From NCBI GenBank assembly GCA_024275955.1, contig JAJRYD010000014.1, positions 1 through 34,169 of the forward strand: a stretch of DNA of 34,169 nt. The letters are read 5' to 3'. This DNA comes from Nitrospirota bacterium. GTDB taxonomy: Bacteria; Nitrospinota_A; UBA7883; JACRGQ01. The notes beneath the pieces are model-generated. The model did no database searches. It was not told the origin of the DNA and worked only from the letters and a program-made list of their open reading frames with translations. This document shows, one piece after another, positions 1-34,169 of this stretch (position 1 is its first letter; every line of letters starts with the position of its first letter). The position numbers were made by a program, and so were the translations under genes.

Positions 1-180
1 CTGCATAAAATCACTCGCATTTTTTGGGAAGTTCTGTGGAGGCAAATACAAGCCCCAGCTTTTTAAGGTGAATCGCTCATTCCTTGCAATTATAACCGGT
101 AGGAAAGGCACTTTCACTCAATATCTATAGGGGTAATAGAGTTTTTCAGGGACGACTAATTAAGTATAGGGCTGGTTTTT
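1..180. other. Left edge, no gene recognised
   Basis: I see no gene here that I can support on either strand. The stretch GAGTTTTTCAGGGACGAC at 139-156 looks like the kind of end carried by some insertion sequences, but no matching partner end or transposase is visible in the window. The next 92 bases hold a transposase remnant, so this is most likely part of a region of decayed mobile elements flanking the polysaccharide locus. Confidence 0.3.
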
Positions 181-272
181 TCAATCCTTACGGATAATAT
201 CAGTAACAGGTGTGCCGGCTTCTGATTGGTGCAAAATGGCCGTAATCTGTTCGGCACTAAAACCTTCTTCAT
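181..272 (-). pseudogene. IS3-family orfA remnant (N-terminal end)
   Basis: Reading leftward from an ATG at 272, the strand encodes MKK, then after a one-frame slip FSAEQITAILHQ followed by EAGTPVTDIIRK and a stop at 181-183. This is the usual beginning of IS3-family OrfA proteins, a short helix-turn-helix protein that with OrfB makes the transposase. Only about 30 codons remain. The start is frameshifted and the homology stops abruptly where the conserved Lys-His-Gly would continue, so the element is dead. The minus-strand open frame at 156-350 overlaps this in a different phase and is not a gene. It lies just beyond the 3' end of galE, so it marks the outer border of the locus. Confidence 0.65.
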
Positions 273-397
273 GGCAAAATCTCTCCAAATGAGGTTACAT
301 CCTGCCAAAAACTCGCTTTCGGATTGACCAGTTTTACTGGAAAACCTCATTGTAGTACAACTTTTTTCAAGGTAGTGCGGATTGGAGCCTTAAACCT

Positions 398-1372
398 CTA
401 ATATTTTCGGTTAAAGTGCCAGCGGTAGGCAGACCGAATAATATCTTTTATATTAGAATTTACAGGTTTCCAACCCAGAATGCGTTTGGCTTTTTCATTT
501 GAGGCGATAAGTTGCGCCGCATCGCCCCTTCTTCTAGGATTTTCTTTAGTGTCTATTTTTCGACCAGTGATTTTGGATATAATGCTGATCACTTCCTTGA
601 CGCTTACCCCACTATTGGAACCGAGGTTTATAATTTCAAAAATATTTTTTCTGGAAAGATATTCCATCGCCTTAGCATGTGCCTCGACAATATCCTCAAT
701 ATGAATATAGTCTCTGATGCAGGATCCATCCTCTGTATTCCAGTCAGCACCAAAAATGCTTGTTGTGCGGTTGTGTTCAAAGTTATCCAAAACGATAGGG
801 ATAAGGTTTTGTTTTTTGATCTGCACTTCACCTACCGACCCGTCAATAGCGGCACCTGCGGCATTAAAATACCTGAGAATTATACAATCCATATTAAAGG
901 CCTTATGATAGTCGGCAAGAATGCTTTCCAACATTAATTTGGACGAACCGTATGGGTTTATCGGGTTTACGGGATGTTGCTCGTCTATCGGCAAGTACTG
1001 AGGTTCGCCATAGACTGCAGCAGTCGAAGAAAAAATAAACTTTTTGCAGTTATGCTGTAGCATCGTCTTAAGAAGATGCAAAACTTTTGCGACATTATTA
1101 CGGTAGTATAAATCTGGCTTTCTGACTGATTCGCCAACCTGAATTTTTGCCGCAAAGTGCATGACAATTTCAATGCTTTCTTTCTGGAAGATATCATTCA
1201 GGATTTTTTCATCACCGATGTCCCCCTCATAAAATGTGACGCTTTTCGGTAGTGCTTTTTTCTTTCCAGTAGACAAGTTATCGAACACGACAACATCATG
1301 CTGTGCATCATGCAACTTGGATGACATTAAGGAGCCTACATAGCCAGCTCCTCCAGTCACAAGGACTTTCAT
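398..1372 (-). CDS. galE: UDP-glucose 4-epimerase
   Basis: The product (324 aa) is a cytoplasmic extended short-chain dehydrogenase that interconverts UDP-glucose and UDP-galactose (or the GlcNAc/GalNAc pair), using tightly bound NAD. The N-terminal NAD-binding motif is TGGAGYVG (residues 6-13). FSSTAAVYG (114-122) carries the catalytic Ser/Thr, and Y141-x3-K145 (YGSSK) is the catalytic pair. The RYFNAAGA stretch and the RRRGD near the C-terminus are typical of GalE. The length is slightly below the 338 aa of the Escherichia coli enzyme. A GAGG ribosome site lies about 7 bases upstream of the ATG. It is transcribed away from the main operon, about 150 bp downstream of the GDP-mannose epimerase gene, and probably shares its transcript. 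The epimerised sugar (hexose or N-acetylhexosamine) cannot be decided from the sequence. Confidence 0.93.
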   Translation of the reverse strand: MKVLVTGGAGYVGSLMSSKLHDAQHDVVVFDNLSTGKKKALPKSVTFYEGDIGDEKILNDIFQKESIEIVMHFAAKIQVGESVRKPDLYYRNNVAKVLHLLKTMLQHNCKKFIFSSTAAVYGEPQYLPIDEQHPVNPINPYGSSKLMLESILADYHKAFNMDCIILRYFNAAGAAIDGSVGEVQIKKQNLIPIVLDNFEHNRTTSIFGADWNTEDGSCIRDYIHIEDIVEAHAKAMEYLSRKNIFEIINLGSNSGVSVKEVISIISKITGRKIDTKENPRRRGDAAQLIASNEKAKRILGWKPVNSNIKDIIRSAYRWHFNRKY

Positions 1373-1526
1373 AATTAACCTCGAGAATTACTCTCTGATG
1401 CCCTTACACTCAGCTGGAGAGTACAGCAGACAGCGTGCAAATAGCCTTTGCCGGACGTGATTGCCTATCTGCTTTCTTAGTCTGCTATTCACAGCACACT
1501 CTAAGAATGCTACATGACTAATTCGA

Positions 1527-2495
1527 TTAGAGCCTACCAGCATCTTTAAGTTGCATGGAAATCCATTGGTAGGTTACTTCCATTCCATCCTTCAGTGTTT
1601 GGGAAGGTTTCCATCCAAGTTTTTTTTCTATCAAGGCATTATCAGAGTTTCTGCCATTAACCCCTAACGGTCCGTCAATATGTTTTTTGGAGAGATTTTT
1701 GCCGGCAATTTCCATAACAAGATCAGCTAATCCGTTTATGGATATCATCTCTTCGGAACCGATATTTACCGGACCAGCAAAGTCTGAGCGCATAAGCCGT
1801 ATGGTACCCTCTAGGCATTCGCTAACATGTAAAAAAGATCTTGTCTGCGTACCAGGTCCCCATATCTCCAACTCTCCCCCATCAGAGGCTTCTCCAACTT
1901 TCCGGCAAATAGCTGCGGGGGACTTTTCTCTGCCGCCATCCCATGTTCCTTCCTCACCGAAGATATTGTGATACCTAGCAATATGGACATTCATCCCGTA
2001 ATTCCTTCCATAAGCCATATATAGTCGTTCACTGAAAAGTTTTTCCCATCCATACTCAGAATCAGGAGCGGCGGGGTATGCTGAATTTTCTTCACAGTTA
2101 GGATTTTCAGGATCTAGCTGGTTATGTTCAGGGTAGATGCAGGCCGAAGAAGAGTAAAAGATTCTTTTTACCTTTGCTTCTTTGCACGCCTCCAACATAT
2201 TAAGATTTACTGTGGCCGAATTGTGCATTATCGCGGCATCGTGGTCTCCGACAAAAACAAAACCGGCCCCACCCATATCCGCGGCAAGCTGGTACACTTC
2301 ATCAAATGGCTCGTCAGTAATGCCTTTGGCAAACTTCGGATCTCTGAGGTCACCGATAATAAAATCGTCCGCCGCAGTTTCGGAGAACTCTGGATGCTTC
2401 AAATCTACGCCCCTAACCCAGTTACCTTCCGCCTTAAGCCTTTTTACAAGGTGGCTTCCTATAAACCCACCAGCACCACAAACAAGTATTTTCAT
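1527..2495 (-). CDS. GDP-mannose 3,5-epimerase-like NAD-dependent epimerase
   Basis: The product (322 aa) resembles plant GDP-mannose 3,5-epimerase, which turns GDP-mannose into GDP-L-galactose (and GDP-gulose). The NAD site is CGAGGFIGSH (6-15). The family signature AADMGGAGFV occurs at 71-80. SSACIYPE carries C119, Y148 and K152 form the YxxxK pair (YGWEK), and GGREKSPAA holds K191. In plant GME the matching Cys and Lys are the two acid/base residues of the double epimerisation, and both are kept here. The C-terminal half also follows the family closely (TRSFLHVSECLEG, NIGSEEMISIN, GRNSDNALI). An AGAGGGG ribosome site precedes the ATG. It probably supplies L-galactose or a derived 6-deoxy sugar. 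The exact product is inferred from family resemblance. Confidence 0.85.
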   Translation of the reverse strand: MKILVCGAGGFIGSHLVKRLKAEGNWVRGVDLKHPEFSETAADDFIIGDLRDPKFAKGITDEPFDEVYQLAADMGGAGFVFVGDHDAAIMHNSATVNLNMLEACKEAKVKRIFYSSSACIYPEHNQLDPENPNCEENSAYPAAPDSEYGWEKLFSERLYMAYGRNYGMNVHIARYHNIFGEEGTWDGGREKSPAAICRKVGEASDGGELEIWGPGTQTRSFLHVSECLEGTIRLMRSDFAGPVNIGSEEMISINGLADLVMEIAGKNLSKKHIDGPLGVNGRNSDNALIEKKLGWKPSQTLKDGMEVTYQWISMQLKDAGRL

Positions 2496-2630
2496 ATTTA
2501 TTCTATTGCCCCTCTAAAATCTTATACGGTTTTCCCTAAGTTCTTAATAATTCTCCTTTTTCGAGTAATCAGGAAAATACTACCAAAGCGGGCATGTCTT
2601 ATCAACAGCTATGAGGAGCAGGGTGGTTCC

Positions 2631-2962
2631 TTACCGCAAAAATATTTCAGAAATGCTTGCCGTTAGTATTTTATCGCCTTTTATTCTTATGTTGAGCCTG
2701 CCAGATCAACTCCTTTGGGAAGCATAAACTTTACGATCTTTTTATCAGATGAGGAATTGCCAAGCCTCTGAAGTTTAAATTGTCTGCCTGTGCTATCAAA
2801 TGCCACGCATGAAATGCTAAGGAAAAATACATGCTTTTCGCTCAGCACGATATTCAGGATCTCCTTGTCGGGAAGGATATTTTCATTAAGGTCAGTCTCA
2901 AGACCTATATCCCGAGTATTATAGAGTTGTTGAATAAATATATACTTCAAATCACTACTGTC
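2631..2962 (-). pseudogene. Decayed C-terminal end of an 806-aa membrane protein paralogue
   Basis: The minus strand encodes a degraded relative of the last ~110 residues of the membrane protein at 23315-25735. Matching pieces are LSEKH against FSRKH, then SCVAFDSTGRQFKL against RCKAIDANGKTYEL, then KFMLPKGVDL against KFEIPDGIDV. After a one-base slip near 2695-2700 the match resumes with IKGDKILTASISEIFLR and a stop at 2631-2633, against IKGDKMLMISISEIRVR and stop in the intact gene. About 20 residues are missing upstream of LSEKH. The remainder of the gene has been lost at the edge of the IS4-type remnant. The fragment points the same way as the epimerase and galE genes, so it was probably the gene upstream of them. 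Confidence 0.8.
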
Positions 2963-3571
2963 CGGTTAAAATAGCGAAGCTTGTCTAGGCTCCATCTCCA
3001 CATCTTTAAGTCTGTCCGGCTTTAGGGTCAGAATGTCGACCAAAGCTTTTCTGTCCAATAAGAGTTTCCCGTATTACTCTGCCCAATTCAAGCAAGGAGC
3101 CTGCATATTTTATCTGATATTTAATATAGGCAAGCAAAAGGTAGTAGCACATGGCAACCCATATCTGGCTCATGACTGCATTTTTACTAGTTCCAAGGAA
3201 CGATTTTATCTTCAGGTTCTGCTTTATCCATTTGAAGAAAAGCTCGATCTGCCACCTCGCTTTGTAGATTTCAGCGGTGGCAGATGCCGTAAATTTGAAG
3301 TTGTTGGTTAAAAAAACAAGCTTCTTTTTCTTTTCCTCTAGTTTTCCTAGAGGTATTATTTGACTGGTGTTGGGCAGTTTATTGCTTCATCCTTCGAACA
3401 TCAATATTGGCAACACTTTTGCGGTCAACCATTTTCCAAGGGGTGGCGAAAAAAATGCTGTAGCCCATATGTTCTTAATCTAAACTCTTTTTCTGCGCGC
3501 AGTCCATACTGTGCCGATATTTTTAGGGGACTCCTTATGTTAAATTCAGGTATACTTATCCGGCAGTGGCT
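2953..3571 (-). mobile_element. Internally deleted IS4-type insertion sequence remnant
   Basis: The 3' part of a transposase gene lies here. At the left edge ACTACTGTCCGGTTAA (from 2954) contains the transposase stop codon and looks like the element's terminal repeat. A poorly matching inverted copy, TTATCCGGCAGTGGCTG, is seen near 3556-3572 and may be the other end. The span of about 620 bp is roughly half that of a complete element of this type, so the 5' part of the transposase gene has been deleted or scrambled. Between about 3357 and 3550 I see no homology I can name. No target-site duplication is evident. The element separates the minus-strand genes from the plus-strand operon. Confidence 0.5.
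2966..3356 (-). pseudogene. IS4-family DDE transposase, C-terminal fragment with frameshift
   Basis: Reading leftward from about 3356, the strand encodes LVFLTNNF, then AEIYKARWQIELFFKWIKQN, then SFLGTSKNAVMSQIWVAMCY. This is the C-terminal part of an IS4-type DDE transposase. The Y-x2-R-W-x-I/V-E-x-F-F-K-W-x-K region carries the conserved third acidic residue (the Glu). An extra base near 3058-3062 breaks the frame. After it the family sequence resumes as LDRKALVDILTLKPDRL and ends at a stop at 2966-2968. The N-terminal two thirds, with the first two catalytic Asp residues, are absent. The protein cannot be functional. Confidence 0.85.
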
Positions 3572-3584
3572 GAGTGTAATTTAA

Positions 3585-4583
<999 letters not shown>

Positions 4584-4609
4584 AATATAATTTTTTAAGG
4601 TTCTCTCTT

Positions 4610-5500
4610 TTGGAATTTGGAATTGGCACGGCTCAGTTTGGCATGGACTATGGCATCTCAAACGCCGGAGGCCAGACCCCGCTTGAGGAGGTTGAGGCTA
4701 TACTGAATGTGGCCTCTCTCTCAGGTATAGAAGTGCTGGATACCGCTTTTGGCTATGGTGAGTCGGAGGATAGCCTTGGGAATGTAAGCACCGGAGTAGA
4801 TGGTTTTAAGATTATAGCCAAAACTGTTCTCATAAATAAAAACAGCATCTTAGAAGAAGACGTGAAGAAATTAGAATACTCTTTCAAGGAATCACTTGCG
4901 AGATTGAAAGTTAAATCTGTTTATGGACTTTTGATTCACAATGCTAATGATCTCCTTGTTGAGGGCGGCAGAAAACTGTTTGCCGCGATGAAAGAGCTTA
5001 AAGAGGAAGGTTTTGTGCAAAAGATAGGGCTATCTGCCTACTACCCGGAAGAGCTAGATAATGCATGTAATCTCTATGATATAGATATAGTACAATTTCC
5101 ACTAAATATTTTGGATCAGCGAATGGTAACAAGCGGGCAACTGAAAAAACTTAAAAGTGATGGGATAGAGGTGCATACCAGATCGCTTTTTTTGCAGGGG
5201 CTACTTCTTATGGAGGTTGAGCGGTTGAACCTCTTTTTTGAACCGCTAAAGCCTTTGCTTAAGAGGTTGAGGGATTATATGAATAAGAATTCCGTTACGC
5301 CTCTGGAGGCCGCCTTTGCCTTTATTAGGTTATTTGAGGAGGTTGATTGCGTGGTGATAGGTGTGAATAACCAGAAGCAACTAAAGAGCAATTTGGAAAT
5401 ACTTAAAAATGGGGCGAGTTTAAGCTCAAAGTTGGATTTTTCCAGCTTTGCCATTGAAGATCCACTCTACCTTGATCCTTCAAAGTGGGAGCTGATATGA
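4610..5500 (+). CDS. Aldo/keto reductase
   Basis: The product (296 aa) is a TIM-barrel NAD(P)H-dependent aldo/keto reductase that probably reduces a keto or aldehyde group of a sugar or related precursor. The N-terminus GIGTAQFGMDYGISN is typical of the reductases found in sugar clusters. The catalytic tetrad can be assigned as D44, Y49 (DTAFGYGESE), K71 (IIAKTV) and H110 (LLIHN). The start is a TTG at 4610, chosen because the conserved N-terminus begins directly there and an AAGG lies about 9 bases upstream. The 3' end overlaps the methyltransferase start by 4 bases (ATGA). Its place directly after pseB suggests action on an early intermediate of the same sugar. The substrate is unknown. Confidence 0.85.
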   Translation: MEFGIGTAQFGMDYGISNAGGQTPLEEVEAILNVASLSGIEVLDTAFGYGESEDSLGNVSTGVDGFKIIAKTVLINKNSILEEDVKKLEYSFKESLARLKVKSVYGLLIHNANDLLVEGGRKLFAAMKELKEEGFVQKIGLSAYYPEELDNACNLYDIDIVQFPLNILDQRMVTSGQLKKLKSDGIEVHTRSLFLQGLLLMEVERLNLFFEPLKPLLKRLRDYMNKNSVTPLEAAFAFIRLFEEVDCVVIGVNNQKQLKSNLEILKNGASLSSKLDFSSFAIEDPLYLDPSKWELI

Positions 5501-6159
5501 AATACGAAGATATATTTCTAAAGACCGAGGGCGATAATTATTATAAGCGAAACAAGGGAACCAGCTTTGCCATTGACCATGATGTGCCGTTAAAGCTACT
5601 GGATATCTACGGTATAAAACCAAGGCACGTTGCGGAGATAGGAGCAGCTAACGGGGCAAGGCTCCACGAAATGAAAAAGATATATGGCGATGACCTTTAC
5701 ACTGTAGGAGTGGAGCCGGGGCAAAAAGCGGTGGACGATGGCAATGCCATGTACCCTAATATTAATTTAAAGAATGGGGTCGTCTCCCATTTGCCGATTG
5801 AGGAGAAGTTCGACCTTGTAATCGTTAACTTTGTTATGCATTGGATAGAAAGAGACGAACTGTTTAAATCACTGTCAGAGCTTAATAGGATATTGGACGA
5901 TGGTGGATACCTTATAATCGGCGACTTTTACCCGGACTATCCGCAAAAGAGAAGATACCATCATGTTGAGGAAGATGTTTTCACATGGAAGATGATGTAC
6001 AATCAGCTTATGACCTCTACGGCGCTTTACAGAGAGGTCGCTTTCCTAAGTTACGATCGCGACGATAAATGTAAATTGGTACCTGATGTCGACCCAATCA
6101 ATAGAGGTTTTGCGTCACTTCTAAGGAAATCGAGTTCTGATTTTTATCACGAGAAATAG
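5497..6159 (+). CDS. Class I SAM-dependent methyltransferase
   Basis: The product is about 220 aa with a Rossmann-fold methyltransferase core. Motif I is VAEIGAANGARL at about 45-56, followed by an acidic residue at the end of the next strand (GVEPGQ). The post-II motif is KFDLVIVNFVMHWI and then a GGYLIIGDFYP strand. The ATG at 5497 overlaps the preceding stop (ATGA) and is preferred over an in-frame start 12 bases upstream, because overlap coupling is common in this operon. It probably O- or N-methylates a sugar or glycan intermediate. Proximity to the nonulosonic acid genes makes a methylated pseudaminic-type sugar possible, but the acceptor cannot be read from sequence. Confidence 0.8.
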   Translation: MKYEDIFLKTEGDNYYKRNKGTSFAIDHDVPLKLLDIYGIKPRHVAEIGAANGARLHEMKKIYGDDLYTVGVEPGQKAVDDGNAMYPNINLKNGVVSHLPIEEKFDLVIVNFVMHWIERDELFKSLSELNRILDDGGYLIIGDFYPDYPQKRRYHHVEEDVFTWKMMYNQLMTSTALYREVAFLSYDRDDKCKLVPDVDPINRGFASLLRKSSSDFYHEK

Positions 6160-6163
6160 ATAG

Positions 6164-6934
6164 GTGATACTTGCTGTTATACAGGCGAGGTTCTCATCCA
6201 GGAGACTTCCTGGCAAAGTTTTGCAGAACCTTGGCGGTAAGCCGATGCTCGCGGTAATGATTGAACGACTGCTTCGTTCTAAAAAAATAGACAAGCTTAT
6301 CGTCGCCACAAGTCGCGAATCCTCAGATGATGGGGTGGAAAAACTTTGCAAAGAACTAAACCTTGTCTGCTATCGTGGCTCTCTTGACAATGTGCTGGCA
6401 CGTTTTTACAACGCGGCCTTGGCTGAAAAGCCGGATCACATTCTCAGATTCACAGGCGATTGTCCTCTTATAGATGTGGAAATAGTTGATGCTCTGATAG
6501 AGTTTTACATGGAAAATGGTTTTGATTATGCGTCTAACAATCAGGTGCCAACCTATCCTGACGGTATGGATGCGGAGGTCTTTAGATTTAGCCTCTTGGA
6601 AAAAGCCTTTAACGAGGCAACCCTGCCCTCTGAGAAAGAGCATGTAACACCGTTTATGTACAAAGAGGGCAATCTCTTTAATACAGGTATCTATAAATGT
6701 GAGAGCAACTTGTCTCACCTAAGGTTTACCGTAGATGAACCTTCCGATATGGAACTTGTGAGGGCCATCTATGCCGATCTGGCAGTAGAAAAACCACATT
6801 TTGGGTTAGGCGATATCTTGTCGCTACTAGAAAAAAAGCCCGAGCTTCTAAAACTCAACTCTATGTTCAAGCGTAACGAGGGCTACCTTGAGTCGCTTAA
6901 AAAAGATGAGATTTTTTTCGATGACACTAGGTAG
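6164..6934 (+). CDS. spsF: SpsF-type cytidylyltransferase (CMP-sugar synthesis)
   Basis: The product (256 aa) belongs to the SpsF group of nucleotidyltransferases, which activate nonulosonic acids as CMP-sugars with CTP. The nucleotide-binding signature is VIQARFSSRRLPGKVL at the N-terminus. RFTGDCPLID carries the metal-binding Asp, and YASNNQVPTYPDGMDAEVF is characteristic of the group. The start is a GTG at 6164, four bases after the previous stop, and it gives exactly the conserved N-terminus. The order cytidylyltransferase, RmlD-like reductase, NeuB-type synthase fits one pathway. Bacillus sps clusters pair SpsF with SpsE in the same way. The specific sugar is not established. Confidence 0.85.
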   Translation: MILAVIQARFSSRRLPGKVLQNLGGKPMLAVMIERLLRSKKIDKLIVATSRESSDDGVEKLCKELNLVCYRGSLDNVLARFYNAALAEKPDHILRFTGDCPLIDVEIVDALIEFYMENGFDYASNNQVPTYPDGMDAEVFRFSLLEKAFNEATLPSEKEHVTPFMYKEGNLFNTGIYKCESNLSHLRFTVDEPSDMELVRAIYADLAVEKPHFGLGDILSLLEKKPELLKLNSMFKRNEGYLESLKKDEIFFDDTR

Positions 6935-6937
6935 TAG

Positions 6938-7819
6938 ATGAAAAAGATATTTGTAGCGGGCGTGAACGGTCTTCTTGGACAGGCATTTTTGCGTTACGCT
7001 AATAAAAGAGGTTTGGAACTGCTTGGTGTTAGCCGATCTTCATTTGAGATGAAAAATCATATCGTGGCCGATGTTCTCGAGCCGAAGACCTATCGCAAAG
7101 AGCTGGAAAGCTTTAACCCTGATCTGATCGTTAACTGTGTTGCGCTTGTAGATCTTGGGCAGTGCGAAAAAGATCCGGAACTGGCAAATGCGCTTAACGC
7201 GGAGAGCTCGAAAATTCTTGCCTCTATTTCAAGAGAGCTTGACGTAAGATTTGTGCAGGTATCGACAGATCATCTTTACGATGGATCTTATACCTCATAT
7301 GCAGAGGACGACCCGGTAAGCCCCATGAATGTGTATGGAAAATCAAAGCTACTGGGTGAAGAGATGGCCAGCTTGTACAATCCGCAAGCATTGATCGTAA
7401 GAACCAATATTGTTGGCCCACGCGGTGATGCTAAGCGACCTACATTTTCCGAATGGCTTAACACCTCCCTAAAAAATAGAGATGCGATTACACTCTTTAC
7501 CAACTTTATAACCTCCTCCGCTCATGTGGACGATGTCGTAGAATTATCCATCGTCGCGGCTGATAAAGGTGTTACAGGCATTTTGAATATTGCCGCAAGA
7601 GACTCTACAAGCAAATACGAGTTTGGGATGTTGTTTGCCAAGGCGATGGGTTACAACACTTCCAATGTATCTAAGGGTGAGATGATGGGTGGCGAACTCT
7701 TCCCACCAAGGCCGTCAAACCTCTCTCTTAATTGTGAACTGGCAGAAAAACTTTTATCTGTTTCATTGCCGACCGTTGGTGATACAATAAAGCGGCTAAA
7801 AAGCGACTTTGGCGGCTAA
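6938..7819 (+). CDS. RmlD-like sugar nucleotide reductase (SDR family)
   Basis: The product (293 aa) is an extended short-chain dehydrogenase related to dTDP-4-dehydrorhamnose reductase. The NAD(P) motif is AGVNGLLGQAF near the N-terminus. NPDLIVNCVALVDLGQCE, STDHLYDGS and VYGKSKLLGEE (the YxxxK pair) follow the RmlD pattern. NIVGPRGDAKRPTFSEWL and the C-terminal PRPSNLSLN are also family-like. RmlA, RmlB and RmlC are not encoded in the window, so a role in dTDP-rhamnose synthesis is unlikely. It lies 3 bp after the cytidylyltransferase gene and just before the NeuB-type synthase, suggesting reduction of a 4-keto sugar in that module. The substrate is inferred only from context. Confidence 0.75.
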   Translation: MKKIFVAGVNGLLGQAFLRYANKRGLELLGVSRSSFEMKNHIVADVLEPKTYRKELESFNPDLIVNCVALVDLGQCEKDPELANALNAESSKILASISRELDVRFVQVSTDHLYDGSYTSYAEDDPVSPMNVYGKSKLLGEEMASLYNPQALIVRTNIVGPRGDAKRPTFSEWLNTSLKNRDAITLFTNFITSSAHVDDVVELSIVAADKGVTGILNIAARDSTSKYEFGMLFAKAMGYNTSNVSKGEMMGGELFPPRPSNLSLNCELAEKLLSVSLPTVGDTIKRLKSDFGG

Positions 7820-7858
7820 AAAGCTATAATTTCAAGTAGTTACCAAAAGGAAAACAAA

Positions 7859-8926
7859 ATGGGTGATGTTATTAAGATAGGGCATCGGAGCATAAGTGAA
7901 AAACACCCAACCTATTTTATTGCGGATATTGCAGCAAACCATAACGGAAGCTTGGAGAAGGCGAAAGAGCTGATAAGGCTGGCAAAGGAGGCTGGTGCCG
8001 ATGCGGCAAAATTTCAGCATTTTCAAGCCGAAAAGATAGTTTCTGAATGGGGCTTTAACCATATGGATGGGCAGGTGTCTCATCAGGCAAAATGGGAAAA
8101 ATCTGTCACTGAGGTTTACAGGGATGCCTCTGTGCCATGGGACTGGACACCGGAGTTGAAGGCGCACTGTGATAAAGTTGGGATAGATTTTTTTTCTGCT
8201 CCTTATGATTTGGGGGCGATAGATTATCTGGATCAATTCATGCCTGCCTATAAAGTAGGCTCTGGCGACCTTACATGGCACGAATCGCTTGAGCGAATGG
8301 CGTCTAAGGGTAAGCCTGTGATACTTGCCACCGGCGCATCACGGCTTGGTGAGGTGCAATCTGCCGTCAATGTTATAAGAAAAATAAATAATGACTTGAT
8401 CCTTTTGCAATGCAATACAAACTATACTGGAAGCATAAAAAACCTGAAGCATGTATCTCTTAATGTCTTAAAAACTTACCGCGCCATATGGCCGGATATG
8501 ATTCTTGGAATATCAGATCATACTCCCGGACACGCAACCGTCCTTGGAATGATTGCGCTTGGTGGCAGAGTGGTGGAAAAACATTTTACCGATAAGAGGG
8601 ATCAGATAGGGCCAGATCACGGTTTTTCAATGGACCCAAGGGGCTGGAAAGAGATGGTGGATATATCCCGCGAGTTGGAAGCAGCCATGGGTAACCACGA
8701 AAAGATTGTAGAGGGTAATGAAAAAGAGACGGTTATCATACAGCGAAGGAGTTGTCGTGCAGCGAAGGTGTTAAAGGCCGGAACAGTTCTTAAAAGGGAC
8801 GATATTGATGTACTCAGACCTGCACCTCTGAATGGTGTTTCGCCTGCCGACATACAAAAGCTTATTGGTATTACTATAAAAAGAGAGATGGAGCTGGGCG
8901 AGACATTCGTTTGGGAAAACCTTTAA
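7859..8926 (+). CDS. neuB: NeuB/PseI-type nonulosonate synthase with SAF domain
   Basis: The product (355 aa) condenses phosphoenolpyruvate with a six-carbon amino sugar to make a nine-carbon sialic-type acid. The TIM barrel opens with IADIAANHNGSLEKA and AGADAAKFQHF. GSGDLTWHESLE, QCNTNYTG and GISDHTPGHATVLGM follow, and VVEKHFTD contributes the metal-binding His. The C-terminal ~60 residues (RRSCRAAKVLKAGTVL onward to LIGITIKREMELGE) form the SAF/antifreeze-like domain seen in full-length NeuB, PseI and LegI. An AAAAGGAAAA run precedes the ATG. pseB upstream favours a pseudaminic-type product, but NeuB, LegI and PseI are not cleanly separable by eye. The stop overlaps the next start by one base (TAATG). 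Confidence 0.9.
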   Translation: MGDVIKIGHRSISEKHPTYFIADIAANHNGSLEKAKELIRLAKEAGADAAKFQHFQAEKIVSEWGFNHMDGQVSHQAKWEKSVTEVYRDASVPWDWTPELKAHCDKVGIDFFSAPYDLGAIDYLDQFMPAYKVGSGDLTWHESLERMASKGKPVILATGASRLGEVQSAVNVIRKINNDLILLQCNTNYTGSIKNLKHVSLNVLKTYRAIWPDMILGISDHTPGHATVLGMIALGGRVVEKHFTDKRDQIGPDHGFSMDPRGWKEMVDISRELEAAMGNHEKIVEGNEKETVIIQRRSCRAAKVLKAGTVLKRDDIDVLRPAPLNGVSPADIQKLIGITIKREMELGETFVWENL

Positions 8927-9660
8927 TGCCAAAATTCAGTTTCATTGTTACTTGCTATAACTACGAAAAATATCTTAGGCAGTGTATAGATTCCATCCTA
9001 GCTCAGGAAGAGATAGATGATTACGAGATTGTCTGTGTTGATGATGGAAGTGCCGATTCCACACCCAAAATCCTAAGTGGATACGCGAAGAAGGACAGCC
9101 GCGTAAAAGTGATTACGCGCGAGAACGGCGGATTGGAGGTTGCGTGCAATACAGGTATTGAAGTAGCCTCTGCGCCTTACATTATAAGAGTAGATGCTGA
9201 CGACTTTATTAAGCCTAATCTCCTTAAGGTTATGTACAAAGCGATAGCCGATGATCCCGGTTATTCTTTTTACTATGTGCGTGAATACACCGAGTTTTAT
9301 GACGATGGAGAGGCAATAGATAAAACGTTACCAGATTTTGACAAGGACGAGATCTTCGAGCGTGGCGACTTTTTTGCGACCTCTACAGTCTATACCAAGG
9401 CGCACCTTGAAGAGATGGGGCTTTTTCCAACGGAGATTCCTAATTGTGGCCTTGAAAACTACACGATAATCCTTGCACTTATAGCGGCAGGGTATGAGGG
9501 CTTACCTGTTTCAGGCAGTGGGTTTAGCTACAGAAGGCACAGAGTGAACATGAGTAAGGTTAAACGAGGTAAAATAATCGAATATGGCAAAAATTTGCTT
9601 GGCAGGTACGGAAAAGAATTCAAGACAAATCAGTATCATCCCTACAATCTGGTTCTCTAG
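8926..9660 (+). CDS. Family 2 glycosyltransferase
   Basis: The product (about 244 aa) is a cytoplasmic GT-A fold transferase. It starts with FSFIVTCYNYEKYLRQCIDS, followed by YEIVCVDDGSADST and the metal-binding DADD in IIRVDADDFIKP. The C-terminal part is short and lacks membrane segments. I place the start at the ATG overlapping the neuB stop (TAATG) instead of an in-frame TTG 15 bases upstream. Its tight coupling to the NeuB-type gene suggests that it may transfer the sugar made by this module or its neighbour in the repeat unit. Donor and acceptor are not readable from sequence. Confidence 0.88.
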   Translation: MPKFSFIVTCYNYEKYLRQCIDSILAQEEIDDYEIVCVDDGSADSTPKILSGYAKKDSRVKVITRENGGLEVACNTGIEVASAPYIIRVDADDFIKPNLLKVMYKAIADDPGYSFYYVREYTEFYDDGEAIDKTLPDFDKDEIFERGDFFATSTVYTKAHLEEMGLFPTEIPNCGLENYTIILALIAAGYEGLPVSGSGFSYRRHRVNMSKVKRGKIIEYGKNLLGRYGKEFKTNQYHPYNLVL

Positions 9661-9681
9661 AAAAGTTTATGCAAAATTGAA

Positions 9682-11370
9682 ATGAATTTTGTTCTAATTA
9701 AAAAGATAATAAAAAAACAGTTTCCACTTCTGTTTTCCTTCTATCAGAAGATGTTCTGGTTTCTAAGGCTGAACATCCCTACTTATTACCCACAGATATT
9801 TAAAAAGTTAAAAGAACTTTCCCGCAAGGAAGGTCTGCCGGAAAACGGAAAAGAAGATGAAGGTAAGAAAGTTTTCTTTTTTGCCATACGACAGGATGCG
9901 CTACATATAGCATGGGAGTTTACTATTGCCCAGGCCCTTAGGCTTAGGGGGTGCAAGGTTGATTACCTTAGTTGTGATGGTCTTGTTATGGATGCCTGCA
10001 ATGAGAGTTCTTATCCAAAGCTTACGCAGGAAGATTGCGACAGGTGCCGGAAATTCGCGTCACTTTTTTATAAGTCTGCGAGTATGGAGATATCATGGCT
10101 TAATAAGTTTTACGATGAAAGTTGGCTAGAAGAGGGGAAGGGGCTTATCTCTGACCTTGAGTTATCTGATCTTGTAACCGTCAAATACGACTCACTTTCC
10201 ATCGGTGAACTGGTAAGGCCATCTGTCTGCCACTTTTGCAGACTGGAGGATATAGAGAAATATGGCGCGGACGACCCGAGGGTTGTGGAGATATACAAAA
10301 ACTTTCTTATTTGGGCTGTCGTGATGATAAATGTCTGCAAAAAGGTGCTTGATCATTACAAACCGGAAGTAGTTGTAATGATCAATGGCCTTTTTATGAC
10401 CGAGCGGATGATGTTTGAGCTGACAAAAAGGAATGGGATCAGAAGCGTTATAATTGAAACAGGTTATGCCCCGGATTCGCTGGTTGTCTTGCATAATCAG
10501 TACATCAGCTATGGGCAGATAGACGGTTGGGACAACTATAAGACTAAAGAATTAACAGCAAGCGAAAATCAGCGTTTGGACGATATGATGAGTGACAGGC
10601 GGCATGGCAAAGGGCAGGCGGTAGATTACTGGGCAAAGGTAAAGGACAACAAGCAGTTAATCGTTGATGAACTGGGGCTTGCGCCATATAAGTCTGTTGC
10701 TGTCCTTTTTCCAAATATTACATGGGATTCTGCCACCTACGGGCTGGAGGTAATGTTTAAAACCTTACATGACTGGGTTGAATCTACCATTGCTTACTTT
10801 AAAGCCAGAGAAGATATTGTGCTTGTGATTCGTATTCATCCGGCGGAGGCCACATGGTCAGGGGCGATGCGTGACTCTGTGATGCTATGGCTTAATGGAA
10901 AGTATGGTAGCGAATTGCCCCAAAACGTAAAGATTGTTCCGCCGGAAAGTGAATTGAGTTCCTATGCCTTGATGGAGCTTGCCGATGTGGGGTTGGTTTT
11001 TTCGTCAACCACCGGTATGGAGATGAGCCTAATGGGAAAACGGGTAATAGTTGTTGGGAAAACCCATTATTGGGGCAGAGGTTTTACATTCGAACCTTCA
11101 ACCGAGAGTGAATACTACGATATGATGAGCGATTTTCTTTTGAGGGGACTGGGTAACGAAAAATACAAGGTGGATATTGAAATGGCAAGAAGATATACTA
11201 ATTTTATTTTTTATGTCGCTTCTTTGCAGTTAAAGCAGGTAACTGCAAACAATTTCAGGACGGTCCCAAGCCTTTGGCTGGATTCATACAAAGATTTGGA
11301 GCCGGGAAAAGATAGGGCAATAGACACTATTTGCGATGGAATAATTGACGGCAAACAATTTGTGCTTTAG
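9682..11370 (+). CDS. Large GT-B-like glycosyltransferase, capsule-synthesis type
   Basis: The product is 562 aa. A basic N-terminal helix (residues 1-40) with Phe/Trp patches could bind the membrane surface. A first Rossmann-like half begins at KVFFFAIRQDALHIAWEF (about 63-80). The C-terminal half has SVAVLFPN, VLVIRIHPAE, a LADVGLVFSSTTGMEMS switch and GKRVIVVGKTHYWGRG. The HP and S-S-T-T-G-x-E elements recall KpsC/KpsS and other capsule or lipopolysaccharide GT-B transferases. A cluster of cysteines is notable: C98 in SCDG, C106, and C119-x2-C122. A further C-x2-C lies in the SVCHFCRLED stretch. The sugar donor is unknown. It sits between the family 2 transferase and rfbH, so it probably builds part of the same repeat unit. 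Confidence 0.7.
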   Translation: MNFVLIKKIIKKQFPLLFSFYQKMFWFLRLNIPTYYPQIFKKLKELSRKEGLPENGKEDEGKKVFFFAIRQDALHIAWEFTIAQALRLRGCKVDYLSCDGLVMDACNESSYPKLTQEDCDRCRKFASLFYKSASMEISWLNKFYDESWLEEGKGLISDLELSDLVTVKYDSLSIGELVRPSVCHFCRLEDIEKYGADDPRVVEIYKNFLIWAVVMINVCKKVLDHYKPEVVVMINGLFMTERMMFELTKRNGIRSVIIETGYAPDSLVVLHNQYISYGQIDGWDNYKTKELTASENQRLDDMMSDRRHGKGQAVDYWAKVKDNKQLIVDELGLAPYKSVAVLFPNITWDSATYGLEVMFKTLHDWVESTIAYFKAREDIVLVIRIHPAEATWSGAMRDSVMLWLNGKYGSELPQNVKIVPPESELSSYALMELADVGLVFSSTTGMEMSLMGKRVIVVGKTHYWGRGFTFEPSTESEYYDMMSDFLLRGLGNEKYKVDIEMARRYTNFIFYVASLQLKQVTANNFRTVPSLWLDSYKDLEPGKDRAIDTICDGIIDGKQFVL

Positions 11371-11425
11371 CTAATTCCCTGTAGAATACCTAATTGTAAT
11401 TATTTCGAGATAGATTCAAAGAAAT

Positions 11426-12757
11426 ATGCTGGAGGAAGTAGTGGATCAGAGAGATAAGGATGAGCTCAAAAAAGAGATTCTTGAGAAGGTAAAGCAGTAC
11501 TACAATGTAGCTCATAAACCGGGACAGGATGCGGAATATGTTCGGGGTGAGACAAAGGTAAATTATTCGGGGCGCGTTTACGATTCTGACGAGCTTGTTA
11601 ACCTTGTTAGTTCTTCTCTCGATTTCTGGCTCACCGCCGGGCCGTATGCGTCTGACCTTCAGGGGAAATTAGCAGAGTTCTTTGGGGTACATAAGGCGTA
11701 TCTGGTTAATTCCGGTTCTTCCGCAAACCTTATTATTATATCGGTGCTTAGGTCTAAGCAGTACAGAAACCAATTACACCCGGGCGATGAAGTTATAACA
11801 CCTGCCGTTACCTTCCCAACGACACTTACACCGATTGTTCAAAACGGGCTTATTCCTGTTTTTGTAGATTGCGAGCTTGCTACATACAACATAGACGCAT
11901 CTCAGGTGGAGGCCGCCATAGGGGAAAAGACAAAAGCGATTTTTGTTCCTCACACCCTTGGTAACCCGGTAGACCTTGATATCTTGCAAGACATTGCCGA
12001 CAGAAAAAGGCTTGTTTTGATTGAAGATTGTTGCGATGCCTTTGGTGCGACCTTTGACGGGAAACCTGTCGGCTCTTTTGGCGTGATGTCTTCGCTTAGT
12101 TTCTATCCTGCCCACCAGATGACAATGGGAGAAGGCGGCGCAGTGATCGTTAACGAGCCTGAACTTGCAAGAATAGCCCTTTCCATAAGAGACTGGGGAC
12201 GTGACTGCTGGTGCGAACCAGGAAGTAATGATACTTGCGGAAATCGATTTAACTTCCAGTATGGCGACTTACCTTTTGGTGACGACCATAAGTACGTCTA
12301 CTCTAACCTTGGCTATAACCTAAAAGTTACAGATATGCAGGCAGCCATCGGTGTTGCACAGTTTGAAAAGATAAACGGCTTTGTAGATGCAAGGCGTGAT
12401 AACTTTAACTTCTATTACGAAAACCTAAAAGACCTTGAAGAGTTTTTAATTCTTCCAAAATGGTCAGACAAAGCAAACCCGTCATGGTTTGGCTTTCCAC
12501 TTACCGTGCGTGAAGGGGTTGACTTTGATAAGTTGATTTGTAGCCTAGAGGGTGTGAAGATAGAGACAAGAAAAGTCTTTGCCGGTAATATTTTAAAACA
12601 CCCGGGCTTTAAAGGTATTGCAAATAGAGTGCATGGCACACTCGAAAATACTGACATCATAATGAATAGAGCGTTTTTTATTGGCGTGTATCCCGGTCTT
12701 AAACCGGCGATGCGTCAATTTGTGCTAGAGCGTATCAGGGCATTTTTCGGAAAATAG
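11426..12757 (+). CDS. rfbH: CDP-4-keto-6-deoxyglucose 3-dehydratase (E1)
   Basis: The product (443 aa) removes the C3 hydroxyl of CDP-6-deoxy-4-hexulose, the step that defines 3,6-dideoxyhexoses. It has a DegT-type PLP fold, but the usual Schiff-base Lys is replaced by H230 in SFYPAHQMTMGEGG, as in the E1 enzyme. The [2Fe-2S] ligands follow the published C-X57-C-X1-C-X7-C spacing exactly: C203, C261, C263 and C271. LVNSGSSANL and PAVTFPTTLTPIVQNG are also diagnostic. The ferredoxin-reductase partner (E3, AscD/DdhD) is not in the window and may be elsewhere. It is directly followed by rfbE, 4 bases on. The 55 bp before the ATG contain no strong ribosome site. Confidence 0.95.
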   Translation: MLEEVVDQRDKDELKKEILEKVKQYYNVAHKPGQDAEYVRGETKVNYSGRVYDSDELVNLVSSSLDFWLTAGPYASDLQGKLAEFFGVHKAYLVNSGSSANLIIISVLRSKQYRNQLHPGDEVITPAVTFPTTLTPIVQNGLIPVFVDCELATYNIDASQVEAAIGEKTKAIFVPHTLGNPVDLDILQDIADRKRLVLIEDCCDAFGATFDGKPVGSFGVMSSLSFYPAHQMTMGEGGAVIVNEPELARIALSIRDWGRDCWCEPGSNDTCGNRFNFQYGDLPFGDDHKYVYSNLGYNLKVTDMQAAIGVAQFEKINGFVDARRDNFNFYYENLKDLEEFLILPKWSDKANPSWFGFPLTVREGVDFDKLICSLEGVKIETRKVFAGNILKHPGFKGIANRVHGTLENTDIIMNRAFFIGVYPGLKPAMRQFVLERIRAFFGK

Positions 12758-12761
12758 TAAT

Positions 12762-13787
12762 GTGAAGTATCTTATTACCGGTGGTTGCGGCTTTCTTGGC
12801 TCCAACCTCGCATCAGAAGTGCTAAAAAACGGGGAAGATTTGCTTATCTTTGATAATCTTTTACGAGTAGGCTCTGAACAAAACCTAGAATGGCTTAAAA
12901 CTTTGGGCAAGTTTCAATTTATGCATGGCGACATAAGAAACAACGACGATGTTTTAAGAGTGACTAGAAACTTTAAGCCGGATGTTGTCTTTCACCTTGC
13001 TGGGCAAGTCGCGATGACCACCTCCGTTGACAGGCCAAGAATGGATTTTGAGATAAACGCACTTGGAACCCTTAACGTGCTTGAAGCTGTAAGAGAGTAC
13101 TGCCCGGATGCAACAGTTCTATACAGTAGCACAAACAAGGTCTATGGCGATATGGAGTACATAGGGTACACAGAGGGTGAAACCCGCTATAAGTGCGACG
13201 GCTATCCACACGGTTTTGATGAATCGTTGTTGCTCGACTTTCATTATCCATACGGTTGCTCTAAAGGCGCTGGCGATCAGTACATGCTTGATTACGCGAG
13301 GGCTTTCGGCCTTAAAACTGTGGTTTTTCGGCATAGCTCTATCTATGGAGGTAGGCAGTTCTCTACCTCTGATCAGGGGTGGATCGGCTGGTTTTGCCTA
13401 AAAGCGTTAGAGTCTAAAGATGGCATTAGGGAGCCATTCACCATTTCTGGCAACGGTAAACAGGTGAGAGATGTCCTTTACTCTGAGGATCTTAAAAATC
13501 TTTATTTTCAGACCGTAAAAAATATAGACACTGCAAAGGGTAACGCCTTTAATATCGGCGGAGGTATGAAGCAATCCTTAAGCCTTTTGGAACTTTTTGA
13601 GGTATTAGAAGCCTACATTGGCTGTGAAATGAAGTACAAAGAGCTTCCGTGGAGAGAGTCGGATCAAAAAGTTTTTGTCGCTGATATTGCGAAGGCAAAA
13701 AAGCTGATTAATTGGGAGCCTAAAATAGGTATGATTTCAGGCATCCAAAATATGGTTGATTGGGTTAGGGAATCTAATGAATATTAA
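12762..13787 (+). CDS. rfbE: CDP-tyvelose (CDP-paratose) 2-epimerase
   Basis: The product (341 aa) converts CDP-paratose to CDP-tyvelose, inverting C2 with NAD. It matches the Salmonella tyvelose epimerase closely: LITGGCGFLGSNLAS (4-18), FHLAGQVAMTTSVD (77-90), YSSTNKVYGD, then HYPYGCSKGAGDQYMLDYAR with Y164 and K168. VFRHSSIYGGRQF, PFTISGNGKQVRDVL and the C-terminal ESDQKVFVADI also match. The start is a GTG at 12762, four bases after the rfbH stop, and gives the expected N-terminus. It implies a tyvelose-containing glycan, not one ending in paratose or abequose. The 3' end overlaps the aminotransferase gene by 11 bases. Confidence 0.94.
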   Translation: MKYLITGGCGFLGSNLASEVLKNGEDLLIFDNLLRVGSEQNLEWLKTLGKFQFMHGDIRNNDDVLRVTRNFKPDVVFHLAGQVAMTTSVDRPRMDFEINALGTLNVLEAVREYCPDATVLYSSTNKVYGDMEYIGYTEGETRYKCDGYPHGFDESLLLDFHYPYGCSKGAGDQYMLDYARAFGLKTVVFRHSSIYGGRQFSTSDQGWIGWFCLKALESKDGIREPFTISGNGKQVRDVLYSEDLKNLYFQTVKNIDTAKGNAFNIGGGMKQSLSLLELFEVLEAYIGCEMKYKELPWRESDQKVFVADIAKAKKLINWEPKIGMISGIQNMVDWVRESNEY

Positions 13788-15057
13788 TAAGTCTTTGAAA
13801 TTGTTTGAGGAGGCTAAAAAGGTTATTCCATCGGTTACACAGACCTTTAGTAAAGGCTGGACTCAGTATCCGCTTGGCACATCACCAATTTTTCTGGAAC
13901 GTGCCGATAAGGGACATGTGTGGGATGTAGATGGCAACGAGTATATAGATTGGCCGATGGGGCTTGGTCCTATAATTCTGGGGCATAATTACCCGACCGT
14001 AAACGAGGCCGTAAGCAGACAGATGCGAAATGGTACGGCCTTTTCTTTGCCGCATGTTTTGGAACTGAAGCTTGCCAAAAGGTTGAGTGAATGGTTTCCA
14101 TATGGCGAGATGTCGCGCTTTGGCAAAAATGGATCTGATGCTACTGCCGGTGCGGTGCGTGCCGCCAGAGCATATACAGGTAGAGAGCTGGTTCTTTGCT
14201 CTGGTTATCATGGCTGGCAGGACTGGTTTATTGGTACCACCACTCGCTCTGCTGGTGTGCCGGAAGCGGTGAGACAGCTTACTAAAACATTTCCCTATAA
14301 CGATCTAAAGTCGCTGGAAATTCTACTAGAAGATAATTGCAGTAAAATTGCAGCGATTATTATGGAACCTATTGGCGTAGAGTTTCCGGTAGATGGCTAC
14401 CTTGTGGGTGTAAAAGAACTTGCAAAAAAACATGGAGCGGTACTGATTTTTGACGAGTGCTGGACAGGCTTTAGGCTAGACAAAAAGGGGGCCTACGGAT
14501 ATTTTGGCGTAGAGCCTGATATGGCATGCTTTGGCAAGGCTATCGGCAATGGGTATCCAATATCCGTTATTACAGGCAGGCGGGAGATAATGTCTATATT
14601 TGACAAAATATTTTATTCTTTCACTTTTGGGGGCGAAACCTTAAGTATGGCTGCTGCCATGGCGGTAATGGATTGCTTAGAAACTGAACCTGTTTTTGAA
14701 AGAATACAGGAAAATGGAACAGTACTTTTTGACGGAATAAAAAACCTGATAGATAAACATGACCTAGATGGAAATATTAGAATTAAGGGATACCCAGCAC
14801 GGAATGTTATGGAGTATTCTGGAGATGCTCATGATGGGCTTTTGATAAAGTCTGTCATTCAGGAGATGGCAATAGGGAGGGGCATACTTTGCGGCGGATA
14901 TCATGTGGTGACCTATAGCCACACAAAAGAGGACGTGGATAAAACACTTTTTGCCTACGACGAGATATTTAAAACCATAAGTGAGCAGATGAGGCAGGGT
15001 AAGCTTAAAGAACTTTTGAAGGGCAAAATGGTTTCTGCCGTCTTTAGGAAGGCGTAA
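13777..15057 (+). CDS. Class III aminotransferase, glutamate-1-semialdehyde aminomutase-like
   Basis: The product (about 426 aa) is a fold-type I PLP enzyme of the class III group, closest in style to HemL. WDVDGNEYIDWPMGLGPIIL is the N-terminal signature. GKNGSDATAGAVRAARAYTG binds PLP phosphate, ECWTGFR precedes the active site, and K254 in ACFGKAIGNGYPIS is the Schiff-base Lys. SFTFGGETLSMAAAMAVMD completes the core. The ATG at 13777, inside the end of rfbE, is preferred because the homology begins there. HemL itself makes 5-aminolevulinate, but a tetrapyrrole role inside a glycan operon is unlikely. More likely it aminates or rearranges a sugar-derived aldehyde or keto group. The substrate is unknown. 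Confidence 0.82.
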   Translation: MNINKSLKLFEEAKKVIPSVTQTFSKGWTQYPLGTSPIFLERADKGHVWDVDGNEYIDWPMGLGPIILGHNYPTVNEAVSRQMRNGTAFSLPHVLELKLAKRLSEWFPYGEMSRFGKNGSDATAGAVRAARAYTGRELVLCSGYHGWQDWFIGTTTRSAGVPEAVRQLTKTFPYNDLKSLEILLEDNCSKIAAIIMEPIGVEFPVDGYLVGVKELAKKHGAVLIFDECWTGFRLDKKGAYGYFGVEPDMACFGKAIGNGYPISVITGRREIMSIFDKIFYSFTFGGETLSMAAAMAVMDCLETEPVFERIQENGTVLFDGIKNLIDKHDLDGNIRIKGYPARNVMEYSGDAHDGLLIKSVIQEMAIGRGILCGGYHVVTYSHTKEDVDKTLFAYDEIFKTISEQMRQGKLKELLKGKMVSAVFRKA

Positions 15058-15063
15058 CCAACG

Positions 15064-15954
15064 TTGGAGAGTATGGGAGGGAACGAAAAATTACCAGTAA
15101 CGATTGTCATCTGTGCACTTAACGAAGAGGGACGAATTAAAGATGCAATCGAATCTGCTAGAAAGAATAACCCAGCAGAGGTTATTGTCGTGGAAGGTGG
15201 TTCTACCGATAAAACGCTTGAAATTGCAAAACAGTGTGCAGATAACGTATATGAAGTAGAGCCGTTTAACCTTGGCAACAAACGCTATCAGGGTGTTTTA
15301 AAAGCGACGCAACCCTACATCCTTAATATGGATGCCGATCAGGTAATAGACCCCGGCCTCCTTGAGGTAATGCTAAAAGAGTTGCAAAGCACCGGTTGGG
15401 TTGGAATTCAGACACAATTGAAAAGCTACACCAATGAATCATGGTGGGAAGAAGGGATGGAAGCGACTCTTGGCCTGACGCATGGCGGTTTTGGCGAGCG
15501 AACGATGATAGGCACACCTGCACTTTATAGAAGAGATATTTTGCTGGAAAATAATTTTAATCCCGCTATCTCTGGTGCTAGCGATGACACCGACCTTTGT
15601 TATAGGCTTACAAAAAAGGGTTTTAAACTTGGTATATCAAGCGTGGTTTGCTTTCAGAAACATAGGGTGAGCTTCACGGCTGTTTATAAAAAGTTTTACT
15701 GGTATGGCCAGTCTGATTTTCAATTCGGAAACCTGCACCCTGAAAGAATGCTAAGCATTTTCACGCACCCGATAAGAAATTACATGTTTTTTAAACCGTT
15801 GCACCTAATAAAAAAAGGGCAGGCCAAGTATGCGCCTTTTCCTTTTATTGCCGGTATTTTTCGTCATGTCGGGTTTTGGAAAGGTTTTATAAATTACCTG
15901 CAAAACAAAAATACCGACAGCCGGATAGAGAATAGCGAAGATTATGATTACTAG
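15064..15954 (+). CDS. Family 2 glycosyltransferase with C-terminal hydrophobic tail
   Basis: The product (296 aa, or 293 from the ATG at 15073) is a GT-A transferase. It has TIVICALNEEGRIKDAIES, VIVVEGGSTDKT and the metal-binding DAD of ILNMDADQVIDPG. SGASDDTDLCYRL is the acceptor-side ED-like motif. The C-terminal part, with FKPLHLIKKG and an aromatic stretch, may touch the membrane. The TTG at 15064 has an AGGAAGG about 9-12 bases upstream, while the ATG at 15073 has GGAGAG immediately before it, so the start is uncertain by three codons. It lies between the aminotransferase and rfbF and probably adds one sugar of the repeat unit. Confidence 0.85.
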   Translation: MESMGGNEKLPVTIVICALNEEGRIKDAIESARKNNPAEVIVVEGGSTDKTLEIAKQCADNVYEVEPFNLGNKRYQGVLKATQPYILNMDADQVIDPGLLEVMLKELQSTGWVGIQTQLKSYTNESWWEEGMEATLGLTHGGFGERTMIGTPALYRRDILLENNFNPAISGASDDTDLCYRLTKKGFKLGISSVVCFQKHRVSFTAVYKKFYWYGQSDFQFGNLHPERMLSIFTHPIRNYMFFKPLHLIKKGQAKYAPFPFIAGIFRHVGFWKGFINYLQNKNTDSRIENSEDYDY

Positions 15955-15963
15955 GGGAATAAT

Positions 15964-16743
15964 ATGAAAGTAGTGCTTTTGGCCGGTGGACGAGGAACAA
16001 GAATCAGTGAAGAGACCGACATGAGGCCAAAGCCTATGGTAGAAATTGGGGGCAAGCCTATTCTCTGGCATATCATGAAGCTCTATTCCCATTATGGGCA
16101 TAACGAATTTATTATCTGTCTTGGGTACAAAGGCTATCTGATCAAAGAATATTTTGCCAACTACTACCTGCATATGAGTAATGTGACTCTTGATCTAACC
16201 AACAATAGCATGAAGGTTCATCAGAACTTTGCGGAGCCATGGAAGATTACGCTTGTTGATACTGGGCTTCATACTCTTACCGGCGGTAGAATTAAAAGAG
16301 TTAAAGAGTTTTTGGGCGACGATGACTTTATGATGACCTACGGTGACGGTGTTGCCGATGTTGATGTAAATGAACTTCTGGAATCACATAGAAAAAGTGG
16401 CAAGCTTGCCACCGTAACATCGGTTCAACCATTCGGAAGGTTTGGCTCTCTTACTATTGACGATGAAGGGCTGGTTGAAGACTTTTTGGAAAAACCAAAA
16501 GGTGACGGCTCTTGGATAAACGGTGGCTTCTTTGTTCTTAATCCAGAGGTGATTGATTGCATAGATGACGATGATACTATCTGGGAAAAGGGGCCGCTGG
16601 AGAATCTTGCTAAGCAAAAACAGCTGAATAGTTATCAGCACGAAAATTTTTGGAAGCCGATGGACACTCTAAGAGACAAGCTGGAGCTGGAAGAACTTTG
16701 GAACGAGTCCGCTCCTCCTTGGAAAGTTTGGGATAAGGACTAA
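15964..16743 (+). CDS. rfbF: Glucose-1-phosphate cytidylyltransferase
   Basis: The product (259 aa) makes CDP-glucose from CTP and glucose-1-phosphate, the committed entry into CDP-dideoxyhexoses. The nucleotide-binding signature LLAGGRGTRISEETDMRPKP is at 5-24, then MVEIGGKPILWHIMK. The family-specific stretch FIICLGYKGYLIKEYF and the metal-binding TYGDGVADVD follow, and WINGGFFVLNPEV and FWKPMDTLRDK are typical of RfbF/AscA. An AGGGGA ribosome site precedes the ATG. The stop overlaps the next start by one base (TAATG). In Salmonella rfbF is normally followed by rfbG, the CDP-glucose 4,6-dehydratase. Here the paratose-synthase-like gene follows directly. Confidence 0.95.
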   Translation: MKVVLLAGGRGTRISEETDMRPKPMVEIGGKPILWHIMKLYSHYGHNEFIICLGYKGYLIKEYFANYYLHMSNVTLDLTNNSMKVHQNFAEPWKITLVDTGLHTLTGGRIKRVKEFLGDDDFMMTYGDGVADVDVNELLESHRKSGKLATVTSVQPFGRFGSLTIDDEGLVEDFLEKPKGDGSWINGGFFVLNPEVIDCIDDDDTIWEKGPLENLAKQKQLNSYQHENFWKPMDTLRDKLELEELWNESAPPWKVWDKD

Positions 16744-17624
16744 TGGAAATTCTCGTCACTGGAGCCTCTGGTTTTCTTGGCTCATACGTTTTAGAGAGGT
16801 TATTAAATAATGGGCATTGCGTCTCTATCATTAAGCGTCCCGGCTCTGATATGTGGCGGGTTGAGCATCAGCTTAAAAAGATAAGAGTTTTCACCTGTCA
16901 AGGCCAGCCAATGAATGAGTTGTTCAATGGAGCCAAGTTCGACTCAATCATTCACCTTGCAACCGCATACGGCAGAAAAAATGAGAGTATAGAGCAGATG
17001 ATTAGCTCTAATATTTTATTTCCGACAGAGCTTTTAGAGTACGGTGCAAATAACGGGCTAAAATCATTCATTAATGCAGACTCTTCCATGCCAAGTAGCT
17101 ATACTTTTTACGCCGCCACGAAAAAAGGTTTTCTGGAAAATATGAAATTTTATGGTTTCGAAAAAGGTATAAAGGCAGTTAATTTGGTGGTTGAATATAT
17201 GTACGGGCCGAAGGACGATTTAAATAAATTTATTCCGTTCATAATGGAAAGCATGATGCGGGGGAAATCTGTGGACGCATCACCTGGTGAACAGAAACGC
17301 GACTTTATATATGTAGACGATGCCGCTACAGCCTTTGAAGATGCAGTAGCGGCTACTGATGAGATTGAACGGCCATACTCTACCTATGAAGTTGGAACGG
17401 GACTGAAAACAAGCCTAAAAGGTTTTGTTGAAAAGGTTGGATTAGTAGTAGCGGTTGAACCTTTGGTTAAATGGGGTGCGCTCCCTTACCGGAAGAACGA
17501 GCTATTAAGCGCAGTAGCAGACCCAAGTAAAGCAAAAGAAGATTTGGGATGGACTGCTAAAGTTAGTCTCGAAGATGGGATAGATAAAACAGTAAAATGG
17601 TACAAGGAAAACAGAGGCGATTAG
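16743..17624 (+). CDS. rfbS: CDP-paratose synthase-like reductase (RfbS/Prt family)
   Basis: The product (293 aa) resembles Salmonella RfbS/Prt, which reduces CDP-3,6-dideoxy-4-hexulose at C4 with NADPH to give CDP-paratose. VTGASGFLGSYVLERL (5-20) binds NAD(P). LATAYGRKNES with SNILFPTELLE corresponds to the family's CYGRHNES and SNILMP region. Y123-x3-K127 (YAATK) is the catalytic pair. EYMYGPKDD, GEQKRDFIYVDD and YEVGTG match the family. The ATG overlaps the rfbF stop. Because rfbE is present, paratose (substrate of the epimerase) is more likely than abequose. The C4 outcome cannot be proven by eye. Confidence 0.82.
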   Translation: MEILVTGASGFLGSYVLERLLNNGHCVSIIKRPGSDMWRVEHQLKKIRVFTCQGQPMNELFNGAKFDSIIHLATAYGRKNESIEQMISSNILFPTELLEYGANNGLKSFINADSSMPSSYTFYAATKKGFLENMKFYGFEKGIKAVNLVVEYMYGPKDDLNKFIPFIMESMMRGKSVDASPGEQKRDFIYVDDAATAFEDAVAATDEIERPYSTYEVGTGLKTSLKGFVEKVGLVVAVEPLVKWGALPYRKNELLSAVADPSKAKEDLGWTAKVSLEDGIDKTVKWYKENRGD

Positions 17625-17649
17625 CCTTTTAAGCTGGAGGGATGAGAAC

Positions 17650-18744
17650 ATGTCAGCAGAGCAGGTAGTGGCTAACGATATGGAAGAAATAACAGGAAAG
17701 CTTGATGGGAAGTATCAGGCATTTGATGGGAAGACAATACTCCTAACAGGTGGCGCAGGCTTTTTGGGTTACTACTTCATTCACTTTTTTTTAAAACTTA
17801 ACGACGGTCTTTTAAAGAATAACTGCAAAATTATCTGTATGGATAACTTTATGAGAGGTGTGCCAGATTGGCTTGGGAACCTTAAAGGTCGGGATAGCCT
17901 AGAGCTTATAGAGGCAGACATCATAACACTCGATGTGAACTCCTTGCCGCCTATTGATTACATAATTCATGCGGCATCAATTGCATCGCCCACCTTTTAT
18001 CGTCAGTTCCCCATAGAGACTATGGATGCAAATATCATTGGGCTAAGAAATCTGCTTGATTACTGCGTAACTAAAAAAAGGGAGAGTGAGCCTGTTACCA
18101 GTTTTTTGTTTTTCTCTAGCAGTGAGATATATGGCGACCCTGTGCCAGAACAGATTCCAACACCGGAAAAGTATAGGGGCAACGTCTCTTGCACAGGGCC
18201 ACGCGCATGTTACGACGAATCTAAACGGTATGGCGAAACCTTATGCGTGAACTTTCAGCAGATGCACGATGTACCCGTGAAGATGGCAAGGCCGTTTAAT
18301 AACTATGGGCCAGGCCTTGGGATTAACGATAGAAGAGTTATTCCAGATTTTTGCAGAAACATTTTTGATATCGAAAATATTATCATGCTTTCAGACGGTA
18401 GCCCGACGAGGACATTTTGCTATGTAGCCGATGCCATTTATGGATATTTGCTTATTCTTCTTTCAGACGAGCAGGGCGAACCGTTCAATATAGGAATAGA
18501 GACGCCGGAAATATCTATGAAAGATCTAGCCCGCAAGCTGGTGGAGTATGCAGAGACAGAGGTTGGCATTAGCGGCCTTGAAGTGATTACCAAAAAGAGT
18601 GAAGATGGAGCGTATTTGGTAGATAGCCCGATACGCCGTTCCCCTTCTATCAAAAAGGCAAGAGATGTCCTTGGTTATGTACCAACGGTTTCTATCGACG
18701 AAGGGCTTAAGCGAACACTGAGATGGTATGCAGACCATAATTAA
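17650..18744 (+). CDS. UDP-glucuronate decarboxylase-like (UDP-xylose synthase family)
   Basis: The product (364 aa) is an extended SDR close to UDP-xylose synthase. After a charged N-terminal extension of about 28 residues comes LLTGGAGFLGYYF. S158-E159 in FFSSSEIYGD supplies the catalytic Ser/Glu pair. GPRACYDESKRYGET with Y188 and K192 is the hallmark UXS motif, where the usual Gly before Lys is Ser. NNYGPGLGINDRRVIPDF and TRTFCYVADAIYGY also fit. Together with ugd immediately downstream it would turn UDP-glucuronate into UDP-xylose or a 4-keto pentose. A GGAGGG ribosome site lies 9 bases before the ATG. It cannot easily replace the absent CDP-glucose dehydratase, which has a quite different sequence. 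Confidence 0.78.
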   Translation: MSAEQVVANDMEEITGKLDGKYQAFDGKTILLTGGAGFLGYYFIHFFLKLNDGLLKNNCKIICMDNFMRGVPDWLGNLKGRDSLELIEADIITLDVNSLPPIDYIIHAASIASPTFYRQFPIETMDANIIGLRNLLDYCVTKKRESEPVTSFLFFSSSEIYGDPVPEQIPTPEKYRGNVSCTGPRACYDESKRYGETLCVNFQQMHDVPVKMARPFNNYGPGLGINDRRVIPDFCRNIFDIENIIMLSDGSPTRTFCYVADAIYGYLLILLSDEQGEPFNIGIETPEISMKDLARKLVEYAETEVGISGLEVITKKSEDGAYLVDSPIRRSPSIKKARDVLGYVPTVSIDEGLKRTLRWYADHN

Positions 18745-18772
18745 CATTAGTTTTCTTAAACTTGGATAGAAA

Positions 18773-20125
18773 GTGCAAATAGCAGTAGCCGGGACAGGAT
18801 ATGTGGGGCTTGTTACCGGAGCATGCCTGAGTGAATCTGGGCATGATGTCATATGTGTAGATAATAATAGCGCTATCATAGAAAAAATTGCGAGCGGTAA
18901 TTCACCAATCTATGAACCTGGGTTAGACGAACTTCTAAAAAAAAATCTAAAAAGCAGTAACCTCTCCGTCTCTACAAGTCTGCATGAAGCAGTAAGCAAG
19001 GCAGAGGTTATTTTTATAGCTGTTGGTACACCGTTTGACGGAAAAAGAATAGACCTTTGCTACATAGAGCAGGTCGCTAAAGAGATTGGCGAGGCAATTA
19101 AAGAAAGCGACGGCTTTCCAGTTGTTGTTGTGAAAAGTACGGTTGTGCCTACTACAGCAGAGAACGTTGTACTGCCTATATTAGAAGAAGCATCTGGCAA
19201 AAAAGCTGGAGAAGGCTTCGGCCTTTGCAGTAACCCAGAGTTTTTACGAGAAGGTTCTGCCGTTGACGATTTTTTAAGGCCAGACAGAATTGTAATAGGA
19301 AGCTATGATGATAAAAGCCATGATGTATTAAGAAAAGTTTACGGGTGGACAGACGTGCCAAAGGTAGAAACAAACCTTCGCACCGCCGAGATGATTAAAT
19401 ATAGCTCTAACTCGCTTCTGGCTCTTCTTATCTCTTATTCCAACGAGTTGGCGAACCTAGCTTTTGAAGTTGGCGGCATAGATATAAAGGATGTTCTTGG
19501 CGGGCTACATCTTGACTACCGTTTAAACCCACGGGTAAACGGTGAGCTGGTTGACCCTAAAATCCTTACTTACCTAGAGGCTGGTTGCGGCTTTGGCGGA
19601 AGTTGCTTCCCTAAAGATGTGAGGGCACTCATCTCTTTTGGAGAGCAAAATGGCCTGAAGCTTGGTATCTTGGAGCAGGTGATGAAGATTAACTCTTCTC
19701 AGCAGGCAGAGGTGATGCGCCTTCTAAAAGCGAAGTACACTACGCTGGACGGGTTAGAGGTTTCCGTTCTTGGACTTGCCTTTAAGCCAGATACCGACGA
19801 TTTAAGAGAATCGCCTGCTATTATTATTGTGGACGAACTATTAAAAGAGGGTGCAAATGTCACGGTTTACGATCCAGTAGTTAAAGGAGAGTTTAGCAAA
19901 ACCTTAACCGCTGGCGATGTTAGTTATGCAAGCAGCTGGGAGGAGTGCCTTAAAGATAAAGACGCAACAATAGTGGTTACACGGTGGGATGAGTTTAAAG
20001 AGATAAATAAAACCGTACTAAAAGAACTAATGAAAAACCCCGTACTGGTTGATGCACGCAGGATGTTTGATAAAAACCAGTTTAAGGGGGTTGACTATCT
20101 TGGCATAGGGTATCGGCCAGTCTGA
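18773..20125 (+). CDS. ugd: UDP-glucose 6-dehydrogenase
   Basis: The product (450 aa) oxidises UDP-glucose twice to UDP-glucuronate with NAD. VAGTGYVGLVTGACLSESGH is the N-terminal NAD-binding region. VKSTVVPTTAENVVLP, NPEFLREGSAVDDF and the substrate-site stretch MIKYSSNSLLALLISYSNE follow. C278 in CGFGGSCFPKD is the catalytic thiol, and SVLGLAFKPDTDDLRESPA begins the C-terminal UDP-binding domain. The GTG at 18773 gives the standard N-terminus, while upstream in-frame sequence has no better start. It pairs with the decarboxylase-like gene 28 bp upstream to provide UDP-glucuronate and derived pentoses. Confidence 0.95.
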   Translation: MQIAVAGTGYVGLVTGACLSESGHDVICVDNNSAIIEKIASGNSPIYEPGLDELLKKNLKSSNLSVSTSLHEAVSKAEVIFIAVGTPFDGKRIDLCYIEQVAKEIGEAIKESDGFPVVVVKSTVVPTTAENVVLPILEEASGKKAGEGFGLCSNPEFLREGSAVDDFLRPDRIVIGSYDDKSHDVLRKVYGWTDVPKVETNLRTAEMIKYSSNSLLALLISYSNELANLAFEVGGIDIKDVLGGLHLDYRLNPRVNGELVDPKILTYLEAGCGFGGSCFPKDVRALISFGEQNGLKLGILEQVMKINSSQQAEVMRLLKAKYTTLDGLEVSVLGLAFKPDTDDLRESPAIIIVDELLKEGANVTVYDPVVKGEFSKTLTAGDVSYASSWEECLKDKDATIVVTRWDEFKEINKTVLKELMKNPVLVDARRMFDKNQFKGVDYLGIGYRPV

Positions 20126-20150
20126 ATTAATTAAAACGTGCTAAACAATA

Positions 20151-21548
20151 ATGAAAATAATTCTATTAAACCCAATTAAACGTGGCCAGAACTTTAATGT
20201 GAACGTAGATGCAGTTATCGCACGGCATACTGGTTCTCGCTCGAAGGGTGGCGACTTCTCTCCGCTGGGGCTTACATATATTGCCGCACTTCTAAGAGAA
20301 AATGGTTTTGATGTAAGAGTGCTTGACCCATACCCGGAAAGGATAGGTTTCGATAAGACTATTGAAATTTGCAAAGAGTACGACATGGTAGCAATGCCAC
20401 TTGCCACATTGAATGCAAGTGGTGCGTTTGAACTTTTTGAAAACCTAAAAGATAAAAATCGTGTTTTCCTTGGTACATATGCGTCATCTGTTGCTGATTT
20501 TCTGCTTGCAAAAGGTAGATGTGACATTGTTGCAATAGGTGAGCCTGAAGAGAGCATGCTTGAACTCTGCAAAAGCGGCGGTAATCCTGAATCTATCAAG
20601 GGTCTTTTTTATTATGATGGTAAAAATGTAGTCAAGAACCGAGCACGGCCATTAATTGAAAACCTTGACCTGCTCCCAGTACCCGCGAGAGATCTTATTC
20701 GTAACGAGCTTTATTCGGAAGTAATATTCGGGAAACCTACGGCCTTGCTCTTGGGTGCGCGTGGATGCCCTTTTCCTTGCACTTTCTGCGCCACGAGGCT
20801 TATGTACGGCAAATCTGTCAGGGAGAGATCAGTCGAGAACATAACAAAAGAACTGAGAGATATTATTGAGAATCACCATTTAGAGCACATTTTTTTTATT
20901 GATGATACTTTCACTATTACTGAAAAAAGGGTTGTGGAGCTTTGTGATGCAATTATAGCTAGTGGTCTAAAGTTCAAATGGGTGTGTAACGGTAGGGTTG
21001 ACAGAGTCACACCTGTAATGCTACGGGCAATGAAGCGTGCTGGCTGTATAGAGATACGCTATGGCGTTGAATCTGCATCTAAGGAAGTTCTGAAAAAGAT
21101 CAAAAAAAATATATCTCTTGATCAGGTCGACTACGCGATAAAAGAGACAAAAAAAACTGGTATTGCCCCATCATGCTTTTTCATGATTGGGAACCCGGGA
21201 GAAACAGTGGAAGATATAAGAAACACGGTTAGCTACGCTATCAAGTTAAAACCTTATTACGCTGTATTTAATATCTCGATTCCGATGCCAGGGTCAGAAC
21301 TCTTTGATAGTGGAACAGAGACGGCTCTAAAGGGGTTGGACGAAAAATATGACACTGTGAACTCAAGTGGAGCCTCTGGCGCTCTAAGTGGTGAGGTTTT
21401 AAATAAAGAGCTTTTAAGGTCATATTTAAGGTATTACCTGAACCCAAATTATCTTGGACAGCTGTTTAGCCAGCTTATACAGTCTCCATCTGATGTGGTG
21501 CCAGTTTTTAGAATGCTACTTAGAGGAGCAAAAGAGATACTCTTTTAG
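20151..21548 (+). CDS. B12-binding-domain radical SAM enzyme (A)
   Basis: The product (465 aa) has an N-terminal cobalamin-binding-type Rossmann domain (about 1-150) and a radical SAM core. The [4Fe-4S] ligands are C206, C210 and C213 in RGCPFPCTFCA. FFIDDTFTI and RYGVESASKEVLKKI are the usual later strands of the barrel, and MIGNPGETVEDI is typical of this group. The DxHxxG cobalamin ligand motif is not seen in the N-terminal domain, which is common in many members of this class. Known members do C-methylation, ring chemistry or oxidation on unactivated carbons. It lies 26 bp after ugd with little intergenic sequence and no clear ribosome site. The neighbours suggest a sugar or lipid carrier substrate, which is an inference. 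Confidence 0.85.
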   Translation: MKIILLNPIKRGQNFNVNVDAVIARHTGSRSKGGDFSPLGLTYIAALLRENGFDVRVLDPYPERIGFDKTIEICKEYDMVAMPLATLNASGAFELFENLKDKNRVFLGTYASSVADFLLAKGRCDIVAIGEPEESMLELCKSGGNPESIKGLFYYDGKNVVKNRARPLIENLDLLPVPARDLIRNELYSEVIFGKPTALLLGARGCPFPCTFCATRLMYGKSVRERSVENITKELRDIIENHHLEHIFFIDDTFTITEKRVVELCDAIIASGLKFKWVCNGRVDRVTPVMLRAMKRAGCIEIRYGVESASKEVLKKIKKNISLDQVDYAIKETKKTGIAPSCFFMIGNPGETVEDIRNTVSYAIKLKPYYAVFNISIPMPGSELFDSGTETALKGLDEKYDTVNSSGASGALSGEVLNKELLRSYLRYYLNPNYLGQLFSQLIQSPSDVVPVFRMLLRGAKEILF

Positions 21549-21553
21549 ACATT

Positions 21554-22561
21554 ATGGCTGGACTTAGAGTAGCGATAGTTGGTTGCGGAAGTGCCGCTGA
21601 ATATCATGCCGCCGCCTATAGAAAAAACAGTGATGTAAAACTTGTTGCCGTATTTTGCCGACGTGAGAATAGAGGTGATAAATTTGCGGCGAAGTATGGC
21701 AATCTGAATATCTATACAGATATTTCAGAAATGTTAGGTGTTGAAAAACCGGACATTGTGAGTGTCTGTACTCCAGCAGGTAGCCATGCCGAGTTCGCTA
21801 TTAAGGCAATGGAGGGAGGAGCCAATGTATTATGCGAAAAACCTTTTGCATCAACTATCCAAGAAGCCGATATGATGATAGAGGCAGAGAAACAGACAGG
21901 CAAAGTGCTAATGCCAGGATTCACGTTACGATTCTTTAATGAAATGCGCAAGGTGAAGAGACTGGCGGAAAATGGAGAACTTGGTAAAATAGGCAACTTA
22001 TGGTTTAGAAAGGGGAAATGGATGCCGGAGCAGAAGTGGTACTCGGACCCTTCTAAGACGGGTGGTGTGGCCATGGATCTGGCTTCTCATGGCATTGACC
22101 TCCTTACATGGATAACAGGCGCTAGAGTCACCAGTGTTTACGCTTCCTCTACAGGCATTTATGGCAAGGAAATCGACGACAATATCTGGATAAACATGAA
22201 GTTTGACAATGGTGCTATTGGTGTTGTTGGAAGTTCTTATAGCTACCCTTTCTTTAGCTATGATTTTGGGCTTTCCGGAGAAAAGAAAGCTGTTAGGCAT
22301 TTTAGAGGAAAGCTGTTTATCGAGAGCGTGGAAGCTAATCATACGCTTGTCTGGAATTTCTTTAATTACTGCCTAGAGACTTTTGTGCTGCCGCTTAGAC
22401 ATCTTGTTGACGACCCCTTTGAGAAAGAGATAAACCACTTTGTGGGTTCTATTAAAAATAATAAAAAGCCACTCATAGCGGCAGAAGAGGGAAGAGAGAA
22501 TTTGAAAATTGTGCTTGCCGCAATCGAATCTGCCAAAACAGACAGGGCAGTTAACCTTTAG
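21554..22561 (+). CDS. Gfo/Idh/MocA-family oxidoreductase (A)
   Basis: The product (335 aa) has the two-domain Gfo/Idh fold. VAIVGCGSAAEYHAAAY binds NAD(P). PDIVSVCTPAGSHAEFAIKA and the active-site CEKPFAST follow, with the conserved Lys, and then a mixed-sheet substrate domain. GGVAMDLASHGIDLL carries the conserved His. These enzymes oxidise or reduce sugar hydroxyl/keto groups, sometimes as a transient step in epimerisation. It begins 5 bp after the radical SAM gene, so the two are probably translated together and act on one pathway. A second radical SAM/Gfo-Idh pair occurs at 31732-33788. Its substrate is unknown. Confidence 0.88.
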   Translation: MAGLRVAIVGCGSAAEYHAAAYRKNSDVKLVAVFCRRENRGDKFAAKYGNLNIYTDISEMLGVEKPDIVSVCTPAGSHAEFAIKAMEGGANVLCEKPFASTIQEADMMIEAEKQTGKVLMPGFTLRFFNEMRKVKRLAENGELGKIGNLWFRKGKWMPEQKWYSDPSKTGGVAMDLASHGIDLLTWITGARVTSVYASSTGIYGKEIDDNIWINMKFDNGAIGVVGSSYSYPFFSYDFGLSGEKKAVRHFRGKLFIESVEANHTLVWNFFNYCLETFVLPLRHLVDDPFEKEINHFVGSIKNNKKPLIAAEEGRENLKIVLAAIESAKTDRAVNL

Positions 22562-22570
22562 GTTTTTAGT

Positions 22571-23296
22571 ATGCCGACACTAACAAGCGAACATAAAATA
22601 TTGATAGGGATTCCTGCCTATAACGAAGAAACTGCGATATGTAAAGTGTTGGAAGATTTGATAGAGCTTACTAGTAGCATTGATGCAAAAGTTGATATTA
22701 CTGTTTTTGATGATGGTTCAAAGGATAAAACATCAGAGGTTGCAGGAAGTTATGAAAGTGTTGTAGTTAGTAGGGCTGAAAAAAATGGCGGTTATGGTAC
22801 CAACCTTTTTAGGATATATGACTACGCTAAAAGTGGTGATTACGATCTTTTAATTGTTCATGATGGCGATGGTCAGCATGATGCTGCTAACGTCATTTCT
22901 TTGCTGTCTAGGTGGGAAGAGTCAGGGGCAGATGCCATAATAGCCTCACGCTTTAAAAACGATGAGCATAAATATTCCATGCCTATTTCAAGGAAGACGG
23001 GTAAGATTATTTGGCAGTTCTTACTTAAGGCTGTGTGGGGCGCAGAGATTGGAGACCCTTCGTCAGGCAATGTATTGCTTGATAAAAAAGTGATTGCCGA
23101 TATTTCGATGCTACCAAAAGAGTATCACTGTATTTTTTTTAACTTTTTTATGCTAGCTTATTTTTGCAAACGTGGCAATCGGTTAACGGAGTGCGTAGGT
23201 GTCTTTTACCCAGCAGAGAATTGTAGCATGCATTCAAATTTATTTAAGGCAACGACCTTTTTTATTAAAAATACTTTTTATGGTCTTTTTCTTTAA
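22571..23296 (+). CDS. Family 2 glycosyltransferase, polyprenyl-phosphate-type
   Basis: The product (241 aa) resembles dolichyl-/undecaprenyl-phosphate sugar synthases. It has GIPAYNEETAICKVLEDL, DITVFDDGSKDKT, NGGYGTNLFRIYDYAK and the metal-binding motif in IVHDGDGQHD. Downstream, ASRFKND and SSGNVLLDKKV are typical. No strong C-terminal membrane anchor is seen, although the end is aromatic and hydrophobic. Such enzymes load a sugar onto a lipid carrier for use by a GT-C transferase on the periplasmic side. The next gene encodes a large GT-C-like membrane protein, so the two make a sensible pair. The sugar cannot be identified. Confidence 0.85.
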   Translation: MPTLTSEHKILIGIPAYNEETAICKVLEDLIELTSSIDAKVDITVFDDGSKDKTSEVAGSYESVVVSRAEKNGGYGTNLFRIYDYAKSGDYDLLIVHDGDGQHDAANVISLLSRWEESGADAIIASRFKNDEHKYSMPISRKTGKIIWQFLLKAVWGAEIGDPSSGNVLLDKKVIADISMLPKEYHCIFFNFFMLAYFCKRGNRLTECVGVFYPAENCSMHSNLFKATTFFIKNTFYGLFL

Positions 23297-23314
23297 CCGA
23301 CCGCTATTTTTAGT

Positions 23315-25735
23315 ATGAATCTATCTTTGTTTGTGCCAGCACTGCTTATAGTCCTCAACATTCCAGGGCTCTCGTTACTCATTGGCCTGCCACCAATAGT
23401 TATTTTTGTTGCCTCATTTTTGTTTTTTAACCTTCTCCCTGGCTGGCTTTTTCTGAAACTTTTAAAACCAGGCGAAAAGTATGAAAACTCCTATGCTATT
23501 TCTTTTGCCATGTCACTTGGTTCTCTTAGTGTTATTTCCATCTGCGCCTACGTCACACATATGAGCATTAATAGCTTTATCTGGCTTGTAGTTGCTTATT
23601 GTTTTGTGCTGTTTCTCTTCTATGCATATAACCTGCAAGCAGTTGGGTGGCCCGCTACAAGGGAAGGTTTTTTCGATTTTAAGACCGAAGACCCATATTA
23701 TTTTAAAAGTGCACTTTTACTGCAAATAGGTTTTGCGCTTATTCTTTTATGGGTATCGAGGTACGCAATATTTGGAATGGATACCTACTCTCACATTGCC
23801 AGAGTGAAAGATATTTTAGACAGTGACACACTTCCTACATCCGGAATTATTATGCATAATGTATTATTTGATCCTGTATATTCTGCTAATCAGATATATC
23901 TTTCTTGGGCATCAATATGTAAAAGCAGTGGGCTTCAGCCATTCAAAGTATATGTATACCTCCCTGTCTTGTTGTCATTTTTAAGCTTTAGTGCGATGCG
24001 ATTTTTTATTTCGTCTGCTGGCCTTGCGCGGCACGAGGGGAAGACTATGCTTGCTCTCTTTTTTTGGGAGTATGGGCTTAAAAGCATAGAGTACAATTAT
24101 TCGCCGTTGGTCCACTTGGCTCAACCTGCATCTCAATTTATTTGGATACTTGTTCCGCTTATAACCGGCCTCTTCCTAGAGGTTTTATCAGGAAAAGGAA
24201 AAAGCTTCAAAGAGGCTGTACTGCTTGGTCTAGCACTTGGCTCATCCGCCTCGGTGCATCTACAGTTTACTATTTACTATTCCATAGTGATGGCTTTCTT
24301 GTTGTTAGTGCTTTATTTTTTTAAAAAAGATAATAGGCAGAGCTTTAGCAAGATTTTTGCCAGCTCTGTCCTATTTGGTTTTTTGACACTGCCGTACTTT
24401 TTTTTAAAAATATCTCAGATGGACGGCTACGCTAAAGAAAAAGATTTGTATTCTGCCTTCAAGGCAAGGTTTTCCATGTTTCCATTAGGTGACTGGACCT
24501 TCTTCAAGCCGGAGATATATATAACACCAACAAACATTTCTGTGATTATTGCACTCATCTATTTTTCCATCCACATTTTAAGTCGAGATAAAAAGAAAGA
24601 GATTGTTGTATTTTCTGTAATTCTGCTTGCACCTTTTTTGCTTACTGTGCCAGCGTTTTCCGGTCACTACCTTTCCATGAAAACATCTCTTTTGCTAGTT
24701 GGTCGCTTTGCTACGCTCGATAATTTTACTTTTATCCTGCCTGTTGTTGCGGCCACCTTTTTAATTAACAGGGTCGACATCTATTATAGATACAAGAAGA
24801 TAATTTTAACGTTTTTTTTCTTGGCCTGTTTTGTCGTTGTATGGATAGTTATTTCTCTTATTATTTTAGTGTTTAGCAAAGATGTAGACCGTTTTAATAT
24901 GTTTAAGGTTAGTGAGCTGAAAGTTCTTAAAAAGCTTGATTCTTATAGCGGCAATGCAAAAAGTTTTATTTCTAACCCAATGTACGGTGATGTCTTTTCT
25001 GCTTATGTCTCTATCCCCCCAATGGTTGGGCGGTTCTGGCTCGCCCCTGATGGCTATGAGCGACATCAGGATTTTCAAAGGTTTTTTAATCATCGAGAGG
25101 TCGATAGTGCCAGAAATAGAATAATTGAAGATAGAAGTGTCGCTTTGGTTTTGATTGACCGGCAGTCTTACGCTGAAAGTATTGCGGAAAAACTTATCTT
25201 TTCTAAGCAGGACAGGTATGAAGAGGTGCTACATGACGACGGCGGCAGGTTTGGATTATATGAGGTTCAGACTGGCACCGATGATAGTTCGTATAAGCTC
25301 AACCTAGAAAGCTACGAGGAGTACGAGAACGAATTTGGCGGCAATATCAATAAGATTGCAATAAAAACGCTGTACGATTTGCCGTTTGAGTTTAGTCATC
25401 AAAATCTTCTTGATGATAATCAGGAGACTTTCCTTACATGGATGCATGGTCAGGATGTTCTGTTTGACATAACGCTAAATGCAGATGTTGGCTCTGATAG
25501 CCGTAGCTTCGAAATTGATTTTAGCAGAAAGCACAGGTACTATTCCAGCATCAGATGCAAAGCAATAGACGCGAATGGAAAAACCTATGAGCTTAATTCT
25601 GACTACCATGGAAGCTTTGGACAAATGACTGTTAAGTTTGAGATTCCAGATGGCATAGATGTTCGCAAGCTCTCATTTCAGATCAAAGGTGACAAGATGT
25701 TGATGATAAGTATTTCGGAAATAAGAGTTAGATAA
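23315..25735 (+). CDS. Large multi-pass membrane protein, GT-C-like or Wzy-like
   Basis: The product is 806 aa. Roughly the first 520 residues are very hydrophobic, with a dozen or so candidate membrane spans, starting at about 4-24, 26-48, 60-80 and 84-105. After the span at about 128-148 comes YAIFGMDTYSHIARVKDIL, with D156 and H160 near the start of a loop. This Asp-containing first large loop recalls the catalytic acid of GT-C glycosyltransferases. The last ~250 residues are soluble and likely face the periplasm, ending in a beta-rich stretch (about 690-806). That end is duplicated as a relic at 2631-2962. It could transfer a polyprenyl-linked sugar or act as the polymerase. No separate Wzy is visible in the window. 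Confidence 0.7.
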   Translation: MNLSLFVPALLIVLNIPGLSLLIGLPPIVIFVASFLFFNLLPGWLFLKLLKPGEKYENSYAISFAMSLGSLSVISICAYVTHMSINSFIWLVVAYCFVLFLFYAYNLQAVGWPATREGFFDFKTEDPYYFKSALLLQIGFALILLWVSRYAIFGMDTYSHIARVKDILDSDTLPTSGIIMHNVLFDPVYSANQIYLSWASICKSSGLQPFKVYVYLPVLLSFLSFSAMRFFISSAGLARHEGKTMLALFFWEYGLKSIEYNYSPLVHLAQPASQFIWILVPLITGLFLEVLSGKGKSFKEAVLLGLALGSSASVHLQFTIYYSIVMAFLLLVLYFFKKDNRQSFSKIFASSVLFGFLTLPYFFLKISQMDGYAKEKDLYSAFKARFSMFPLGDWTFFKPEIYITPTNISVIIALIYFSIHILSRDKKKEIVVFSVILLAPFLLTVPAFSGHYLSMKTSLLLVGRFATLDNFTFILPVVAATFLINRVDIYYRYKKIILTFFFLACFVVVWIVISLIILVFSKDVDRFNMFKVSELKVLKKLDSYSGNAKSFISNPMYGDVFSAYVSIPPMVGRFWLAPDGYERHQDFQRFFNHREVDSARNRIIEDRSVALVLIDRQSYAESIAEKLIFSKQDRYEEVLHDDGGRFGLYEVQTGTDDSSYKLNLESYEEYENEFGGNINKIAIKTLYDLPFEFSHQNLLDDNQETFLTWMHGQDVLFDITLNADVGSDSRSFEIDFSRKHRYYSSIRCKAIDANGKTYELNSDYHGSFGQMTVKFEIPDGIDVRKLSFQIKGDKMLMISISEIRVR

Positions 25736-27208
25736 ATGTCGCATGCTGAGTTAACCGTTAATGGTTTGTTTAGAAAACTAGCCGGCTCAGTATTCACATA
25801 TGGTACAGGGATGATGCTTACCAATGCTGTCGGCATTATTTTGTTGCCTGTATTTCTTCGCTACCTTTCACCGGCGGAGTATGGTGTATGGGCTTTAACA
25901 AGAATAATACCGCCGTTTATTGGTTCTATTTTGTCGCTAGACCTGTCAGGCGCAGTTTTACGGCTATATTATGATTGGAAAAAAGAAGGGAAAGAAAAAG
26001 AATCTCTCTTTACCGTTTGGATGTTTACACTTTTATGGGGCGGCATCATCACTGCTATCTTTGCCATATTTGGCGAGATGGTTTTCTCGCTTATATTCAA
26101 TCAGGTAAAATTTTACCCACTCATAAGATTGACGATAATCGCAGAAGGAATCAACCTTACGTCACTACTGGCGCTAAAACTACTTCGGATTAGAGACGAG
26201 GCGAAACTGTACGTCGTGTTAAATTTTCTTCAGGTTCTTTGCACGTTGTCGTCCATTATCTTTTTTGTGGCTTATATCGGTTCTGGTGTTGAGGGCGCTC
26301 TTTACGGTGTTCTTTATGCTAACGCATCTATGTTTTTAGTATTTTCTGCCGTTATGGCTAAAAACTGCAAAATAGGGATAGAGATAAAGGGGCTTAAGGA
26401 GGCTCTCTGGTATTCTGTTCCACTTGTTCCTGGTAACATCGTAAACAACGTCTTCAATGTTCTTGACCGGTTCTTTCTCGATAAGGTCTTGCCGGCGTCA
26501 CAGATAGGTATCTATTCAGTCGCGAGGACAATTGCCAACATCCTTATGATGCTGGTGTCGGCATTTCAGCTTGCTTTAATGCCATTTTTTATTAAAGTAG
26601 CATCGGAAAGAGACGATTTCAAAGTTGTGATCAGTAAAGTCTTTACCGGTTTATTTGCGATTTTTACATTTCTTACCTATACAGTCGCTGTCTTCGCCCC
26701 CGAGGTGGTTTTGGTGCTGGGGAAGGACGAATACTATGAATCCTTCAAATACGTTCCCCCTCTTTCATTCGCTTTTATGCTTGGATCTTTTGCCTTTTTG
26801 CCAGAGACGCAGGTTTTGCTTGCTAAAAAGACGATGTATTCAAGCTTTGTTTACAGCGTTAAGTTTGTTCTTTTCGCGCTTCTTGGAATCGTTCTGATTT
26901 GGCAGATGGGGATAGACGGAGTGATACTAACCTATATTCTCACCAACCTGGCGGCCTTGTTCATATATTTGAGGTTGGGGCAAAAGTTTTATCCTTTGGA
27001 CCTGAGAATTGGGGAATTGTTATTTTTTATAGCTATCGCGGCACTTTTCTGGTTTGGGGCAATGACACTTTTCCCACCTGTTCCGCTTTTAAGCGGAACC
27101 ACGATCTTCTTAAAAGGACTATTGTCAACCGCACTGCTAGGCGTGATAGTATTTCTTTATGTTTATTGGGACAACTTTTTGTGCTCTGATAAAAGTGCGA
27201 AAGTCTGA
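25736..27208 (+). CDS. wzx: Wzx-type polysaccharide flippase
   Basis: The product (490 aa) is a polytopic MATE/MOP-superfamily protein that flips the undecaprenyl-linked repeat unit to the periplasmic side. FTYGTGMMLTNAVGIILLPV opens it, with RYLSPAEYGVWALTR next, the usual Wzx start. About 12-14 hydrophobic spans cover the length, and a central VPGNIVNNVFNVLDRFFL is typical of the group. The ATG follows the previous stop directly. Near its 3' end the coding sequence holds a perfect 9-bp inverted repeat (27080-27099). Its presence means the glycan is built on a lipid carrier in the cytoplasm by a Wzx/Wzy-type route. Confidence 0.88.
   Translation: MSHAELTVNGLFRKLAGSVFTYGTGMMLTNAVGIILLPVFLRYLSPAEYGVWALTRIIPPFIGSILSLDLSGAVLRLYYDWKKEGKEKESLFTVWMFTLLWGGIITAIFAIFGEMVFSLIFNQVKFYPLIRLTIIAEGINLTSLLALKLLRIRDEAKLYVVLNFLQVLCTLSSIIFFVAYIGSGVEGALYGVLYANASMFLVFSAVMAKNCKIGIEIKGLKEALWYSVPLVPGNIVNNVFNVLDRFFLDKVLPASQIGIYSVARTIANILMMLVSAFQLALMPFFIKVASERDDFKVVISKVFTGLFAIFTFLTYTVAVFAPEVVLVLGKDEYYESFKYVPPLSFAFMLGSFAFLPETQVLLAKKTMYSSFVYSVKFVLFALLGIVLIWQMGIDGVILTYILTNLAALFIYLRLGQKFYPLDLRIGELLFFIAIAALFWFGAMTLFPPVPLLSGTTIFLKGLLSTALLGVIVFLYVYWDNFLCSDKSAKV
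27080..27099. repeat. Perfect inverted repeat inside the wzx 3' end
   Basis: GTTCCGCTTTTAAGCGGAAC is fully self-complementary, with 9-base arms and a 2-base centre. It lies in coding sequence about 110 bp before the wzx stop, and is not followed by a T run. It could fold in the mRNA or be a chance palindrome. It is not a convincing terminator, because the operon appears to continue. Confidence 0.6.
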
Positions 27209-27239
27209 CTTGGAATATAGGTATTATAGGAGAGTTTGA

Positions 27240-27944
27240 TTGCAAGAGAATAATAAAGAGATATTGACCATCATTACGGCAAGGGGTGGTTCTAAGGGTG
27301 TACCAAGAAAAAATATTAAAGAGCTTTATGGGAAGCCTCTTGTTTCGTATGCCATAGAGGCGTCACTTAATTCCAAGCTCTCTACCAGGACAATGGTATC
27401 TACAGAAGATGAGGAGATTAGCGAAGTGGCAAAGAGCCTAGGTGCCGAGGTTCCATTTCTACGACCCCAAAGCCTGGCAGAGGACAACATACATTCGGTT
27501 TTTGCCATAATTGACGCTGTTGAAAAGCTACGAGAGATAGAAGGGTACTCTCCTGCTGGTGTTATTATGCTGTTGCCAACAGCGCCTTTTACAACGTCAA
27601 AACATCTTGATGCCTCTATAGAACTATTTTTTAGAAATAACAGAGAGAATGTAATGAGTGTGATGCCTTTTGGCAAGCCTGTTACAGGCATCAGGATTAT
27701 AGAGGATGGACTTTTGATACCATTAATAAAGACAGATAATTATAACCTGCTTCGCCAGCAGTGTAATTACTATTATGTAAATGCCGCAATTTACATAGCG
27801 TCGCCTGAAAACTTAACTAAAGATAGAACCTATCATGCTGGCAGAATACACCCGTATATGATGACTCAGCACGAATCTGTAGATATAAATACACAGATTG
27901 ATTTTGATTATGCAGAATTTCTAATGGCCAAGGAGTATAAATAA
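27240..27944 (+). CDS. neuA: NeuA-type acylneuraminate (CMP-nonulosonate) cytidylyltransferase
   Basis: The product (234 aa) transfers CMP from CTP to a nonulosonic acid. The signature IITARGGSKGVPRKNIKELY is near the N-terminus, with GKPLVSYAIEASL next. VSTEDEEISEVAKSLGAEVP, FLRPQSLAED and LLPTAPFTTSKHLDASIEL follow the family. NAAIYI and the C-terminal DIDYAEFLMA-like Asp motif (here IDFDYAEFLMAKE) complete it. The start is a TTG with GGAGAG 6 bases upstream. It precedes the second radical SAM gene by 1 bp and shares a module with the KdsC-type phosphatase and the short NeuB, suggesting a KDN-like or related acid. A degraded second NeuA is at 33792. Confidence 0.9.
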   Translation: MQENNKEILTIITARGGSKGVPRKNIKELYGKPLVSYAIEASLNSKLSTRTMVSTEDEEISEVAKSLGAEVPFLRPQSLAEDNIHSVFAIIDAVEKLREIEGYSPAGVIMLLPTAPFTTSKHLDASIELFFRNNRENVMSVMPFGKPVTGIRIIEDGLLIPLIKTDNYNLLRQQCNYYYVNAAIYIASPENLTKDRTYHAGRIHPYMMTQHESVDINTQIDFDYAEFLMAKEYK

Positions 27945-27945
27945 T

Positions 27946-29421
27946 ATGTCAGCTAATATTATGTTTATTAATCCTGTTTCATCAAGAAACCAATTTACTG
28001 GTGAGGATAACTATTTTCCTACTGGCATACTGTCGCTTGCCACGGTGCTGAATAGAAGGGGCGACAGTGTCAGAATTCGTGATGTTAATAATGATTTTTT
28101 TAACTCCCAAGAGGTCAATCATGAAATCATCGAGGATTACATTGATAAAAATATAATACCTGATGCGGTGGAATTTAATCCGGACATAATAGGGCTTGGC
28201 TGTATTTTTTCTGGTGCATTTCCCTATTTGCTACTTATTTCCAAAAAAATGAAGAGTTTGTTTCCTCAGGCATCGATAGTCATAGGTGGAATGCATCCAA
28301 CGATTTTTGCAAAAACGATAATAGAAAGGTACGACTGGATAGATTACGTTGTTGTGGGTGAAGGTGAAATTTCTTTCCCTCAATTGGTTGATTACATAAA
28401 AGATGCTAAGGGAGATTTGGCAAAGATAGATGGTCTTGCGTACAGGGGTGCGGGTGAAGTTAGGCTTAATGAAAAATCTCAGTTTTATGACAAATTGGAT
28501 GAGCTTCCAGCTCCTGATTATAGTTTACTAAATGTTGATGAGTATAAAATGGACACTTCCAAGTGGTATAATCCTCTCAACATCCCAGTTGGCCAACCGT
28601 TTCCTATACTCAGTAGCAGGAGCTGCCCGCTGAGATGTACCTTTTGTAGCATGTGGCTTGCTCATGGCCCAACAATCAGATATCGCTCACCTAAATTGGT
28701 GCTTGACGAGATGGAGCATGTTTACAATAAATATGGCACTCGGTATTTTCAGTTCATGGATGATAACCTTACCTTTGATAAGGGCAGGACGCTTGCCATA
28801 TGTAATGGAATAAAAGACAGGGGAATGAAAATTCAGTTTGATACACCCAATGGTGTTGCTATTAATAAGCTGGACCAGGAGATCATAGATGCAATGGTTA
28901 ACGCAGGAATGATACGAATAAGCATAGCTATTGAAAGCGGTTCTGAATATATCCGTAACAAGGTGATGAGAAAGGGCCTTCGCGATCATAAGATATACGA
29001 GGTAGTGAATGCCTGCATGAAGCACCACCATCTCTATGTAAACGGGTTTTTTATAATAGGTATGCCTGAAGAAACGCATGAGACCCTTGAAGAGACATAT
29101 AAGATGATAGAGGAGTTACCGCTAGATAAGTACGCACTCAGCTATGCGACGCCATTTCCAGGTACGTTTCTTTTTAACTATTGTGCGGAGCATAATCTTC
29201 TTCCCTTTCCAAAAGAAAAGTATGTGGACCTTGATAATCTACAAGCACGAGTTGATTATCCACACTTTATACCGCACGCTCTGGAGGGAGAGGATCTTGT
29301 TAAATTTCGTGAAAGAGCCTATGCCATTGGTGAAAGAAGAAGGGCAGAATCAAAAGTTCCTGGAAATCATCCACTGAGGTTTAATATGTCGGAACCGATT
29401 ATCTTGGCTAGCGGTGAGTAA
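27946..29421 (+). CDS. B12-binding-domain radical SAM enzyme (B)
   Basis: The product (491 aa) has an N-terminal cobalamin-binding-type domain. FPTGILSLATVLNRRGDSV and VIGGMHPTIFAKTI are in the usual places, and YVVVGEGEISFPQLVDYI ends the region. The radical SAM core has C227, C231 and C234 in SCPLRCTFCSMW. FMDDNLTFD and RISIAIESGSEYIRNKVMR are later barrel strands. No DxHxxG motif is seen. It starts 1 bp after neuA and ends overlapping the KdsC-type gene region, so it is embedded in the nonulosonate module. Its job is probably a radical modification of this sugar or its precursor. That is inferred only from context. Sequence resemblance to radical SAM A (20151) is in architecture only. Confidence 0.85.
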   Translation: MSANIMFINPVSSRNQFTGEDNYFPTGILSLATVLNRRGDSVRIRDVNNDFFNSQEVNHEIIEDYIDKNIIPDAVEFNPDIIGLGCIFSGAFPYLLLISKKMKSLFPQASIVIGGMHPTIFAKTIIERYDWIDYVVVGEGEISFPQLVDYIKDAKGDLAKIDGLAYRGAGEVRLNEKSQFYDKLDELPAPDYSLLNVDEYKMDTSKWYNPLNIPVGQPFPILSSRSCPLRCTFCSMWLAHGPTIRYRSPKLVLDEMEHVYNKYGTRYFQFMDDNLTFDKGRTLAICNGIKDRGMKIQFDTPNGVAINKLDQEIIDAMVNAGMIRISIAIESGSEYIRNKVMRKGLRDHKIYEVVNACMKHHHLYVNGFFIIGMPEETHETLEETYKMIEELPLDKYALSYATPFPGTFLFNYCAEHNLLPFPKEKYVDLDNLQARVDYPHFIPHALEGEDLVKFRERAYAIGERRRAESKVPGNHPLRFNMSEPIILASGE

Positions 29422-29422
29422 A

Positions 29423-29911
29423 ATGCAAGGCAATAAATTACTGGATAATGATTCTATTCACCTTCTTGTTTATGACTTTGACGGTGTGATGACCGATAAT
29501 CGGGTGCTTGTTAGCGAGGATGGTAAAGAGGCGGTAGTAGTGAATAGGGGGGATGGTCTTGGTGTGTCGTATCTCAAAAAGGCAGGTTTCAAGCAAATAA
29601 TTATATCTACAGAGGAAAATCCTGTTGTTGTAGCCAGAGCTAAAAAACTCAAAATACAGGTTATCTACGGAGTTAAGGACAAGAAAAAGCGATTGGCTGA
29701 ATATTGCAATGAGCAGAATATTGATCTTAAGTCGGTTCTTTACATTGGGAACGATTTGAATGACTACGAAGTAATGAAATCAGTTGGGATAAGGGTTGCC
29801 CCGTCGGATGCCCATAGCCAAATCCTTGAAATAGCTGATATTACGACAAAAGCCAAGGGTGGTTATGGTGTGATACGAGAGTTGGTTGATATTCTGGGAG
29901 TTGTTTGGTAG
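29423..29911 (+). CDS. KdsC-type HAD phosphatase
   Basis: The product (about 162 aa) is a capless C0-type HAD phosphatase. D18 and D20 in LLVYDFDGVMTDN are the nucleophile and general acid/base. NRGDGLGVSYLKKAGFKQII and STEENPVVVARAKKL follow KdsC, and IGNDLNDYEVMKSVG holds the metal-binding Asp residues. The ATG at 29423 is chosen because GGTGAG lies just upstream and it sits 1 bp past the previous stop. An in-frame GTG at 29414 is possible. KdsC removes the phosphate of KDO-8-phosphate. Next to neuA and a neuB it more likely dephosphorylates a nonulosonate 9-phosphate, such as KDN-9-phosphate. Confidence 0.87.
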   Translation: MQGNKLLDNDSIHLLVYDFDGVMTDNRVLVSEDGKEAVVVNRGDGLGVSYLKKAGFKQIIISTEENPVVVARAKKLKIQVIYGVKDKKKRLAEYCNEQNIDLKSVLYIGNDLNDYEVMKSVGIRVAPSDAHSQILEIADITTKAKGGYGVIRELVDILGVVW

Positions 29912-30013
29912 GCTCTACTTGCTTTGCTTGTCTACAGCGAAATGCTGTTGATCGGTCGTTCATCGTATCATTTTTGTGCATATGGGGGCGTTAACAATTT
30001 TAGGAGAGTATAG

Positions 30014-30877
30014 ATGCTGACAGAGACTAAAGAACCTTACATTATTGCTGAAATAGGCATAAACCATAATGGGGATATGGAAATAGCTAAAAAGCTGATT
30101 GATATTGCTGTATTTACCGGCTGTAACGCCGCAAAATTTCAGAAAAGAACACTGGAAGTTGTTTATTCCAAAGAAGAGCTTGATAAGGAAAGAGAAAGCC
30201 CATGGGGTACCACCAATAGAGAACAGAAAGCGGGGCTGGAATTCAGCATAGGGCAGTACGACGAGATAAATGCTTACTGTCAGGAGAAGGGAATAGACTT
30301 CATGTTTTCGGCATGGGATATTGAAAGCCAAAAGAAGATGGCCAAGTATAACTGCAAGTACAACAAGGTGGCATCTGCAATGATGACTCATTACGACCTA
30401 GTTGAAGAGATAGCTAAAGAAGGAAAGCATACATTCGTCTCAACCGGTATGACCAAGTACGACGAAGTCGATAAAGCTGTCGAGATATTTAAAAAACACA
30501 ACTGTCCAATAACGCTCCTGCACACCATTTCCACATATCCATGCACTGATGAAGAGTGCAACATCAAGGCTATGATTGCGTTAAAAGAGCGTTACAATCT
30601 TCCTGTTGGTTACTCCGGTCACGAAACCGGCATCCTGCCTACCATTATTGCCGTTGTTCTGGGCGCAACCGTTGTCGAAAGGCACATTACCCTCAATAGA
30701 GCCATGTATGGGTCTGATCAGGCGGCATCTCTGGAGCTTAAGGGGCTTGACTACATAACCAAATACTCCAAATCCATTCACGCTATAATTGGGAACGGAG
30801 AGAAATCTATATCTGATGGTGAGCAAGGGGTGGCAAAGAAACTTCGCTATTTCGTTCGGCATTCACACGATAAGTAA
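30014..30877 (+). CDS. neuB: Short NeuB-family nonulosonate (9-phosphate) synthase
   Basis: The product (287 aa) condenses phosphoenolpyruvate with a sugar or sugar phosphate. YIIAEIGINHNGDMEIAKKL opens the TIM barrel, with CNAAKFQKRT next. FSAWDIESQKKM, STGMTKYDEVDKAVEI, LLHTISTYPC and GYSGHETGILPTI follow, and VVERHITLNRAMYGSDQAAS completes the active site. It stops where the SAF domain would begin. The SAF domain normally helps close the active site of the partner subunit. The gene sits beside a KdsC-type phosphatase, so the acceptor may be mannose-6-phosphate or an amino-sugar 6-phosphate. AGGAGAG lies 5 bases before the ATG. The 102 bp before it hold no clear terminator. Confidence 0.9.
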   Translation: MLTETKEPYIIAEIGINHNGDMEIAKKLIDIAVFTGCNAAKFQKRTLEVVYSKEELDKERESPWGTTNREQKAGLEFSIGQYDEINAYCQEKGIDFMFSAWDIESQKKMAKYNCKYNKVASAMMTHYDLVEEIAKEGKHTFVSTGMTKYDEVDKAVEIFKKHNCPITLLHTISTYPCTDEECNIKAMIALKERYNLPVGYSGHETGILPTIIAVVLGATVVERHITLNRAMYGSDQAASLELKGLDYITKYSKSIHAIIGNGEKSISDGEQGVAKKLRYFVRHSHDK

Positions 30878-30888
30878 GGTTTGACTGA

Positions 30889-31707
30889 GTGAGCTTTAAT
30901 GACGTAAATCCTTATAAAAGGAGTCCGCTTGGTAGTGTGGTTTTTAGCAAGAAAAGGTTCAGGCTAAGCGATTTCTTTGACTCAGAGAAGTATTTCTTCT
31001 CGGGAGATATAATGTCTAACTGCAAGACTGTATTAGACGTTGGATGTTCTTCCGGTGGCCTTGGGGCCGCCTTAAAGGAAGCGTTTGGTAGCTCGGTGCA
31101 ATATACCGGAATAGACGTAGATCAACGTGCCATAGGTTTTGGTTTGGAACACTATAAGAATATTAAACTTATCAGTGGTGTATTCCCTGATGATCTTGAC
31201 GACAAAAAATACGACATGGTTACTGTGTTCAATCTTTTTGAGCAGATTCCAGAGTGGAAGCCTTTTCTGTCTACCCTGGTTGCACATTCCAACCGCTACC
31301 TAAACATTGGGATGGTTTTAAGGTTGAACGGTTTAACAGTTATTGATAAAGATAGCTCATACGGGTATTACTACGATTCCGGTTTAAGGGTTTATAAGAT
31401 AGTTCATAATATTTACGAGATTGTAAATTACTGCTGTCTGGAAGAGTTAAACGTAAAAAAAATATCATTTTATGGATATACGGTTGACCGTTCATGGAAT
31501 CAGGCATCCGATTTCAGGCCACTTCCACAAAGAGAGCAGATTAGGGGCAACCTCCTTTTAGAATTGCATGACAGTGAGACGACTGTTAAAAGATATGGAG
31601 GGTTTTCACAAAACGAGCTAACTGAAAATGTTACAGAGGGTATAGAGCTTGTCGAAGGTAAACCGGAAGTGAACCTAATCATTAATGGTGAGGAGTACGA
31701 CCTTTAA
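30889..31707 (+). CDS. Class I SAM-dependent methyltransferase (second)
   Basis: The product (272 aa) has the Rossmann methyltransferase core. KTVLDVGCSSGGLGAAL is motif I at about 45-62, with GIDVDQRAIG next, and YDMVTVFNLFEQIPEW is the post-II region. The C-terminal 80 residues are beta-like and charged, with no recognised motif. The start is a GTG at 30889 with AAGG about 9 bases before it, chosen since coding begins there after the neuB stop. It sits between the short NeuB and the SPASM radical SAM gene and so probably decorates the same sugar. The acceptor is unknown. Confidence 0.8.
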   Translation: MSFNDVNPYKRSPLGSVVFSKKRFRLSDFFDSEKYFFSGDIMSNCKTVLDVGCSSGGLGAALKEAFGSSVQYTGIDVDQRAIGFGLEHYKNIKLISGVFPDDLDDKKYDMVTVFNLFEQIPEWKPFLSTLVAHSNRYLNIGMVLRLNGLTVIDKDSSYGYYYDSGLRVYKIVHNIYEIVNYCCLEELNVKKISFYGYTVDRSWNQASDFRPLPQREQIRGNLLLELHDSETTVKRYGGFSQNELTENVTEGIELVEGKPEVNLIINGEEYDL

Positions 31708-31731
31708 CAGATTAGAGATTGCCTTAATATT

Positions 31732-32823
31732 ATGAAAGTAGAATTTCTAACTCATAAAAATATCTCTGAAGATCTCGTTCTGGAAACTCTTATCGCAAGT
31801 GAAAAAACGATTCTGCTTGAAGGAGACAGGGAGATTTTGAGTGGGCTTCTAAAGGAATTTAAAAGAAAAGGCAAAGCTATGTTAAATTCCCAAGAGGTTA
31901 GGTATCTTTTGCTTCACCATAGATCGACTTGGGCGGATTACCTTATTTACCGATGGAAGTTCACCAATTATTGCGAAAAAAAGATTGTATCTGCTTTTCC
32001 TTTGTACTTACTTATCGAGCCTACATCCATATGCAATGTCCGTTGCGTTATGTGCTTTCAAACGGATAAAACCTTCTCCTCAGATAAAAAATATATGGGG
32101 ATGATGGACTTGGACCTTTTCAAAAAGATAATAGATGAGGCCGAGGAAGGTGGAACCAAGGCTATAACTTTGGCATCAAGGGGTGAGCCTATCTTGCACC
32201 CTAAGATTAAGGAAATGCTTGCTTATTGCAAAGGGAAATTCCTTGAGCTGAAACTGAACACGAATGGTACCAGGCTGGATAATGACCTGATCCACGCTAT
32301 CCTTAAAGCGAATGTTGATATTTTGGTTTTTTCGATAGATTCATATATCGCGTCTGAGTATGAAAATATTAGAAAGAAAAGCAGTTTTGATACGATTGTT
32401 CAAAATATCAGAAATTTTAAAGAGATCAGGGATGTGGAATATCCAAACTCTAAATGCGTAACACGCGTAAGCTGTGTGCGGATGAATGATGACCTTAATT
32501 ACGATAAGTTTGCGGAATTTTGGGCCGAACTGGTGGATGACGTCGGCATCATAGAATGCAATGAACGATCGGATACATACAATAATAAGCTAAATGAAAA
32601 GCTTGGCGACCCGTGTCTCCTCCTCTGGAACCGCATGTATCTTTGGTACGACGGAGTATGTAATCCCTGTGATATTGACTACAAGAGCTATCTGGCTTTA
32701 GGAAATGTTAATGACCAATCTATTCGGGATCTTTGGCATGGCGAGAAATATAATGAAATGAGAAAAGTACACCTAGCAATGAACAGAAACTCGCTTGAAC
32801 CGTGTGATCGTTGTTTCATATGA
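31732..32823 (+). CDS. Radical SAM enzyme with SPASM-type C-terminal domain
   Basis: The product (363 aa) has an N-terminal part of about 90 residues with no motif I recognise. A radical SAM core follows, with C101, C105 and C108 in SICNVRCVMCF. LASRGEPILHPKI and LELKLNTNGTRL are typical of the core strands. The C-terminal domain has CLLLWNRMYLWYDGVCNPCD, the LALGNV piece, a Trp-rich RDLWHGEKYNEMRKVH and the ending PCDRCFI. This is the SPASM layout that binds additional Fe-S clusters. SPASM proteins often modify peptides, but relatives act on sugars and alcohols, for example the dehydrogenase BtrN (twitch domain). In this operon a sugar substrate is likelier. The stop overlaps the next ATG (ATGA). 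Confidence 0.82.
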   Translation: MKVEFLTHKNISEDLVLETLIASEKTILLEGDREILSGLLKEFKRKGKAMLNSQEVRYLLLHHRSTWADYLIYRWKFTNYCEKKIVSAFPLYLLIEPTSICNVRCVMCFQTDKTFSSDKKYMGMMDLDLFKKIIDEAEEGGTKAITLASRGEPILHPKIKEMLAYCKGKFLELKLNTNGTRLDNDLIHAILKANVDILVFSIDSYIASEYENIRKKSSFDTIVQNIRNFKEIRDVEYPNSKCVTRVSCVRMNDDLNYDKFAEFWAELVDDVGIIECNERSDTYNNKLNEKLGDPCLLLWNRMYLWYDGVCNPCDIDYKSYLALGNVNDQSIRDLWHGEKYNEMRKVHLAMNRNSLEPCDRCFI

Positions 32824-33788
32824 AAATAAAGATAGGGGTAATCGGATATAAAAATCATGCCCTTAGAATAATTGATCTTATAAATGAAAGGGAAGATGCC
32901 GAGGTAGCCCAGATTTACCATCCGGAAAAAAAGATCAATAACAGCTTAGGCACCAACTCTATAGAGGATCTGTTCGGTTGTGGTGCTGTAATCATTTCCA
33001 GCCCGAACCAGACACACTTTTCCTATATACAAAAGTTACTAAAAGAGTACAGTGGATACATTTTTTGTGAAAAACCGCCGGTATCCACAATGGAAGAGAT
33101 TAACTTTCTTCTAAAGTTAACGGAAGAAGAAAGATCTAGAATTTATTTTAATTTTAATTTCAGGTATTCTTATTTCGGGGATTTGCTTAAAAGTGGCCTT
33201 GTGAAAAAGCACCTAGGTGAAATCCTTAACATTAATATCATAAGCTCGGACGGGCTTGCGTTTAAGGAAGGATATTCTAGTTCGTGGCGTGCCGATGGAG
33301 CCACGAATAAGCATTCTATAACAGAGACAGTAGGTGTGCATTACATAGATATTTTAAGGTTTGTCTTTGGTAGTATTGAAAACTATTGCTATGCCCCTGC
33401 AATTATGGCAAAAACAGGTACGGCATATGATAGTAGCACCATTTCTTTCACTTTCAAAAGTGGGATGACAGCGACAATTTTTATCTCTTATGCTGCGCCG
33501 TTAATAAACCGCATAATGATGGCTGGGGTAAACGGATATCTTGTTCTCGACGAAGAGGGGTTAGAGCTGTTTGGACCAAGAGATTCCTATACAGATAAAG
33601 GTTTTTTCAAAAAGCCTCCATCTATTCTGAAGGAGACTGTAGATAAGAGCAAGGATTACGAAGAATCGCTTGCCAAATCGATTGAAGTTTTTATAGATTT
33701 TGTAAGGAATCGCAAACCGATAGATACGCGATATTTTGAGGCAAGCATGGATACGAATAAACTTCTGTTAGAAATTACCGCAAGCTAA
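32820..33788 (+). CDS. Gfo/Idh/MocA-family oxidoreductase (B)
   Basis: The product (about 322 aa) has an N-terminal NAD(P) domain starting IGVIGYKNHALRIIDLINER, in which the usual Gly-x-Gly is loosely kept. AVIISSPNQTHFSYI and the active-site FCEKPPVSTMEE follow. ETVGVHYIDILRFVFGSIE carries the conserved His, and the C-terminal half is the mixed-sheet substrate domain. The ATG at 32820 overlaps the SPASM gene stop (ATGA) and is preferred to an in-frame TTG at 32811. It is the second oxidoreductase of this family coupled to a radical SAM gene in this operon. Probable role: oxidation or reduction of the same sugar as the SPASM enzyme. Not proven. Confidence 0.82.
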   Translation: MKIKIGVIGYKNHALRIIDLINEREDAEVAQIYHPEKKINNSLGTNSIEDLFGCGAVIISSPNQTHFSYIQKLLKEYSGYIFCEKPPVSTMEEINFLLKLTEEERSRIYFNFNFRYSYFGDLLKSGLVKKHLGEILNINIISSDGLAFKEGYSSSWRADGATNKHSITETVGVHYIDILRFVFGSIENYCYAPAIMAKTGTAYDSSTISFTFKSGMTATIFISYAAPLINRIMMAGVNGYLVLDEEGLELFGPRDSYTDKGFFKKPPSILKETVDKSKDYEESLAKSIEVFIDFVRNRKPIDTRYFEASMDTNKLLLEITAS

Positions 33789-33791
33789 CCG

Positions 33792-33921
33792 GTGAAAACG
33801 ATAGCATTGACCTGCGCCAGAGGCGGATTAAAAGGCCTTCAGGGTAAGAACCTGCTTGATTTGTGCAGTTAAACCCTTACTTGCCAGAACGGTGAGAGAG
33901 GCGCTGACCTTTCCCCAATAA
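33792..33921 (+). pseudogene. Decayed second NeuA-type cytidylyltransferase (N-terminal fragment)
   Basis: From a GTG 3 bases after the oxidoreductase stop, the frame reads KTIALTCARGG, then LKGLQGKNLLDLC, then a stop at 33870. One frame on it continues KPLLARTVREALTFP and stops at 33919-33921. Together these match the first ~40 residues of acylneuraminate cytidylyltransferases (ARGGSKGLPGKN followed by GKPLIA). The Ser-Lys-Gly and Pro of the signature are altered, and there is a frameshift. No further homology is seen before the mobile element, so the rest was lost. It was presumably the last gene of the nonulosonate module and is now redundant with neuA at 27240. Confidence 0.78.
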
Positions 33922-33980
33922 AGTAGGCGGTTTTTTATGTGACCGTCACGCTACCTTTGCAACTTTACCGGTTGTTCAGC

Positions 33981-34020
33981 GTCAACTATAATTCCCGCTT
34001 GGCGACAATCATAATTCCCG
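33981..34020. repeat. Two 17-bp direct repeats near the IS end
   Basis: GTCAACTATAATTCCCG at 33981-33997 and GACAATCATAATTCCCG at 34004-34020 share 14 of 17 bases and an exact ATAATTCCCG core, spaced 23 bases start to start. About two helical turns apart, they fit protein-binding repeats at the end of a transposable element. Confidence 0.6.
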
Positions 34021-34120
34021 TTTCTAATTGGAAATTGTCCTAAAGTTAGTTGAAATTAAGGTATGACCTCACCTGCTAAGATATGTTTGAGAAAGAACAA
34101 AAAATAGCAAGGAGGTCAAC

Positions 34121-34169
34121 ATGGACAGAGTAAACGGAAAGAAGATTGATGGCAATAGTAGAATTGAAA
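34121..34169 (+). CDS. Start of the element's first gene, possibly the IS21 transposase IstA (partial)
   Basis: An ATG at 34121 follows a strong ribosome site (AAGGAGG, ending 6 bases earlier). Sixteen codons, MDRVNGKKIDGNSRIE, run open to the window end. The polar start could precede the helix-turn-helix of IstA, which binds the end repeats, but there is too little protein for a family call. The position about 150 bp inside the presumed left end suits an IS21 first gene. Confidence 0.4.
   Translation, partial: MDRVNGKKIDGNSRIE

Follow-up and report, generated by a model that had tools for sequence, protein, structure and literature searches.

A probable remnant of a divergent membrane protein gene at an IS4-family junction in a Nitrospirota polysaccharide locus

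Homology of the relic to an intact membrane protein gene

When analyzing a polysaccharide locus of a Nitrospirota bacterium, we found a stretch of minus-strand DNA (positions 2631-2952) that is very probably a dead 3' fragment of a gene, distantly related to the gene of an intact 806-amino-acid (aa) membrane protein in the same locus. The window that was analyzed is a whole contig (C56) of 34,169 bases, from a draft genome of 2.45 Mb in 56 contigs. The fragment, called the relic below, lies between a sugar epimerase gene and the remnant of an IS4-family insertion sequence (IS). The intact gene (23315..25735, plus strand) is located about 20 kb from the relic on the same 34-kb contig and on the opposite strand. 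It was characterized by its translation, its hydropathy, and its neighbors, which encode a GT2 glycosyltransferase and a flippase.

The relic consists of two overlapping frames, which are colinear with residues 713 to 806 of the 806-aa protein. Frame A (2687..2952, minus strand), a remnant of the C-terminal domain, belongs to a reading frame that is open from 2965 to a stop codon at 2687 (92 codons). Its aligned part, 2702-2914, corresponds to residues 713 to 783 without gaps, with 22 of 71 residues identical; bases 2915-2952 have no clear alignment to the intact protein. Frame B (2631..2705, minus strand) holds the last 22 residues, 785 to 806, of which 13 are identical, and its stop codon coincides with that of the 806-aa protein.

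The significance of this match was assessed with 2,000 shuffles each for frame A, frame B, and the joined pair. The observed scores were 107, 61, and 154, against shuffle maxima of 60, 44, and 60, respectively; in all three cases, every one of the 2,000 shuffles stayed below the observed score. A frameshift-aware alignment of the DNA to the protein scored 148, whereas the best of 100 codon shuffles scored 37. The initial annotation had described the match of the ends, including the position of the stop codon, and had named beforehand a formal alignment with both frames joined as a possible refutation; in that alignment, the similarity holds.

We compared the relic with 77 stop-to-stop frames of at least 80 aa from the window and with 904 frames of at least 250 aa taken from polysaccharide-type loci elsewhere (80 loci). 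With its score of 154, the intact gene far surpassed all of them; the next-best frames scored 44 in the window and 58 in the other loci. Conversely, when the intact protein was compared with 97 window frames, frame A came out on top, followed by the flippase with a score of 77. A search of the bacterium's own genome with the relic (HMMER scoring) returned the intact gene (E value of 2e-14; 38% identity), and the intact protein as a query matched itself and the relic and nothing else. The relic is short and diverged and its two frames were picked by eye, which could raise the suspicion of a chance similarity. However, the shuffles, the E value of the genome search, and the low scores of the next-best frames rule this out, and we consider its probability negligible. 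In 19 of 116 other genomes, the relic had weak matches with E values up to 1 (best, 0.013), which were taken as chance. Five weak matches that were inspected (L011, L021, L025, L029, and L034, the last from the same genome) did not lie within a membrane protein resembling the 806-aa protein.

The relic had been regarded as a second copy of the intact gene, and an alignment at the nucleotide level had been proposed as a check. Using blastn with 7-base words on a wider stretch, we obtained short matches only (best E value, 0.10), and a narrower DNA search gave only an E value of 7.3 among the matches listed. A protein identity of 38% together with no convincing DNA similarity makes the relic a distant homologue and not a second copy, and we reject a recent duplicate. 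Judged by these comparisons, the relic is an old divergent homologue. Both genes lie on one contig, and the genome searches revealed no further member, which would fit a local duplicate that arose in the present cluster and later decayed. However, the divergence at the protein and DNA levels would require a very old duplication, and the two gene neighborhoods differ and lie on opposite strands, so that we find such an origin highly improbable.

The 806-aa protein and its C-terminal domain

The 806-aa protein is not matched by any Pfam or NCBIfam model. Hydropathy analysis showed that its N-terminal two thirds is hydrophobic and its C-terminal region soluble. In this layout it resembles GT-C-like glycosyltransferases, in which a multi-spanning membrane part is followed by a soluble domain at the C terminus; it differs in matching no family model and in having a poorly modeled fold. 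None of the 23 other genomes of the phylum yielded a relative with an E value up to 0.001, an absence that is expected for horizontally acquired clusters, and there was no match in plasmids. Of 384 other genomes searched, 4 contained weak relatives (E values up to 0.01). The best of these (E value of 2.9e-8; 25%) is an 801-aa protein that matches residues 25 to 359 only and, as aligned, lacks the C-terminal domain at its end. When a profile of this C-terminal region was searched, 1 of the 384 other genomes had a match, at an E value of 0.009 and with a stop inside the match.

With a mean pLDDT of 40, the model of the complete protein was too poor for fold searches. For the last 156 residues, an all-beta model of low confidence was obtained (mean pLDDT of 52), and a fold search with it returned CBM32-like and other sandwiches, the best with a Z score of 8.6 and 2.9 Å over 110 residues. 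A resemblance at a Z score of about 8 may reflect merely a common arrangement, and we treat the likeness of the modeled domain to CBM32 or galactose-binding domains as a lead, not a result. The surviving piece of the relic is the soluble C-terminal end, which is probably a β-sandwich.

The relic could also derive from a different protein, such as a glycosidase or a soluble transferase, that shared only a C-terminal sugar-binding-like domain and was never a membrane protein. Only the last ~94 residues survive, and the domain model is like the widespread CBM32-type sandwiches that are present in many proteins. However, the match continues up to the shared stop codon and leaves no tail, and a search of the genome found no other protein with this C-terminal region; we therefore consider this origin unlikely. 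We prefer a relative of the 806-aa protein gene as the source of the relic, and as only the end of the C-terminal domain is kept, the membrane part of that gene is what we infer.

The intact protein and the relic could belong to an undescribed, fast-diverging family in which each polysaccharide type has its own cluster-specific membrane protein, ending in a sugar-binding-like domain. We put this forward tentatively and consider it doubtful. If it is true, the dead ends of such genes record the polysaccharide that a lineage formerly made.

The IS4-family junction

The relic is broken twice, by a frameshift near position 2700 and by a truncation at position 2953 that removed the whole sequence N-terminal to about residue 713. 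About 712 of the 806 residues are missing, and the remainder needs two frames in the one draft assembly. The frameshift could be a sequencing error of that assembly; the truncation is independent of it. The relic had been described as frameshifted and partly deleted, of which the frameshift stands; the deletion is not partial, as the whole 5' part is absent. It is not present to either side of the IS remnant, nor was it found in the rest of the assembly when the bacterium's own genome was searched with the intact protein.

The truncation point is exactly where the IS end starts. The remnant (2953 to ~3386, minus strand) comprises one IS end, located at 2953, and a transposase of which the last third is left (3006-3386). 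The initial annotation had correctly let the relic stop at an IS4 remnant but had extended it to position 2962. Bases 2953-2962 are shared with a copy of the IS end on another contig, C33, and so must be assigned to that end, together with the initial residues of frame A; the interval holds for 2631-2952.

The transposase frame has a Pfam DDE_Tnp_1 match, and like IS4-family elements it fits the NCBIfam IS4 transposase model NF033592, at positions 255 to 331 of 332. Its score of 90 bits is below the whole-protein cutoff of 115 because only the last third remains. It aligns with residues 273 to 376 of a 388-aa IS4 transposase of Candidatus Thiodictyon, showing that the protein is present only from about residue 273 of 388 and that its first two thirds is gone. 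The difference from IS4-family elements is that the remnant keeps just one end and a third of the transposase.

Bases 2953-3078 are 99% identical over 126 bp to positions 1912-2037 of C33. The copy there is a lone 126-bp IS4 end (L002, 1501-1626) in a second polysaccharide-type locus of the same genome, located between genes for a UDP-sugar dehydrogenase and an O-antigen polymerase or ligase-like protein (names read from the translations). It was through this comparison that the one end was recognized; for the second end, there was no match among the repeats found. A single end offers no target-site duplication to read, and the element may have inserted into the gene or beside it. We found no complete copy of the element in the assembly, although draft assemblies frequently break at insertion sequences. 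In the 23 other genomes of the phylum, no close transposase relative was found at an E value of 1e-15 or better.

Gene content on both sides of the junction

Strand and gene content both switch at the IS junction. On one side, the relic points the same way as two minus-strand genes, as initially annotated. The nearer one (1527..2495), first called GME-like, encodes an NAD-dependent sugar epimerase (Pfam Epimerase; E value of 8.9e-42) that reached no NCBIfam equivalog cutoff among the 25 families listed. The other is the UDP-glucose 4-epimerase gene galE (398..1372; TIGR01179, 403 bits, with a cutoff of 262). Downstream of galE, at 181-294 on the minus strand, there is a 37-residue frame like the start of an IS3-family (ISKpn10-like) transposase. 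The identity is 46%, with a weak E value (0.05, the best of five matches listed) and no NCBIfam match. The block of galE and the epimerase gene may be flanked by IS remnants on both sides.

Beyond the IS remnant, pseB (3600..4583; TIGR03589, 531 bits, with a cutoff of 408) opens a long plus-strand cluster of polysaccharide and nonulosonic-acid-type genes. There are two NeuB-family synthase genes in it (7859-8926 and 30014-30877, plus strand), each with a cytidylyltransferase gene nearby (6164-6934 and 27240-27944), and these pairs suggest two different nonulosonic acids. The polysaccharide cluster also encodes two B12-binding radical SAM proteins (20151-21548 and 27946-29421, plus strand). A 562-aa protein encoded at 9682-11370 (plus strand) belongs to no Pfam family and has a weak, below-cutoff NCBIfam match to the BFO_1060 family glycosyltransferases (E value of 7.5e-8). 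Promoter and terminator scans gave counts only somewhat higher than in shuffles (8 versus a mean of 4.5 and 5 versus 2.7, respectively) and were left unused.

A likely history of the junction

An IS-adjacent deletion or recombination would explain why the 5' part of the relic gene and most of the IS are missing, and we consider an IS-linked rearrangement likely. At a polysaccharide locus, an IS4-family element would have inserted into the gene or next to it. A deletion or recombination adjacent to the element would then have joined the minus-strand block of relic, epimerase, and galE to the pseB-led plus-strand cluster. The rest of the relic gene would have been lost at the IS junction, and its surviving end would have been frameshifted too. 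The initial annotation had gone further and proposed an IS-driven replacement of the polysaccharide cluster. The rearrangement itself agrees with the junction and with the second, degraded IS end on C33, and we infer its direction and mechanism; replacement of a whole cluster may have been the outcome.

A simpler course is that an IS interrupted one gene and a local deletion followed, with no cluster replaced. One junction with one IS end is all the evidence, and the plus-strand cluster could have been there before. However, the 5' part is found on neither side of the IS, and the strand and content change at the junction, although a local deletion is still compatible with both. We see this course as a genuine possibility, even if we lean against it. 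With one genome to go by, either the minus-strand block or the plus-strand cluster may be the older, and one exchange or several deletions may have taken place.

Gene context of related epimerases

The initial annotation had also postulated an older operon of membrane transferase, epimerase, and galE genes, to be compared with related genomes. We used the epimerase as the query and collected 80 named loci (67 to 77% identical) plus 19 more from other genomes, 99 in total. The closest homologue is a Nitrospirae protein with 77% identity; none of the listed relatives is from the same genus. Flanking sequence of up to 8 kb per side was covered for the 80 loci and of about 1.5 kb for the 19.

Within these flanks, none of the 99 other loci has a relative of the relic near the close epimerase, and a single one (L103) has a close galE (tblastn E value below 1e-60). 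The ancestral arrangement is thus unattested, and the older operon is not corroborated. The absence is weak evidence, because the flanks are limited and the family of the relic diverges fast. Two weak pieces at one locus (L089; E values of 0.006 and 0.031) were dropped; the open reading frame there scores an E value of 1.1. An open reading frame with at least six hydrophobic segments ends just upstream of the epimerase in 3 of the 80 loci, 73 of which have at least 1.5 kb of upstream sequence. Two of these three proteins are of the Wzy_C O-antigen ligase type and one is a flippase, and they are unrelated to the 806-aa protein.

Comparison with known polysaccharide loci

The junction adds a further case, from a sparsely sampled phylum, of a polysaccharide locus with the fossil of another gene set at an insertion sequence junction. 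The relic also provides a second, diverged sequence for the unnamed membrane protein, from which the conserved part of its C-terminal end can be seen. Neither point changes current understanding.

Rearrangement of the Escherichia coli O89m and group 1 capsule loci is described as involving IS-flanked polysaccharide loci and a 54-aa fossil of the replaced O8/O9 locus (PMC6128206). The Nitrospirota locus is similar in having insertion sequences beside polysaccharide loci and a short 3' fragment left as a fossil. It differs in that the E. coli fossil is 100% identical to a known locus, whereas the relic has only a homologue with 38% identity.

The galactose-initiated O-antigen clusters of Salmonella are described as containing wzy remnants, IS fragments, and the remnant of an H-repeat at a recombination junction (PMC3715488). 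They share with the Nitrospirota locus a dead piece of a membrane protein gene inside a polysaccharide cluster and a mobile-element remnant where two blocks meet. In Salmonella, however, the intact parent and donor clusters are known; neither is known for the relic, and its protein family has no name. By analogy with these published O-antigen cases, the relic is best understood as an ordinary scar of surface-sugar cluster rearrangement, of the same kind as theirs.
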